This document shows, piece by piece, positions 1 through 64,000 of a stretch of 64,000 nt of DNA. This stretch comes from an uncultured Clostridia bacterium (GTDB taxonomy: Bacteria > Bacillota > Clostridia > Christensenellales > CAG-917): NCBI GenBank assembly GCA_949286725.1, contig CASECZ010000002.1, forward strand, positions 248,001-312,000, given 5' to 3'. A program made the position numbers and the translations under genes. Position 1 is the first letter of the stretch, and every line of letters starts with the position of its first letter. The notes under the pieces are model-generated. The model made no database searches. It had not been told where the DNA came from and worked only from the letters and a program-made list of their open reading frames with translations.

Positions 1-2
1 TC

Positions 3-29
3 AGAAGAATAAAGGCGGTGCTCGAATGA
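3..29 (+). CDS. 3' end of an upstream gene (partial)
   Basis: A frame open from the window edge ends in a TGA that overlaps the next start codon in the arrangement ATGA. Only eight C-terminal residues (RRIKAVLE) are visible, so no function can be given. The overlap is the same translational-coupling arrangement used by many real gene pairs in this window, which is the only reason to list it. Confidence 0.3.
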   Translation, partial: RRIKAVLE

Positions 30-835
30 TAAAAGTCGACTCGCACGTGCACACTCACCATTCCTCGGACGGGCACGACCCGATATCCGAAATCGTCGCC
101 GAGGCGAAGAACAAGGGGCTTTATTACCTTGCCACCACGGACCACCTCGACCTCGAATTGAAGTTCGGCGGCAACAAAACGCCCATTCCGTGGAAGCATA
201 TCGACCTCGACGCCTATTACGCCGAGTGGAAAGCCGAAGCCGACAAACTGGCGGCGGAGGGCAGTCCGTTGCACTTCCGTCTGGGAATAGAGGCGGGGTT
301 CGGCGCGAACGTATGCGACAGGTATGTCGAGACGCTGGCGCGCTATCCCTTCGACGTGGTGATAAACTCCGTGCACTTCGTGGACGGGTGGGACGTGTAC
401 TTCCCGCACGCCTTTTTCCTCAAAAGCAAGAAGCGCATTTACGGCGACTATCTCGACAACATAATCGCAAGCCTGGACGCGCCGTATCGGTACGATATCG
501 TCGCGCACATAGGTTACGTCACGCGCAACGCGCCGTATATCAACAAGAAACTGGAATACGCCGATTATCCCGACAAGTTCGAGCGCATACTCAAAGGCAT
601 AATCGACCGCGGAAAGACGTTGGAGGTCAACACGCACACGACACTGTTCCCCACCGAAGAAATCCTGCGCAAATACTACGAGTTCGGCGGCAGGAAGATA
701 TCCTTCGGGTCGGACTCGCACCATGCGGAACTGTGCAAGGATTACGAGGCGACCTGCAAGATGCTGAAAGAGATAGGGTTCACGCATTTTTCCGTGTTCA
801 ACGCGCATAAAGAGGAACTCGTGCCGATAGGCTGA
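26..835 (+). CDS. PHP-domain phosphoesterase, histidinol-phosphatase (HisJ) type
   Basis: A 269-residue metal-dependent phosphoesterase of the PHP family, close in length to HisJ-type histidinol phosphatases. The metal-ligand motifs appear in order: DSHVHTH at residues 5-11, TTDH near 37-40, an IEAG segment near 88, a SVHF motif near 116, AHIGYV near 160 and SFGSDSHH near 230. A GGCGGTG sequence lies just upstream of the ATG. HisJ dephosphorylates histidinol phosphate in histidine synthesis, but no other his gene is in the window, so the substrate is inferred from family only; another small phosphate ester is possible. A terminator hairpin follows. Confidence 0.75.
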   Translation: MIKVDSHVHTHHSSDGHDPISEIVAEAKNKGLYYLATTDHLDLELKFGGNKTPIPWKHIDLDAYYAEWKAEADKLAAEGSPLHFRLGIEAGFGANVCDRYVETLARYPFDVVINSVHFVDGWDVYFPHAFFLKSKKRIYGDYLDNIIASLDAPYRYDIVAHIGYVTRNAPYINKKLEYADYPDKFERILKGIIDRGKTLEVNTHTTLFPTEEILRKYYEFGGRKISFGSDSHHAELCKDYEATCKMLKEIGFTHFSVFNAHKEELVPIG

Positions 836-870
836 CAGGTCCGGAAAGAAAGGGAGAGGGAGAGCATATG

Positions 871-900
871 AAAAACGCCGCGAATTTCGCGGCGTTTTGC
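871..900. terminator. bidirectional intrinsic terminator
   Basis: The inverted repeat AACGCCGCG/CGCGGCGTT has a short AATTT-type loop, with A residues on the left and TTTT on the right. It lies between two convergent genes and can serve both. Confidence 0.8.
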
Positions 901-924
901 TTTGCGGTATGAGGCGACGGGCTC

Positions 925-1569
925 CTACTTCACCAGTTCGATGAGATGCAGAGCGCGTTTGAGCGCCAGTTTGCTGTTGACCTTGAACTGGAAGGGCACT
1001 TCGGCGTACACCTTTTTGTGACCCGTGTTGGTGTGGGGCATTTTGCCGTCGTTGAATTCGGGCGCGTCGGGGTCGAGGGGCAGATTGATGCGCAGCGAGG
1101 TGCCGATTATGGTGACCTTCGCCACGATGTCGCCGTTTCTGCGGTATGTATCGCACTGTTTACTTATGCGGCTCTTGATTTTGGGCGTGCCCTTGGGCGT
1201 TGTGGTGAGTGCCTCTTTGAGGGTCGCGTAACGGCTCTTCACGATGTCGTCGGCAAGCGCGTACTTCTCGGCGAAGGACAGGCTCTTTCTCGCCGCCTTC
1301 TTCTGCATAACCTTTTCGAGGTCGAAAGCTTTGCCGAGAGAAAGGGAGGAATCCTCTTCTTCCGCGGCTTCGGCGGCAAGTCTTTCCGCTTCGGCTTTTT
1401 CCTCTTCCTGCTTTTTGCTCATGCGCTCGACGGCGTTGGCGCAGGGCGTCTCTTCGCTCTTGTCGCAGAAAGCGCAGTAATCGTAACTGCCGCACATATC
1501 GAAATGGTTGGTTTCGGATTCCAGCCATTTTTCGACATCAATCTTTTTTTGGAGTTCGACATTCGACAT
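925..1569 (-). CDS. unrecognised protein with Cys cluster and C-terminal KSRIS-type domain
   Basis: A 214-residue cytosolic protein with no assigned function. The N-terminus has four cysteines in the pattern Cx5Cx2Cx7C (residues 26, 32, 35 and 43) that could bind a metal. A charged Glu/Ala/Lys-rich, probably helical stretch follows (about 50-80). The C-terminal 120 residues match the C-terminal domain of the membrane protein at 5175-6296. Shared features are a Lys-Ser/His-Arg segment, AKV.IIG.SLR, L.LDP, a KKYA-type motif before a conserved Pro, and KV.S...RA..LI. I recall this domain in many gut Clostridia proteins without a function. I chose the internal ATG (MSNVEL) over an upstream TTG. 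A strong promoter lies upstream. Confidence 0.7.
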   Translation of the reverse strand: MSNVELQKKIDVEKWLESETNHFDMCGSYDYCAFCDKSEETPCANAVERMSKKQEEEKAEAERLAAEAAEEEDSSLSLGKAFDLEKVMQKKAARKSLSFAEKYALADDIVKSRYATLKEALTTTPKGTPKIKSRISKQCDTYRRNGDIVAKVTIIGTSLRINLPLDPDAPEFNDGKMPHTNTGHKKVYAEVPFQFKVNSKLALKRALHLIELVK

Positions 1570-1623
1570 AATATTTACCCACAAAACTGAATTTCCGATA
1601 TTCTATCCGTTCGGATTTACATA

Positions 1624-1652
1624 ATAATAAAACAATGAAATCGTCGTGTCAA
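1624..1652 (-). promoter_or_regulatory. sigma-A promoter for the 925-1569 gene
   Basis: TTGACA, a 17-nt spacer and TATTAT read on the minus strand, ending about 55 nt before the chosen ATG. Confidence 0.7.
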
Positions 1653-1707
1653 ACGATTGACCCCGATAAAACAAAAAATTTTCGATTTTGTTGAAAAGCG
1701 CGAAAAG

Positions 1708-1737
1708 CAAAAACTCCCGTTGGTCGGGAGCTTTTGT
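1708..1737. terminator. terminator-like hairpin in a 420-bp gene-free stretch
   Basis: An inverted repeat CTCCCG/CGGGAG is flanked by A-runs on one side and T-runs on the other. It lies between the minus-strand gene at 925-1569 and the end of the histidine kinase gene. Apart from this hairpin, the promoter at 1624-1652 and the kinase terminator at 1895-1916, I see nothing coding in 1570-1992. Confidence 0.5.
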
Positions 1738-1894
1738 ATCCTCCGCGGGAGAGTTGAAATTAGCATAAGATAGGGAAGAGCAGAATGACTTGCGCGTGCG
1801 GAGGTTCGGACAAGCCCGGAGGGTGGAGTTTTATCCTCTGTTTCACAGTTTAGAGGGTGAGTATTACAGTATCATTAAAATAAAATTTTTCACG

Positions 1895-1916
1895 AAAAAA
1901 CCGCACTTGCGTGCGG
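1895..1916 (-). terminator. terminator of the response regulator-kinase unit
   Basis: On the minus strand CCGCAC, a four-base loop and GTGCGG are followed directly by TTTTTT, about 75 nt after the kinase stop codon. Confidence 0.8.
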
Positions 1917-1992
1917 CGGTTGCTTTTCGGTTTCTTTTTGCGTGCCGTGGAAAGAGGCGGAAAGAAAAGCGGACGGCAAGGCTTGTTCCTTG

Positions 1993-3258
1993 TCAGTTCG
2001 CGCCGTCGGAGTTCTTTTCCTTTTCCCTGTCCCTGCGCGAATTGTTGCGGTGCAAGGGCAGGGTCACGGTAAACACGGTGCCCTTGTTCTCCACGCCGCG
2101 GCAGGTGATTTCGCCGCCGTGAGCGTACGCCGTCGCCTGCGCGATGGACAGTCCCAGCCCGAAACTGTTGTTGTCGGGGTTGCTCCTCGCGCCGTCCGTG
2201 CGGTAAAAGCGGTCGAACACGTGCTTCGCGTCCTCGTCGGAAATGACGGTGCCCGTGTTCATGATGTGCAGGCGCACCTTTTTGTCTGCGGTCAGTTTCA
2301 GTCCGATTTTGCCGTCCTCTCCGCAGTACTTGGTGGCGTTGTCGAGCAGGCACGACACCAGTCTTTCCAAAGAGTCCCTGTCGCCCGAAACGTGAATATC
2401 GGGCGTGATGTCCGAAATCAGGCTTACGCCTTTTTCGAAACACACGGCGTCGAAGGACAGACACGCGCCCTCCACGATTTCGCTGAAATCGAGGTCGGTT
2501 TTGACAAGTTCCGTGTTCTCCATGCGCGACAGTTGCAACATATTGACGATGAGCCCGTTCATGCGCTGAATCTGCGCGTCTATGGCTTCCACCCATTTGG
2601 CGTTTTCCTCGACGGTGGACTGCGGCTCGGACTTCATGACCGAGAGGTTCGTGGATATGACGGTGAGAGGAGTTTTGAGTTCGTGCGAAGCGTTGGCAAT
2701 CAGGTCGCGCTGTTTCTTGAAGGACTCCGAAACGGGTGCCAGCGTGCGCGACGAAAAGATGTAGAAGAAGAGCACGACGACAATCAGCGCGGTGATGTAA
2801 ATCAGCGTCATAAGCATTGCCGCCCAGGCAAGCGTGTTGTGGTCGGCGGTTCTGTCGAGAACGGCATACAGGGTTTTGCCGTCGCCGATTGCGCGCGATT
2901 CGACGCGGAAGTAGTTGTCGCCCACCGTGAATTTCCCGTCGCCCTCGGCGCGTGCGGAATACAGAATTTTGCCCGCCAGGTTCGGACCGTAGGATGTGAC
3001 TTCGTCCATATAGACATCGGGCACGCTTGCCATGGCGTCGTCGCCGCATATGAAGGCAAAGCACTTTCTGCCCACGTCGTCGGTGACCTTCGTCGAGGGA
3101 TTGTCGAGAACCTCGTCGAGGGTGTTCGCCGCAGTTATTTCGGTGGAGACGTACAGCGACACGCAAAAGCCCACCGCCAGCACGAAAAGAATGATTCCGG
3201 CAAGCAGAGCGGTGGAGAGAGTGAATTTCAGTCGCAGTTTTTTGATTATGGCGTCCAT
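1993..3258 (-). CDS. sensor histidine kinase
   Basis: A 421-residue membrane-bound two-component kinase. The first membrane helix (about 14-36) and the second (about 145-168) enclose an extracytoplasmic sensor region of roughly 105 residues. A HisKA segment follows, with the phosphorylated histidine in ASHELKTPL (His192). The ATPase domain has the N box (LLDNATKY), an F-box-like FDRFYR and the glycine-rich GLGLSIA. It most likely phosphorylates the adjacent response regulator. The signal is unknown. I chose the ATG two codons inside a TTG-initiated longer frame. A hairpin at the end of the regulator gene lies 82 nt upstream and may lower kinase expression. Confidence 0.9.
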   Translation of the reverse strand: MDAIIKKLRLKFTLSTALLAGIILFVLAVGFCVSLYVSTEITAANTLDEVLDNPSTKVTDDVGRKCFAFICGDDAMASVPDVYMDEVTSYGPNLAGKILYSARAEGDGKFTVGDNYFRVESRAIGDGKTLYAVLDRTADHNTLAWAAMLMTLIYITALIVVVLFFYIFSSRTLAPVSESFKKQRDLIANASHELKTPLTVISTNLSVMKSEPQSTVEENAKWVEAIDAQIQRMNGLIVNMLQLSRMENTELVKTDLDFSEIVEGACLSFDAVCFEKGVSLISDITPDIHVSGDRDSLERLVSCLLDNATKYCGEDGKIGLKLTADKKVRLHIMNTGTVISDEDAKHVFDRFYRTDGARSNPDNNSFGLGLSIAQATAYAHGGEITCRGVENKGTVFTVTLPLHRNNSRRDREKEKNSDGAN

Positions 3259-3325
3259 ACGCAATGCGGGGGTTTATTTGTCAAAATAAACAGATAAAGT
3301 GTGCTTTCGTGTTTTATCCGTGCAA

Positions 3326-3349
3326 TAAAAACGGGCGCATCAAGCGCCC
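3326..3349 (-). terminator. terminator or attenuator hairpin around the response-regulator stop codon
   Basis: On the minus strand GGGCGC, a five-base loop and GCGCCC are followed by GTTTTT. The loop contains the TGA stop of the response-regulator gene, so translation termination and hairpin formation may interact. The kinase gene lies downstream, so it would be expressed by read-through or from its own promoter. Confidence 0.6.
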
Positions 3350-4041
3350 GCCTCCATCTTGTTTTTGTTGTTGGGGACAAAGCGGTATCCCACGCCGCGC
3401 ACGGCTTCTATGGTGAAGGACGCGCTGAGATGATTGAGTTTCTTCCTTATGAAGGAGATGTACACTTCGAGATTGTTGGACTCGAAGTCGCTGTCCAGAC
3501 CCCACGCTTTCAGGATGAGGTCGTCCTTCGCCGCGACGAAGTTGGGGTATTCGAACATATAGCGCAACAGCTCGAATTCCTTTGCGGTCAGTCCGATTTC
3601 GCCCTTGGGCGTGGCGAGCGTGAATGTGGTCAGGTCGAGGGTTGCCTCGGCGTATTCCAGTTTGTTGTCCGTCACGAGTTTGCCGCGGCGGCGCAGCAGG
3701 GCGCGTATGCGCGCGGACAGTTCGTCAAAGGAGAAAGGTTTGGACACATAGTCGTCCGCGCCTCTGTCCAGTCCCGCGATTTTGTCGTGTTCGTCGCTCA
3801 ACGCCGTAAGCATAAGTATCGGGGTTTCCACTTTTTTGCGGCGCAACTCGGCAAGCACTTCGAACCCGTTCATCTTGGGCATTATGACGTCGAGAATGAT
3901 AAGGTCGTAAAGTCCGGAAAGGGAAAAACTCAGACCGTCCATACCGTCGTAAACACAGTCTACGTCGTAGCCTTCCTTTGCGAGCATTTTGGCAAGCGCG
4001 CGTGAAAGTTCCTTTTCGTCTTCGACGAGCAAAATTCTCAT
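3340..4041 (-). CDS. OmpR/PhoB-family response regulator
   Basis: A 233-residue DNA-binding response regulator. The receiver domain (1-120) has the acidic pocket (VEDE), the phosphorylation site Asp51 in LIILDVIMP, the conserved Thr79 and Lys101. A winged-helix DNA-binding domain fills about 130-226, with LTAKEFELLRY and the wing motif RGVGYRF near the end. AGGAG precedes the ATG at good spacing. It sits 76 nt downstream of an SDR gene and immediately upstream of its likely partner kinase. Target genes are unknown. Confidence 0.95.
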   Translation of the reverse strand: MRILLVEDEKELSRALAKMLAKEGYDVDCVYDGMDGLSFSLSGLYDLIILDVIMPKMNGFEVLAELRRKKVETPILMLTALSDEHDKIAGLDRGADDYVSKPFSFDELSARIRALLRRRGKLVTDNKLEYAEATLDLTTFTLATPKGEIGLTAKEFELLRYMFEYPNFVAAKDDLILKAWGLDSDFESNNLEVYISFIRKKLNHLSASFTIEAVRGVGYRFVPNNKNKMEAGA

Positions 4042-4117
4042 ATCCGTTCTCCTAAATCAGTTTGCGTAAAAATTATGGTCCTATTAGATTAAAGCAGCCT
4101 TAAATGTCGCAACGGTA

Positions 4118-4915
4118 TCAGCCGTACAATTTTCCGAGCAGATAACACACCGTGCGTTCGGGCAAGCACTTCGCAAGCCCCGTTAGGAATGCGTACTTTG
4201 TGCCGCCCACTTTGCCGACGGGCGGATTTTTCGACACGGCAAGGCGGTATATGTCGCGCGCTATGACGGAAGGCGACATACCGTTCTGTTCGTCGCGTTC
4301 CATTGCCTCGACGGCATGGCGCACTCTTTCGCCGTATGCGGGGTTGTCGTAAGAGTTCTTTTCGCGCGCGGCGGTGAAGTCCGTTTTGACGTCACCGGGC
4401 AGTACGGAAGTCACTTTTATGCCGAACGGCGCGACCTCGGCGCGCAAAGCCGCGGTGAGAGAGGATACCGCTGCTTTGGTCGCGGAATAGAAGGATTGGA
4501 AGGGAATTGCCAGTTTGCCCGCAACGGAACTTACGTTGACGATTGTACCGCCGCCCTGGGCGCGCATAACGGGCAAAACGGTCTGGATTACGTTGAGCAG
4601 TCCGAAAAAGTTGAGCTCGAAAATCTTGCGGACGGCGGTGGGGTCGGTGTCTTCCACCGTGCCAGAAATGCCCATACCCGCATTGTTGACAAGAACGTCT
4701 ATGCGTCCGTGTTCGGCAACGATTGCGTCGATTGCCGTTTTTACCGCTTCGCGGTCCGTCACGTCGGTGGAAATGCTTTCCATACCGTCCACCTTGCGGC
4801 GGGCAAGACACACGACTTTTGCGCCGCGTGCGGCGAAAAATTCCGCAGTGGCTTTGCCGATACCCGCGCTTGCGCCCGTGACGACCACGACTTTGTTTTC
4901 AATGCCTTTTCTCAT
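4118..4915 (-). CDS. short-chain dehydrogenase/reductase
   Basis: A 265-residue classical SDR oxidoreductase. It has the NAD(P) glycine motif TGASAGIGKA near residue 14, the NNAG motif near 85, the catalytic serine region VSSVAG near 135 and the YSATK (YxxxK) catalytic pair near 152. A GAGGAAAAGGG Shine-Dalgarno stretch next to an ATG fixes the start, 17 codons inside the longest frame. The promoter TTGCAA-17-TATGAT lies just upstream, and the response regulator and kinase genes follow on the same strand. The substrate cannot be told from sequence. Confidence 0.9.
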   Translation of the reverse strand: MRKGIENKVVVVTGASAGIGKATAEFFAARGAKVVCLARRKVDGMESISTDVTDREAVKTAIDAIVAEHGRIDVLVNNAGMGISGTVEDTDPTAVRKIFELNFFGLLNVIQTVLPVMRAQGGGTIVNVSSVAGKLAIPFQSFYSATKAAVSSLTAALRAEVAPFGIKVTSVLPGDVKTDFTAAREKNSYDNPAYGERVRHAVEAMERDEQNGMSPSVIARDIYRLAVSKNPPVGKVGGTKYAFLTGLAKCLPERTVCYLLGKLYG

Positions 4916-4934
4916 ACCCTTTTCCTCGTGTATA

Positions 4935-4963
4935 ATCATACTACTTTTATATAATGATTGCAA
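4935..4963 (-). promoter_or_regulatory. promoter of SDR-response regulator-kinase genes
   Basis: TTGCAA, a 17-nt spacer and TATGAT on the minus strand, 20 nt before the SDR start codon. Confidence 0.55.
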
Positions 4964-5084
4964 CAAAAGTTAAGCCCCAAACGCACAAAAACGCATTTTT
5001 TTGCGCAATTCAGTCGGAATATGCAGGCAAAATGCATTTCGGACGTACGCGATTTTCATTATGCGGGAATTATTTTGACAATCA

Positions 5085-5113
5085 TTGACGAAAGCGGTCT
5101 TTTATTATATTAT
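5085..5113 (+). promoter_or_regulatory. probable promoter of the 5175-8666 operon
   Basis: TTGACG, a 17-nt spacer and TATTAT. A second TTGACA lies ten bases upstream in the same AT-rich divergent spacer, so the exact -35 is uncertain. Confidence 0.5.
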
Positions 5114-5174
5114 ATAAGCAAACAGGTGTATAATTTTGCCGACACCATTCAGGCAGTTGTCATCGGAGGTCGGA

Positions 5175-6296
5175 TTGAGTGCAATTTTGACTGCGATGTC
5201 TCAGACGGAGCAGATAATCGTAGCGTTGGTGATAATCGTCGCCGCTGTTGCGGCGGTGCTGTTGTGGCGCACGATTGCTCCCCCGAAATATCCCCGCAAG
5301 GACGACGGAAAAAACGGCGCGCAAACTTCGGCAGACGAAAAAGAAAGCGCGGATGAAGAGCAACCCGACGTCAATGCACCCGTCGGGGAAATTCCCGACA
5401 AGGGGGAAAGCTCAGACGACAGCGCACCGACCGAGAGAGAAGAACACGCCGAAGCGGAATTGCGGCAGGCGGCAGAAGGGCGCGAAAGCGGCGACGATTC
5501 GGGACAAGCGGAAGAGCAGACGGAAGAGAAAGGGGCTTTCGCTCGATCCGAGGGAATTCCGTCCGAGGAAGTCCGGGAAAGCGGCGAAGAAAAAGACCGC
5601 GCGGTGCGGACGCAGGACGCGACCGAATACGTCGAGGAAACCGACTGGGACGCCGAAGAGGAGTACGTGCCTTTCGGCGGTTATGCGGGAGGCTTCGGCT
5701 TCGAGGACGTCAACCCGTACGTTACGCCGACGTTGGAAGAGGCGTTTTCGTCCGATACCGAGGGCGAGGAATTCGAAACGGAAGAAAGCCTTTCGGAAGA
5801 TATGGCAAACGAACGGCGCGAGGGCAGGACGAAAATCACTTTCGTGTCCAAGATAAGGGCGACCACTCCCGCAAACCGCGCCATATACAACGCAGTCAAA
5901 AACGAAATTCTGTCCTATCGTGGCACGCACTCCCGCGTGGTAAACGGCGGCGACTATTTCCGCAAACGCGGCAAACAGCTTGCCAAAATCGTGCTTATCG
6001 GCAGGACGTTGCGGTTGGCAATCGCGCTCAATCCCGCCGACTACGACTACAATATTTATCATCAGCACGACAGAAGCGGAATGAAAAAGTATGCCGACAC
6101 GCCCATGTTCGTCAAGGTGCAATCCAGGGTGGGCGTTTACAGAGCGGCGAAACTCATTGCAGACCTTATGGAGAAGGAAGGCAAGCGCAAAAACAAGAAA
6201 TACATCGCGTTGGATTACGCGCGTGAAATAATGTTGACCGACACGGAGCCCGTAAAATCCGCCCCGCGTGACGTTGAGTATCGAGGAGAAGTATGA
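5175..6296 (+). CDS. single-pass membrane protein, acidic linker, C-terminal KSRIS-type domain
   Basis: A 373-residue protein of unknown function. A TTG start is chosen because GGAGG ends five bases before it; the first in-frame ATG (5196) has no such site. One hydrophobic helix (about 13-32) is followed by basic residues, suggesting a cytoplasmic body. Residues about 40-235 are a highly acidic, low-complexity, probably disordered linker. The last 120 residues resemble the C-terminal domain of the protein at 925-1569, with shared AKI.LIGRTLRL, L.P, KKYA and KV.S..G..RA..LI elements. Its stop overlaps the start of rocD (ATGA), so it is co-translated with an ornithine aminotransferase, but no functional link is evident. 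Confidence 0.75.
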   Translation: MSAILTAMSQTEQIIVALVIIVAAVAAVLLWRTIAPPKYPRKDDGKNGAQTSADEKESADEEQPDVNAPVGEIPDKGESSDDSAPTEREEHAEAELRQAAEGRESGDDSGQAEEQTEEKGAFARSEGIPSEEVRESGEEKDRAVRTQDATEYVEETDWDAEEEYVPFGGYAGGFGFEDVNPYVTPTLEEAFSSDTEGEEFETEESLSEDMANERREGRTKITFVSKIRATTPANRAIYNAVKNEILSYRGTHSRVVNGGDYFRKRGKQLAKIVLIGRTLRLAIALNPADYDYNIYHQHDRSGMKKYADTPMFVKVQSRVGVYRAAKLIADLMEKEGKRKNKKYIALDYAREIMLTDTEPVKSAPRDVEYRGEV

Positions 6297-7492
6297 CAGG
6301 CAGAACTTCACGTGAAATCATCGAGCAGACCGAGAAATTCGGCGCGCACAACTACCACTCCAAAGAAGTGGTCATAATAAAAGGGCAGGGCGCCCGAGTC
6401 ACTGACCCCGAGGGCAGGGAGTATTTCGATATGCTGTCGGCGTACAGCGCATTGAACTTCGGACACCGTCACCCCGAAATCGTGGCGGCGGCGAAAGAGC
6501 AACTCGACAAAGTGACCCTAACGTCGCGGGCGTTTCACAGCGAACTGCTGGGTGACTTTTGCGAGAAACTGGGTGCGCTTACGGGCAAGCAGATGGTGTT
6601 GCCAATGAATACGGGTGCCGAGGGCGTGGAAACCGCGCTCAAAACGGCACGAAGGTGGGGTAACTTCGTCAAAGGGGTCAAAGACGGCAAACAGAATATA
6701 ATTTGCTGTCGCAACAACTTTCACGGCAGAACGATAAGTATAATCACGATGAGCACGGACGAAACCGCCCGCAAGGGGTTTGCGCCGTTTACGGACGGGT
6801 TCACCGTCGTCGACTACGGCGACCCCGAAGCCGTCGAGAGGGCAATCACGGACGACACGGTCGCCTTCCTTTTCGAGCCGATACAGGGAGAGGCGGGAAT
6901 AATCGTTCCGCCCGACGGGTATCTTGCCGCAGTCCGCGAGATATGCACGCGTCGCGGAATACTGATGATAGCCGACGAGGTGCAGACGGGGTTTGCGCGT
7001 ACGGGGGATATGTTCGCCTGCATGCACGAAAACGTGACGCCGGACGTCTACGTGCTCGGCAAAGCGCTCGGCGGCGGGATAATGCCCGTCAGCGCGGTTG
7101 TCGCCGACCGTGACGTTTTGGGTGTGTTCGACGCCGGCTCGCACGGTTCGACTTTCGGAGGCAATCCGCTTGCCTGCGCGGTTGCGCTCAAAGCGATGGA
7201 AATACTCGTGCGCGACGACTATCCTGCTATGGCGCGTGAAAAGGGCGCGAGGTTCGTAAAGGCGTTGCGCGGAATACATAACGACGAGATAAAGGAAATC
7301 CGCGGCAGGGGTCTGCTCATCGGCGTGGAGTTCACGCGCGACGCATCGGACTACGTGGCGAAACTCGCTTCCTGCGGCGTGCTTGCAAAGGAAACGCACG
7401 AAAGTACGATACGTTTCGCACCTCCCGTAAACATTCCCGACGAGGAACTCGACGAAGCTTGCGACAGGATACGGAGAGCGTTGGAAAGATGA
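6293..7492 (+). CDS. rocD: ornithine aminotransferase
   Basis: A 399-residue class III PLP aminotransferase whose sequence follows Bacillus RocD along its whole length. Examples are DMLSAYSA near 46, LTSRAFH near 76, PMNTGAEGVETALKTAR at 104-120 and NFHGRT at 142-147. Further on are ADEVQTG (Asp228, binds the PLP ring nitrogen), the Schiff-base lysine K257 in VLGKALGGG, and GSHGSTFGGNPLA. It converts ornithine and 2-oxoglutarate to glutamate semialdehyde and glutamate, linking arginine and proline metabolism. It overlaps the genes on both sides by four bases (ATGA). No other arginine-pathway gene is nearby. Confidence 0.93.
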   Translation: MTGRTSREIIEQTEKFGAHNYHSKEVVIIKGQGARVTDPEGREYFDMLSAYSALNFGHRHPEIVAAAKEQLDKVTLTSRAFHSELLGDFCEKLGALTGKQMVLPMNTGAEGVETALKTARRWGNFVKGVKDGKQNIICCRNNFHGRTISIITMSTDETARKGFAPFTDGFTVVDYGDPEAVERAITDDTVAFLFEPIQGEAGIIVPPDGYLAAVREICTRRGILMIADEVQTGFARTGDMFACMHENVTPDVYVLGKALGGGIMPVSAVVADRDVLGVFDAGSHGSTFGGNPLACAVALKAMEILVRDDYPAMAREKGARFVKALRGIHNDEIKEIRGRGLLIGVEFTRDASDYVAKLASCGVLAKETHESTIRFAPPVNIPDEELDEACDRIRRALER

Positions 7493-8076
7493 AGAAAGTG
7501 GGTGCCGTGTCAACACGGGAACGCACCAAAAATATGGTTTACACTGCGCTTTTTGCGGCTTTAATTGCCGTTATGGCGCAAATATCCATTCCGTTGCCGT
7601 CGGGTGTGCCTCTTACGATGCAGACTTTTGCCGTCGCTTTCGCGGGGTTTTTCCTCGGTTGGAAGAGGGGCTTTGCCGCACTTGCGGTCTATGTCGCTCT
7701 CGGCGCGATAGGCGTGCCCGTGTTTGCGTCGTTTACGGGCGGCGTGCAGAAACTCGTCGGCGTTACGGGCGGTTTCATATGGGGGTTCGTCGTGCACGCC
7801 GTGATGTCGGGTCTGCCTTTGAGACGCAAGAGTGCCGCGGGGTCGATATGCTGTTCCCTCGTGGGACTCGCGCTCTGCCATATGCTCGGCGTGACCCAGT
7901 TCAGTCTGATTTCGGGTACGGAATGGAGCGCGGCGGCGCTTGCCGTTTCCGTGCCTTATATAGCAAAGGACGTCGTGTCCGTGCTCGCGGCGTACATCGT
8001 CGCAGTCAACGTAAAGAAAAGAGTCCGCTATCCGAGCGAGGATAACGGGCAATACGATAAGGGAGTTTCGCTATGA
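7489..8076 (+). CDS. bioY: BioY biotin transporter substrate-binding (S) component
   Basis: A 195-residue membrane protein of the ECF transporter S-component family. It has about six hydrophobic helices and the BioY signatures PLPSGVPLTMQTFAV near 35 and the G-rich LGAIGVPVFA.FTGG segment near 70. The start is the ATG overlapping the rocD stop. No energising EcfA/EcfT genes are adjacent, so it probably shares a common module encoded elsewhere, as is usual for group II ECF transporters. Its presence suggests biotin uptake rather than synthesis. It is placed between a PLP enzyme and a TetR regulator. Confidence 0.9.
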   Translation: MKKVGAVSTRERTKNMVYTALFAALIAVMAQISIPLPSGVPLTMQTFAVAFAGFFLGWKRGFAALAVYVALGAIGVPVFASFTGGVQKLVGVTGGFIWGFVVHAVMSGLPLRRKSAAGSICCSLVGLALCHMLGVTQFSLISGTEWSAAALAVSVPYIAKDVVSVLAAYIVAVNVKKRVRYPSEDNGQYDKGVSL

Positions 8077-8666
8077 CCAAGAACACCAACAAAACCGACC
8101 TCAGAATTCAACGTACGCAAAAAGCCATCGTCGACGCATTCTACGAACTGCTCGACGAAAAGTCTTTCGGCTCCATCACCGTCATAGACATATGCCAGCG
8201 CGCACTCATAAATCGCGGCACGTTCTATACGCATTTCGAGGACAAATATCAACTGCTCGACAAGTGCATAAGCGACATTATGTACGGTCTGCACGAGCAG
8301 GTCAAAAAAGCCCACGGCGAACACGACCTCATCACCTATTACAACGAGGTCATGGACCTCGGCATAAACTTCCTCGCGGGGCACCGCCGCAGAATCCGCA
8401 CCATAATCGTCAAGGCGGACAGCGCCCTCGTGTTCGACAAGGTGCACGAGATTCTCACCCACAACATAATCGGCAGGCTGAGCAAGGCAAAGCCCAAGGA
8501 CGGCAAAGGTAAACTTCCCGCCGATATCCTTGCCGAGTTCTTCGCGGGCGGCATAATATCCCTCATCAAGTGGTGGCTGCTCGAAGAGCCCAACTACACG
8601 CTGGAAGACATCCGCAGACAGTTGAGCGTGCTTGCCGAAACGACGCTCAGCGAGTATTGCGCATAA
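8073..8666 (+). CDS. TetR/AcrR-family transcriptional regulator
   Basis: A 197-residue regulator. The N-terminal helix-turn-helix domain spans about 9-60, with RTQKAIVDAFYELL, ITVIDICQRALINRGTFY and HFEDKYQLL. The rest is the helical ligand and dimerisation domain, ending in a region (about 155-190) typical of TetR-like proteins in Firmicutes. The start overlaps the bioY stop (ATGA), making it the last gene of the operon, and a strong terminator follows. Autoregulation of this operon is a reasonable inference, but no operator was identified. Confidence 0.88.
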   Translation: MTKNTNKTDLRIQRTQKAIVDAFYELLDEKSFGSITVIDICQRALINRGTFYTHFEDKYQLLDKCISDIMYGLHEQVKKAHGEHDLITYYNEVMDLGINFLAGHRRRIRTIIVKADSALVFDKVHEILTHNIIGRLSKAKPKDGKGKLPADILAEFFAGGIISLIKWWLLEEPNYTLEDIRRQLSVLAETTLSEYCA

Positions 8667-8672
8667 AAACCG

Positions 8673-8708
8673 AAAAAAACAACTCCGCATCGACGGAGTT
8701 GTTTTTTC
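8673..8708. terminator. bidirectional terminator between the rocD-bioY-tetR and aro operons
   Basis: A perfect stem (AAAAAACAACTCCG with CGGAGTTGTTTTTT) and a short loop, with T-runs on both strands, between convergent transcription units. Confidence 0.9.
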
Positions 8709-8724
8709 GATACCCACCCGACAC

Positions 8725-8883
8725 TCACAGGTCGTCGGCGTCCTGTTCGGGCGTTTTGAGGGGATTGTCGGGCACACCCGTCCAACACCCGTTGGGGTCG
8801 TAGTGCGACCTGTTGACCTGTTCTTCCGTTTCGTTGCCCGTTGCGGGCGTGAGTTTCGGGTATTTCTTCTTTTTCTTTTTCAT
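8725..8883 (-). CDS. 52-residue small protein, last gene of the aro operon
   Basis: A short gene with a textbook Shine-Dalgarno (GGAGGTGAC) five bases before the ATG. The product begins with M and six lysines, continues KLTPATGNETEEQ, then SHYDPNGCWTGVP, and ends PEQDADDL. The pattern DPxGxWTGxP followed by a QDADDL end is one I remember from small uncharacterised proteins in gut Clostridia; I know no function. It starts 39 nt after the aroQ stop and ends 17 nt before the shared terminator, so it is read on the aro message. A longer overlapping frame on the same strand (8594-8890) crosses the terminator and has no start signal as good. Confidence 0.75.
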   Translation of the reverse strand: MKKKKKKYPKLTPATGNETEEQVNRSHYDPNGCWTGVPDNPLKTPEQDADDL

Positions 8884-8922
8884 AAGTCACCTCCGCTTAC
8901 AGTATGAGCAAAGGCGCTTTCG

Positions 8923-9351
8923 TTATGAGCGGGCAATCAGCGCGTCCAGCGCCTCGGCGTATCCCGCAAAGCCTTTCCCGCATATCCTTTCGAAGGCGTA
9001 CATTCCGACGTAACTCGTTTTGCGGAAGTCCTCGCGGGCATTTATGTCCGTGAGGTGAACTTCCACGGCGGGCAGGGCGACGGCTTTGAGCGCGTCGAGA
9101 ATCGCCACCGAAGTGTGCGTGTACGCACCCGCGTTTATGATGATTCCGTCGAACTTTCCGAGAGCCTTTTGTATGACTGTCACGATGTCGCCCTCGTGGT
9201 TGGACTGAACGCACTTGACCTTCACGCCGCGTTTTTTCGCCTCGGATTTCACGTATGCGACGAGCGCGGCATAGTCGCGCGTGCCGTACGTTTCGGGTTC
9301 GCGTATGCCGAGCATATTGAGGTTAGGCCCGTTGATTACCAAAACTTTCAT
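8923..9351 (-). CDS. aroQ: 3-dehydroquinate dehydratase, type II
   Basis: A 142-residue type II dehydroquinase, the usual length. Visible signatures are INGPNLNMLGIREPETYG (6-23, including the catalytic Tyr), QSNHEGDIV near 49, INAGAYTHTSVAI near 72 (substrate-binding Asn and His) and EVHLTDINARE near 96. It removes water from 3-dehydroquinate to give 3-dehydroshikimate, step 3 of the shikimate pathway. It overlaps the end of the aroE-aroK fusion gene by 29 nt and is the last enzyme gene of the operon. Confidence 0.96.
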   Translation of the reverse strand: MKVLVINGPNLNMLGIREPETYGTRDYAALVAYVKSEAKKRGVKVKCVQSNHEGDIVTVIQKALGKFDGIIINAGAYTHTSVAILDALKAVALPAVEVHLTDINAREDFRKTSYVGMYAFERICGKGFAGYAEALDALIARS

Positions 9352-10588
9352 AGTACTTCTCCTTTATGAACTCCGCGGTCTTCTGCGGTGTGCCGTCGTT
9401 TGTAGCGGTGACGTCCGCAAACGCAAGATAAGCGGGCAGACGTCTGCGGTACATTTCGTCGAGCGCGTTGGTCTGCGACAGAGGTCTGCCTTCGGTGGAC
9501 AATGCGGAAAGGTCGCGTTCGAGGAACACGCCGAACCCGTTGGCTTTGAGCGCGAGGGCGTTGGTCGGGTCGAGAATTGCACCTCCGCCCGTCGCGATTA
9601 CGACGCCTTGCATTGCGGCGCATTTCGTCACGGCTTGTTTTTCCAGTGCGCGGAAACCCGCTTCGCCGCTTTCGGCAAAGATGTCGGGTATGCTTTTGCC
9701 CGCGGCTTTCTCCACTTCGGCGTCGGTGTCGACGAACTTCTTGTTAAGCATTTCCGCAAGCAGCTTTCCCACCGTGCTCTTGCCCGACGAGGGCATTCCG
9801 CACAGCACCACGTCGGTGAGCTTTTCCCGAAGGTCGTTGCATACGCCGATTATGCGTCTGCCTGCGTCGGAGTCGGGCGGGCAGGGCGCGAACGCCTTGC
9901 CGAGGAACAAATCCGCCGCCTGCGCCGCCTGTGCGGTGAGCATAAGCAGTCCGCTTGCGCAGCGTGCGCCCGCGGCTTCGGCTTTCTGCACGAACATCGT
10001 GTCGAGCGGGTTGTACACGGCGTCGAACACGCCTTCCAGCGCGGGGAAGTCCGCGGGGTCGACGGGACAGCCTTCTATGTTCGGGAACATGCCGACGGGG
10101 GTGGTGTTGAACAGCACCTGCGCGTCGGCGACGAGGTCGAGGTTGGAGTAGTTGTATTCGCCGGTGCGGCTCACCACGCGCACGGACTTTGCGCCTTCGC
10201 GCGCGGCGAGCGCGCACGCCGTGTGCGACGTTCCGCCGCTGCCGAGCACCACCACTTTTTTGCCCGCGAGTTCGATGCCCGCGGCACGCAGGGCGAACGA
10301 CATTCCGAAGATGTCCGTGTTGTAACCCGAAAGTTTTCCGTTTCTGTTGACGACGGTGTTGATTGCGCCGCATTCGCGGGCGCAGTCGTCGATTTCGTCC
10401 ACCAGCGCGAAGACGTCGCGCTTATAGGGTATGGTCACGTTGACGGCGGCAAACTCCCGCTTGCGGAAGAACTCCGCAAGTTCGTCGGGTTGCAGGACGC
10501 AAAGTTCGTAACCTTCCACTCCGAAACGGGAGTGCAGGTAGGGCGAATGGCTGTGTCCGAGCGGATTGCCTATCAGCCCGTATCTCAT
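9323..10588 (-). CDS. aroE-aroK: shikimate dehydrogenase-shikimate kinase fusion
   Basis: A 421-residue bifunctional protein for two consecutive shikimate steps. Residues 1 to about 250 are AroE: the shikimate-binding SHSPYLH at 13-19, NVTIPYK with catalytic Lys56, Asp92 in NTDIFG, and the NADP motif LGSGGTSHTA at 115-124. Residues about 258-421 are AroK: P-loop GMPSSGKST at 264-272, DTDAEVEK, the shikimate-binding ATGGGAI, and an EGRPL-type lid near 370. Its ATG overlaps the pheA stop (ATGA). Both activities should be intact because no key residue is missing. Fusion of these two enzymes is unusual compared with separate genes in most bacteria. Confidence 0.93.
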   Translation of the reverse strand: MRYGLIGNPLGHSHSPYLHSRFGVEGYELCVLQPDELAEFFRKREFAAVNVTIPYKRDVFALVDEIDDCARECGAINTVVNRNGKLSGYNTDIFGMSFALRAAGIELAGKKVVVLGSGGTSHTACALAAREGAKSVRVVSRTGEYNYSNLDLVADAQVLFNTTPVGMFPNIEGCPVDPADFPALEGVFDAVYNPLDTMFVQKAEAAGARCASGLLMLTAQAAQAADLFLGKAFAPCPPDSDAGRRIIGVCNDLREKLTDVVLCGMPSSGKSTVGKLLAEMLNKKFVDTDAEVEKAAGKSIPDIFAESGEAGFRALEKQAVTKCAAMQGVVIATGGGAILDPTNALALKANGFGVFLERDLSALSTEGRPLSQTNALDEMYRRRLPAYLAFADVTATNDGTPQKTAEFIKEKYYESFGNQRA

Positions 10589-11730
10589 TGCGACACCTCG
10601 TAGTAACTGCCGAGGAACACGAACTGTTCGCTGCCGAGGTCGAGTTCGGCGACGAGTGCCAGCGTGTCGGAGTTCTCAATTTGTCCTTCGAAGTCGAAGT
10701 AGAACATGAATTCGAAGTCCGTGCCGGGCAGAGGACGCGATTCCAGTTTGGTGAGGTTGAGCCCGAGCGTCGAGAACTTGTTGAGCACGCGGTTGAGGGA
10801 GCCCGACTCGTGGGGCAGAGTCATCATAATGCTGATGCGGTTCGCGGGCGCGTATATTCTGAGGTCCTTGCTGATGCAGATGAATCGGGTGTAGTTGGAG
10901 TCGTTGTCCTGGATGTTGCCGTCCAGTATGCCGAGGTCGTAGAGGTCGGCGCAGTTGCGCGAGGCTATGCACGCGACGTCGTTCCTCTCCGATGTGGCGA
11001 CGCTTTCCGCGGCGACCGCGGTGTTGGCGCACGCAGTGATTTTGATGCCCTTGGGCAGTTTCTGCAAATACTCGGCGCATTGACCGATTGCCTGTTCGTG
11101 GGAGAATATCTCCTTGATGTCCGAGAGTTTGACGCCCTTTTTGGCGAGCAGGTGATGGCACACCCTGAGTTTTATGCTGCGCACGATGTAGAAGTGATGT
11201 TTCTTCATCAGGTCGTAGACGGCGTTGACGCTGCCGACCGCGCTGTTCTCTATGGGCAGCACGCCGAACTCGCAAAGTCCCTTTTCCACCGCCTGGAACA
11301 CGCCCTCGAAATTGCGGAAATAAGTGATGTCGGCAATCTCGAAAAGTTTGTCGGCAGCAATGGAAGAGTAGCTGCCTTCCACGCCCTGACAGGCAACCGT
11401 GCTGCTGACGGGGAAGTACTTTTTGCCGTCCATAAGCACCCGACGCAGATTGTCCGAAAGCGCCGACACGGGCGCGACAAGCCTGCGTTGATATGCGCGT
11501 GAAGTTTCCAAAATCGTCTCAAACACACGTTTAAGATATATTTTTTGCTCGTCATCTGCCGATTTGGTCACTCTTGCGATGATTTTCTTTTCGCGCGAAG
11601 GGTCGGCGACCGCCGTGCGGTTGCGGGCTTTTTCCTCGCCTATTTCCTTGACGACGGACTGACGGGCGAGATACAGCCTTGCGATTTCGTCGTCGATGAC
11701 GTCGATTTTGTTTCTCAGTTCTTCCAGCAT
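10585..11730 (-). CDS. pheA: bifunctional chorismate mutase/prephenate dehydratase (P-protein)
   Basis: A 381-residue P-protein. Residues 1-90 are an AroQ-type chorismate mutase (RNKIDVIDDEIARL, KARN with the active-site Arg and Lys). About 108-290 is prephenate dehydratase, with GVEGSYSS, a VLPIENSAVGSV segment and the NYTRF motif. The C-terminal ACT domain has GSLNRVLNKF and the ESRP phenylalanine-binding motif. It makes phenylpyruvate and is probably feedback-inhibited by phenylalanine through the ACT domain. It starts 11 nt after aroC. The mutase domain is needed for tyrosine as well, since tyrA here has no mutase domain. Confidence 0.95.
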   Translation of the reverse strand: MLEELRNKIDVIDDEIARLYLARQSVVKEIGEEKARNRTAVADPSREKKIIARVTKSADDEQKIYLKRVFETILETSRAYQRRLVAPVSALSDNLRRVLMDGKKYFPVSSTVACQGVEGSYSSIAADKLFEIADITYFRNFEGVFQAVEKGLCEFGVLPIENSAVGSVNAVYDLMKKHHFYIVRSIKLRVCHHLLAKKGVKLSDIKEIFSHEQAIGQCAEYLQKLPKGIKITACANTAVAAESVATSERNDVACIASRNCADLYDLGILDGNIQDNDSNYTRFICISKDLRIYAPANRISIMMTLPHESGSLNRVLNKFSTLGLNLTKLESRPLPGTDFEFMFYFDFEGQIENSDTLALVAELDLGSEQFVFLGSYYEVSQ

Positions 11731-11741
11731 ATCGGTCTCCT

Positions 11742-12842
11742 TTATGCGCCTTTGCGCGGATTTTCGTTTTCGAGATATTCGTCCAGCACGGCAAGTGCCA
11801 CCGCACTTTCGACGGCGGCAACTGCACGCGGTACGACGGTTGCGTCGTGCCTGCCGCCCACGGTGATTTCCGTGTCCGTCATCGTGTCGAGGTCGACGGT
11901 CTTCTGGGGCAGGGATATGGACGGAGTGGGTCTGAACGCCGCGCGGAGCGTCACGGGCATTCCGTTGCTTATGCCGCCGTTCAGCCCGCCCGCGTTGTTG
12001 CTCAGCGTCACCACTTTGCCGTCGCGTACGGCAAACGGGTCGTTCGCCTTGCTGCCCGTCATTCGGGCAATGTCGAACCCCGCGCCGAACTCGACGCCTT
12101 TTACGGCGGGTATGCCGTACACCGCCGCGGCGATTTTGCTTTCAAGTCCGTCCGTGCCGCAGTCGCCCAGTCCCACGGGCAGCCCGCGCACGATACATTC
12201 CACCACGCCGCCCGCGCTGTCGCCTTTTGCCGCGATTTCCTTTACCGCGGCGACGGCTTCCTCCACGCGGGAAAGCATGGGCAGAGGTCTGTCCAGACAC
12301 TCGGCGATTTCCTCTTCCGAGGGTTCGCCGTCGGCGTAGCCGCGACCCTTGACGCCGCCCAGTTCGCCTATGTATGCCGACACGATGATACCGCGTGCGG
12401 CGAGCAGTTGTTTGGCAATGCCGCCCGCTATGACGAGGGGCGCGGTCATTCTGCCCGAAAATCTGCCGCCGCCCGAAGCCGCGGCGTCCGCGCCGTCCTT
12501 TATCGCCGATACGTAATCGGCGTGCGAGGGACGCGGCGTCGAAACGTACGTGTAGTCGGCGGGGCGTATGTTCAAGTTGTCGATGTGTGCGGCAAGCGGC
12601 GCGCCGTCCGTCACGGTGTCGCCCTGCGCATCGGTGCGCAGTCCGCCGTCCCACACGACGGCGTCCTCTTCGCGTCGGGGAGTGGAAAAGAGGTATTTCC
12701 CGCTCTTGCGCCTGTCGGCAAAAGCCTGCACGGCGCGCACGTCCACCTTTTCGCCTGCGGGCAGTCCTTCGAGCACCATGCCCACGGACGCCTCGTGCGA
12801 CCCGCCGTAAATTTTAAGTCGGATTGTGTCAAACAGTTTCAT
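11742..12842 (-). CDS. aroC: chorismate synthase
   Basis: A 366-residue chorismate synthase, which converts EPSP to chorismate using reduced FMN. Family marks are the N-terminal YGGSHEASVG with the FMN-site His, an RRKSGKYLFSTPRREED region, RPSHADY near 105, SGGGRFSGRMTA near 125 and the C-terminal GGRHDATVVPRA. The usual SHG and RxSGRET motifs are modified (SHE, RFSGRMT), so this is a divergent member, but catalytic His residues are present and the locus leaves little doubt. Its start overlaps the end of aroA by 14 nt. Confidence 0.9.
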   Translation of the reverse strand: MKLFDTIRLKIYGGSHEASVGMVLEGLPAGEKVDVRAVQAFADRRKSGKYLFSTPRREEDAVVWDGGLRTDAQGDTVTDGAPLAAHIDNLNIRPADYTYVSTPRPSHADYVSAIKDGADAAASGGGRFSGRMTAPLVIAGGIAKQLLAARGIIVSAYIGELGGVKGRGYADGEPSEEEIAECLDRPLPMLSRVEEAVAAVKEIAAKGDSAGGVVECIVRGLPVGLGDCGTDGLESKIAAAVYGIPAVKGVEFGAGFDIARMTGSKANDPFAVRDGKVVTLSNNAGGLNGGISNGMPVTLRAAFRPTPSISLPQKTVDLDTMTDTEITVGGRHDATVVPRAVAAVESAVALAVLDEYLENENPRKGA

Positions 12843-14085
12843 TCGTCTTTCCTCCGAGTGCGTTCAGCACCTCGAAAAAGTCGGGGTAGGATTTTTTCAC
12901 GGGCGCAATGTTGTCTATCGTTCCTCCCGCAACCAGTCCCGCAACCGCCGCAGACATGACCATACGGTGGTCGTTGAAGGAGCGCGCCTTAAACGGCGAG
13001 ATTTTGCCGCCGTATATGCGGAGCGCGTCCTCGGTTTCGTCGTATTCGGAGCGCACGCCCATTGCCGCGAGATTGCTCATGACGGCGGCAAGGCGGTCGC
13101 TTTCCTTCTCGCGCAGACGCGCCGCCCCCGTGAATACGCTCACGCCGTTCGCCGCGCCCGCCAGCACCGAAAGCACGGGTGCGAGGTCGGGTATGTCCGA
13201 AAGGTCGGCACGGAAGGGTGAAAGCGCGCTTTTGCGTGCGCGGAACGCGTCGCCGTCCTTGCTTACGTCCGCGCCCGCGGTCATAAGCAGGTCGTATATG
13301 CGCTTGTCGGCTTGTTTGCTGTCGGAGTCGAGCCCCGTCACCGTCACGTCGCCCGCGAGCGCGCCCGCCGCAAGCAGAAACGCCGCGTTGGACCAGTCGC
13401 CCTCCGCAACCACGGTGGAGGGGGAATGCAAGCCGCCCGTTATGCGGAATGCCTCGCCGTCGTCGCACACTTCCGCTCCGAAACGCGAGAGCACATCAAG
13501 AGTTATGTTTAGGTATCCTTGCGAAACGCGTTTGCCTTGCGTGCGCAACAGGGAGTTTCCGTGCAGACAGGACAGCGCAAGCAACATCCCGCTGACGTAC
13601 TGCGAACTCACCCCCGCGGGCACGTCGTAAACTCCGCATTCGAGTTTGCCTTCCGTCGAAAAGGGCAGTCGGTCGGCGGAGAAGGTTATGCCGTGCGCTT
13701 TCAGGCAATCGGCAAGCCCGCCTATGGGACGGTCGGGCAATCTTCCTCTGCCCGTGAATTCGGCTTTTCTGCCGAGAGCACAGGCGACGGGAAGCATAAA
13801 GCGGAGCGTGGAGCCGCTTTCCCCGCAGTCGAGCACGCATTCCTTCGCCGCGTTTTCGCGGGGAACGGGCGTGACGAAAAAACCTCTTTCCGTCTTGTCC
13901 GCGACGGCACCGAGCGCGACTATGCAGCGCAGAGTGGCGTCGATATCCTCGGACAGGTCCCGACACACGACTTCGCAGGGGGTGTCGCCGAGTGCCGCGG
14001 CAATCAGCAGGCGGTGGGCGTAGGACTTCGACGTTATCGCGCGCACCGTGCCCGCAACGGCAGAGGGCAGAACTTCGGTTTTCAT
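12829..14085 (-). CDS. aroA: 3-phosphoshikimate 1-carboxyvinyltransferase (EPSP synthase)
   Basis: A 418-residue EPSP synthase. It has the substrate-binding SKSYAHRLLIA near 19, GESGSTLRFMLP near 85 (variant of the usual GN(A/S)GT), DWSNAAFLLAAGAL near 210 and LREKESDRL (RxKESDR) near 315. FNDHRM follows near 370. The start is the ATG that overlaps the aroB stop (ATGA), with GGAGG ten bases upstream; the frame is open much further upstream but that extension lies over aroB. It joins shikimate-3-phosphate and phosphoenolpyruvate. The Ala-for-Ser change in KSxSHR is a natural variant whose effect I cannot predict. Confidence 0.95.
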   Translation of the reverse strand: MKTEVLPSAVAGTVRAITSKSYAHRLLIAAALGDTPCEVVCRDLSEDIDATLRCIVALGAVADKTERGFFVTPVPRENAAKECVLDCGESGSTLRFMLPVACALGRKAEFTGRGRLPDRPIGGLADCLKAHGITFSADRLPFSTEGKLECGVYDVPAGVSSQYVSGMLLALSCLHGNSLLRTQGKRVSQGYLNITLDVLSRFGAEVCDDGEAFRITGGLHSPSTVVAEGDWSNAAFLLAAGALAGDVTVTGLDSDSKQADKRIYDLLMTAGADVSKDGDAFRARKSALSPFRADLSDIPDLAPVLSVLAGAANGVSVFTGAARLREKESDRLAAVMSNLAAMGVRSEYDETEDALRIYGGKISPFKARSFNDHRMVMSAAVAGLVAGGTIDNIAPVKKSYPDFFEVLNALGGKTNETV

Positions 14086-15113
14086 AGCACGAATTCCTCC
14101 CACTTTTCGGGCGAAAGCGCCATAATGTCGCAGTCGCCTATGCCGCGTATGACGACGGCGTTGATTGCGCCGTTCACGAACTTTTTGTCGTGCAGAACGT
14201 GCGGAAGCACCGAGCGCACGGAATAGGGACATTCGGGGAACCCGTATTTTTGCAGAAGCGCGGTTATGCGCTTGTAGTCGGCGGCGGAAAGAATTCCATT
14301 GCTCACGCACGCCCGCGCAATAAGATATATCCCCATCGCCACGCACACTCCGTGCGGAAAGCCGAGCGCGCTCTCCGTCTCAATGGCGTGTCCGAGCGTG
14401 TGCCCGAGATTGAGCAGACGGCGTTTGCCGTTCTCGTTCTCGTCGGCTTCCACAATGTCGCGCTTGTATGCGACGCACGCCTGTACGAGGTCGGTTATGT
14501 TGTCGCGCGATACGCCTTCTTCCAGCATGCGGAAGATTTCGCCGCCCGCGAGCACACCGTACTTGACGGCTTCGCCCATACCGCATTTCCATTCGGACAC
14601 GGGCAGGGTTTCCAGCGTGTCGGCGTCGAACACCACGGCGCGGGGCGGATAAATCCTGCCCGCGAGGTTCTTGCCCGCAGTGAGGTCGACGGCGGTTTTG
14701 CCGCCCACGGAAGAGTCGATTGCGGCAAGGAAAGTCGTCGGCACCTGTACATAGTCGACACCGCGCATATACACGCTTGCGACAAACCCTGCAAGGTCGC
14801 CGACCACGCCGCCGCCCAACGCGACTATAAGGTCGCTGCGGCAGAGTTTGACGTCGGCAAGCCATTCCAGCAGTTCGCCCGCCGTGTTCCAGTTCTTGCT
14901 CTTTTCGCCGTGGGGCACGATGTAGGACACCGTGTCGGCGGGCAGAGAAGAGAGCAACCGCGCAAGATAGAGCGGGGCGACGTTGTCGTCGGTGACGACG
15001 GCGATTTTGCGTCCTGCGACCTTGTCGCCCAACACGGAGGAGAAGGTGTCGATCAGCCCGCGACCTATAATCACGGGGTAGGTTATCGTCGATGTTTTGA
15101 TGTCAAGTTCCAT
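14082..15113 (-). CDS. aroB: 3-dehydroquinate synthase
   Basis: A 343-residue AroB using NAD and a divalent metal. Signatures are PHGEKSKNW near 68, the NAD motif GGGVVGDLAGFVAS at 99-112, PTTFLAAIDSSVGGKTAVD near 124-142 and GMGEAVKYG near 175. The metal-binding His residues include GHTLGHAIE near 238. GGAAAGAT precedes the ATG. It closes DAHP to 3-dehydroquinate, step 2 of the pathway. It begins 45 nt after tyrA and is translationally coupled to aroA. Confidence 0.96.
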   Translation of the reverse strand: MELDIKTSTITYPVIIGRGLIDTFSSVLGDKVAGRKIAVVTDDNVAPLYLARLLSSLPADTVSYIVPHGEKSKNWNTAGELLEWLADVKLCRSDLIVALGGGVVGDLAGFVASVYMRGVDYVQVPTTFLAAIDSSVGGKTAVDLTAGKNLAGRIYPPRAVVFDADTLETLPVSEWKCGMGEAVKYGVLAGGEIFRMLEEGVSRDNITDLVQACVAYKRDIVEADENENGKRRLLNLGHTLGHAIETESALGFPHGVCVAMGIYLIARACVSNGILSAADYKRITALLQKYGFPECPYSVRSVLPHVLHDKKFVNGAINAVVIRGIGDCDIMALSPEKWEEFVL

Positions 15114-15158
15114 ATCTTTCCTTGCAGAAAACGGGTTTTATGTTGTCGTTTTGCACCG

Positions 15159-16031
15159 TTAATCTTCGTCGAGTGCGTTGCTGAGTTTTTTGAGCCTGTC
15201 TTTTTCGACGGACAGTTTGATTTCGTTGCCCTCTTCGAGCAGGTCGAAAAGACCTTCCTCGTCCTTGTTGTCCAGGCAGTCCGCATACGCGACGAGGCGT
15301 TTTGCGACGGCACGTATTTCGGCGGAGAGGCAGTCGGCGTTGTCGGTCATGAGTTCCGTCCACATTGCGGGGTTCATGCGGGCGACGCGGGTCATGTCGC
15401 GGAAACTTCCCGCCGAGTAGCCGTAGTGTTTTTCCGCCGCCGCCGACTTGACGTACGCCGAGGATACGACGTGCGCGAGTTGCGAGGTGTAGGCAATCAT
15501 TCGGTCGTGTTCTTCCGCTGTTGTGATGAGTACGCCTTCCGCGCCTATCTGTTTGTAAATGGCTTTCAGCATTGCCAGCTTTTCGAGAGGGGTGGAAACG
15601 CTGACGAGCAGTACCGTTGCGTTTTCGTACAGTCCCGCGGTCGAATGCGCGACGCCGCTGAACTCTCTGCCCGCCATGGGGTGTCCGCCCGCGAAATCGA
15701 CGTCGGGGTAACGAGAGGCAAACTCCTTCATCATTGCCACGACGGGACGTTTCACGCCCGCGAGGTCCGTCACGGTTGCGCCCTTGTGCATAAGCGGCAG
15801 ATATTCTTCGAGCACCGCGGGCATTGCCGACGGCAGCAAGGCAAGCACGAGCAGGTCGACGTCTTTCGCGTTGTCGTGCGTCAGACGCTCGTGATAGGCT
15901 TTCAGAAGCGCGCCTTTGCACATCGCCTCTTCGTCCGTGTCGAGCGCGAACACCTTGTGTTCCGTCATCTTGACGAGCGCGCGCCCGAGCGAGCCGCCCA
16001 TAAGTCCCAGTCCGATTATGCCGATGTTCAT
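15159..16031 (-). CDS. tyrA: prephenate dehydrogenase
   Basis: A 290-residue monofunctional TyrA. The N-terminal Rossmann motif is GIIGLGLMGGSLG (4-16). The catalytic HPMAG motif lies near 120 and TSQLAHVVS near 185, followed by a helical dimerisation domain. There is no chorismate mutase or ACT domain, so it uses prephenate made by the PheA mutase domain. It oxidises prephenate to 4-hydroxyphenylpyruvate for tyrosine. Its ATG overlaps the aroF stop (ATGA). Confidence 0.95.
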   Translation of the reverse strand: MNIGIIGLGLMGGSLGRALVKMTEHKVFALDTDEEAMCKGALLKAYHERLTHDNAKDVDLLVLALLPSAMPAVLEEYLPLMHKGATVTDLAGVKRPVVAMMKEFASRYPDVDFAGGHPMAGREFSGVAHSTAGLYENATVLLVSVSTPLEKLAMLKAIYKQIGAEGVLITTAEEHDRMIAYTSQLAHVVSSAYVKSAAAEKHYGYSAGSFRDMTRVARMNPAMWTELMTDNADCLSAEIRAVAKRLVAYADCLDNKDEEGLFDLLEEGNEIKLSVEKDRLKKLSNALDED

Positions 16032-17044
16032 TTGTCACGCTCCTTGCCGACGACGGGCAACATAACGTCTATGCGACGCACGAGGTCCTCGAACTGTTCG
16101 GGACGCAGGGATTGCGCACCGTCGCACAGCGCGTGCACGGGGTCGTTGTGCACTTCGATTTCCAGTCCGTCCGCACCCGCTCCGACGGAGGCGAGGGAGA
16201 GAGGCAGAACGAGCCTTGCAAGTCCCGACGCGTGACTGGGGTCGACGAGAATGGGCAGGTGCGTGAGTTCTTTCAGCACGGGGATTGCAGACAGGTCGAG
16301 GGTGTTGCGCGTGTAAGGTTCGAAGGTTCTTATGCCGCGTTCGCACAGGATTACGTCCATATTGCCCTCGGACATGATGTACTCCGCGCTCATCAGCCAT
16401 TCTTCTATTGTCGCCGCCATGCCGCGTTTCAAAAGTATGGGCTTGCGGGTTTTGCCGAGTTCTTTGAGCAATTCGAAGTTCTGCATATTGCGCGCGCCTA
16501 CCTGGATTATATCCACGTCCTCGAAAAGGGGCAGATGTTTGATGTCCATAATCTCGGTAATTACGGGCATACCGACTTCGTGTTTTGCGACGGAAAGGAT
16601 TCTCAGCCCCTCTTCGCGCAGACCCTGGAATGCATAGGGCGAAGTGCGGGGTTTGAACGCGCCGCCGCGCAGGACGGTTGCGCCCGCCGCTTTGACGGCT
16701 TTCGCCACGGCGATGACCTGTTCCTCGCTTTCGACGGAGCAGGGCCCCGCAATCAGCTGGAAGTGCCCGCCGCCGAACAGGTGACCGTCCACGTTGACAA
16801 TCGTGTCCTCGGGGTGGAACTTTCTGTTGGCGTTCTTATACGGTTCCTGAATGCGCTTTACGGACTCCACGATGTCGAGGGAACGGATGAGGTCCTCGTC
16901 CACGACGGAGGTGTCGCCGATAAGCCCCATAATGGTGGTGTTGTCGCCCTTGCTCATATGGATATCCAGCCCCAGTCCTTTTATCCACTTGACGAGGTTG
17001 TCCATCTGTTTTTTGTCGGGATTGTTTTTTATTACGATAATCAT
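16028..17044 (-). CDS. aroF: 3-deoxy-7-phosphoheptulonate (DAHP) synthase, AroF/KdsA-like type
   Basis: A 338-residue DAHP synthase of the class with an N-terminal ferredoxin-like regulatory domain (about 1-70) and a TIM barrel. Barrel motifs are AGPCSVES, KPRTSPYAFQGL, TEIMD, QVGARNMQNF, LLKRG, CERGIRTFEPYTRNTLD, and PILVDPSHASG. It joins phosphoenolpyruvate and erythrose-4-phosphate, the first and usually controlled step. I chose the ATG at 17044, with CGGAG upstream; the frame is open further but would run into the attenuator. As first gene of the operon it lies 47 nt after the attenuator terminator. Confidence 0.96.
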   Translation of the reverse strand: MIIVIKNNPDKKQMDNLVKWIKGLGLDIHMSKGDNTTIMGLIGDTSVVDEDLIRSLDIVESVKRIQEPYKNANRKFHPEDTIVNVDGHLFGGGHFQLIAGPCSVESEEQVIAVAKAVKAAGATVLRGGAFKPRTSPYAFQGLREEGLRILSVAKHEVGMPVITEIMDIKHLPLFEDVDIIQVGARNMQNFELLKELGKTRKPILLKRGMAATIEEWLMSAEYIMSEGNMDVILCERGIRTFEPYTRNTLDLSAIPVLKELTHLPILVDPSHASGLARLVLPLSLASVGAGADGLEIEVHNDPVHALCDGAQSLRPEQFEDLVRRIDVMLPVVGKERDK

Positions 17045-17090
17045 ACTGCACTCCGTGGAAGATGTCTTCCGAGCCGCTTGCCGCGGCAAT

Positions 17091-17119
17091 TAAAAAGACC
17101 GCCTCGGTATGGCGGTCTT
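17091..17119 (-). terminator. attenuator terminator of the aro operon
   Basis: On the minus strand AAGACCGCC, a seven-base loop and GGCGGTCTT run into a U-tract. It stands between the operon promoter and aroF, so it must be bypassed for the aro genes to be read. Its 5' arm is shared with an alternative hairpin (17106-17161). Confidence 0.9.
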
Positions 17120-17161
17120 CTTTACGAGTTATAATCGACGTTCGAACTATCCGCGCATACC
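17106..17161 (-). promoter_or_regulatory. antiterminator pairing of the aro attenuator
   Basis: GGTATGCGCGG (17161-17151), which lies inside the last codons of the leader peptide, can pair with CCGCCATACC (17115-17106): ten base pairs with one bulged C. The second arm contains the 5' arm of the terminator, so the two structures exclude each other. A ribosome resting at the leader stop codon (17149-17147) would cover the first arm and favour termination. Confidence 0.8.
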
Positions 17162-17230
17162 GAAAACAGGGCTCTCGAAATAAAAGCCCTTAAAGTAGAA
17201 GTATGCGTAAGATTTGACCGAACTTTTCAT
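17147..17230 (-). CDS. aromatic leader peptide of the aro attenuator (27 residues)
   Basis: A short frame starting ATG six bases after GAGG and ending TAG. Four Tyr and five Phe codons occur in 27; the core YAYFYFKGFYF (residues 8-18) has eight aromatics in eleven. This is the hallmark of leader peptides that sense charged tRNA in Phe and Tyr operons. A 6-bp hairpin within it (AGGGCT, 17190-17185, with AGCCCT, 17173-17168) could act as the pause structure. Ribosomes slowed at codons 8-18 leave the antiterminator arm (17161-17151) free, so shortage of Tyr-tRNA or Phe-tRNA should raise aro expression. The peptide itself need have no function. Confidence 0.85.
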   Translation of the reverse strand: MKSSVKSYAYFYFKGFYFESPVFGMRG

Positions 17231-17246
17231 GTTTTGCCTCGTCATC

Positions 17247-17275
17247 AATATAAAACCGCGGTGGCGAAATGTCAA
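17247..17275 (-). promoter_or_regulatory. promoter of the aro operon
   Basis: TTGACA, an exact 17-nt spacer and TATATT on the minus strand. The expected transcript start is only about 10-13 nt before the leader-peptide ATG, so the 5' untranslated part is very short. Confidence 0.85.
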
Positions 17276-17310
17276 CGGTTTTGAGGTTTGTTTCCGAAAA
17301 AACCGTCTCG

Positions 17311-18768
17311 TCACTCGTCCTCGGCGAGGTTGAGCACGCTTATGGCGTCGGTGATGTTCTTTTCCATCGCTTCCTTGCCGTAGGCGTCGACCTCCGTTTT
17401 GTTTTTCTCGCCGTGCGTAAGACAGCCCGCGCCGCCTATGCAGCCGTCAACGCACGCCATACCTTCTATGAAATTGTTGGGCAGAACGCCGCGCGCCGCC
17501 TTTGCCAGCGCGATTCTGCACGCCTCGATGCCGTCGCATGTGACGGGGTTGTACACGAAGTCCGTGTCGCCCTGTTCCTTGATTGCTTCGCCGACGGCGT
17601 CGGTGAGCCCGCCGCTTCTTGCGAATATTCTGCCGAAGTAGGATGCGTTGTCCAGCACGTCTTCGTGCAGATGTTCGATGTCCACCTGCTTCGCGTCGAA
17701 CAGTGCCTGCAACTCCTCGAACGTGATTACGGAGTCGATGTACGGGCGAACTTCGGGTTTCTGGAACTCCATTTTCTTCGCCGTGCAGGGTCCGATGAAC
17801 ACCACTTTGCAGGGAGAGGACGTGCTCTTTATGTACTTCGCAATCGTCGCCGCGGGGGAGAGATTGTCCGAAATTTTGTCCGCGAGTTCGGGGAACTGTT
17901 TGTGAATGTAGTCGACGAAAGCGGGACAACACGAACTGGTGAGAAAGCCCTTTTCTTTGAGTTCCTTCGCCTCCTTGAAGGCGACCATGTCCGCGCCGAG
18001 CGCAGCCTCGACGACGTTGAAGAAACCGAGTTTCTTTATGCCCGTGATGACCTGCCCGAGTTTTGCGTAGGTGAACTGACTGGATATGGAGGGCGCGACC
18101 ACGGCGTACATCTTGTATGCGGTGTTGTCGCGGCTACGTTTTATCATATCGATGACGTCGAGAATGAAAGACTTGTCGATAATCGCGCCGAAAGGACACT
18201 GGTAGACGCACGCGCCGCAGGATATGCATTTGTCGTTGTTTATGCTCGCCGCCTTGTTTTCGTTCATCGAAATGGCTTTGACCTTGCAGGAGTTTTCGCA
18301 GGGACGGCGGCGGGAAACGATTGCGCTGTACGGGCAGACCTTGGCACACTGACCGCACTCCACGCAAAGGTTCTTGTCGATGTGCGCTTTTTGCTGGTGG
18401 TCGAAAGTGATTGCGTTTCTGCGGCACACGTCCTCGCAACGGTGCGCAAGACAGCCGCGGCAGGCGTTGGTGACTTCGTAGCCGCCGGCGGGGCAGTCGT
18501 CGCAGGCTATGTCGATGACCTCTATGACGTTGGGGTTTGCGCGGTTGCCGCCCATGGCAAGTTTGACGCGCTCGGCTATTACGGCGCGCTCTTTGTACAC
18601 ACAGCAGCGCATTGTCGGCACGTTGCCCGGTATTATGACCTTCGGTATGTCGGTTACCTTTTCGAGCAGGGTGTCGTTGAACGCATTGCGCGCGACTTCG
18701 CGCAACACTTTGTATTGCAGGTATTGAACTTTGGTATCGAATTTTCTGAGCTTCTTTTTGTCGTCCAT
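17311..18768 (-). CDS. monomeric [FeFe]-hydrogenase, group B type
   Basis: A 485-residue iron-only hydrogenase with extra N-terminal clusters. Cysteine sets for iron-sulfur clusters are at 103/106/111/115, 135/138/141/145 and 181/184/187/191, with further cysteines at 157 and 161. The H-cluster motifs are L1 SSCCPAF (Cys280-281), L2 FIGPCTAKK (Cys328) and L3 MACVDGCIGGAG (Cys439 and 443). These are the group B forms rather than the group A forms of bifurcating enzymes. It probably makes or oxidises hydrogen with ferredoxin. It follows the sensor hydrogenase and phosphatase genes on the same strand. HydEFG maturases are not in the window. Confidence 0.88.
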   Translation of the reverse strand: MDDKKKLRKFDTKVQYLQYKVLREVARNAFNDTLLEKVTDIPKVIIPGNVPTMRCCVYKERAVIAERVKLAMGGNRANPNVIEVIDIACDDCPAGGYEVTNACRGCLAHRCEDVCRRNAITFDHQQKAHIDKNLCVECGQCAKVCPYSAIVSRRRPCENSCKVKAISMNENKAASINNDKCISCGACVYQCPFGAIIDKSFILDVIDMIKRSRDNTAYKMYAVVAPSISSQFTYAKLGQVITGIKKLGFFNVVEAALGADMVAFKEAKELKEKGFLTSSCCPAFVDYIHKQFPELADKISDNLSPAATIAKYIKSTSSPCKVVFIGPCTAKKMEFQKPEVRPYIDSVITFEELQALFDAKQVDIEHLHEDVLDNASYFGRIFARSGGLTDAVGEAIKEQGDTDFVYNPVTCDGIEACRIALAKAARGVLPNNFIEGMACVDGCIGGAGCLTHGEKNKTEVDAYGKEAMEKNITDAISVLNLAEDE

Positions 18769-18814
18769 AATTGCACCGTATTGCGTTTTTATGAGTCAGA
18801 CGGCGGGCATACCG

Positions 18815-19975
18815 TCAGTCGTAATTGAGTTCCACCACTTTGCCCATTGCGCGCAGGTTGGCGGCGATACTTTCGACGAGTTTGAGTTTCATCGTCGTGT
18901 CTATGGGCAAGCCCTGATGCGCCACGTTGATGCTTTGACCGACAAAGAACGTGACGTGCGTCGCGTCCTCGAAGAGCATATTCGCAAGCAGGGACGCGCC
19001 GTCTTTTTTATTGGAGCGTTTTGGCGTGAGATCGGACGTGGAAAGATAAGTTTCGCTCAGTTCCAGCAGTTTGCGCAGGGTAAGTACGCCTTCGGTGGTC
19101 AGATCTATGCCTTTTATGTAACCGATTGGCGGGACGTCCTTGTCGGGAAACTCAAAGGACGCAGCGACCTTTTCTCCGAGATAGCGCGCCACGATTTGCG
19201 AGCTGGTGCCGCCGCACACGATTTTTTTGCCTTCGCCGCCGAGAAACCTGGCGATGTAGAAGTCGTCCTGGTCCTTTTCTACGGGGGGACCCACCATTAT
19301 GCGGACGGGGCAGGCTTTGCGGGCGCGCACCACCGCCACCGTGGTATCGTCGCCGGGTTTGCCGAGGTACAGGTCGTTGCAAGCTCCCGCGAGCAGGCAG
19401 GCGACGCCGCGCGCAGACATACCCGTCTTGAAATTGCGGTCGAGGTGTTCCATAACGTCCTTGCGCAGCCAGCCGAAATTGAGCAACATTCCGATGCCCG
19501 CGTGAATTACTCCGTCGCTCATCAGCACGATGTAGTCGTCGGGACGCAGAGAGAGGCGGGTGCCGTACACCTTTTTGCCGAGAATGTTGTATTCCTTGCG
19601 CTCAAAGTCGCCGCACTTGCCGTCGCGTATCAGAATGGCTTCGGGATTGTCGAATTCGAATAGATATCCGCGCCCTTCCTTGTTGACGTGCACGACGGAA
19701 AAAGTGGAATAGGCAACCTGTCGCACTTTGCATACGGGCAGGGTCTGCACCACGGTTTCGATGCATTCTTCTATGCCTATGTTGTTGGACACCATAGTGC
19801 AAAGAATTTTGGACGTCAGCGTGGAGAGAATGTTGGCTTTGACGCCGCTGCCCAGCCCGTCGGCGAGCACCAGAGTGGTGTATTCGCCGTCGGAAGTCTG
19901 TTCGACTTTGTCGCCGCACAGTTCCTCTCCCTTTTTGTTGAGAGAGGTATATCCGCTTTCGAGAAAGAGTTCCAT
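18815..19975 (-). CDS. SpoIIE/PP2C-type serine phosphatase
   Basis: A 386-residue protein whose first 230 residues are a PP2C-like SpoIIE domain. Metal-binding motifs are GDKVEQ near 21, VLADGLGSG with Asp39, MSDGV near 150 and GKPGDDTTV near 205. The remaining 150 residues form an unrecognised C-terminal domain. No membrane segment is present, unlike sporulation SpoIIE. The ATG overlaps the stop of the HydS-like gene (TGATG), implying tight coupling. From known associations of group C hydrogenases with protein phosphatases I infer that it relays the sensor output. Its target is unknown. Confidence 0.8.
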   Translation of the reverse strand: MELFLESGYTSLNKKGEELCGDKVEQTSDGEYTTLVLADGLGSGVKANILSTLTSKILCTMVSNNIGIEECIETVVQTLPVCKVRQVAYSTFSVVHVNKEGRGYLFEFDNPEAILIRDGKCGDFERKEYNILGKKVYGTRLSLRPDDYIVLMSDGVIHAGIGMLLNFGWLRKDVMEHLDRNFKTGMSARGVACLLAGACNDLYLGKPGDDTTVAVVRARKACPVRIMVGPPVEKDQDDFYIARFLGGEGKKIVCGGTSSQIVARYLGEKVAASFEFPDKDVPPIGYIKGIDLTTEGVLTLRKLLELSETYLSTSDLTPKRSNKKDGASLLANMLFEDATHVTFFVGQSINVAHQGLPIDTTMKLKLVESIAANLRAMGKVVELNYD

Positions 19976-21690
19976 CAGTCGTCGTCCTCTTTGGAAGAGC
20001 GGGGCTGCAAGGTCTCTTTGAGTTTGAGCAGAGCGACCTTGGTTTCCGCCGTGGTTTCGCCGAGCAGGGAAGCGATTTCCTGCGCGACGCGCATTTGCTT
20101 TTTGATGACCTCGTCGGTGGTGGCGAGGGTCTCCATCTTGATGGCGTTGAGTTTATCGTCGTACTCGACGCTGTCGGTTATGTCCTTCATAACGCCGAAC
20201 ATAACCTTGTGTTCGCGCAGGAGTACTATTGACAGTTCCATATACTTTTTGGTGCGATTGACAAACACCTTTTTCTTGCTGACGTTGGTATCCTTGGCAA
20301 GCGCGGCGATGAAGTCGTCGCATTCGAAACAGTCAAACGCGTTGGCGCCTTTTACGTCGTGTTCGGTTATACCGAGAATTTTGATTGCCTTGGTGTTGAT
20401 GTCGAGTATACGGAAGTCGTTGTCGAGTAACACTATGCCGTTGGGGGAGTTTTGCAGAATTTCGTAACTCATGGACTCCGCGCGGCTTCTCATATAGGGC
20501 AGGCACATTTCGATGTCGGCGTATCCGTTCAGCACGGCGATTGCCTTGTCGCGGCAGGTGGAGTAGCCGCAGGCGCCGCAGTTGAGCTCGTCTTCGGGCG
20601 AGTTCTTGCCCGTCTTTGCGAGTATGGCGCGGATATCCCGCTCGCTCGGGATTCTGTCCTCGGTCTTGATGCGGGGGTGCAGCTCGGTGAGAATAACCCC
20701 GTCTGCGTCGGCTTCGACGGACTGTGCCGCTTCGCGCGAGGCGTACTTGCGCACCTCCTCGTTGGCTTTCAGCGAGCCGCCCTTCTTCTCTATGCGGCAG
20801 GGACCGCCCACGCAGGCGTGTTCGCAGCAGTTGAGTTCGAGGAAAAGCCCGTCGAATTCGTCGATGTCTTCGAGCACTTCGAAACAGCGTTTGACGCCGT
20901 CGACCGCGACGTATTCGTAGCCCGCGGGCATAGCCTCGAAAGACTTGATGATACCGCGGCTTATGGGGTAGAACTTGGCGCGGTTGGCTTTCGTGTTCTT
21001 GCCGTCGCCGAAAGAGGCAATTTGACCCAAATCGATGTTTTTCTGTTCGAAAATACGGTTTAACTCATCGAATGTGAGAACAGCGTCGATAATTCCGCTT
21101 TCCTTGCCTTCGCGTTTCTTGGCGATGCAGGGACCTATGAAAACGATTTTGCAATCGGGAAATTTCTTTTTCAGCATACGCGCGTGCGCCACCATAGGAG
21201 AGGCGACGGGCGCAAGGTATTTCAGTGCTTTCGGATAATAAAGCTGTATCATATGGTTGACTGCGGGACAGGCGGAAGTGATGAAATTGCGGTACTCCCC
21301 GGTTGCCAGCAGTTTGGCGTATTCTTCGGTTACGACCTTTGCGCCGACCGAAGTTTCCTCGGCGTAGGCAAAGCCCAGTTTGCCGAGGGCAATCTGCATA
21401 ATGCCGAAGTCCTGCAAGCCGAAACTCGAAACGAAAGACGGGGCGACGCTCGCGATGACTTTGTCCTTGCCCGCAAGCAGTTTCAGCACGTCGTCGGCTT
21501 CGCTGTGCACCTGTTTGGCGTTCTGCGGGCATACAAGCGTGCAATGTCCGCAGAGTATGCATTTCTGTTCGATGATTTTTGCCTGGTGGTTTTCATAGCG
21601 GATAGCCTTGACGGGACATTCGCGCAGACACTTGAAACAGTCCTTGCATTTGGCGTCCTTGAAATCCAGGTAGGGCGATGATACAGCCAT
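19975..21690 (-). CDS. hydS: HydS-like sensor [FeFe]-hydrogenase with PAS domain (group C)
   Basis: A 571-residue protein. Two [4Fe-4S] motifs (Cys15/18/21/25 and 44/47/50/54) precede an H-cluster domain with L1 TSACPA (138-143), L2 FIGPCIAKK (Cys188) and L3 LNCCEHACVGGPC. Then come a further Cys motif (371/374/379/396), a PAS domain (about 405-505) and a helical end. The catalytic-site Cys of TSCCP that handles proton transfer in group A enzymes is Ala (140), as in group C sensors, so hydrogen turnover is expected to be slow. GGAGAG six bases before the second ATG sets the start. It probably senses hydrogen or redox state and signals to the adjoining phosphatase. Confidence 0.88.
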   Translation of the reverse strand: MAVSSPYLDFKDAKCKDCFKCLRECPVKAIRYENHQAKIIEQKCILCGHCTLVCPQNAKQVHSEADDVLKLLAGKDKVIASVAPSFVSSFGLQDFGIMQIALGKLGFAYAEETSVGAKVVTEEYAKLLATGEYRNFITSACPAVNHMIQLYYPKALKYLAPVASPMVAHARMLKKKFPDCKIVFIGPCIAKKREGKESGIIDAVLTFDELNRIFEQKNIDLGQIASFGDGKNTKANRAKFYPISRGIIKSFEAMPAGYEYVAVDGVKRCFEVLEDIDEFDGLFLELNCCEHACVGGPCRIEKKGGSLKANEEVRKYASREAAQSVEADADGVILTELHPRIKTEDRIPSERDIRAILAKTGKNSPEDELNCGACGYSTCRDKAIAVLNGYADIEMCLPYMRSRAESMSYEILQNSPNGIVLLDNDFRILDINTKAIKILGITEHDVKGANAFDCFECDDFIAALAKDTNVSKKKVFVNRTKKYMELSIVLLREHKVMFGVMKDITDSVEYDDKLNAIKMETLATTDEVIKKQMRVAQEIASLLGETTAETKVALLKLKETLQPRSSKEDDD

Positions 21691-21747
21691 AATTCTCTCC
21701 GTTTTCATATAGGTGCGCCGCGGAGCAAGCCCCGCGGCGTAAGAAGG

Positions 21748-21996
21748 TTATTGTGCTTTTTTTGCAATGACGTCGGTGAAGAAGTCCAGCACGTTTTCGG
21801 GTTTTACGGCGAAGTACTCGTCGTCGACCGTGACGCTGACGCCGTCCGCTCCGCATTTACCCATACAGAACGTCCCACCCAGCTCGATGCTGTCGCCGAG
21901 GTCGTTCTTGTTGATGAGATACTGCAACTCCTCGACAACCTGACGGGACCCTTTGAGGTGGCAGGAACTGCCGATGCAAACCGTAACTTTTACCAT
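21748..21996 (-). CDS. thioredoxin-like [2Fe-2S] ferredoxin (NuoE-like)
   Basis: An 82-residue protein of the thioredoxin-like ferredoxin fold related to the NuoE/HydC [2Fe-2S] subunit. The four ligands are visible as CIGSSC (Cys7 and 12) and FCMGKC (near 44 and 48). It probably carries electrons to or from the hydrogenase-family proteins encoded next to it. It lies between the kinase-like gene (12 nt) and hydS (about 57 nt) on the same strand. Confidence 0.85.
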   Translation of the reverse strand: MVKVTVCIGSSCHLKGSRQVVEELQYLINKNDLGDSIELGGTFCMGKCGADGVSVTVDDEYFAVKPENVLDFFTDVIAKKAQ

Positions 21997-22008
21997 ATTC
22001 GTCCTCCC

Positions 22009-22761
22009 TTATTCGTAATCTACCACATCTACCCAATGCAGCAGGAATTCGCGTTCTTCCTTCTTGCCCTTGACGAGCTGACTTGCCGCGACGATGGGTA
22101 TCCATTTCTGGACGTACTGTTTTGCGGTGTCGCTTTTGAGGCAGAAGAGGTTGAGATATTTTTCGGCGAGGTTGATGTCGCCCGACAGCCAGAAGAGCAG
22201 GTAAGTACGCGCGACGTCGGCGGAGGCGTTGCCCTGGGTCGCGTGCGACCAGTCGATGATGTAGGGTGTGCCGTCCTCGTCGGATATGATTATATTGCTG
22301 GGGTTGAAATCGCCGTGGCAGACCTTGTTGTGCTTGGGCATGGCTTCGAGGCGCGTATGCAGGTCGTAGCGAATTGTCGCGGTCAGATCGGCTTCGGAGA
22401 TTTTGCGGTTCATCTTGTCTTTGAGTTTGTTGAGCAGAGGGGCTTTTTTGGAGTGGACTTCCATCTGCAAGTCGACGAACAGGTTGAGATACTCGTCGAT
22501 TTTGTCGGGGTTCTCCGCCATGAGCTGGGCGAGGGTCTTGCCCTTGATGTAGTCCATAACGATTGCCCATTTGCCGTTGACCTTGGTGACTTCGGCGAGT
22601 TTGGGGATATTGAGCCCCGTTTCCTCCACGCGCGCCTGGTTGAGAGCCTCGTTGAGGATATCGGCTTTGGAGTAGTGTTCGTCGAACACCTTTATGACCT
22701 TGTCGCCGTCGCGGTAGACGGTCTTCGTGTTGCGTACGGCAATAACTTTATCGGTATTCAT
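22009..22761 (-). CDS. aminoglycoside phosphotransferase-fold kinase
   Basis: A 250-residue APH/choline kinase-fold protein. The catalytic loop is CHGDFNPSNII (Asp and Asn near 150) and the metal-binding DFG-equivalent is YIIDWSHA near 168. The N-terminal lobe has a Lys-containing strand (KVIKVF) near 23. The family phosphorylates small molecules or, rarely, proteins. Its place between adhE and the hydrogen-sensor genes is unusual for a drug-resistance enzyme, and nothing suggests recent transfer. Substrate unknown; a role opposing the nearby phosphatase is speculation. Confidence 0.8.
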   Translation of the reverse strand: MNTDKVIAVRNTKTVYRDGDKVIKVFDEHYSKADILNEALNQARVEETGLNIPKLAEVTKVNGKWAIVMDYIKGKTLAQLMAENPDKIDEYLNLFVDLQMEVHSKKAPLLNKLKDKMNRKISEADLTATIRYDLHTRLEAMPKHNKVCHGDFNPSNIIISDEDGTPYIIDWSHATQGNASADVARTYLLFWLSGDINLAEKYLNLFCLKSDTAKQYVQKWIPIVAASQLVKGKKEEREFLLHWVDVVDYE

Positions 22762-22772
22762 AGCGTCCCTCC

Positions 22773-25382
22773 TTATTTACCGTAATAGGCATTGAGATAC
22801 ATTTGCTTGATTTCGCTCATCAGCGGATAGCGGGGGTTTGCGCCCGTGCACTGGTCGTCGAACGCCTGTTCCACCATATCGTCCAGCCTGTCGAGGAAGT
22901 CTTTTTCGTCGATGCCGTAGTCCTTTATCGTCTTCTTGATGCCGACTTTGGCTTTCAGATCGTCGATTGCCTTGATGAGGTTTTCGAGTTTTTCGGCGTC
23001 GCTCTTGCCCTTGATGCCGAGCGCGTCTGCGACTTCGGCGTATCTGGCGAGAGTGTGCGGATGGTCATACTGCGGGAAGGTGCCCATCTTGGTCGGCACT
23101 TCCGCTGCGTTGAAACGCAGGACTTCGTCAATCATAAGCGCGTTTGCCACGCCGTGGGGCAGGTGATGGAACGCGCCGAGTTTGTGAGCCATCGAGTGAC
23201 ACACGCCGAGGAAGGCGTTTGCGAACGCCATACCCGCCATAGTGGCGGCGTTTGCCATCTTCTCGCGCGCTTCGGGGTCGTTGGGACCGTTGTCGTACGC
23301 GCGGGGCAGATATTTGAATATCATTTGCAGACTGCGAAGCGCAAGTCCGTCGGTGTAGTCCGTTGCCATCATGGAAGCGTATGCTTCGAGGTCGTGGGTT
23401 ACGGCGTCGATACCGCTTGCCGAGGTCAGACCCTTGGGAGCGTTCATCATCATATCGGCGTCCACGATTGCCATATTGGGCATAAGTTCGTAGTCGGCGA
23501 GAGGATATTTGACGCCCGTCTTTTCGTCGGTGATGACGGCAAAGGGCGTGACTTCGCTACCCGTGCCCGCCGAGGTGGGAACCGCGATGAAGAAGGCTTT
23601 TTCACCCATCTTGGGGAATGTGTAAACGCGCTTCCTGATGTCCATAAACCTCATTGCGAGATCCATAAAGTCGACTTCGGGGTGCTCGTACATCACCCAC
23701 ATAATCTTGCCGGCGTCCATAGCGGAGCCGCCGCCCACCGCGATGATGCAATCGGGCTCGAAGGCGCGCATTGCCGCGGTGCCTTCCTTGGCGCAGGCGA
23801 GGGTGGGGTCGGGCGCGACGTTGAAGAACGTGGTGTGCGCAATGCCCATTTCGTCGAGTTTGTCGGTGATGGTCTTGGTATATCCATTATGATACAAAAA
23901 TCCGTCCGTGACAATAAAAGCTTTCTTTTTTCCCATAACGGTTTTCAATTCGTCGAGTGCGACGGGCAGACAGCCTTTCTTGATGTAAACCTTCTGGGGT
24001 GCTCTGAACCAAAGCATATTTTCTCTCCTTTCCGCAACAGTCTTGATATTGACGAGATGTTTGACGCCGACGTTTTCGCTGACGCTGTTACCGCCCCAGC
24101 TTCCGCAACCGAGCGTAAGGGAGGGCGTGAGTTTGAAGTTGTACAGGTCGCCTATGCCGCCCTGAGAAGAGGGCGTGTTGACCAGGATACGGCAGGTTTT
24201 CATACGGTGCTCGTATTCGGCGATTTTTTCTCTGTGTTTGACCGCGTCGACGTAAAGGGAAGCGGTGTGACCGTATCCGCCGTCGGCGATGAGGTGTTCG
24301 GCTTTGTCAAGCGCGTCCTCGAAAGACTTTGCCTTGTACATGGCGAGCACGGGGGAGAGTTTCTCGTGCGCGAACTCTTCGGAGATATCCACGCTTTCCA
24401 CTTCGCCGATGAGGATCTTGGTGTCGGCGGGAACGGTAACGCCCGCGAGTTCGGCGATTTTGGCCGCGCGCTGGCCGACGATTTTGGCGTTGAGCGCGCC
24501 GTTGATGATTATGGTTTTGCGCACTTTTTCGAGTTCGGCGTCTTTGAGGAAATAGCAACCGCGGTCGGCGAATTCCTTTCTGACCGCCTTGTAAATCTTG
24601 TCGGAAACGATGACGGACTGTTCGGACGCGCATATCATACCGTTGTCGAAAGTCTTGCTGTGAATGATACTGTTGACGGCAAGCAGAATATCCGCGCTTT
24701 CGTCGATGATTGCGGGGGTGTTGCCCGCGCCCACGCCGAGAGCGGGTTTGCCGCTGCTGTACGCGGCTTTGACCATGCCGGGACCGCCCGTCGCAAGAAT
24801 TATGTCGGACTCTTTCATCAAGAGGTTGGTCATTTCGAGGGAGGGAATGTCGATCCAGTCGATGATGCCTTCGGGCGCGCCCGCCTTGACTGCCGCTTCC
24901 AACACGATTTTGGCGGCGGCTATGGTGCAGCCTTTGGCGCGCGGGTGAGGGCTGATGATGATGCCGTTGCGCGTTTTCAAGGCAATCAGGGTCTTGAATA
25001 TGGCTGTGGAAGTCGGGTTGGTCGTGGGAATGACCGCGCCGATGACGCCGATGGGTTCGGCAATCTTCCTGATGCCGAAAGCCTTGTCCTCTTCAATGAC
25101 GCCGCAGGTCTTGGTATTCTTGTATGCGTTGTAGATGTATTCGGCCGCATAATGGTTTTTGATTACCTTGTCTTCCACGACGCCCATACCCGTTTCGGCA
25201 ACCGCCATTTTGGCAAGCGGTATGCGTTCACGGTTGGCAGCTGTCGCCGCGGCAAAGAAAATCGCGTCCACCTGTTCCTGCGTGTATTCGGCAAACTTCT
25301 TCTGTGCCGCACGCACACGGGCGATGGTTTCTTCCAGTTTGTCCACGCTGTCGACGACTTGATACTTTTTGGTTTCTTCCAT
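22773..25382 (-). CDS. adhE: bifunctional acetaldehyde/alcohol dehydrogenase
   Basis: An 869-residue AdhE. Residues 1 to about 440 are the CoA-acylating aldehyde dehydrogenase, with the IPTTNPTSTAIFK segment near 118 and catalytic Cys251 in GMICASEQS. Residues about 460-869 are the iron-dependent alcohol dehydrogenase, with GGGSAMDAGK, PTSAGTGSEVTPF and the His ligands in CHSMAHKLGAFHHLPHG. It reduces acetyl-CoA to ethanol and regenerates NAD, and forms spirosomes in other species. It lies 12 nt after rex, a repressor that commonly controls adhE through the NADH/NAD ratio. Length is typical. Confidence 0.97.
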   Translation of the reverse strand: MEETKKYQVVDSVDKLEETIARVRAAQKKFAEYTQEQVDAIFFAAATAANRERIPLAKMAVAETGMGVVEDKVIKNHYAAEYIYNAYKNTKTCGVIEEDKAFGIRKIAEPIGVIGAVIPTTNPTSTAIFKTLIALKTRNGIIISPHPRAKGCTIAAAKIVLEAAVKAGAPEGIIDWIDIPSLEMTNLLMKESDIILATGGPGMVKAAYSSGKPALGVGAGNTPAIIDESADILLAVNSIIHSKTFDNGMICASEQSVIVSDKIYKAVRKEFADRGCYFLKDAELEKVRKTIIINGALNAKIVGQRAAKIAELAGVTVPADTKILIGEVESVDISEEFAHEKLSPVLAMYKAKSFEDALDKAEHLIADGGYGHTASLYVDAVKHREKIAEYEHRMKTCRILVNTPSSQGGIGDLYNFKLTPSLTLGCGSWGGNSVSENVGVKHLVNIKTVAERRENMLWFRAPQKVYIKKGCLPVALDELKTVMGKKKAFIVTDGFLYHNGYTKTITDKLDEMGIAHTTFFNVAPDPTLACAKEGTAAMRAFEPDCIIAVGGGSAMDAGKIMWVMYEHPEVDFMDLAMRFMDIRKRVYTFPKMGEKAFFIAVPTSAGTGSEVTPFAVITDEKTGVKYPLADYELMPNMAIVDADMMMNAPKGLTSASGIDAVTHDLEAYASMMATDYTDGLALRSLQMIFKYLPRAYDNGPNDPEAREKMANAATMAGMAFANAFLGVCHSMAHKLGAFHHLPHGVANALMIDEVLRFNAAEVPTKMGTFPQYDHPHTLARYAEVADALGIKGKSDAEKLENLIKAIDDLKAKVGIKKTIKDYGIDEKDFLDRLDDMVEQAFDDQCTGANPRYPLMSEIKQMYLNAYYGK

Positions 25383-25394
25383 AACGGTCTCCTG

Positions 25395-26048
25395 TCAGAT
25401 TTCTTCTTTATTTGTTATTTCTTTGAGTCTGGCGGACAACACTGCGAGCGACGCCGCCATATTTTCGTTCTTGACTGCCACGTTGTCGGGCAGGTTGAGA
25501 GTTACGGGCGAGAAATTCCATATCGCGCGGATTCCCGCTTCCACCAGCATGTCCGCCATGAGTTGCGCGTTTGCGGCGGGCAGAGTGAGTATCGCGATGC
25601 GGATGCCCAGTTTCTGCACGGTACTAGCCATTTTGGCGACGTGCAGTATCTTTTTGCCGTGCACCTCTTTGCCGATGAGGTTGTTGTCCACGTCGAACCC
25701 CGCAACAATCGTCAGCCCGTATTTCTCAAACCCGCTGTATCCCATAAGAGCCTGTCCGAGTTTGCCCACGCCGACGATGATAGCCTCCTTCTCGTGGTCG
25801 TATCCCATAAAACTCTCGATGTCGCGGATGAGGTCGGGGATGTAGTATCCGACTTTCGGCTTGCCCTCGGAAACGACTGCCATCGAAAGGTCCTTTTTGA
25901 CCACCGCGGGGTTTTCCTGCATGGCGTCCGCAAGTCCCACCGACGAGATGTATTCCACACCTTCGGCATCCTTCTGTTTGAGATATCTCAGATACCCGGG
26001 CATCCTCTGCAATGTGGCGAGAGATATTGATTTGTCGTTGTCAGCCAT
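25395..26048 (-). CDS. rex: redox-sensing transcriptional repressor Rex
   Basis: A 217-residue Rex. A winged-helix DNA-binding domain fills 1-80 (LQRMPGYLRYL, ISSVGLADAMQENPAVVKKDL) and a Rossmann NADH-binding domain the rest (VGVGKLGQALMGY). A C-terminal helix would complete the dimer. Rex releases DNA when NADH rises, turning on fermentation genes. GGGAGGAG just before the ATG sets the start five codons inside the longest frame. It is the promoter-proximal gene of a run of seven same-strand genes ending with the group B hydrogenase. A typical TTGTTAA-type Rex operator was not found nearby. Confidence 0.95.
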   Translation of the reverse strand: MADNDKSISLATLQRMPGYLRYLKQKDAEGVEYISSVGLADAMQENPAVVKKDLSMAVVSEGKPKVGYYIPDLIRDIESFMGYDHEKEAIIVGVGKLGQALMGYSGFEKYGLTIVAGFDVDNNLIGKEVHGKKILHVAKMASTVQKLGIRIAILTLPAANAQLMADMLVEAGIRAIWNFSPVTLNLPDNVAVKNENMAASLAVLSARLKEITNKEEI

Positions 26049-26057
26049 AACTCCTCC

Positions 26058-26100
26058 CGACACAAAATCGTTACGCGATGTATCGTTACTTTTTGTGTCG
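26058..26100 (-). promoter_or_regulatory. 5' stem-loop or operator in the rex leader
   Basis: A perfect 10-bp inverted repeat (CGACACAAAA/TTTTGTGTCG) encloses a 23-nt loop that itself has the direct repeat ATCGTTAC twice. It starts at about the expected transcript start and ends directly before the rex Shine-Dalgarno. It could be an mRNA stem or a protein-binding site. Confidence 0.6.
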
Positions 26101-26105
26101 ATTGG

Positions 26106-26134
26106 ATTATAGTTCTCTCCGAAGGCAATGTCAA
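26106..26134 (-). promoter_or_regulatory. promoter of the rex-adhE-hyd cluster
   Basis: Perfect consensus on the minus strand: TTGACA, 17-nt spacer, TATAAT. Confidence 0.88.
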
Positions 26135-26869
26135 CCGTTTTTCAACAAGAAATAAAGAAATTTTTTCCCGATAAATTTTCGTCGTCTTTTTTACTTGAAA
26201 AAGAGGGAAAACGATTTAAGAATATAATTAATTATTTATTGTTTTGTTCTTCAAACTCAGAATATTTTAATTCTTCATTCATATTGAAATTAAGTGTGCA
26301 CAACATGTCCGTTAATTCCTTAAAGAGATTGCTTTTATAATCTATCAGTGTGTCGATTGTATAATCATTTGAATTTTCGATGATACATTCGCAAGATATC
26401 TGCAAACTTTCCAATATTTTGATTTGTTCGCCGTTAAGTATACCCGAGATCAGATATAAATCGCTGTCATTCAGAAGGGACAGCAGAGAATTATTAAGTC
26501 GGGTATAATGCCACAATGAAGTTTCATCCGAAGCAGAGTGTTTTTTATGTTCGACAATCAAAAAATTATGTTTTATCGTGTGGCTTTTAATATAGTTTTC
26601 CGTGATGATATAGTAGAATTGATCATAATGTTCATTGATGCGGTTGATAATTGCCGATATCGTATCGGTTTTATGATGAATTTTCTTTTCATAATTTTCT
26701 CCATAATTTAATTATCATTTTCAAAAGTGTTGCTCCTAAAAAGATAACCAAATCAAATCATTATTATTTTACTACGATATTTGTTGTAAGTCTAGATAGA
26801 AAATCGTCAAACATTTTTGAAGATAATACAAATATTTATCGCTCTGTTCCCCGCAGGGGAGGCTCCGTA
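26135..26869. other. AT-rich island between rex and the Pr6Pr gene
   Basis: About 730 bp that are markedly richer in A and T than all flanking genes, with codons unlike the rest of the window. It holds the damaged gene described at 26232-26724 and otherwise nothing I can recognise. No terminal repeats, integrase or tRNA junction marks a defined mobile element. Confidence 0.6.
26232..26724 (-). pseudogene. unrecognised AT-rich gene, probably frameshifted
   Basis: An open frame of about 160 codons ends at 26232. Its codons and residues (Ile, Asn, Lys, Tyr rich) suggest an acquired gene. Read from the upstream stop it contains SAIINRINEHYDQFYYI, LIVEHKKHSASDETSLW and NSLLSLLNDSDLYLISG. There is no ATG in this frame before the middle. 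AGGAG at 26737-26733 instead serves a TTG (26724) or ATG (26718) in the neighbouring frame, which hits a stop after a few codons. One single-base shift in an A-rich run would join them. Without a shift, translation could start at the TTG at 26561 (109 residues). I do not recognise the family. Confidence 0.45.
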
Positions 26870-26898
26870 TTGAAATATCTTCGCGCATGCGTTATAAT
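26870..26898 (+). promoter_or_regulatory. promoter of the Pr6Pr gene
   Basis: TTGAAA, a 17-nt spacer and TATAAT, followed by GGAGG and the ATG at 26917. Confidence 0.8.
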
Positions 26899-26916
26899 CT
26901 CTGTGGAGGCTTGATT

Positions 26917-27618
26917 ATGACGATTTCCCAAAACAGAGTATTCGCGCTCGTGTGGCGCATTGTCGGGCTGGTCGTCGGTGTCGTCGGCAGCGCGTTTATG
27001 TTCACCAACTCGATGGGCGCAATGATGCTTGTGTATTTCACGATGCAGACCAACCTTTTCATTCTGGCGTTGTTCCTCGTACTCATCGTGATGACCGCCG
27101 TGCAGATTGCTTCCGAAGGCAAAAGGGGAGAGGTCGCACACCTGAACTGTTCGTTCCAGCTTGCGCTGACGTTCTATATAACAATAACTTTCGTGGTCTA
27201 TTGGGCGTTGCTCTCGTGGCAGAATTTCCAGATGAGCGGGTTGGCGTCGGGTGCGGCGCTCAACGCCGCCAACTACATAGTGCACGGCATAGTGCCTATT
27301 TTCGCGATAGTGGACTGGATACTTTTCCTGCCCCACGGCAGGACCCCTCGTTCGGCGTCGTTCACGTGGCTCATTTACCCCGCAATCTACGCCGTATTCA
27401 TTTTCGTGAGGGCGGAAGTGGGTGCGCCCATGTACGGGACGACGCGTTATCCCTATCCCTTTATCGACGTCGACATAATCGGCGCGTGGGTGGCGGCGGT
27501 CATACCCGTTATGGCGGCGGCGTTTTACGGTCTGGGGCGTCTTTACGTCTTCGTCGACGAGAAAATCGCCTTCCGCCGTTTCCGTTCCGTCCCCGCCTAC
27601 GAACGCGTTTCGGCATAA
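26917..27618 (+). CDS. Pr6Pr-family integral membrane protein
   Basis: A 233-residue protein with about six hydrophobic helices. Residue patterns fit the Pr6Pr family: YFTMQTNLFI in the second helix, an ITFVVYWALL helix, an NYIVHGIVPIFAIVDWILF segment with charged His and Asp inside the membrane, and YPYPFIDVD near the last loop. Function of the family is unknown. The ATG seven bases after GGAGG was preferred over an in-frame codon ten residues earlier that overlaps the promoter -10. Confidence 0.75.
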   Translation: MTISQNRVFALVWRIVGLVVGVVGSAFMFTNSMGAMMLVYFTMQTNLFILALFLVLIVMTAVQIASEGKRGEVAHLNCSFQLALTFYITITFVVYWALLSWQNFQMSGLASGAALNAANYIVHGIVPIFAIVDWILFLPHGRTPRSASFTWLIYPAIYAVFIFVRAEVGAPMYGTTRYPYPFIDVDIIGAWVAAVIPVMAAAFYGLGRLYVFVDEKIAFRRFRSVPAYERVSA

Positions 27619-27753
27619 CTTCGTCTTCCGTCGTTTTCTCAATTCGGCGGGTTAAACTGATAAAACAGAAAGATAAACGTGCCGTTTTCGATTTTCGGCA
27701 CAACGCATCGACCCCTTGCGCGGAGGCTGTGACCGCGTGCTTGCAGGACAAAT

Positions 27754-28566
27754 ATGAAAAAAGTTTTATTGGTAATATTGATAGCCGTTCTGGCGGCGTG
27801 CGCCGTTATGCTCACGGCGTGCAACCGCGATTCCGACCGCATCAACGAGGACTCCGACATCCTCTCCGTTTCGGTGACCGCCGCAGACGGGTTCACCTTC
27901 GAGCTGGACGAGGCGCAGACGGATTTCCTCACGTCCGTCATGCTCAGGACAAGCGAATTCGAGAGCGACTCCAAAACCTCCGTCATCGGCTGGGAGTTCG
28001 CCTACGACTACAAGATACGCATCACCGTGCTGGAAAGAAAATTCCTTTTCAAAAAGGAAGAAAAGGTTCTTTCCTATGCCTTCGGCACCACCAAGACTCG
28101 CACCAACGCCCTGGGCGAACAAATAAGCGGCTACTACGATACCGAGTGGACCAATTTCTCAACGATTACCGGGTCCAGGAGCATTGCCAATTCGGGCAGC
28201 GAGGACGCCGCGGCAGTGCACGAGTTCTTCGAAAACATCATCCTCTCCAAGCGACAGCAGAATTACGAATCGATGAAAGCGCAGTTCGAAGCCGAGGGGT
28301 TCGAACTCCGAGATTTGCCTCAGAACGAAATCTCGGGAATGTACGTGGAGGAAGAATATATATACCTCAATGCGAAGCAAGGTTTCGAAGCAACCAAGCA
28401 AAGCACGGGCGAAAGTTACAGAGTCTATTATGTCACGGTCGACAAGGCACTCGAAGTTTATGGTGCGTTCCACGGCAAGGACTGCCGCAAGAACGACGTG
28501 TTTGTGGGTTGCGGCACAATACCGCAGGCAGGCTCAATCCTCGACCGCGTCTTCGCCGCCGACTGA
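27754..28566 (+). CDS. predicted lipoprotein, function unknown
   Basis: A 270-residue exported protein. A lysine start, hydrophobic core and lipobox LTAC with the modified Cys23 indicate a diacylglycerol-anchored lipoprotein on the outer face of the membrane. The mature part is acidic and mixed alpha/beta, with no domain I recognise. AGGA precedes the ATG at close spacing. It is followed by a very strong terminator shared with the tRNA gene on the other strand. Confidence 0.8.
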   Translation: MKKVLLVILIAVLAACAVMLTACNRDSDRINEDSDILSVSVTAADGFTFELDEAQTDFLTSVMLRTSEFESDSKTSVIGWEFAYDYKIRITVLERKFLFKKEEKVLSYAFGTTKTRTNALGEQISGYYDTEWTNFSTITGSRSIANSGSEDAAAVHEFFENIILSKRQQNYESMKAQFEAEGFELRDLPQNEISGMYVEEEYIYLNAKQGFEATKQSTGESYRVYYVTVDKALEVYGAFHGKDCRKNDVFVGCGTIPQAGSILDRVFAAD

Positions 28567-28620
28567 CCCCCTGCCTCAACCGAACGGCGACAACTCCCAA
28601 AAACCACTTACGCAGTGTAA

Positions 28621-28651
28621 AAGAAAACCCACCTTTGCGGTGGGTTTTCTT
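28621..28651. terminator. bidirectional terminator
   Basis: A 13-bp perfect stem (AAGAAAACCCACC with GGTGGGTTTTCTT) and a five-base loop. It ends the lipoprotein message on one strand and the tRNA-Arg transcript on the other; the last base is also the 3' end of the tRNA gene. Confidence 0.9.
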
Positions 28652-28727
28652 GGCGTAGCATGAGGGATTCGAACCCCCGACCTTCTGGTCCGTAGCCAGA
28701 CGCTCTATCCAGCTGGGCTAATGCTAC
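28651..28727 (-). tRNA. tRNA-Arg (anticodon ACG)
   Basis: A 77-nt gene with the CCA end encoded. The acceptor stem GTAGCAT/ATGCTAC, D arm AGCCCAGCTGGATAGAGC, anticodon stem TCTGG/CCAGA around loop CTACGGA, and T arm GGGGGTTCGAATCCC are all intact. The anticodon ACG would be deaminated to ICG and read CGU, CGC and CGA codons, which fits the many CGC and CGT arginine codons in this genome. Confidence 0.95.
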
Positions 28728-28809
28728 ATCTTCAAAAGCATTGACAATTATATTGCCGCGGGTGGCTTTTGTCAACTGTTTTGCCCGAATTGAATTGGGT
28801 TTTGCGCCG

Positions 28810-31323
28810 TTATTCGACGGTGCGGTAGACCCAGTTGACGAAATTGAACGGTTGCAGAAGTATGCCCGTTGCAATCAGTTTGTCTTTTAGGCGCGAATTG
28901 GCGAATTCAACGTCGTGCAGACTGCGAACGCGGAGCAGTTCGGCGGCGTTTTGCGGGCGGTCTTCGGGAAGGGCGGCGGTGACGGTGACCGTTTCGCCCG
29001 CACGCATATCGAAGAAATTGTCCGAAAAAACGGCGTCCGTGCCGTCGACGGAGAGTTCCACGCCCACGGCGTAAGCCGAGCAGGACAGAGTGACGGAAAG
29101 GGCGTTGCCCGAAAGTTCGGCGCGCATATCGAGTTCGGGGTTTTGCAGGGTTGCGCGGTTTTCCTTGCGTGCCGTATGCGAGGTAGCGGCAACGACGTTG
29201 CCGTTTTTGTCGAGGAGTCGTGCGAAAACGACGAGGTCGCCGAGGCGGTGTTTGCCACGCAGGGCAGGCAAATGGAGCACGGCGGCGGGCGTCGCGGACT
29301 GCGCTTTGCAGTGCAGTGCGGTTGTCAGAGCGGCGAGTTTTTCGCCGCGCATGGTTTCCGCGCCGTATTCGAGGGTGAAATCCGCGTCGTGCAGGGTGTC
29401 GTTGATGACGGTTACGTGCGGGCGGTTGACGTCGCGTTCCACGTACAGCGCTACGGGTGCGTTGAAGTGCCGCGCGGCGTAGTGGACGGCTTTCGGGTTG
29501 CCGTAGTAGTCCTCGCCCGCCCACGAGGTGACGCCCCAACAGTCGTTGAGTTGCCAGTACAGCGCGCCGTTGCACCTGTCTTTAAGGGTGCGCCAGTACA
29601 GGGTTGCGCCTTTGGCGCAATAGGCCTGCGACAGCTGGGAAAGATACGCGACGTCCCAAAGGCGTTCGGGAGTGCCGAAGCGTTCGATTGCATAGTACAG
29701 CACGCGCGGGTTGCCGATGACGGCTTTCTGATGTCCTTTCAGAACGGGGTCGTCCAACGAGGCAGGCAGGGCGCCGCCGCACATTCTTTTCACGGTGTTT
29801 TCGCAGGGGAAGGACTGCAAACCGAATTCGCTGCAAAAACGCGGGGCGCGTTTGAGAAGATACGAGGCGGGGCGCATTCCGTGCCATACTTTCCACAGGT
29901 GAACGTCGCCGTAGTCGTCGGAATTCACGTGTTTCATATAGGCGTCGCCCGTCGGCGAGCCTTCGATATAAGGCGTTTCGCCGTCCAGTTCCGCCACGAG
30001 AGAGGGAAGCTCGCGATAGAAAAACTCCTCCGTCTGTTTTATGATGTCGCGGCGGTATATCCATGCGCCCGTCATCGCTTCCAGCTCGTTGTTGCCGCAC
30101 CAGAGCGCAAGACAGGCGTGGTGCCGCATGCGCGGCACGTTGTCGCGGATTTCGGCGCGGACTTCGTCCATGAACTCTTTGTCGGCGTAGGGGAAGCAGG
30201 AACAGGCGAACATGAAGTCCTGCCACAGGAGTATGCCGTTGCGGTCGCAGAGGTCGCAAAGGTCGTCGTCGGCGTAGTACGCGCCGCCCCACACACGCAA
30301 CATATTCATGTTGGCGCGCTTTGCCGAAAGCACGAGCCGCTCTGCGCGCTCGCGCGTGACGCGGGGAGCGAAGAAGTCGGCGGGAACGTAGTTGGCTCCG
30401 CGCGCGAACACGGGTTTGCCGTTGAGCAGAAAACGGAAATTTTTGCCGAAGCGGTCTTTTGCGCGGTCCAGCGTCAGGGTGCGCAAACCTATGCTGTATT
30501 CGAGTGGGCTGTCCGTCTGTTCGTCCGTGCGGGCGAGCAGGGTGTAAAGTGGTTGCGCGCCGAGGTCGTGCGTCCACCACAACTCGGGTGAGGAAATCGC
30601 GATTTCGAACCCGTCTTTACCGCCGTCGTATTCCCTGCGCGTGCCGTCGGGAGCAACGAGGACGTATGTCACGTCGCGCTTTTCGCCGCGGAATTCGGGG
30701 GAGAGGTTCAACGTGACCTTGCCGTCGCGGTGTACCTGTTTTATGCGCACCCGTTCAAGTATGCCGCCGTCGAAAGCGCGCAGGAAGACGTCGCCCGTAA
30801 TGCCGCAGAAGAGCAGATGAGGCGCCCAGTCCCACCCGAAATGGTAGGCGGGTTTGCGAATGTGACAACTGCCTGCTTCGCCTTCGGTGGTGTTGGGAAG
30901 GGGCAGGGCGCGCTGTCGTTCGGCTATGTAAGGCAAGGGGGAACGGAAGAGTACGGAAAGGACGTTTTCGCCTTCTTTCAGCAAATTTTTGACGTCGAAA
31001 ACGTAAGTGCGGTACGCATTCCGCGTCGTTGCGATTAAGGTGCCGTTCAATGAGATTTCCGCGAGGGTATCCAGCCCGTCAAATACGATTTCGACGTTCT
31101 CCGACAAAAGAAAATCCTTTTCGACAAAAAAAGTCTTTCGGTATATCCAGTCTTTTTCGCCCACGTGTTGGACGTCTTTTTCGTTGAGAGCGACAAAGGG
31201 GTCGGGGATAACTCCGTTGGCGAGCAAATCCGTAAAATCGCAACCGGGCACGGTTGCGGCATAAGTCTTGCCGTCCTCTGCCGAGGTCAGCGTCCAGTCG
31301 CCGTTCAAAAGCAGTTTTTTCAT
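28810..31323 (-). CDS. beta-mannosidase, glycoside hydrolase family 2
   Basis: An 837-residue GH2 enzyme with N-terminal jelly-roll and immunoglobulin-like domains, a TIM-barrel catalytic domain and C-terminal beta domains. Mannosidase-type motifs include HIRKPAYHFGWDWAP near 165, RVWGGAYY in the barrel, the acid/base Glu in LWCGNNELE and the nucleophile Glu in CSEFGLQSFP. There is no signal peptide, so it likely trims imported beta-mannosides inside the cell. The ATG follows GGAAATT; a TTG ten codons upstream is less likely. A nested palindrome lies just upstream, suggesting a local repressor. Confidence 0.9.
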   Translation of the reverse strand: MKKLLLNGDWTLTSAEDGKTYAATVPGCDFTDLLANGVIPDPFVALNEKDVQHVGEKDWIYRKTFFVEKDFLLSENVEIVFDGLDTLAEISLNGTLIATTRNAYRTYVFDVKNLLKEGENVLSVLFRSPLPYIAERQRALPLPNTTEGEAGSCHIRKPAYHFGWDWAPHLLFCGITGDVFLRAFDGGILERVRIKQVHRDGKVTLNLSPEFRGEKRDVTYVLVAPDGTRREYDGGKDGFEIAISSPELWWTHDLGAQPLYTLLARTDEQTDSPLEYSIGLRTLTLDRAKDRFGKNFRFLLNGKPVFARGANYVPADFFAPRVTRERAERLVLSAKRANMNMLRVWGGAYYADDDLCDLCDRNGILLWQDFMFACSCFPYADKEFMDEVRAEIRDNVPRMRHHACLALWCGNNELEAMTGAWIYRRDIIKQTEEFFYRELPSLVAELDGETPYIEGSPTGDAYMKHVNSDDYGDVHLWKVWHGMRPASYLLKRAPRFCSEFGLQSFPCENTVKRMCGGALPASLDDPVLKGHQKAVIGNPRVLYYAIERFGTPERLWDVAYLSQLSQAYCAKGATLYWRTLKDRCNGALYWQLNDCWGVTSWAGEDYYGNPKAVHYAARHFNAPVALYVERDVNRPHVTVINDTLHDADFTLEYGAETMRGEKLAALTTALHCKAQSATPAAVLHLPALRGKHRLGDLVVFARLLDKNGNVVAATSHTARKENRATLQNPELDMRAELSGNALSVTLSCSAYAVGVELSVDGTDAVFSDNFFDMRAGETVTVTAALPEDRPQNAAELLRVRSLHDVEFANSRLKDKLIATGILLQPFNFVNWVYRTVE

Positions 31324-31351
31324 AATTTCCGAAATCCCCTTTTGCCGTTCC

Positions 31352-31383
31352 AATTCGCAAAACCGCGGTTTTATGTGCGAATT
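31352..31383. promoter_or_regulatory. nested palindrome upstream of the beta-mannosidase gene
   Basis: AATTCGCA and TGCGAATT flank the perfect 14-bp palindrome AAAACCGCGGTTTT. The centre CG and symmetry resemble LacI-family operators, and the position, 29 nt before the mannosidase start, suits a repressor site. It could instead be a weak hairpin after ispDF. Confidence 0.5.
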
Positions 31384-31400
31384 CGTACAAATAAACTCTT

Positions 31401-32519
31401 TTATGACAGCAATACGGTGGCGAACGCCGCAATCGCGTCGCCTTTGCCGAGCTCGCCCACCTCTTCGTTGGTGGTGGCGGCAACTCCCACGCGCCCGGCG
31501 GGTATGCCGAGAAGTGCGGCGGCACTCGCGCGCATTTTGTCGATGTACGGCGAAATGCGGGGGTGCATCGCTATTATCGTGACGGAGCAGTTGACGACGG
31601 AGCGGTTTTCGGCGCGCATTATGTCGAGCACGCCCCGCAGAAGGTCTTTGCTGTCCGCGTCGTCGTAAGCAGGGTCGTCCACGGGGTAGAGGTGTCCGAT
31701 GTCCTTCTTGCCGAGAGCGGACAGTATCGCGTCCATAAGGGCGTGAATCGCCGCGTCGCCGTCGGAGTGTGCGACGAAGGAATACGGACAGGAAATTTTC
31801 ACGCCGAGCAAGGGCAACCCGTCGCCTTCGCGCAGTCGGTGTATGTCGTAACCGCTGCCGACAAGGCAGGGCACGAGGTCGGTTTTGACGGTGATTTTTC
31901 TGTTGGCGGCGTCTCCGTCAACCAAAAGTACGTTGCCGTGCAGTACGCTGTCCGCCACGCCGAAATCGTCGAGGAAATCGCCCGTGCGGTTGCGGTACGC
32001 GTCAAGTATGACGTCGCGCGCAAACCCCATAGGGGTTTGAACCAGGCGGAACCCGTTGCGGTCGAGGGGCGCCGCTCCGTTTACGGTCACGGCGAGCAGA
32101 TTGTCGGTCAGCGGGAGTACGGGTATGCAGGCGCCGCGTTCCTCGGTGCCTTGCATAACCCTTTCGACGACTTCCCGCGTGACGAAAGGACGCGCTCCGT
32201 CGTGTATCAGCACGAAATCGCAATCGTCCTCCGTGGCTTCCAGTCCGTATGCCACCGTCTGCGTGCGGCTGTTGCCGCCGCGTGTGAGAACTATTCTGCG
32301 GTCGTCGTCCATATGCGCGGCTTCCAGCCTGTCGAGCAACTCGTCGGAAGAGTCGGTGTCGATGGCGACGACGATACGCGTTATTTCGCGGAAGGGGAGA
32401 AAAGCCCCGATTGCTTCCGCGATGACGCAGGAGGAGTTGCAGGGCTCGAAGAGTTTGTTTTCCTTGCCGTAACGGACGCTGTGTCCGCCTGCGGCGATGA
32501 CGACGTTGAAAGTTTTCAT
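31401..32519 (-). CDS. ispDF: bifunctional IspD/IspF (MEP isoprenoid pathway)
   Basis: A 372-residue fusion. Residues 1 to about 215 are IspD (CTP transfer to MEP): nucleotide loop AAGGHSVRYGKENK near 8, IHDGARPFV near 105, QTPMGF near 160. Residues about 220-372 are IspF (cyclodiphosphate synthase): metal ligands in SGYDIHR and AHSDGDAAIHALMDAIL, DIGHLYPVDDPAYDDADS, and TTNEEVG near 345. It catalyses steps 3 and 5 of the pathway; step 4 (IspE) is not in the window. IspD-IspF fusions are known in scattered bacteria. The frame is open 35 codons further upstream, but the promoter lies there. Confidence 0.94.
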   Translation of the reverse strand: MKTFNVVIAAGGHSVRYGKENKLFEPCNSSCVIAEAIGAFLPFREITRIVVAIDTDSSDELLDRLEAAHMDDDRRIVLTRGGNSRTQTVAYGLEATEDDCDFVLIHDGARPFVTREVVERVMQGTEERGACIPVLPLTDNLLAVTVNGAAPLDRNGFRLVQTPMGFARDVILDAYRNRTGDFLDDFGVADSVLHGNVLLVDGDAANRKITVKTDLVPCLVGSGYDIHRLREGDGLPLLGVKISCPYSFVAHSDGDAAIHALMDAILSALGKKDIGHLYPVDDPAYDDADSKDLLRGVLDIMRAENRSVVNCSVTIIAMHPRISPYIDKMRASAAALLGIPAGRVGVAATTNEEVGELGKGDAIAAFATVLLS

Positions 32520-32556
32520 AGCGTACCCGCGCGTGCAAGCGCAACGCGCCTTAATC

Positions 32557-32585
32557 ATTATAATGCACGCGCCTGCGGAATGCAA
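32557..32585 (-). promoter_or_regulatory. promoter of ispDF
   Basis: TTGCAT, a 17-nt spacer and TATAAT on the minus strand, about 38 nt before the ATG. Confidence 0.75.
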
Positions 32586-32732
32586 GAAAAAGGCGCGCAG
32601 GCAGGCGCGCGGAAAGCGTCGCAAAACGGCGGGGAAGGAGAAAACAGGCGCACGGAATGCGGAAAATGCCGAAAAAAGCGGCTGAACCCGGTAATAAAAC
32701 AGAACGGACGACGGGGCGGAAACGCGAGCACG

Positions 32733-32756
32733 AAAAAAGCCGCCTTGCGGGCGGCT
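32733..32756 (-). terminator. terminator of rqcP
   Basis: GCCGCC, a five-base loop and GGCGGC followed by TTTTTT on the minus strand, 21 nt after the rqcP stop. Confidence 0.85.
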
Positions 32757-32776
32757 CGTCGGGTCGGAAAGTGTTT

Positions 32777-33025
32777 TCAGGCGTCGGGAAGTATGCGATA
32801 CATCTCGACGGCGGACTGTTTGGTCTGTTTCTCGTCCACGCTCAGGACCTCGAACGTCAACGAACTGTTGCCGAAAGACACGGTGACGACGTCGCCGACC
32901 TTTACCTCTTTCGAGGGCTTCGCGGGTTTGGAATTTATCTCTATTCTGCCGCCGTTGCAGGCGTCCGCCGCTACCGTGCGGCGTTTGATTACGCGAGATA
33001 CTTTCAGGAATTTGTCGATTCTCAT
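32777..33025 (-). CDS. rqcP: S4-domain ribosome quality control factor RqcP (YabO)
   Basis: An 82-residue protein that is essentially one S4 RNA-binding domain: MRIDKFLKVSRVIKRRTVA at the start, GGRIEIN.KPAKPSKEVK in the middle and a conserved EMY.IL end, closely following Bacillus YabO. RqcP works with RqcH on stalled 50S subunits during C-terminal alanine tailing. The frame is open far upstream, but homology starts at this ATG. Its leader contains the stem GTTCCGC/GCGGAAC (33052-33068). It is divergent from rpoB. Confidence 0.92.
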   Translation of the reverse strand: MRIDKFLKVSRVIKRRTVAADACNGGRIEINSKPAKPSKEVKVGDVVTVSFGNSSLTFEVLSVDEKQTKQSAVEMYRILPDA

Positions 33026-33120
33026 ACTTCGTTTACGGGTGGTTTTCGGGCGTGTTCCGCACCGCGGAACGCGCTTTTGAAAAAACCGCGAAATTCTCTT
33101 TATTTTATGTACGCGCGCGC

Positions 33121-33149
33121 TTGACAGCCTTGCCAATTGCTGATACAAT
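33121..33149 (+). promoter_or_regulatory. promoter of rpoB-rpoC
   Basis: TTGACA, exact 17-nt spacer and TACAAT, leaving an untranslated leader of about 175 nt before rpoB. Confidence 0.85.
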
Positions 33150-33175
33150 AGGAAAATGCGCAATAATGCTTAATT

Positions 33176-33206
33176 CTACCCTCAAACTTCCTGATTTTGG
33201 GGGTAG
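33176..33206 (+). promoter_or_regulatory. stem-loop in the rpoB leader
   Basis: CTACCCTCAAA pairs with TTTGGGGGTAG over 11 positions, including one G-T pair, around a 9-nt loop. It lies about 20 nt into the rpoB message. No U-tract follows, so it is not a simple terminator. A second, weaker pairing (TTCCGC with GCGG) and a U-rich run lie just before the rpoB Shine-Dalgarno. Confidence 0.6.
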
Positions 33207-33332
33207 GGGGTTATATCCCGTACTGCAAGTATAGCGCAGAGCAACAAAAAAAACAACTGCTTTCCGCGAAACCCGAAAATTTTTCAGATTTTTTTTGCGG
33301 GGAACAAATCGGTAATTTTCAAGGAGTAAAAA

Positions 33333-36300
33333 ATGTCCCAAAGAATTCACAAGGCCTTGTACGGAACCACCGAGCGTCAGACTTTCTCCAAAATCAAAGA
33401 CGTACTCGACATTCCGTACCTTATCGAGGTGCAAAAGGATTCCTACGCCAACTTCATCGACGAAGGCATAAGAGAAGTCTTCAAAGACTATTCGCCCATC
33501 GTCGACTTCGCCGGCAGACTCAAACTGGAATTCTTGTCTCACTCGCTCACGGGCGAGCCGAAATACTCCGTCAAGGAGTGCAAGGACCGCGACACCACCT
33601 ACGCTCTTCCTCTGCGCGTAAAGACCCGCCTTACCTTTATGGACACGGGCGAGTTCATCGAGCAGGAAGTGTTTATGGGCGACTTCCCCCTTATGACGGA
33701 CGCGGGTTCGTTCGTCATCAACGGTGCGGAACGCGTCATCGTCAGTCAGCTTGTCAGAAGCCCCGGCGTGTACAGCGAAAAGTCGCTTGACAAAAACGGC
33801 ACTCCGCGTTTCAAGACCACGGTCATCCCCAACAGAGGCGCGTGGCTGGAATTCGAACAGGACCAGAACGACGTGCAGTGGGTTCACGTCGACCGCACCA
33901 GAAAGATTACGTCCACCACGCTGCTGCGCGCGCTGGGCTACGGCACGGACGAGCAGCTTGCCGAGCTGTTCGGCGGTGACGATATGATTGACGCCACCTG
34001 CAAGAAGGACGTCAACTGCAAGACGGAAGAGGCCGGCAAGATGGATTTGTTCAGACGTCTGCGTCCCGGCGAAGTCCCGACCATCGAAGGTGCCGATATC
34101 CTCATCAACAACACTTTCTACGAATACAAGAAATACGACCTCGCAAGAGTAGGCAGATACAAGTACAACAAGAAGCTGTCGCTTGCCTCCCGTATCGAGG
34201 GTATGGAACTTGCTTCCGACGTCGTCAGCCCCCTGACGGGCGAAATCCTCGCCTCCAAGGGCGAGAAGCCCGACGCGGCGAAGGCGAAGGAAATCCAGAA
34301 CAACGCCGTCAACGAAGTTTACCTCGCGTTCAAGCACGCGGACGGCTCTGCGGGCAGCTATAAGGTCATCGGCAACAACACCGTCGACCTCGACGCGTTC
34401 GTCGACTGCAACCCCCGCGAACTCGGCGTGTTCGAAAAGGTGTACTATCCCACGCTGCGCGACCTTATGGCGGAGTTCACCGACCCCGACGAACTCAAAC
34501 TGGCAATCAAGGCCTCCGTCGACAAACTCGTGTTCAAGCACATCACCATCGACGATATCGTGGCGACCGTCAGTTACAACCTCGGACTGCGTCACGGGTT
34601 CGGCACCTGCGACGACATCGACCACCTCAGCAACCGTCGCGTGCGTCCCGTCGGCGAACTGCTTCAGAATCAGTTCCGCATCGGCGTGTCCCGCCTCGAA
34701 AGAGTGGTCAAAGAGAGAATGGCGTCCGCACAGGAGAATGCGGAAATCACTCCTCAGACCCTCATCAACATCCGTCCCGTCACGAGCGCGATAAAAGAGT
34801 TCTTCGGTTCCTCGCAGCTGTCCCAGTTCATGGACCAGCCCAACCCCATCGCGGAACTTACGCACAAGAGAAAGCTCTCCGCACTCGGTCCCGGCGGTCT
34901 GAACCGCGAACGCGCGAGTTTCGAAGTCCGCGACGTTCACCACTCTCACTACGGTCGTATGTGCCCGATTGAAACGCCCGAAGGTCAGAACATCGGTCTG
35001 ATTTCCTCGTTGTCCACGTATGCACGCGTCAACGAGTACGGTTTCATCGAGTCGCCCTACCGCAGAATCGACAAGGCGACGGGCGTCGTCACCGACGAAG
35101 TCGTGTATATGACGGCGGACGAAGAGGACAAATACGTCGTCGCGCAGGCGAACGAGGAACTCGACGAAGAGAGCAAATTCGTCCGTGACCGCGTCACCTG
35201 CCGTATCAGAAGCGACATCCGCGAAGTACCCAAGAGCCAGGTCGACTACATGGACGTTTCGCCCAAACAGCTCGTCTCCATAGCGACCGCGCTCATTCCC
35301 TTCCTCGAAAACGACGATACCAACCGTGCTCTGATGGGCTCCAACATGCAGCGTCAGGCGGTTCCGCTTCTCAAACCCGAGGCACCTATGATCGCGACGG
35401 GCGTCGAGCACAGAATCGCATACGACAGCGGCGCGCTCAAAATCGCAAAGCGCGACGGTTACGTCGAGTACGTCGACTCCGACAAAATCGTGGTCAAGAC
35501 GGACGACGGCGACACCGACGTCTACACGATGTCCAAATTCGAGCGTTCCAACCAGTCTACCTGCATAAACCAGCACCCCATCGTGTCCAAGGGCGACAGA
35601 GTGGTTGCGGAAAAACGCGACGAGAAGGGTAAAGTCCTCAACGAGGCAACCGTGCTTGCGGATGGTCCCGCCACCGATAAGGGCGAGCTCGCACTCGGCA
35701 GAAACATCCTCGTCGGCTTCATGAGCTGGGAAGGCTACAACTACGAGGACGCAATACTTATCAGCGAAGAACTCGTCAAGAACGACGTGTTCACATCCAT
35801 ACACATCGAGGAGCACGAAATCGAAGCCCGCGACACCAAACTCGGCGAAGAGCAGATTACGCGTGACATTCCCAACCTCTCCGACGAAGCGTTGAAGAAC
35901 CTCGACGAGGACGGTATCGTCCGCGTCGGTGCGGAAGTCAGGAGCGGCGATATCCTCGTCGGCAAGGTCACCCCGAAGGGCGAGACCGAGCTCACTCCCG
36001 AAGAGAGACTGCTCCGCGCGATATTCGGCGAGAAGGCGAGAGAGGTCCGCGACACCTCTCTGCGCGTTCCCAACGGCGAGGGCGGCATAGTCGTCGACGT
36101 CAAGATTTTCACCAGAAAGAACCGCGACGAACTCAGCCCCGGCGTCAACAAACTCGTCCGTGTCTATATCGCGCAGAAACGTAAGATTTCCGTCGGCGAC
36201 AAGATGGCGGGACGTCACGGCAACAAGGGCGTCATCTCCCGCGTGCTTCCCAAAGAGGATATGCCTTTCCTCGCGGACGGCACTCCGCTGCAAATCGTTC

Positions 36301-37151
36301 TGAACCCCCTCGGCGTTCCTTCCCGTATGAACATCGGTCAGGTTCTGGAAGTTCACCTCGGTCTGGTCGCCAACATGCTGGGCTGGAAGGTGGCAACCCC
36401 CGTCTTCGACGGCGCGAACGAACAGGATATCAAGCAGCTGTTCGCAGACTGCGGAATATTCAACAAAGACGGCAAAGTGGACGGCAAAATCCAGCTCTTC
36501 GACGGCAGAACGGGCGAACCTTTCGAGAACCCCGTCACCGTGGGCTACATGTACATGCTCAAACTGCATCACCTCGTCGACGACAAGATTCACGCCAGAA
36601 GCACCGGTCCTTACAGCCTCGTCACGCAACAGCCTCTGGGCGGCAAAGCGCAGTTCGGCGGACAGCGTTTCGGCGAAATGGAAGTCTGGGCGCTCGAAGC
36701 ATACGGCGCGGCGAATATGTTGCAGGAAATCCTCACGGTCAAGTCCGACGACGTCGTGGGACGTGTCAAGACCTACGAATCCATAGTGAAAGGCAACAAT
36801 ATATCCGAGCCCGGCATTCCCGAGTCCTTCAAGGTGCTCGTCAAGGAATTGCAGAGCCTCGGCCTCGACGTCAAGGTGCTCACAGAGGACCGCGACGAAG
36901 TCAAACTGCGCGACTACTCCGACGAAGAGCTTGACTTCGAATCTCCCGCCATCAGAAAGGACGAGGATTTGAAGGAAGTCGATATTCTCGGCGGCGGCAA
37001 TATCTTCGAGAACATTGCCCCCGAAAGCACGGGCATCGACAATCTGTTCGATACCGGTGACGACGACGAAAATATCTTCGGCGCGCTGACGGAATCCGTA
37101 CCCGATATGTTCGACCTCTTCGGCGACAAGGGCGATTCCGACGAGAACTGA
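33333..37151 (+). CDS. rpoB: DNA-directed RNA polymerase subunit beta
   Basis: A 1272-residue RpoB of Firmicutes size. The rifampicin region is recognisable ([31 protein letters not shown] around 490, given here as the family landmark [11 protein letters not shown]). Also present are [20 protein letters not shown], the active-site EGYNYEDAI and the late [12 protein letters not shown]. It carries a long acidic C-terminal tail (about 1190-1272). CAAGGAG precedes the ATG. rpoC follows 14 nt later. It is preceded by rqcP on the opposite strand, not by rplL as in most bacteria. Confidence 0.98.
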
Positions 37152-37165
37152 GACAGGAGGACAAT

Positions 37166-40960
<3,795 letters not shown>

Positions 40961-40961
40961 T

Positions 40962-42152
40962 ATGAAAGAACCGCAAAAAAGATTTTTTACCTCTGAAAGC
41001 GTGACCGAGGGGCATCCCGACAAGGTCTGCGACCAGATTGCCGATGCCATACTCGACGACATTTTCACGGAAGATCCTTCCGCGAGGGTTGCCGTCGAGG
41101 TGTGCGCGACGACGGGTATGGTAATGGTTTTCGGCGAGGTTTCGACCAGCCATTACAGCGACATAGCGGGCATAGTGCGCGGCGTGGTGAAAGACGTGGG
41201 TTACGACGACAGCTCCCTCGGCTTCGACTACAAAACCTGCGCCGTGCTGTCCTCTCTGGACGAGCAGTCGCCCGATATCGCGCGCGGCGTCGACGAGGCG
41301 GCGGATTACGTCGGTTGCGACGAGTACGACAAACTCGGTGCGGGCGATCAGGGTATGATGTTCGGCTACGCCACGGACGAAACGGCGGAGTATATGCCTC
41401 TGCCCATAATGCTGGCGCACGCCGTGACGCGCAAACTCACCGAAGTGCGCAAGTCGGGCGAACTGCCTTGGCTGCGTCCCGACGGAAAGAGCCAGATCAC
41501 CGTCGAATACATAGACGGCGTGCCCGAGAGGGTGGACGTCGTCGTGCTTTCGGCTCAGCATTCCGAGGACGTCGACGCGGCGACGCTGGAAAAGGAGCTG
41601 ACGGAGAAGGTCATCCGTCGCGCCATTCCCGCGGAGTACCTCGACGGCGACACCAAGATATTCATCAATCCCACGGGCAGGTTCGTAAAGGGCGGACCCG
41701 CGGGCGACAGCGGCGTCACGGGCAGAAAAATCATCGTGGACACCTACGGCGGTTTCTGTCCTCACGGAGGCGGCGCGCTGTCGGGAAAAGACCCCACGAA
41801 AGTGGACAGGAGCGGGCTGTATATGGCGCGTTACGTATGCAAGAACCTCGTTGCGGCAGGCGTATGCCGCAGGGTGGAATTGCAGGTTGCGTACGCTATT
41901 GGAATGGCACGCCCCGTGTCCGTGTACGTCAACAGTTTCGGTACGGGCGTCGTTGACGACGACGTCATTGCCGAGATAGTTTCCGAAGTGTTCGATTTGC
42001 GCCCGCGCGCAATCATCGACAACCTCGGACTGAACAGACCCATTTACCGTGCGACCTCCAACTACGGGCATTTAGGCAGAGCCGAGTTCCCGTGGGAGAG
42101 GACGGACAAGGTCGACGACGTGCGCAGAGTGCTGGAAAGATACACGAAATGA
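40962..42152 (+). CDS. metK: S-adenosylmethionine synthetase
   Basis: A 396-residue MetK making SAM from methionine and ATP. Signatures are [19 protein letters not shown] near 12, [12 protein letters not shown] near 127 and GGAFSGKD-type loop here as [16 protein letters not shown] near 268. KNLVAAG follows near 290. It begins one base after the rpoC stop and so is probably co-transcribed with rpoBC; a terminator follows. No SAM riboswitch is present. Confidence 0.97.
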
Positions 42153-42159
42153 CAAAACG

Positions 42160-42188
42160 AAAAGCAAGGTTGTTGCGCCTTGCTTTTT
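42160..42188 (+). terminator. terminator after metK
   Basis: AAAAGCAAGG and CCTTGCTTTT form a perfect 10-bp stem with an eight-base loop, ending in TTTTT, seven nt after the metK stop. Confidence 0.85.
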
Positions 42189-42218
42189 GTTTGAACGGCC
42201 TGTGCGCCGACGGGTGTT

Positions 42219-44435
42219 ATGGAACTTAAAGGCGAAGTCAAAAACCTGATATTCCGAAACGATGAAACGGGTTACACCGTGCTCGACCTTGCGTCCGAGA
42301 ACGGCGTTTTTACCGTGGTCGGAATTCTGCCCCCCGTCAGCGAAGGACAAAATCTGCGCGTGGAAGGCGATTTCAAGACGCGCAGTATGTACGGCAAACA
42401 GTTCACCGCCGAAAAGGCGTACGTCAGCGCGCCCTCCAAACTGGACGGCATAATCAAATTTCTGAGCAGCGGGCTCATCCACGGAATGGGACCCGTCACG
42501 GCGGCGGCGATAGTCGATTATCACGGCGTCAACACGCTCGAAGCGATGAAGTACCCCGTGGAAATAGCCAAGGTCAAGGGCATATCCCTGAAACGTGCCA
42601 CGGATTTCTGCCTGGCTTACTCCAAGTTGCAGAAGATGCAGTCCGCGGTCATGTTCTTGCAGGAACTGGGCATTTCCGTAAATCTCGCGCTCAAAATTTA
42701 TCGGGCGTACGAGGACGCCACCGAAGAGAAGGTGCGCAAAAACCCGTATATGCTCGTCGACGACATCGACGGCGTGGGGTTTGCCACGGCGGACAGAATA
42801 GCGGGCGAACTGGGTATCGCGCGCGACAGCGACTACCGCATATGCGCCGCGGTAAGCTATCTGCTCAAAGAGGCGTCGACCAAGAGCGGACACAACTATT
42901 TGCCCGAAAACGAACTTGTGAATGCCGCAATCGAGCTTTTAAGGCTCGATATCGACGATACGGAGCGTCGCGTGCGCGACAATATCGAGGATATGGTGCT
43001 GCTAGGCGACCTGGTCAGATACGACACGGGCGAGTGCGTCGCCATACTCACGCGCTACAACTACAACACGGAAAAGAGCATTGCGAAACGTCTTGTCAGG
43101 TTGCAGGCGGAAGCCGCCGATTTCAGGGTCAACACCGATTTCGAGGTTGCACAGTTCGAAAAGGAAGCGGGGTTTGTTCTGCACCCCAATCAGGTCGAAG
43201 CCGTGCGCGCCGCGGTGGAAAACGGCGTGCAGATAGTCACGGGCGGACCCGGCACGGGCAAGACCACGATCGTGAAGTGCATAATGCACCTTTTCAAAAA
43301 TCTCAATCAGCGGGTCGCGCTCTGCGCGCCGACGGGCAGAGCGGCAAAGAGACTGTCCGAGGCGACGGGAGAAGAGGCAAAGACCATTCATCGTATGCTC
43401 GACCTCGACTGGAAGGACGGCGGCGGACACTTCACCTACAACGAAAACCGCTCTTTGCCGCTTGACGCGGTCATCGTGGACGAGGTCAGCATGGTGGACG
43501 CCTTCGTGTTCAACGCCTTGCTCAAAGCGCTGGAACGCGGTTGCAGGCTCGTGCTCGTGGGCGACAAAGACCAGCTCGCTTCCGTCGGAGCGGGCAACGT
43601 CCTCAGCGACCTGATCAAATGCGGACGTTTCCCCGTCAGCGAACTCACGCAGATTTACCGTCAGTCGGAGCAGAGCAAAATCGTCCCCAACGCGCACAAA
43701 ATCAACAGGGGAGAAATGCCCGACCTCGACAACAAGAGTTCGGATTTCTTCTTCGAGGAGCGCGACAATTCCGAGGCTATCGCCGCCACGGCGGTGGAAC
43801 TCGTAACGCGTAGATTGCCCAAATACCTCGGAGTTTCTCCGCTGGAAATTCAGTTGCTTTGCCCGATGAAACGCGGCGCGGCGGGCACGGTAAGCCTCAA
43901 CCGCGCTTTGCAACAAGCACTCAACCCTCCCTCCCGCGACAAGCGCGAAGTCCGTCAGGGCGACACGCTCTTCCGCGAGGGTGACAAGGTCATGCAGATG
44001 CAGAACAACTATCAGCAGGAGTGGGTGCAGACGACGGGCAACCGCGTGGAAAGAGGCACGGGGGTTTTCAACGGCGACATAGGCGTCATTGAGAGCATAA
44101 ATACGCAGATAATGCAGTTTACCGTGCGTTTTGAGGACGATAAAGTGTCTGTTTATCAATATGCGGACATAGAACAACTCTCCCTCGCGTATGCCGTCAC
44201 GATACACAAATCGCAGGGGAGCGAGTTCGACGCCGTGGTTATTGCGCTGGACGCCAACTATATGTTGCAGACGCGCAACCTGCTTTACACCGCGGTCACG
44301 AGGGCGAAGAAACTGGTCGTCATAGCGGGGTCCAAAAAGACCGTCGCGCGAATGATAAAGAACAACGAAACCGCAAGACGCTATTCTCTTCTCATCAATC
44401 TGATTGAAGAGGAGTTTGCGGGCGAAGTGTTCTAG
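42219..44435 (+). CDS. recD2: RecD2-type ATP-dependent DNA helicase
   Basis: A 738-residue SF1B helicase of the RecD2 (YrrC) family that works without RecBC. An N-terminal OB-like region and helix-hairpin-helix segments (about 80-200, including IHGMGPVTAAAIV and GVGFATADRIA) precede the motor. Walker A is GGPGTGKTT near 345, then APTGRAAKRLSE, DEVSMVD and GDKDQLASVGAGNVL. Motifs IV-VI include YAVTIHKSQGSEFDAVV and LYTAVTRAKK. It unwinds DNA 5' to 3' and supports repair. Start has only a weak ribosome site. Confidence 0.94.
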   Translation: MELKGEVKNLIFRNDETGYTVLDLASENGVFTVVGILPPVSEGQNLRVEGDFKTRSMYGKQFTAEKAYVSAPSKLDGIIKFLSSGLIHGMGPVTAAAIVDYHGVNTLEAMKYPVEIAKVKGISLKRATDFCLAYSKLQKMQSAVMFLQELGISVNLALKIYRAYEDATEEKVRKNPYMLVDDIDGVGFATADRIAGELGIARDSDYRICAAVSYLLKEASTKSGHNYLPENELVNAAIELLRLDIDDTERRVRDNIEDMVLLGDLVRYDTGECVAILTRYNYNTEKSIAKRLVRLQAEAADFRVNTDFEVAQFEKEAGFVLHPNQVEAVRAAVENGVQIVTGGPGTGKTTIVKCIMHLFKNLNQRVALCAPTGRAAKRLSEATGEEAKTIHRMLDLDWKDGGGHFTYNENRSLPLDAVIVDEVSMVDAFVFNALLKALERGCRLVLVGDKDQLASVGAGNVLSDLIKCGRFPVSELTQIYRQSEQSKIVPNAHKINRGEMPDLDNKSSDFFFEERDNSEAIAATAVELVTRRLPKYLGVSPLEIQLLCPMKRGAAGTVSLNRALQQALNPPSRDKREVRQGDTLFREGDKVMQMQNNYQQEWVQTTGNRVERGTGVFNGDIGVIESINTQIMQFTVRFEDDKVSVYQYADIEQLSLAYAVTIHKSQGSEFDAVVIALDANYMLQTRNLLYTAVTRAKKLVVIAGSKKTVARMIKNNETARRYSLLINLIEEEFAGEVF

Positions 44436-44446
44436 GAGGGTGCTCC

Positions 44447-45238
44447 GTGGGTGCGAAATCGGGTGTGGCGAATGCGAAAGAAAAGTCGGAGGGCAAAGTC
44501 CTCCGCGCCGTCAAACGCGCGCTCGGCGTCCTCAAAGACGCGGTCTATCCCGAAAACGTGACCTGCGACCTCTGCGGAAAGGAATTGACAGCGGACACGC
44601 GCTACAATCTTTGCGCCGCCTGCACGGAGAAAATGCCTTCCGTGCGCGGGCACGTGTGCCTTAATTGTGGCGTGCCGATAAATGACGAAGCCGATTTCTG
44701 CCTGCGCTGTCAGCGCACGGAAAGCGTCTACAAATTAAACCGTTCGCCTCTCGTTTACGAAGGCGGAGCGAAAGGGTTGATATACGCGTTGAAGTTCGGC
44801 GGCAAAAAGTATATCGCGAAACTCCTCGGCGCGATGATGGCGGACGCCTATCTGAATTCGGACATGGACGCCGAAATCGCCGTGTTCGTTCCCATGAGCG
44901 ACGCCGAGAAAAAGAAGCGCGGATTCAATCAGGCGGAGTTGCTCGCCCGCGAAGTGGGCGAAAGGCTGGGCTTGCCCGTGCTTCCCGCGCTCGTCAAGGT
45001 CAAGGAAACCTCGCCGCAAAAGGAACTGACGGGCAAAGAGAGGGCGGACAACCTCAAAGGGTGCTTTTCCGTTGCGTATGCGGACTGGATCGCGGGGCGC
45101 AGAATTCTGCTCGTCGACGACGTGTTCACGACGGGCGCGACGGCAAACGAATGTGCCCGCACTCTGCTGAAAGCCAAGGTCAGACAGGTGAGCGTATTGA
45201 CTGCCGCAGTCACTGTGCAGAAACTCGCGACGGAATGA
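44447..45238 (+). CDS. comFC: ComF/GntX-family phosphoribosyltransferase-like protein
   Basis: A 263-residue ComFC-like protein with two N-terminal zinc-ribbon cysteine pairs (CDLCGK, CAAC, CLNCG, CLRCQ, about 28-85). A type I PRTase domain follows, with the PRPP-binding loop LLVDDVFTTGAT near 218. In naturally competent Firmicutes ComFC helps process incoming single-stranded DNA. A GTG start is preceded by AGGAGG directly after the recD2 stop, so the two genes are probably co-transcribed. Comparable GntX proteins differ only in context. Confidence 0.87.
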   Translation: MGAKSGVANAKEKSEGKVLRAVKRALGVLKDAVYPENVTCDLCGKELTADTRYNLCAACTEKMPSVRGHVCLNCGVPINDEADFCLRCQRTESVYKLNRSPLVYEGGAKGLIYALKFGGKKYIAKLLGAMMADAYLNSDMDAEIAVFVPMSDAEKKKRGFNQAELLAREVGERLGLPVLPALVKVKETSPQKELTGKERADNLKGCFSVAYADWIAGRRILLVDDVFTTGATANECARTLLKAKVRQVSVLTAAVTVQKLATE

Positions 45239-45253
45239 CGGCGGATAAAACCG

Positions 45254-45282
45254 TTGCCAGTTTGCGCCAAAAGTTATATCAT
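45254..45282 (+). promoter_or_regulatory. probable promoter of secA
   Basis: TTGCCA, a 17-nt spacer and TATCAT, giving a leader of about 95 nt that is rich in GCGC-type short inverted repeats. Confidence 0.6.
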
Positions 45283-45386
45283 TAAATAACACGATGCGCC
45301 GCACGCGCGCAATGCGCGGTTTGCGCAAGCGCACGCACGCGTCAATTCATTGGAAAACTATCAGGGCTGTGCCCGAAGGACGGAAT

Positions 45387-48047
45387 ATGCTTTCAATTTT
45401 CAACGAAAACGAAAGAAAGGTAAGGAAGCTTCGCAAAATCGCGGAAAAAATCGACGCGCTGGCGCCCGAATACGCGGCTTTGAGCGACGAACAACTTGCC
45501 GCAAAGACCGCGGAGTTCAAGGAGAGTCTGGCACAGGGCAAGACGCTCGATGACATTCTCCCCGACGCGTTCGCAACGGTACGCGAGGCGGCGGACAGGG
45601 TGCTCGGGCTGCGTCCTTTCTTCGTTCAGCTTATGGGCGGTATCGCTTTGCATCAGGGCAGAATCGCCGAGATGGGCACGGGCGAAGGCAAAACGCTTGT
45701 CGCTACGATGCCTTCTTATCTCAACGCGCTGACGGGCAAAGGCGTGCACGTCGTCACCGTCAACGACTATCTCGCCTCGCGTGACGCGGCGTGGATGGGC
45801 AAGGTGCATCGTTTTCTCGGATTGAGCGTGGGCGTGGTCGTTCCCGGCATGAAAAACGAGGAGAAGCGCGCGGCGTACGCAAGCGACATAACCTATTGCA
45901 CCAACAACGAACTGGGCTTCGACTTTTTGCGCGACAATATGGTCGTGCGCAAGGCGGACAAGGTTCAGCGCGAACTCAACTTCGCAATCATCGACGAGGT
46001 GGACTCCATTCTCATCGACGAGGCGCGCACTCCGCTCATAATATCGGGCAGAGGCGGCAAATCGGGCGACCTGTACAAGCAGGCGGATTCTTTTGCGCGG
46101 ACTCTGCGCGAGGGCGACGATTTCACCATAGAGGAAAAAGAGCGCACCGTAATGCTCACCGATGACGGCGTGGCGAAGGCGGAACGCTATTTTCACGTAA
46201 CCAATCTCACCGACCTCGACAACACGGAACTCTATCACCACATTCAGCAGGCGTTGAAAGCGCACAACCTTATGAAGCGCGACCGCGATTATATTGTTTC
46301 GGACGGCGAGGTGCTGATAGTGGACGAGTTCACGGGGCGTATTATGATAGGCCGTCGCTACAACGAGGGTCTGCACCAGGCAATCGAAGCCAAGGAGCAC
46401 GTCCAGATACGCAGCGAGAACAAGACGCTTGCCACGATAACTTTCCAGAATTTCTTCCGCATGTATCGGAAGTTGTCGGGCATGACGGGCACGGCGAAGA
46501 CGGAAGAGGAGGAATTCAAGGGGATTTATTCTCTCGACGTCGTCACCATACCTCCCAACAAACCCTCTCAACGCAAGGACGAAAACGACAAGATATACAC
46601 CAAAATCGACGGAAAACTACGCGCAATCGTTGCCGACATCGAGGAGTGCTTCAAGAAAGGACAGCCCGTTCTGGTCGGCACGGTCAGCGTCGAGAAGTCC
46701 GAGCAGCTCAGCGATATGCTCAAACGCAAGGGCATACGTCATAACGTGCTGAACGCCAAATTCCACAAACAGGAAGCGCAGATCATCGCGCAGGCAGGCA
46801 AATATAAAGCTGTTACGATAGCCACCAATATGGCGGGGCGCGGCACGGACATCATGCTGGGCGGCAATGCGGAATTCCAGGCGAAGGAGCGCATGGAGCG
46901 CGACGGTTTCGCCCCCGAAATCATCGAAATGGCAACCTCGCCGCACGACTACGACGATGACGCGGTGCGCGAAGCCAAAGAGGTGTTCCGCCACCACTAT
47001 GACGCGTTCAAGAAGGTATGCGACGAGGAGAAGGAAAAGGTCATCGCGCTCGGCGGGTTGCGCGTCATAGGCTCCGAACGTCACGAGAGCAGGCGTATCG
47101 ACAACCAGTTGCGAGGCAGAAGCGGACGTCAGGGCGATCCCGGCAGCACCGTGTTCTACATCTCGATGGAGGACGATATCGCGCGTATCTTCGGCGGCGA
47201 CAGAATGAAAACCATCGCCGAAACAATGCGTTTCGACGACGACACGCCCATATCCAACGGTGTCATCAGCAGACAGATCGAGCGTGCGCAACGCCTTGTC
47301 GAGGGCAGGAACTTCTCCATAAGGAAGCAGGTGTTGAGTTACGACGACGTGATGAACGCCCAGCGCGAACTGATATACAAAGAGCGCGGCAAAGTGCTCG
47401 ACGGTATGGACGTTCACGACCAGATAATCGAGATGATAGGCGACCTCGCCGAAGAGATAATCGGCTACTATGCCGACTACAAGACGGATTACAACACGTG
47501 GGACTATCAGGCGTTCAACGCGGCGCTGGAACAGCGCATGTTGCCCAAGGACACCAACCTTATGACGCCCGAACTGTGCTCGTGCTACGACGTGTACAAG
47601 CTCAAGGACGCCGTGTTGAAAATCGCGCTCGACGACTACGAGAAGAAGATAGAACGCCTCAAAGCCGACGGAATGAATTTCGGCGAACTGGAACGCGTCA
47701 TTCTGTTGCGCACGGTGGACAGCAAGTGGATGGACCACATTGACGCCATGGACGCGTTGCGTCGCGGCATAGGACTGCGCGGATACGGGCAGCGCGACCC
47801 CGTCATCGCCTACCGTCAGGAAGGCTGGGAGATGTTCGAGGATATGGTGTCGAGGATACATTCCGAAACTGCCGCCGTACTCCTCAAAGTGCAGGTGGAA
47901 AAGCGCGAGGAAGGCGCACCCGCCAAGTTGTCGCAGAACATTGCCACGGCGCAGAAAACCGTCGTCAACAAGTCGGCGAAAGTCGGCAGAAACGACCCCT
48001 GTCCCTGCGGAAGCGGACTGAAATACAAGAACTGTTGCGGTAAATGA
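45387..48047 (+). CDS. secA: protein translocase ATPase SecA
   Basis: An 886-residue SecA, the motor that pushes preproteins through SecYEG. Walker A is MGTGEGKT near 100, the DEVDSILIDEARTPLIISG box near 210, and MAGRGTDIMLGG near 490. It ends with the zinc-binding SEC-C motif RNDPCPCGSGLKYKNCC. The start is the ATG after GGACGGAAT; an in-frame ATG 31 codons upstream would add an Arg-rich stretch absent from SecA proteins. prfB follows one base after the stop, as in many Firmicutes. Confidence 0.97.
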   Translation: MLSIFNENERKVRKLRKIAEKIDALAPEYAALSDEQLAAKTAEFKESLAQGKTLDDILPDAFATVREAADRVLGLRPFFVQLMGGIALHQGRIAEMGTGEGKTLVATMPSYLNALTGKGVHVVTVNDYLASRDAAWMGKVHRFLGLSVGVVVPGMKNEEKRAAYASDITYCTNNELGFDFLRDNMVVRKADKVQRELNFAIIDEVDSILIDEARTPLIISGRGGKSGDLYKQADSFARTLREGDDFTIEEKERTVMLTDDGVAKAERYFHVTNLTDLDNTELYHHIQQALKAHNLMKRDRDYIVSDGEVLIVDEFTGRIMIGRRYNEGLHQAIEAKEHVQIRSENKTLATITFQNFFRMYRKLSGMTGTAKTEEEEFKGIYSLDVVTIPPNKPSQRKDENDKIYTKIDGKLRAIVADIEECFKKGQPVLVGTVSVEKSEQLSDMLKRKGIRHNVLNAKFHKQEAQIIAQAGKYKAVTIATNMAGRGTDIMLGGNAEFQAKERMERDGFAPEIIEMATSPHDYDDDAVREAKEVFRHHYDAFKKVCDEEKEKVIALGGLRVIGSERHESRRIDNQLRGRSGRQGDPGSTVFYISMEDDIARIFGGDRMKTIAETMRFDDDTPISNGVISRQIERAQRLVEGRNFSIRKQVLSYDDVMNAQRELIYKERGKVLDGMDVHDQIIEMIGDLAEEIIGYYADYKTDYNTWDYQAFNAALEQRMLPKDTNLMTPELCSCYDVYKLKDAVLKIALDDYEKKIERLKADGMNFGELERVILLRTVDSKWMDHIDAMDALRRGIGLRGYGQRDPVIAYRQEGWEMFEDMVSRIHSETAAVLLKVQVEKREEGAPAKLSQNIATAQKTVVNKSAKVGRNDPCPCGSGLKYKNCCGK

Positions 48048-48048
48048 T

Positions 48049-49155
48049 ATGCTTGATTATACGGAAAAGAAAAATCAACTCAAATCGCTGAAAGCCGAGT
48101 TTATGCACGCATATGAAGGGATAAACCCCGAGAAAATGCGCGCACGCATTGCCGAACTCGAAAAAGAGCAGAACGCGGAAGGCTTCTGGAACGACGCCGA
48201 AAACGCCAAGAAAGTGTCCAAGGAAATGAGCCAGCTGACCAGCAAACTCGGCAAGTTCGAGAAGCTCATCGCGGACATCGACGACGCCATCGACACCGTC
48301 GATATAGTCGAGCTCGAAAACAGCGAAGAGGAGGACGAGGCGCTGTTGAAGCGCATAGCCGTGCTCACCGAGGAGGTGGAAAAACTCACGCTGTCCACGT
48401 TGCTTTCGGGCAAGTACGATGCGTTGAACGCAATCCTCACTCTGCACGCGGGCGCAGGCGGAACGGAAGCGCAGGACTGGTGCGAAATGCTGTATCGCAT
48501 GTACACGCGTTTCGTGGAGAGGTCGGGGTGGACTTATACCGAACTCGACAGCCTTGCGGGCGACGAAGCGGGGCTTAAAAGCGTGACTTTCCGCGTCGAA
48601 GGCGACAACGCGTACGGCTATCTCAAAGCCGAAAAAGGCGTGCACCGTTTGGTCAGAATTTCGCCTTTCGACAGTCAGGCGCGCCGTCATACGTCCTTTG
48701 CGTCTTTGGAAGTCATGCCCGAAATCATCGACACGACGGAAATCGAAATCCGTCCCGAGGACCTCAAAATCGATACGTACAGAAGCAGCGGCGCGGGCGG
48801 ACAGCACGTCAACAAGACGGAGTCGGCAATCCGCATAACGCACCTGCCCACGGGCATAATCGTTGCATGTCAGAACGAGCGCAGCCAGATTCAGAACCGA
48901 GAAGTCGCAATGCAGATGTTGCGCAGCAAACTCATAGAACGCCGCGAACGCGAGCGTGAAGAGGAAGCCGCCGCAATCTCCGGTCAGCTCAAAAAAATCG
49001 AGTGGGGCAGTCAGATAAGAAGTTACGTATTCTGTCCCTACACAATGGTCAAAGACCACCGCACAGGTTACGAAACGGGCAACGTACAAGCCGTAATGGA
49101 CGGTGACCTCGAAGGGTTTATCAACGAGTATTTGAAGATGTCCTCTCGCGGTTGA
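48049..49155 (+). CDS. prfB: peptide chain release factor 2, no programmed frameshift
   Basis: A 368-residue RF2 that releases chains at UGA and UAA. It has the stop-codon recognition tripeptide SPF (in RISPFDSQARRHTSF) and the GGQ motif in GAGGQHVNKTESAIR. In most bacteria RF2 needs a +1 frameshift at an in-frame UGA near codon 25. Here the frame runs unbroken from the start through KSLKAEFMHAYEGINPE to FWNDAENAKK, so that control is absent. It begins one base after the secA stop and is probably co-transcribed. An inverted repeat starts at its stop codon. Confidence 0.95.
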   Translation: MLDYTEKKNQLKSLKAEFMHAYEGINPEKMRARIAELEKEQNAEGFWNDAENAKKVSKEMSQLTSKLGKFEKLIADIDDAIDTVDIVELENSEEEDEALLKRIAVLTEEVEKLTLSTLLSGKYDALNAILTLHAGAGGTEAQDWCEMLYRMYTRFVERSGWTYTELDSLAGDEAGLKSVTFRVEGDNAYGYLKAEKGVHRLVRISPFDSQARRHTSFASLEVMPEIIDTTEIEIRPEDLKIDTYRSSGAGGQHVNKTESAIRITHLPTGIIVACQNERSQIQNREVAMQMLRSKLIERREREREEEAAAISGQLKKIEWGSQIRSYVFCPYTMVKDHRTGYETGNVQAVMDGDLEGFINEYLKMSSRG

Positions 49156-49276
49156 GCGTGCTATTTCGCGTGATACTGTGTCAGACACACGCTCCGCAAA
49201 CAGTCACGTACAAGGAGTACGCTCCTGTCTGCGTCGGAGATGTCTTCCTTGTCTGACGCGAAATATCACGCTCAAC
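49152..49276. repeat. long imperfect inverted repeat across the prfB stop codon
   Basis: GTTGAGCGTGCTATTTCGCGT (21 positions, 49152-49172, includes the prfB TGA) is matched in reverse complement at 49256-49276 with two mismatches. The right arm lies inside the first copy of the tandem repeat. The palindrome TGTGTCAGACACA lies between the arms. Confidence 0.65.
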
Positions 49277-49407
49277 GGACGGCAACGCCGCGACCAAACG
49301 CGAAAACAATTCCCGGCGGAATTCTTTTCGGTCGGACTTCGTTCCTTGCACTCACCGCGCGTCGTCACAGCGGGCGCACTTGTTCGAGGCGGCTCTTCGC
49401 AAGTGCG
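49221..49407. repeat. tandem repeat, copy 1 (187 bp)
   Basis: First of two directly repeated units with a period of 207 bp. The copies agree almost perfectly except for a 13-15-bp patch (CCCGGCGG against CTGAG) and five single changes. Each copy ends in a stem CGCACTTG/CAAGTGCG around a 17-nt loop. No convincing gene is present. Confidence 0.85.
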
Positions 49408-49427
49408 GGAATAAAGCATATAGAAAT

Positions 49428-49612
49428 GCTCCTGTCTGCGTCGGAGATGTCTTCCTTGTCTGACGCGAAATATCGCGCTCAATGGACGGCAACGCCGCGA
49501 CCAAACGCGAAAACAATTTCTGAGAATTCTTTTCGGTCGGACTTCGTTCCTTGCGCTCACCGCGCATCGTCACAGCGGGCGCACTTGTTCGAGGCGGCTC
49601 ATCGCAAGTGCG
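49428..49612. repeat. tandem repeat, copy 2 (185 bp)
   Basis: Second unit, two bases shorter than the first, separated from it by 20 bp. A 17-of-18 match to its segment GGACTTCGTTCCTTGCGC recurs between nusG and rplK (near 57033), hinting that part of it is a dispersed sequence. Confidence 0.85.
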
Positions 49613-50021
49613 CAGCGTTGCTGTTTGTATGATATACTACGCACACTTATTCGTTGTTTCGAGCCGCAAGGCGGCGAGCGTATGAGTGCCGAGCACAAGA
49701 ACGAGTACGCAGTCCGCGCAGACTGCATTTACGAAGCCAAGCCCGCGGAGTGCGCGGACAAGTGGCATAATGAGAGAAATATCCTTAACGTGCGAGTGCC
49801 GAAGGTGTCCTCCCGCGAGCGTGGGTGCCCTTTCAGGGGGTACGGGAGCGGGGGAAACCCGCAGGAAGGGGCAACTCATTTTACGTTGCACGAGGAATGT
49901 AACCATTCCGCACGGGGGAGAAAAGTCCGAAGGGAAAAAGAGAGTATTATCTCCAAAACTCGTGTGCGGGGCTCTCGGTTAGCACAAAAAACGACAAAAA
50001 CACGCGCTTAGAATATAGAAA
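49613..50021. other. gene-free stretch before tsaD
   Basis: About 400 bp without a convincing gene. A 128-codon plus-strand frame and an 89-codon minus-strand frame overlap here, but neither has a ribosome site and both read like composition artefacts. The DNA has several short GC-rich palindromes (GCCGCAAGGCGG, GTCCGCGCAGACTGC) and could belong to a dispersed intergenic repeat or an unrecognised RNA. Confidence 0.5.
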
Positions 50022-51037
50022 ATGAAGATTTTAGCCATTGAAAGCAGTTGTGACGAAACAGCGGCGGCAGTCGTCGAAAACGGACGGCGGGTTTTGTCGA
50101 ACGCCGTTGCGTCGCAGCCGTTGCGTCGCAGATTGAAATACACCGCAGGTTCGGCGGGGTCGTGCCCGAAATCGCAAGCCGCAATCATACGCTCGCAATC
50201 GAAAACGTGGTAAAGCAGGCGCTTGATGAGGCAAACTGCACGAAAGACGACATCGACGCCGTTGCCGTTACTTACGGCGCGGGGTTGCTCGGAGCGTTGC
50301 TCGTCGGGGTGAACTACGCAAAGGCGTTGGCATACACGTGGGGCAAACCGCTTTACGCGATATCGCACGTTCGCGGGCACATAGCGGCGAATTATATCGA
50401 CAGCGACCTCGAACCGCCTTACGTCTGCCTGCTTGCAAGCGGTGGGCATACCGCGCTTTTGCTCGTCGAGGATTATACTTCGGCAAAACTTCTGGGGCAG
50501 TCGCGCGACGACGCGGCGGGAGAGGCGTTCGACAAGGTAGCGCGCGTTCTCGGTCTGCCGTATCCCGGCGGACCCGAAATTCAGAAACTCGCCGCCGAGG
50601 GCAAACCCGTCTACAAAATGCCCGTGCCTTCCTTCAAATCCGACGATGCTCTTTATTTTTCGTACAGCGGTCTGAAAACTTTCGTCATAAATCTCGTGCA
50701 CAACCTCGAACAGAAGGGAGAAGCCGTGCCGAAAGCCGACGTGGCGTGTTCGTTTCAGCATTACGCAGTGGAGCAACTGTTTTCCACGACGGAACACGCG
50801 GTGGAGCGCACGGGAGTGAAAAGGGTTGCCGTGGCGGGCGGCGTGAGCGCGAATGCGCTTCTGCGCGCACGTTTCGACGCGGCGCGCGTCGAAAAGGGGT
50901 GGGAAGTGCATTATCCGCCATTGAAATATTGCACCGACAATGCGGCGATGATAGGCGCGGAAGCCTACTTCGCGATTGTTTCGGGGCAGAAACCCGCGGA
51001 CTTTACGCTGGACGCAAAAGCCACGGTGCGATTGTAA
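50022..51037 (+). pseudogene. tsaD: tRNA threonylcarbamoyladenosine biosynthesis protein TsaD, frameshifted by a 14-bp duplication
   Basis: TsaD transfers threonylcarbamoyl to A37 of ANN-decoding tRNAs and is essential in most bacteria. Frame 1 begins [21 protein letters not shown] and runs correctly to NAVASQ (position 50117). Then CCGTTGCGTCGCAG is repeated exactly (50104-50117 and 50118-50131), shifting the frame. From 50132 the normal sequence resumes: [22 protein letters not shown], then the His-containing SHVRGH and LLASGGHTALL, PGGPEIQKLA, YSGLKTF and AGGVSANALLR. Removing one copy gives a 333-residue TsaD of normal length with all motifs. It could be a true mutation, a phase-variable site, or a read/assembly error. 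Confidence 0.9.
50104..50131 (+). repeat. 14-bp perfect tandem duplication inside tsaD
   Basis: Two exact adjacent copies of CCGTTGCGTCGCAG. Fourteen is not a multiple of three, so the second copy breaks the tsaD frame. Such direct repeats are typical of slipped-strand errors. Confidence 0.95.
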
Positions 51038-51132
51038 AAGGGGCAGCTTGTGCCCGTATACAGGCGCGTTGCGCTATATGTAGTCTATTTATTTATATTA
51101 GAAAATTTTTTTGGGAAACTCCCGCCATTCGT

Positions 51133-51161
51133 TTGACATCGGTTTGGATTGTTGATACTAT
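51133..51161 (+). promoter_or_regulatory. promoter of the L7Ae-like gene-rpsL-rpsG-fusA operon
   Basis: TTGACA, exact 17-nt spacer and TACTAT, with the first gene starting 45 nt later. Confidence 0.8.
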
Positions 51162-51205
51162 TATTAGGCTTGCGGAAACGCGAGCAGTTTTTAGCTTAAC
51201 GAAAA

Positions 51206-51475
51206 ATGAGTAAAGAACAAGAAATACTCGAATTGCTAGCAGTCTCCCCGAAGCTTGTCGGTTCCAAACAGGTTTCGCGGGGGTTATCCGAAGGGACGAT
51301 AAGGTGTGTCATCGTCGCGGAGGACGCCGAACTTGCTCTGAGGCGCAAGGTTGCGGCGGCGGCCGAGAGTGCGGGCGTACCCGTTCTGTACGCGCCGAGT
51401 ATGGCGTGGCTGGGACGGGCGGCGGGCATCGAGGTCGGCGCGGCTGCCGTGGGGCTCACCGCAAGGGAGGACTAG
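51206..51475 (+). CDS. rplGB: ribosomal L7Ae-family RNA-binding protein (YbxF-like)
   Basis: An 89-residue L7Ae/L30e-fold protein. Typical are LVGSKQVSRGL at 17-27, RCVIVAEDAELALRRKV near 33 and VPVLYAPSMAWLGRAAGIEVGAAAVGL to the end (motif quoted in part: APSMAWLGRAAGI). These proteins bind kink-turn RNA. In Bacillus the equivalent ybxF also sits just before rpsL. The ATG lacks a clear Shine-Dalgarno. It is followed by rpsL after 63 nt. Confidence 0.85.
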   Translation: MSKEQEILELLAVSPKLVGSKQVSRGLSEGTIRCVIVAEDAELALRRKVAAAAESAGVPVLYAPSMAWLGRAAGIEVGAAAVGLTARED

Positions 51476-51538
51476 ATTGATTGCACTTGCATTAGGGTTG
51501 AAGCAGGTACATTCGAAAATAATACAGGAGGAACAAGA

Positions 51539-51910
51539 ATGCCAACCATCAATCAGCTTATCAGAAAAGGCAGGGAAAAACAGGTAAAGAAATCCATGAC
51601 CCCTATTATGGGACAGTGCCCGCAGAAACGCGGTATTTGCCTCAGCGTGACGACGACTTCCCCCAAGAAGCCTAACTCCGCACTTCGTAAGATTGCAAGA
51701 GTTCGTCTCGTCAACGGTCAGGAAGGAACTATCTACATCCCCGGTATCGGTCACAATCTGCAAGAGCACAGCGTGGTTCTTATCAGAGGCGGCAGAGTCA
51801 GGGACTTGCCCGGTGTGCGTTATCACATCATACGCGGAACTCTTGATACGGCAGGCGTTGCGAAACGCAAGCAGGCGAGATCCAAGTACGGCGCGAAACG
51901 CCCCAAATAA
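51539..51910 (+). CDS. rpsL: 30S ribosomal protein S12
   Basis: A 123-residue S12 with the decoding-site loops [22 protein letters not shown]-type segment (landmarks [13 protein letters not shown] near 40) and [15 protein letters not shown] near 85 (streptomycin-interacting Lys and Pro loop). Strong AGGAGG precedes the ATG. rpsG follows after 38 nt. Confidence 0.98.
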
Positions 51911-51948
51911 TTAAATTTTCGAATGTGATTTTACCCTAGGAGGTTATT

Positions 51949-52419
51949 ATGCCAAGAAGAAGTGGCGTGCCCAAGAGAGACGTTCTGCCCGATCCCGTTT
52001 ACGGCAGCAAGGTTGTGACGAAACTCGTCAACCAAGTTATGCTTGACGGCAAAAAGGGTACCGCGCAGACCATCGTCTATGAGGCTTTCGATATTGCAGC
52101 AAACAAACTGGGAGTCGAGGCTATCGACGTCTTTAACAAGGCTCTCGAAAACATTATGCCTCTTCTCGAAGTAAAGGCGAGAAGAGTCGGCGGTTCGACC
52201 TATCAGGTCCCTATGGAAATCCGTCCCGAGCGCAGACAGACGCTTGCCATCCGCTGGATGGTGGCTTTTGCGCGCAAACGCGGCGAGAAAACCATGAAGG
52301 AAAGACTGGCGGGCGAGCTGATGGACGCTTACAATCTCACCGGCGGCGCGGTCAAGAAGAAAGACGAAATGCACCGTATGGCAGAGGCGAATAAGGCGTT
52401 CGCACATTACAGGTGGTAG
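51949..52419 (+). CDS. rpsG: 30S ribosomal protein S7
   Basis: A 156-residue S7, the primary 16S 3'-domain binder. It begins [20 protein letters not shown] and has LMLDGKKG-type [20 protein letters not shown] and the C-terminal [21 protein letters not shown] lies before the ATG. The end is five bases before the fusA ATG. Confidence 0.98.
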
Positions 52420-52424
52420 AATTT

Positions 52425-54509
52425 ATGCAGCGCAACTTTGCACTAGACAAGGTCAGGAATATCGGCATTATGGCTCACATAGACGCCGGCAAGACCACGA
52501 CCACCGAGCGTATCCTTTTCTATACGGGAATGATACGCAAACTCGGAGAGGTGCACGACGGCGCAGCGGTAATGGATTATATGGTGCAAGAGCGCGAGAG
52601 GGGGATAACCATCACTTCCGCCGCCACCACCACCGTATGGAAAAACCATCAGATAAACATCATCGACACCCCCGGACACGTCGATTTCTCCGTTGAGGTC
52701 GAGCGCAGTCTAAGGGTGTTGGACGGAGCGGTTGCGGTATTCTGCGCCAAAGGCGGCGTGGAACCCCAGTCCGAAAACGTCTGGCGACAGGCAAACACCT
52801 ACAAAGTGCCCCGCATTGCCTTCGTCAACAAAATGGATATCAACGGAGCGAACTTTGACAACGTCGTCAAAATGATGCACGAAAGGTTGCACACCAACGC
52901 CGTGCCCGTCGTTCTTCCGATAGGCAAAGAAAGCGAATTCGAAGGCATCGTCGACCTGATTTCCGGCAAGGCGATATACTATCCCGCCGAAAACAACGGC
53001 ATCAACTTCGAGGAAAAGGAAGTCCCCGCGAATATGCAGGACGCTTTCAGACAGGCACGCGCCCACCTTATCGAAGAAGCCGCCAACTTTGACGACGGCA
53101 TTTTCGAGAAGTGCATTATGGAAGAGGCCGACTCCGTCACGGAAGAGGAACTTGTCAAGGCAATCCGCAAGGGCACGATTGAAATGGGCATGACGCCCGT
53201 GCTGTGCGGCAGTTCTTACCGCAACAAGGGCATACAAAGGTTGCTCGACGCAATCGTGGACTTTCTTCCTTCCCCCACGGACATCGCATCGATTACGGGC
53301 AAAAATCCGCGCGTGGACAGAGAAGAGGTCAGACATCCTTCGGACGACGAACCTTTCTCCGCGCTGGTGTTCAAAATCCTCACGGACGAATACGTCGGGA
53401 AACTCGCGTTTATCCGCATATACAGCGGGCAGATAAAGACGGGCATGATGGTGTTCAACCCCGGCAAGAACGAGAACGAGCGCATAGGCAGAATTCTCAG
53501 AATGAACGCCGACGAGAGGGAAGACCTCACCGAGGCGGGCGCGGGCGACATCGTCGCGCTGGTCGGACTCAAAAAGAGCACAACGGGCGACACGCTGTGC
53601 GACAAGTCGCATCAGATAGTGTTGGAGAACATGGTATTCCCCGAACCCGTCATCAAGGTGGCGATCGAGCCCAAGACCAAAGCCAGTCAGGAACGTATGA
53701 ATACGGCAATCCTCAAATTGCAGGAGGAGGACCCCACGTTCAAGGCGTACACCGACAAGGACACGGGGCAGATCATCATCGCAGGTATGGGCGAACTCCA
53801 CCTGGAAATCATCGTGGACAGAATGTTCCGTGAGTTCAGGGTGGAAGCCAACGTGGGCAAACCGCAAGTCAGTTACCGCGAAACCATCACCAAATCCGCG
53901 CAGGCGGAAGGCAAATTCGTCAGGCAGACGGGCGGTCACGGACAATACGGTCATTGCGTCATTATACTGGAACCCAACCCCGGCAAAGGCTACGAGTTCG
54001 TCAACGAAACCGTGGGCGGCGTGGTCCCCAAAGAGTTTGCCAACGCGGTCAGCGAGGGCATACAGGAAGCGGCGAAAGCCGGCGTTATGGCTGGTTACGA
54101 ATGCGTTGACTTCAAGGTGCGCCTGATAGACGGCAGCACGCACGAGGTCGACAGCTCGGAGATGGCGTTCCGCGTTGCGGGCTCCATGGCGTTCCGCTCG
54201 GCGGCGGAGAAAGCCGCACCCGTACTTCTCGAACCCATAATGAAGGTCGAGATAGACGTTCCCGACGAGTACGTCGGCGACGTGATGAGCAACCTCAACT
54301 CTCGTCGCGGTTCCGTCCGCGGTATGGAGATGAAAAACGGCGTGCAAGCCATCGACTGCGACGTGCCGCTTTCCGAAATGTTCGGTTACGCGACAACGCT
54401 TCGAAGCCTTACGCAGGGCAGGGCGACATTTACGATGTTGTTCGACCACTACGCAGAAGTTCCCGTGAGCGTAGCCGAAAAAGTCACGGGAAGAAAATTT
54501 TCGAGATAA
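52425..54509 (+). CDS. fusA: translation elongation factor G
   Basis: A 694-residue EF-G. GTPase motifs are [15 protein letters not shown] near 17, [16 protein letters not shown] near 85 and NKMD near 140. Domain IV carries the GGHGQYG motif. The start is the ATG after GGTGG; the same frame is open four codons further into rpsG. Together with L7Ae, rpsL and rpsG it forms the classic str operon. Confidence 0.98.
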
Positions 54510-54588
54510 CCTATAAGGATATATATAATGTCTTTATAAGTTCTCTATAAAAACACTACTCAAACAAATCAAATCGGAGGAATTCAAA

Positions 54589-55794
<1,206 letters not shown>

Positions 55795-55814
55795 GTGTTC
55801 TTTCAAACCGCATT

Positions 55815-55846
55815 ACCTTGCGCGGTCTCCTTCGGCCGCGCAGGGT
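55815..55846 (+). other. stable hairpin between tuf and rpmG
   Basis: ACCTTGCGCGG pairs with CCGCGCAGGGT over 11 positions around a ten-base loop. No U-run follows, so a processing site or partial block between the abundant tuf message and the rpmG-secE-nusG genes is more likely than a full terminator. Confidence 0.6.
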
Positions 55847-55885
55847 ATGCCTGTGAAAACGAACGCTTGAAAGGAGGCTACCAGT

Positions 55886-56050
55886 ATGGCTCAGAAAGGA
55901 GCAAGAGTCAGAATTACGCTCGCTTGCACCGAATGCAAACAGCGCAATTACAATCTCAAAAAGAATAAGCAGAAGCACCCCGACAGAATGGAGCTTCAAA
56001 AGTATTGTAGATTTTGCAAAAAGCACACCTTGCACAGAGAGACCAAGTAA
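55886..56050 (+). CDS. rpmG: 50S ribosomal protein L33
   Basis: A 54-residue L33 with two zinc-type cysteine pairs ([11 protein letters not shown] and YCRFCKKHT) and the conserved end HTLHRETK. The four cysteines make it the C+ form that binds zinc. AAGGAGG precedes the ATG. The rpmG-secE-nusG order is standard in Firmicutes. Confidence 0.96.
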
Positions 56051-56066
56051 GGCATAGGGAGGCTAT

Positions 56067-56492
56067 ATGGCTAAAAAAACGCCCAAAAATCAGGTGAACC
56101 CCGCGGAAGTTTCTTCCGCTGACGCACAGGTTCAGCCCGTTGTCAACACCGACGCGAAGATGGCAAACGAGCTGGAAAAGCCCGTCGTGTCCGCAGACAA
56201 TTCCGCAAGCACCAGTTCCGCTCCCGCGCAAAAGGCGAAGAAGACCAAAGCCGCACAGAAAAATCCCGACAAACCCAACATCTTCAAGAGAATGTGGAAG
56301 GGCATTAAGGGCATTATTTCCGAGCTCAAAAAGGTCACTTGGCCCAGAGGAAAAGATGTAGCAAAATCCACGGCAGTCGTACTTGTCGTCGTCGTTGCGT
56401 TCTTTATCGTCCTGTTCGGCATCGACTATGTGCTCGCCGGTATTCTGAACCTTATCGTTAAAGGCGATTGGTCTTTCGTCTTTATATCTTAA
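56067..56492 (+). CDS. secE: preprotein translocase subunit SecE
   Basis: A 141-residue SecE, longer than the usual 60-70 residues of Firmicutes because of a polar, Ala/Ser/Lys-rich N-terminal extension (about 1-65). The conserved part is FKRMWKGIKGIISELKKVTWP followed by one membrane helix (about 100-125); the family landmark ELKKVTWP is intact. It stabilises SecY in the export channel whose ATPase SecA is encoded at 45387-48047. nusG follows after nine bases. Confidence 0.93.
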   Translation: MAKKTPKNQVNPAEVSSADAQVQPVVNTDAKMANELEKPVVSADNSASTSSAPAQKAKKTKAAQKNPDKPNIFKRMWKGIKGIISELKKVTWPRGKDVAKSTAVVLVVVVAFFIVLFGIDYVLAGILNLIVKGDWSFVFIS

Positions 56493-56501
56493 AGGAGCAA
56501 T

Positions 56502-57029
56502 ATGGAAAACAAAGAACAAGCGCAATGGTACGTCATCCACACCTACTCGGGTTACGAGGCAATGGTGGAGACCAACCTGCACAATATGGTGGAAAACAAC
56601 AGTCTGCAAGACTACATCTTCGAGGTGAAAATCCCCGTCGAGGACGACGTTGTCGAGAAAAACGGCAAACGCAAGGTCGTGCAGAGAAAGAAGTTCCCCA
56701 GCTATGTTTTCATCAAGATGATTTATACCAACCACATTTGGTTTATGGTCACCAACACCCGCGGAGTCACGGGGTTCGTCGGTCCTGCCGGTCGTCCTTT
56801 GCCTCTGCGCGACGACGAAGTCAAACGTATGGGTCTCGAAGCCATCGATTTCGAGGACCTCGACATCAAAGTCGGCGACCATGTCAGAGTCATCAGCGGT
56901 GCGCTTGAAAATTTCGACGGCGTTATCGAATCCATCAGTGCCGAAAGGCAGAAGGTCAAAGTCGTCATCTCTATGTTCGGCAGGGACACCCCCGTCGAGC
57001 TCGACTTCTCGCAGGTCGAAAAACTGTGA
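56502..57029 (+). CDS. nusG: transcription termination/antitermination factor NusG
   Basis: A 175-residue NusG. The NGN domain starts QWYVIHTYSGYE and has KKFPSYVFIKM and NTRGVTGFVG. The C-terminal KOW domain has GDHVRVISGALENFDGVIE and ends VELDFSQVEKL. It binds RNA polymerase and ribosomes. AAAGGAG precedes the ATG. Confidence 0.97.
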   Translation: MENKEQAQWYVIHTYSGYEAMVETNLHNMVENNSLQDYIFEVKIPVEDDVVEKNGKRKVVQRKKFPSYVFIKMIYTNHIWFMVTNTRGVTGFVGPAGRPLPLRDDEVKRMGLEAIDFEDLDIKVGDHVRVISGALENFDGVIESISAERQKVKVVISMFGRDTPVELDFSQVEKL

Positions 57030-57123
57030 GCGGGACTTCGTCCCTTGCGCAGCAAAGCGCAGAAAGTGGGAGGAGATAAATCTTTCATGTCTCCGCAAAA
57101 ACCACAGTTAGTCAGGAGGTAAT

Positions 57124-57549
57124 ATGGCTAAGAAAATCACCGCGGTTGTCAAACTGCAACTGCCCGCGGGCAAAGCAACCCCCGGTCCTCCCGTCGGTTC
57201 CTCGCTCGGCCCTCACGGCATCAACATCCCCGCATTCACCAAGGAATTCAACGAGAAGACTTCCAAACAGGCAGGTCTCATCATTCCCGTTGTCATCACC
57301 ATCTATCAGGACCGTTCCTTCACCTTCATTCTGAAGACCCCTCCCGCCCCCGTCCTCATTAAAAAGGCTTGCGGCATCGAGAGTGCGTCCGCGCGTCCCA
57401 ACCGCGATAAGGTTGCGACCATCACAAAGGCGCAGGTCAAGGAAATCGCCGAACTCAAAATGACCGACCTGAACGCAGGTTCTTTGGAGGCCGCTATGAG
57501 TATGATAGCCGGTACCGCCCGCAGCATGGGCATCCTCGTCGAGGAATAA
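57124..57549 (+). CDS. rplK: 50S ribosomal protein L11
   Basis: A 141-residue L11 with [24 protein letters not shown] (landmark [12 protein letters not shown] near 15) and the Pro-rich N-domain. The C-terminal rRNA-binding part includes [17 protein letters not shown] precedes the ATG. It follows a spacer of about 90 bp after nusG that contains two small hairpins, one of them sharing GGACTTCGTCCCTTGCGC with the repeat downstream of prfB. Confidence 0.98.
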
Positions 57550-57559
57550 GGAGGCAACG

Positions 57560-58249
57560 ATGAAACGCGGTAAGAACTATATAGATTCCAAAAAACTCAT
57601 CGAAAACAACAAACTTTACGACAGCGAGGAAGCGGTGGCTCTCGCCATCGAGACCGCAAAGTCCAAGTTTGACGAAACGATAGAACTTCACGTCAAGCTG
57701 GGCGTCGACCCCCGTCACGCAGACCAGCAGGTCAGAGGCGTCGTCGTCCTCCCCAACGGCACGGGCAAAACCGTCCGCGTGCTCGTCATCGCGAAGGGCG
57801 ACAAGGCAATCGAAGCCGAAAAAGCAGGCGCGGATTACGTCGGTGCAGAGGATATGATTCAGAAAATCACGTCCGAAAACTGGTTCGATTTCGACGCAGT
57901 CGTCACCACTCCCGATATGATGGGTCTGGTCGGTCGTCTGGGTAAAATCCTCGGCCCCAAGGGCTTGATGCCTAACCCCAAGTCCGGCACCGTTACGATG
58001 GACGTCACCCGTGCAATACACGATATCAAAGCCGGTAAAGTCGAGTACAGAGTCGACAAGACCGCAATCGTGCACGTGCCCATCGGCAAAAAGTCGTTCG
58101 GCAAAGAGAAACTGATGGAGAACTTCAACACCCTTATGGAGGCTCTCGTCAAAGCCAAACCCGCGGCGGCGAAAGGACAGTACTTCAAGTCCGTCTACAT
58201 CGCGTCCACGATGGGTCCCAGCATCAAGATTCTCTACAAAATGAACTGA
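57560..58249 (+). CDS. rplA: 50S ribosomal protein L1
   Basis: A 229-residue L1. It has the N-terminal [14 protein letters not shown], the signature [18 protein letters not shown] (given as [14 protein letters not shown] near 130) and [17 protein letters not shown]. It binds 23S rRNA at the L1 stalk and in other bacteria represses its own rplK-rplA message. It starts ten bases after rplK. Confidence 0.98.
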
Positions 58250-58325
58250 CGAGGCTCTTTTCGCCGTCGCACGTGCCGTGCGGCGGCGGAAATGCCCCCA
58301 ATCTCCGATTGCTTGTGCAAATCGG

Positions 58326-58354
58326 TTGACAAAATGCCTGCGCTTTGCTAGAAT
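58326..58354 (+). promoter_or_regulatory. promoter of rplJ-rplL
   Basis: TTGACA, exact 17-nt spacer and TAGAAT, just upstream of the L10 leader. Confidence 0.85.
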
Positions 58355-58363
58355 AAGCGCGTT

Positions 58364-58457
58364 CCTGAGACAGCAAGTGGCGTCCGCGCCGTAAACGTAG
58401 TGCTTGCCGAGGATTGAATTCAATACCGCTCCGGTATTCGTCATTCCGTGTCTTAGG
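58364..58457 (+). ncRNA. ribosomal L10 leader (autoregulatory mRNA element)
   Basis: CCTGAGACA and TGTCTTAGG close the structure with nine pairs. Inside, GAGACAGCAAGTGGC, a variable arm and AGTGCTTGCCGAGGA reproduce the conserved kink-turn region of L10 leaders, which binds the L10(L12)4 complex. A further hairpin (ATACCG/CGGTAT) lies in the 3' part. The rplJ Shine-Dalgarno is 20 nt downstream. Confidence 0.85.
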
Positions 58458-58488
58458 GTGGCGAATTTTATTTTATAAGGAGGTAACA

Positions 58489-58992
58489 ATGGCATCCAAA
58501 GACGTGCTTGAACTCAAACAGCAACAGGTTGAAGAGATAAAGGCCAAAATTTCCGCCGCACAGTCCATCGTCGTCATCGACTATATGGGTCTCAACGTCG
58601 CCGAGGACACCGCTTTCAGAAAGGATTTGCGCAATGCGGGCGTCGATTATCAGGTCCTCAAAAACCGTCTTGTGAAGCGCGCCTTCAACGAGCTGGGCTA
58701 CACGCAGTTCGATGAAGCTCTGAACGGACCCACCGCAGTCGCGTTTTCCGACAAGGACGCGGTCGCTCCCGCCAAAATCATCGTCGACAGCATCAAGAAG
58801 CTCAACAAGATGAAGACCAAATGCGGTATGGTGGAGGGTGAATTCCTCGACGAGAAAGGCGTCAAAGAAATCGCGTCCATTCCTTCCAAGGAAATCCTCA
58901 TCGCCAAGATGCTCGGCAGCATGCAGTCTCCCATCACGGGTCTGGCTGTCTGCCTGAACAAAATCGCGGAACAGATGCAGCAACAGGCGTAA
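58489..58992 (+). CDS. rplJ: 50S ribosomal protein L10
   Basis: A 167-residue L10. Recognisable parts are IVVIDYMGLNVAED, RKDLRNAGVDYQVLKNRLVKRA (landmark VLKNRL) and the C-terminal helix that carries L7/L12 dimers. AAGGAGG lies before the ATG; an in-frame upstream codon would place the start inside the L10 leader. It is expected to control its own synthesis through that leader. Confidence 0.97.
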   Translation: MASKDVLELKQQQVEEIKAKISAAQSIVVIDYMGLNVAEDTAFRKDLRNAGVDYQVLKNRLVKRAFNELGYTQFDEALNGPTAVAFSDKDAVAPAKIIVDSIKKLNKMKTKCGMVEGEFLDEKGVKEIASIPSKEILIAKMLGSMQSPITGLAVCLNKIAEQMQQQA

Positions 58993-59049
58993 CAGTCGCC
59001 AAACCAATATCATTCAATAACGAAAAAACAATAAACGGAGAAAATAAAA

Positions 59050-59427
59050 ATGGCAGATCTTCAAAAACTTATGGAAGAAATCAAAAGCATGACAGTCCTC
59101 GAACTCTCGAAGTTCGTCAAAGAACTCGAAGAGGAGTTCGGTGTGAGCGCGGCTGCACCCGTTGCAGTGGCGGCTGCCGGCGGTGCGGCTGATGCTGCTC
59201 CCGCAGAGGAAGAGAAGACCGAATTCGACGTCATCCTCAAAGAAGTCGGTCCCAACAAGGTTCAGGTTATCAAAGTCGTCAAGGACGCAACCGGTCTCGG
59301 CCTCGTCGAAGCGAAAGGCGTTGTCGACGGCGCACCCAAAGCGGTCAAAGAAGGCATCCCGAAGGACGCAGCGGAAGCTCTCGTTGCAAAATTCAAGGAA
59401 GTCGGCGCAACTGCGGAAATCAAATAA
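59050..59427 (+). CDS. rplL: 50S ribosomal protein L7/L12
   Basis: A 125-residue L7/L12: N-terminal dimerisation helices, an Ala/Gly-rich hinge (about 38-55) and the C-terminal factor-binding domain with [13 protein letters not shown] and [16 protein letters not shown]. It recruits GTPase factors such as EF-G and EF-Tu. A strong terminator follows, so rpoBC cannot be read from this operon. Confidence 0.98.
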
Positions 59428-59440
59428 CTCAGCCATGTTT

Positions 59441-59468
59441 CGCCCGCATTATTGCGGGCGTTTTACTT
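59441..59468 (+). terminator. terminator of rplJ-rplL
   Basis: CGCCCGCA, a four-base loop and TGCGGGCG followed by TTTTACTTT. Confidence 0.88.
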
Positions 59469-59592
59469 TGTTATGCGGGTGAAGGACAGCTGATTTGTGT
59501 TGTACTTCGCCCGTTTTACTTAAAAGGGGTTTTGCGGAGGGCACATTCGTCTTCCGCGCGCCGTGCGGGGGCGGCGTTCACAAAAGAAAAAT

Positions 59593-60639
59593 ATGAGAAT
59601 TTCCAACCATTCCAATCTGAGAAAAGTGGCAATCATCGGCGTTGCGCTCGCAATCATCGCCACCACTTCCGTGGCGGGCACTCTTGCCGCGTTCAACGCC
59701 ACTTACACCTGGCAATCCGATTCCGCAGTGACGGGCGATTTCGGATTCAGCGATACGACGTACAGACTTTCGCTGTTCGGCGACGATGGCATCATCCTTC
59801 CCGACGAGAGCGGCAAAAGCGTTCTGTCGGGTCCCGCCTTCGGTGACGTGCCTGTCACGTGGAGCTTTGCCGCCGACAATCCGAGCGGCATTCCCGTCGT
59901 GTTCTATCTTGCGTCCGCCGACGGCAGTGTGGACTATTCCACGGCGTTCTGTTCGGGTTACAACTTTTCGCAACTGGCGTCGTACTACGTGAAAGGCGCC
60001 TATGGCGAAAGTATTCCGCTCGCCGAAGTTTCGGGCGACCTTACGGAACTGGTATCCGCGTTGAGCGTGGGAAAGACCTTGTGCTGGACCTGGCCTTACT
60101 CCGTATATTCCGACGCCGATTGCACCGTGGAAGTGAACGACGGCAACGTGCAGACCTACAAAGCGTATTGCGAAAACCTCTGCGTCGGCGCATACGAGTT
60201 TCCCGTTGCGGTCGCAAACGCGCTTTCCGAGCATACGGTGGGCTATGCGGCGGCGGGCAACGACGATGAGTTCTCGGTGGTTCCGTGCTCCGACAAGACC
60301 AGACTCACGCTCGAAGGCGGACTGTTCAAGGCAGAGGGCGTCAACGTGCCTTTGCGCACCTCCGACGGGGTTTTCTACATTCCCGCAACGGTGAACGACC
60401 TGAGAATGGACAGCGCGCTCGTCGTGTTCGTGCCTACCAACTCTTATGCGCAGGAGGTGTCCAACGCATTTACCGAAGCGGAGGTGCATTTCGATACGCT
60501 CGGAACGTACAACATAAGCGGCGAAACCGCGACCCGCAGCGACGACGGCACCAGAACGGCGTTCGTCGTGCATCCGTCGTCTACGGGAGGCAGTCGTCCC
60601 GAAATTTCCGTGACGGCCACCGCCGTGGTGGAAGGCTGA
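59593..60639 (+). CDS. secreted protein with SipW-type signal segment (TasA/camelysin-like)
   Basis: A 348-residue exported protein. The N-terminus has LRKVAIIGVALAII, then a GTLAAFN motif near residue 35, which matches the GT.A.F end of signal segments cut by SipW-type peptidases in TasA and camelysin. The rest is beta-rich, low in Lys and Cys-poor (six cysteines), as in surface or fibre-forming proteins. I do not recognise a domain in the body. It is coupled to a SipW-like gene starting two bases later, supporting a substrate-peptidase pair. The ATG has only a weak A-rich ribosome site. Confidence 0.65.
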   Translation: MRISNHSNLRKVAIIGVALAIIATTSVAGTLAAFNATYTWQSDSAVTGDFGFSDTTYRLSLFGDDGIILPDESGKSVLSGPAFGDVPVTWSFAADNPSGIPVVFYLASADGSVDYSTAFCSGYNFSQLASYYVKGAYGESIPLAEVSGDLTELVSALSVGKTLCWTWPYSVYSDADCTVEVNDGNVQTYKAYCENLCVGAYEFPVAVANALSEHTVGYAAAGNDDEFSVVPCSDKTRLTLEGGLFKAEGVNVPLRTSDGVFYIPATVNDLRMDSALVVFVPTNSYAQEVSNAFTEAEVHFDTLGTYNISGETATRSDDGTRTAFVVHPSSTGGSRPEISVTATAVVEG

Positions 60640-60640
60640 C

Positions 60641-61186
60641 TTGAAAAAGTCGCATAACGCCGAGTTTTTCGCAAACCTGCGCTTTATTCTGGACGGTTTT
60701 CTGTGTCGGGCGCTTGTCGCCGTCGGCACGGTTGTGACCCTGATTTGCGTATTCTTTGCGGTCAATACCGTATCCTGCGGATTCCCCGCCTGTGCGGGGA
60801 AGGGTTTCGTGTTGTTTTCGTCGGGCGGCGCACTCGGTCTGCCCGACGACGACCTGATAATCTTCGACCCCTGCGACGCGGACGATTTGCGGACGGGCGA
60901 CTACTGCGTTTACCGTTCGGCATCGGGACCCGACATCGGAGTGGTGAAATCGGCGGGAGAGGACAAAATCGTGTTGACGAAGGATGCGGAAGGCAAAACC
61001 GCGACGGTGATAACCCGCGCACTCGTCATAGGGCGGGCACATTCTCACAATCCCTCCGCGGGCAAGGCGATAAGTGCCGTCGCATCCGTAAAGACGGAAC
61101 TCACCGCAATATCCGCGGCAATCGTGATTTTCGAACTTACCACGCTGATGAGAAAAAACAAACGGGAATTTCTGTCGGCGGACTGA
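60641..61186 (+). CDS. SipW/archaeal-type signal peptidase-like protein, catalytic residues degenerate
   Basis: A 181-residue protein with membrane helices at about 22-44 and 146-168, arranged like SipW. The middle follows the peptidase fold: a Ser-containing SSGGALGLPDDDLIIF in place of SGSMEP..GDLV, LRTGDYCVY for the VGDIV.Y strand, VVKSAGED where family members have VVHRI, KDAEGK for KGDAN, and ALVIGRA for viGkv. The His of the usual Ser-His pair is not visible, so activity is doubtful. A TTG start follows GGAAGG and lies two bases after the upstream stop. Confidence 0.55.
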   Translation: MKKSHNAEFFANLRFILDGFLCRALVAVGTVVTLICVFFAVNTVSCGFPACAGKGFVLFSSGGALGLPDDDLIIFDPCDADDLRTGDYCVYRSASGPDIGVVKSAGEDKIVLTKDAEGKTATVITRALVIGRAHSHNPSAGKAISAVASVKTELTAISAAIVIFELTTLMRKNKREFLSAD

Positions 61187-61663
61187 TCAAAGGGGAGTGC
61201 GCACGTCCAAAGCGCGACGCCATTTTTCCGCGTCGAAACGCGGATTGGCGGGAGAAGTGGACGGAAGCTCTATGCTTACGGGCACCAGCTCGGGAAAAGC
61301 GTCGGCGAATATTTTGCCCGCCGTTTTGCCGTTGAGGAGAATGCGCTCGATTTTCGTCGAGGCGAGAAGGGCGGCGACGTTCGCCACGGAGTAGTCTTTT
61401 ATCGTGCTGTCCTGCGACCCCACGATTTCGCATTCCGTGACTATGTCCCACAGCGCGATGCCGTGTTTGCGGGCGAAAGCCTGCTTTTCGGGCACGCCGA
61501 CGGGCACGGAACAACCGAAACACTCCGCCGCCGTGCGCCAGAAACGGTTCTGCGGGTGTCCGTAGTAGAAGTTGCACTCGCGGGATTTCACGCTCGGGAA
61601 ACTGCCCAGCACGAGTACGCGGCTGTCGTCGTCGAAAAAGGGGTCGAAACCTTTCACTTTCAT
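61187..61663 (-). CDS. DNA-deoxyinosine (hypoxanthine) glycosylase, UDG family 6
   Basis: A 158-residue member of the uracil-DNA glycosylase superfamily. Signature segments are LVLGSFPSVKSRE near 17-29, YYGHPQNRFWR near 34-44, WDIVTECE near 73 and LPSTSPANPRF near 133-143, matching the hypoxanthine-DNA glycosylase family. It excises deaminated adenine from DNA. The stop codon abuts that of the convergent SipW-like gene without any gap. The -10 of its promoter ends six bases before the ATG and there is no Shine-Dalgarno, so the mRNA is probably leaderless. Confidence 0.85.
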   Translation of the reverse strand: MKVKGFDPFFDDDSRVLVLGSFPSVKSRECNFYYGHPQNRFWRTAAECFGCSVPVGVPEKQAFARKHGIALWDIVTECEIVGSQDSTIKDYSVANVAALLASTKIERILLNGKTAGKIFADAFPELVPVSIELPSTSPANPRFDAEKWRRALDVRTPL

Positions 61664-61669
61664 AATTCG

Positions 61670-61698
61670 AGAGTACTATTCGCCGCGCGTTTTGTCAA
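61670..61698 (-). promoter_or_regulatory. promoter of the DNA glycosylase gene, leaderless arrangement
   Basis: TTGACA, exact 17-nt spacer and TACTCT on the minus strand. The expected start of transcription falls on or within a base or two of the ATG. Confidence 0.7.
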
Positions 61699-61725
61699 TA
61701 AAGAACGGTGTAATGGTTGCACCGC

Positions 61726-61755
61726 TGGACAAGCGGCGGGAATAAATGCTATTAT
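61726..61755 (+). promoter_or_regulatory. possible promoter of the O-antigen-ligase-like gene
   Basis: TGGACA, an 18-nt spacer and TATTAT, about 40 nt before the ATG. Confidence 0.4.
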
Positions 61756-61795
61756 ATTAATGTTGCTATATTAAAAATGTTCTTTCGAGGTAAGT

Positions 61796-63232
61796 ATGAG
61801 AGAATTGAGGCGCAGGTTCGGAAATTTTGCGTACAGCGACATTTATCTTGCCATCGTCGCCGCCATCGTCACTCTGGCGTGGGCGGTCAGAAGCGCGGAG
61901 TTCGGCTTCGTCGCGCTCGTGCTTTTTGCCTGCGTGTCTCTCGTTCTGCTTGACGACATTCTCCCTCTCACGGCACCGATATTCTATGCGATGTGCATGA
62001 TTTTCACGGACCAGGTCGACGACTTTCTGTTTATGTGGCCGACTTTCATTCCGCTCGGCGTCGCCGTCGTGATATTCGTCGTGCGCAACCGCGGCAGGGT
62101 GAAACTGGGCAAAATGGTGTTCCCGCAACTCGCCGTATCCGTCGCTCTGCTGTTGGGTGGCGCGGGTACGATTGCCGCCTCGGACTACCTGCGCGCACTT
62201 CCCAGCGTACTCTTCCTCGGCATAGGTGTGCTCGCAATTTACATTCTGCTTTTCCAGTTCGTCAAGACGGACGAAAAACGCGACATAGGACTCTTCTTCT
62301 GCAAGATGCTGATGTGGTTCGGCGTTGCCGTGCTAATAGAACTCGTCATAGTCATAGTGCGCTCGGGGCAACCTCCCGCCGAATGGGGGCATATGTACCG
62401 CGACACGGGCTGGGGCAACGAAAACAATATTGCCACCATACTGAGCCTCACCGCGCCAATGTGCTTCTACCTCTCCACGCGTTACCGTCACGGCTGGGCA
62501 TACATTCTCATGGGCGTGGCGCAGTACGTGGGGATAATCCTCTCCTTCTCCCGCGGGAGCATACTCATGGGCGCGATAACGGGACCCGTATGCGCGATAT
62601 ACGCCCTCGTCAAAGCCGTCGACAGACGCATCATCGGCATAAGCTACGGCGTTATAATAGCCGCCGTGCTCGCAGGGTACTTCGCCGTATTCGACAAGGT
62701 CAACGATATGTTCGCAAGCCTGATGGGGCAGGGCTTCGGAGTGTCGGGCAGAGATTTGCTTTACGCCGAGGCGTGGGACGTGTTCACCAAACACCCGCTC
62801 ATCGGTGCGGGCGTCGGCTACAACGGACCCAACTACAACATCAACACGATGCAGTTCTATTGGTTCCATTCCACGCTCTTCCAGGTGCTCGCAAACATGG
62901 GTATCGTGGGCTTTGCGGCTTATGCGTACTACTACGTCGTCCGTTTCGGCATAGTGTTCAAAGGGATACGCAACCCTCTCAACGTGTTCATGCTGATTGC
63001 GTGGCTGGGCTTCGAGGGCTACTCGATGATGGACACGGGCACCTTCGTTCCCTTCCCGACCATGGCACTCATAATGGCGATGGCGATGCTCCTCGAATAC
63101 ACCAACAAAGCCGCTCCGTTCAGAGGCGAGGTGGACGAATACAACCGCTTCTTCAAGCGCGGAGCGATCAAGGCGCAAGCCCGTTACTACGGGACGTTCA
63201 CCGACGAATACGCAAGAACCGTCGCGGCGTGA
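61796..63232 (+). CDS. O-antigen ligase/polymerase-like membrane protein
   Basis: A 478-residue integral membrane protein with about eleven helices. The large loop has the features of the Wzy/O-antigen ligase family: an Arg-containing SFSRGSIL near 243, and GAGVGYNGPN then WFHSTLFQVLANMG (about 340-372), where His and Gln are conserved. Such proteins polymerise or ligate surface glycans, or handle teichoic-acid-type polymers in Gram-positives. No other polysaccharide gene is adjacent, so the substrate is unknown. CGAGGT precedes the ATG. Confidence 0.75.
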   Translation: MRELRRRFGNFAYSDIYLAIVAAIVTLAWAVRSAEFGFVALVLFACVSLVLLDDILPLTAPIFYAMCMIFTDQVDDFLFMWPTFIPLGVAVVIFVVRNRGRVKLGKMVFPQLAVSVALLLGGAGTIAASDYLRALPSVLFLGIGVLAIYILLFQFVKTDEKRDIGLFFCKMLMWFGVAVLIELVIVIVRSGQPPAEWGHMYRDTGWGNENNIATILSLTAPMCFYLSTRYRHGWAYILMGVAQYVGIILSFSRGSILMGAITGPVCAIYALVKAVDRRIIGISYGVIIAAVLAGYFAVFDKVNDMFASLMGQGFGVSGRDLLYAEAWDVFTKHPLIGAGVGYNGPNYNINTMQFYWFHSTLFQVLANMGIVGFAAYAYYYVVRFGIVFKGIRNPLNVFMLIAWLGFEGYSMMDTGTFVPFPTMALIMAMAMLLEYTNKAAPFRGEVDEYNRFFKRGAIKAQARYYGTFTDEYARTVAA

Positions 63233-63272
63233 CGCCTTATCCACGCGGTATTGTCCGAAAACAAAATATGAC

Positions 63273-63302
63273 AAAAACGCACGTTTATACGCGCGTTTTT
63301 TC
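63273..63302. terminator. terminator after the O-antigen-ligase-like gene
   Basis: AAAAACGCACG with CGCGCGTTTTTT, one mismatch in the stem, short loop and T-run on the plus strand. It could also serve the convergent DUF1540 gene. Confidence 0.7.
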
Positions 63303-63344
63303 ATATTAAACTGCGTTTTCGATATTAAATGCAGACGCCGTGCG

Positions 63345-63656
63345 TCATTCCTGCGGGGATATGCGGCTGCGGCATTTGGTGGAGAACACGCCGTCCTTCA
63401 CGGTGATTTTTTCGGCGGAACAGACGCCGTTGCGGTTCAGCGCGCATTTTGCCGAGCACTGCACAATGCTGTCGGTATCCGCGCCGTTGAACTCCTCGCC
63501 CGCTTCCACGTCGGCAAAGGACTGCGCAAGCGCGCCGCCTTCGCGTTTTATGCGGCTGAGACACGCCGCCTTGTCGCCCACGGATATTATGCCCGCAAGG
63601 CAACGGCATTTCACGTTGTGTTCGCAGTTTGAAGTTTCGCAGATTATTTCTTTCAT
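63345..63656 (-). CDS. DUF1540 cysteine-rich protein
   Basis: A 103-residue protein with two DUF1540 repeats: [19 protein letters not shown] near 5-23 and [18 protein letters not shown] near 66-83, each with cysteines that could bind a metal, plus a last Cys near 97. DUF1540 proteins are widespread in anaerobic Clostridia and have no proven role. GGAGG six bases before the ATG sets the start nine codons inside the longest frame. It is divergent from rplI. Confidence 0.88.
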
Positions 63657-63730
63657 ATTCGCCTCCGCAATTATTCTTGCCACGACGCGCGCTTTTATAC
63701 GTGCGCGGGCGACGGGATTGCCGTTTGCTA

Positions 63731-63759
63731 TTGTCTTGCCCGCCGCGGTGTGCTATAAT
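63731..63759 (+). promoter_or_regulatory. promoter of rplI
   Basis: TTGTCT, 17-nt spacer and perfect TATAAT, followed by AAAAGGAG and the ATG at 63778. Confidence 0.75.
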
Positions 63760-63777
63760 CTCCAAAAGGAGTTTTTT

Positions 63778-64000
63778 ATGAAAGTCATTCTCAATCAGGA
63801 CGTAAAAGGCACGGGAAAGAAGGGCGAAATCGTCGAGGTCAACGACGGGTATGCCCGCAATTTCCTCATCAAAAAAGGTATGGCGACGGAGGGCACTCCC
63901 CAAAATCTGTACGTTGCCGAACAGCGTAAAAAAGCCTATGAGGCGAAGGTTGCCGCAGAACGCGCGGAAGCCGAAGTCGTGGCAAAGAAACTGGCAGACA
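63778..64000 (+). CDS. rplI: 50S ribosomal protein L9 (5' part, cut by window end)
   Basis: The first 74 residues of L9: [19 protein letters not shown], then [11 protein letters not shown] and [12 protein letters not shown], followed by the beginning of the long connecting helix. L9 binds 23S rRNA near the L1 stalk. The rest lies beyond the window. Confidence 0.95.

Follow-up and report, generated by a model that had tools for sequence, protein, structure and literature searches.

The window analysed in this work is a stretch of 64,000 nt (contig CASECZ010000002.1, positions 248,001-312,000), whose minus strand carries an operon of eight genes in the order aroF-tyrA-aroB-aroA-aroC-pheA-aroEK-aroQ and, 5′ of it, the attenuator described here (Table 1). 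The neighbouring genes overlap or sit close to each other, with gaps mostly of no more than about 12 bp. They encode all seven steps of the shikimate pathway together with the phenylalanine and tyrosine branches, the final transaminase being absent from the cluster. The sole minus-strand terminator-like site in a scan of 8500-17150 lies beyond aroQ (8708-8673). Two genes lie directly 5′ of the attenuator (17311-19975, minus strand), one for a [FeFe] hydrogenase of the monomeric group B1 and the other with a SpoIIE phosphatase domain; the end of the hydrogenase gene, at 17311, is about 80 bp away from the leader ATG.

Table 1 Positions of the attenuator elements and operon genes in the window
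Feature	Position	Strand	Characteristics
Promoter	17247..17275	(-)	-35 TTGACA, 17-nt spacer, -10 TATATT; 11/12 consensus positions
Leader peptide ORF MKSSVKSYAYFYFKGFYFESPVFGMRG	17147..17230	(-)	27 codons + TAG; 4 Tyr, 5 Phe
Segment 1 CGCAUACU	17200..17207	(-)	within Tyr8-Ala9-Tyr10-Phe11, codons 8-11
Presumed pause hairpin	17168..17190	(-)	leader codons 14-21; 9 bp, -12.6 kcal/mol, z=-3.9
Segment 2 CGGUAUGCGCGG	17151..17162	(-)	codons 23-27; partner is segment 1 or segment 3
Segment 3 CCGCCAUACCG	17105..17115	(-)	second antiterminator arm; overlaps first arm and loop of the terminator
3:4 intrinsic terminator AAGACCGCC-AUACCGA-GGCGGUCUU + U tail	17091..17119	(-)	hairpin 17119-17095
aroF, DAHP synthase, first operon gene	16028..17044	(-)	NCBIfam PRK08673, TIGR01361 above cut-off
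tyrA, prephenate dehydrogenase	15159..16031	(-)	NCBIfam best E 4e-44, under curated cut-offs
aroB, 3-dehydroquinate synthase	14082..15113	(-)	TIGR01357 above cut-off
aroA, EPSP synthase	12829..14124	(-)	TIGR01356 above cut-off
aroC, chorismate synthase	11742..12842	(-)	TIGR00033 above cut-off
pheA, chorismate mutase / prephenate dehydratase fusion	10585..11730	(-)	E 8.5e-62, slightly under curated cut-off
aroE-aroK fusion, shikimate dehydrogenase / shikimate kinase in one gene	9323..10588	(-)	-
aroQ, type II 3-dehydroquinate dehydratase	8923..9351	(-)	PF01220, E 2.8e-55
Likely operon-end terminator	8673..8708	(-)	consensus scan, 16 pairs

A promoter and a short open reading frame rich in codons for aromatic amino acids precede aroF. 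Transcription is predicted to start near 17240, leaving about 10 nt ahead of the leader ATG (17230), and a GAGG motif lies 7 nt 5′ of this codon. Tyr is encoded by codons 8, 10, 12 and 17 of the leader and Phe by codons 11, 13, 16, 18 and 23. On both strands of the 64-kb window this is the sole ORF of up to 60 codons with at least 6 aromatics per 10 codons; its predicted product has no match among the Pfam or NCBIfam HMMs. The one promoter-like match found downstream of the terminator is weak (9/12) and overlaps the start codon of aroF, and a transcript from it would start within the gene. A preliminary description of this DNA had listed a consensus promoter, a 27-codon leader with four Tyr and five Phe codons and eight aromatic residues in codons 8-18, all of which agree with the features found here.

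Predicted mutually exclusive structures of the leader transcript

Thermodynamic folding, recommended in the preliminary description, gave -52.6 kcal/mol for the whole leader region vs -33.7 kcal/mol for shuffles (z=-5.2). The first structure, the 1:2 protector, is formed by CGCAUACU (17207-17200), which pairs in 8/8 positions with GGUAUGCG (17161-17154), bases that also serve as the first antiterminator arm; the presumed pause hairpin is nested inside the protector. The 2:3 antiterminator joins 17162-17151 with 17115-17105 in 11 bp with one bulged C, and the 3:4 terminator hairpin has an energy of -17 kcal/mol (z=-6.3). The pause-type hairpin and the U-tailed terminator sharing the second antiterminator arm had been recognized before. 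The antiterminator had been correctly located but counted as 10 bp, and, while every element of the earlier inventory is present, segment 1 had been overlooked. All segments of a classical ribosome-mediated transcription attenuator, 1:2, 2:3 and 3:4, are thus found at this locus: there is a run of end-product codons, a 3:4 terminator before the first gene, a 2:3 structure exclusive of 3:4, a segment 2 that a ribosome positioned on the leader stop codon would cover, and a 1:2 protector over the control codons.

Transcripts of rising length were folded with a ribosome footprint blocked, assumed to extend from about -18 to +12 nt relative to the A-site codon. In this folding model the full transcript adopts 1:2 and 3:4 when the ribosome is absent. 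With the A-site at codon 8, 10, 11, 12, 13 or 16 the 2:3 structure forms in every tested transcript up to 17097, where the terminator is almost finished. A ribosome placed on the stop codon covers segment 2, and 3:4 alone forms, so that the geometry proposed earlier is reproduced with simulated footprints. In the model the stall range, given earlier as codons 8-18, is narrower: codons 8-16 favour the antiterminator, whereas with the A-site at codons 17-18 segment 1 is free to re-pair with segment 2 and termination is favoured in the model, and therefore weak control by Tyr17 and Phe18 is expected. The predicted control codons are Tyr8, Tyr10, Phe11, Tyr12, Phe13 and Phe16, with a weaker predicted contribution of Tyr17/Phe18.

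An antiterminator unable to compete with the terminator had been named as a possible refutation. In the growing transcript with the ribosome at codons 8-16 the antiterminator is the minimum-energy state; once the terminator is complete, the equilibrium energies of the two are about equal for stalls at codons 8-10 (2:3 -39.2 vs 3:4 -39.9 kcal/mol at codon 8, -39.5 vs -39.9 kcal/mol at codon 10), and 3:4 beats 2:3 for later stalls. The switch must therefore be kinetic, operating through kinetic trapping and timing.

Conservation within the genus and replacement of arms between clades

The window genome and nine congeners (L002-L010) were taken as the genus set. The promoter, leader, terminator and antiterminator are present in 10/10 genomes, and the leader frame and stems, whose lack of conservation in relatives would have spoken against the earlier description, are kept along with the promoter in all of them. 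The promoter consensus TTGACA-(17/18)-TATA(T/G)T (11/12) lies 13-17 nt 5′ of the leader ATG in each case. The proportion of paired cells in the genus alignment is 100% for 2:3, 100% for 1:2 and 98.9% for 3:4, vs 28-43% for slid 2:3 controls, and segment 2 is base-invariant from GGTATGCGCGG onward in 10/10 genomes. The pause hairpin is also retained, its changes being one-sided (wobble). Covariation is scant: both-sided changes are limited to one in 2:3 and one in 3:4, and in L008 and L010 U-G replaces U-A in 2:3. Because most pairs are invariant, covariation counts within the genus are uninformative; the clades were instead compared by swapping arms, shuffling sequences and permuting codons.

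For the wider comparison aroF relatives were drawn from whole genomes and named contigs, and a leader was recorded as an ORF that starts with ATG, has six or more Tyr/Phe in 10 codons and is located no more than 300 nt 5′ of aroF. Such leaders precede 83 of the 108 related aroF genes vs 4/540 shuffles and 1/1441 control windows from the same contigs, the chance level having been estimated from the window, shuffles and the relatives' contigs. About a quarter of the 108 aroF loci examined have no recognisable leader. Among 88 leaders collected from 500 nt upstream, Tyr is present in 88, Phe in 86 and Trp in 4, with residue shares of 15.4%, 18.1% and 0.2%, respectively. Tyr/Phe leaders likewise occur in order- and class-level samples (e.g. 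L123, L136, L138, L139, L146, L149, L153, L161, L165), and Oscillibacter valericigenes (L048) and Angelakisella massiliensis (L052) are among the carriers. A tyrA-like gene lies within 3 kb 3′ in 63/80 named loci, and an aroB-like gene likewise in 63. As a separate observation, aroF preceded by a Tyr/Phe leader was found in contigs bearing the labels Lentisphaerae, Oligosphaeraceae or Thermoguttaceae (L062, L083, L086, L091, L094); either these contigs are misbinned or aroF and its attenuator were transferred horizontally together.

Between clades the antiterminator sequences are wholly different and their complementarity is retained. The 2:3 arms of the window genus are CGGUAUG(C)GCGG/CCGCCAUACCG, those of L033 GUUUGGUGU/ACACCAAAC, those of L018 UUUUGGG(U)AUG/CAUCCCAAAA and those of L057 CGUUCGCU(U)GC/GCAGUGAACG. 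The tests across clades were made on 47 non-redundant loci that have both a leader and a terminator, and they rely on energies, not on alignment columns. When pre-terminator segments and first terminator arms were exchanged between loci, own pairs had a mean energy of -14.9 kcal/mol vs -10.6 kcal/mol for swapped pairs (n=47), an average advantage of 4.3 kcal/mol (z=-12, 0/20000 permutations). The 2:3 pairing also exceeds that of dinucleotide shuffles (z=-12; individually p<=0.05 in 27/47 loci and not significant in 20/47), and 1:2 is stronger than in codon-permuted leaders (z=-8.6; 17/47 individually); these z values overstate independence, as kinship among the 47 loci persists after the redundancy filter. 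In 43/47 loci segment 2 overlaps the stretch that a ribosome on the stop codon would cover. Folding with a simulated stall vs a stop-codon ribosome fits the model in 43/47, a figure that is partly geometric, an arm near the stop codon being always covered. In a truncated transcript free of ribosomes 2:3 is formed in 34/47 loci, which means that the protector does not decide the outcome at every locus. The replacement of arms between clades, as measured by energies, is strong evidence where covariation within the genus is thin.

The same data bear on two other explanations of the locus. The hydrogenase gene ends so close to the leader that the hairpin might be its ordinary terminator, or the region a non-coding 5′ leader in which the aromatic ORF is fortuitous; however, a conserved consensus promoter separates the two, the frequency of leaders is far over that of shuffles and control windows, and complementarity is upheld across clades, which reduces the probability of this explanation almost to nil. 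It might also be supposed that the leader acts mainly by nascent-peptide arrest of the TnaC or erm type, in response to a drug or a free aromatic amino acid and not, codon by codon, to the charging of tRNA. Peptide-arrest leaders can control terminators, and the peptide YFYFKGFYFESP.FGMRG is well conserved within the genus. Between clades, however, the peptide varies freely save for its Tyr/Phe density, as sensing of tRNA predicts, and the genus-conserved C-terminal GMRG coincides with segment 2, where the third positions are invariant too, the last base excepted. Since the codons of segment 2 are invariant at third positions, the conservation of GMRG is explained by RNA pairing, and we regard peptide arrest as the main mode of action as very unlikely.

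Proposed mechanism and relation to known regulatory systems

The region 5′ of aroF is very probably a classical four-segment ribosome-mediated attenuator that responds to the supply of charged tRNA-Tyr and tRNA-Phe and governs the whole shikimate/Tyr/Phe operon. This reading is based on the anatomy of the region, its conservation, the replacement of arms between clades with complementarity retained and the folding logic, from which we infer leader translation, ribosome stalling and termination in vivo. That both Tyr and Phe are sensed and that the entire shikimate pathway is the controlled unit had been suggested before, and the leader codons and gene content of the operon agree with it.

With Tyr-tRNA and Phe-tRNA plentiful, the ribosome would arrive at the leader stop codon and cover segment 2 (17162-17151); segment 3 would then be free to enter the 3:4 terminator and transcription would halt before aroF. 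Scarcity of Tyr-tRNA or Phe-tRNA would stall the ribosome at codons 8-16 and keep segment 1 unpaired from segment 2, and the released segment 2 could form 2:3 before segment 4 is made, allowing RNA polymerase to enter aroF. An untranslated leader would fold into 1:2, with termination as the default.

A T-box with a Tyr or Phe codon, or a metabolite riboswitch, 5′ of aroF would correspond to the usual device of Bacillota, and the window genome does have one T-box, 5′ of a trpB-like gene. However, the T-box covariance model (RF00230) has no match 5′ of aroF, and the Rfam search advised in the preliminary description detected no family at the gathering threshold in the aroF upstream region; RF01859 (Phe_leader) scored 19.6 bits, under its gathering cut-off of 55, and the other weak matches are at chance level. 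The roughly 10 nt between the promoter-defined start and the leader ATG offer no space for a T-box Stem I, and the conserved reading frame of the leader is contrary to a T-box or riboswitch. The Rfam matches being weak only, we rejected this explanation, which appears extremely improbable. Attenuator and T-box are alike in that tRNA charging is sensed and a terminator is the target, but the T-box involves no leader translation and requires Stem I and the specifier, both absent at aroF.

Classical leader-peptide attenuation is taught mainly from Proteobacteria, and Lyubetsky, Gelfand and colleagues have reportedly carried out comparative studies of attenuation. The switch described here resembles E. 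coli pheL (RF01859) and the trp, his and leu attenuators in its residue-rich leader, its 1:2/2:3/3:4 structures and its terminator before the operon; it differs from pheL in its occurrence in Clostridia, in having both Tyr and Phe codons and in controlling the whole shikimate pathway along with tyrA and pheA. The aroF leader of C. glutamicum (aroR) is short, contains Phe-Tyr-Phe and precedes a DAHP synthase gene. It has been attributed to transcriptional attenuation (PMC4046766) and has also been said to mediate Phe and Tyr control of aroF as translational control (PMC7356990). It differs from the Clostridia leader in its occurrence in Actinobacteria, its control region of three residues and its named target, aroF. 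Another predicted uORF with at least one Phe codon and a terminator before aroF, uORFC-13-1, has 24 representatives, restricted to Acholeplasma and environmental sequences (PMC8632094); it has been described without Tyr control or a four-segment model, and its comparison with the Clostridia family is by description only. The earlier remark that Firmicutes mostly employ T-boxes holds in general (PMC1262725). Classical attenuation had, however, already been reported from a member of the Bacillota, S. aureus, where ribosome-mediated attenuation by the Leu-rich attenuator peptide of ilv-leu has mutational support (PMC5794164). That system differs in responding to branched-chain amino acids, in belonging to Bacilli and in its leader and operon.

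Apparently, the leaders reported here form a new and widespread Clostridia family of classical ribosome-mediated attenuation, the mechanism itself being known. As far as searched, the family is taxonomically new: no entry covering the leader RNA or peptide was found in Rfam, Pfam or NCBIfam, an Rfam search of ten diverse relatives gave no match at the leader, and the family is unreported in the openly licensed literature searched, although subscription journals may contain an earlier description. It fills an annotation gap, the RNA being unmatched in Rfam and the peptide in Pfam and NCBIfam. We consider it rather likely that dual Tyr/Phe attenuation, present at most of the aroF loci examined inside and outside the order of the window, is the standard control of aroF-led shikimate operons across much of Clostridia, having taken the place occupied by T-boxes in other Bacillota, with the arms repeatedly replaced and the logic and the Tyr/Phe run kept. 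Leader-peptide attenuation would thereby extend to gut Clostridia as a seemingly common way of regulating a central pathway, a single leader responding to two amino acids ahead of an operon for the synthesis of both. Since the sequences are replaced among relatives and the logic is preserved, the family constitutes a natural data set on attenuator evolution, and it is testable in named carriers such as Oscillibacter valericigenes.

Probable fate of chorismate, and other RNA elements

No chorismate-binding enzyme of the TrpE/PabB class (PF00425) was found in the window genome or its nine congeners (G000-G009), whereas 14/14 control genomes possess one. We infer that chorismate in the genus feeds mainly Phe and Tyr. 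Since they have no PF00425 enzyme, G000-G009 are likely Trp (and p-aminobenzoate) auxotrophs that retain the full shikimate pathway. Trp auxotrophy was considered as the cause of the absence of Trp codons from the leaders and rejected, because relatives with a chorismate-binding enzyme (G015 = L024, G036 = L136 and G038 = L138) also have leaders without Trp, and Trp is rare in the leaders overall (4/88). The single T-box match of the window genome (G000:C3:112402-112642, L113:403-643) lies 5′ of a gene for a TrpB-like PLP enzyme, so that this genome seems to rely on a T-box for the Trp side and on leader-peptide attenuation for Tyr/Phe. Two further RNA elements were noted: a ribosomal protein L10 leader (RF00557) on the plus strand of the window at 58346-58480, and an FMN riboswitch (L016:3813-3942) near the aroF locus of a relative.
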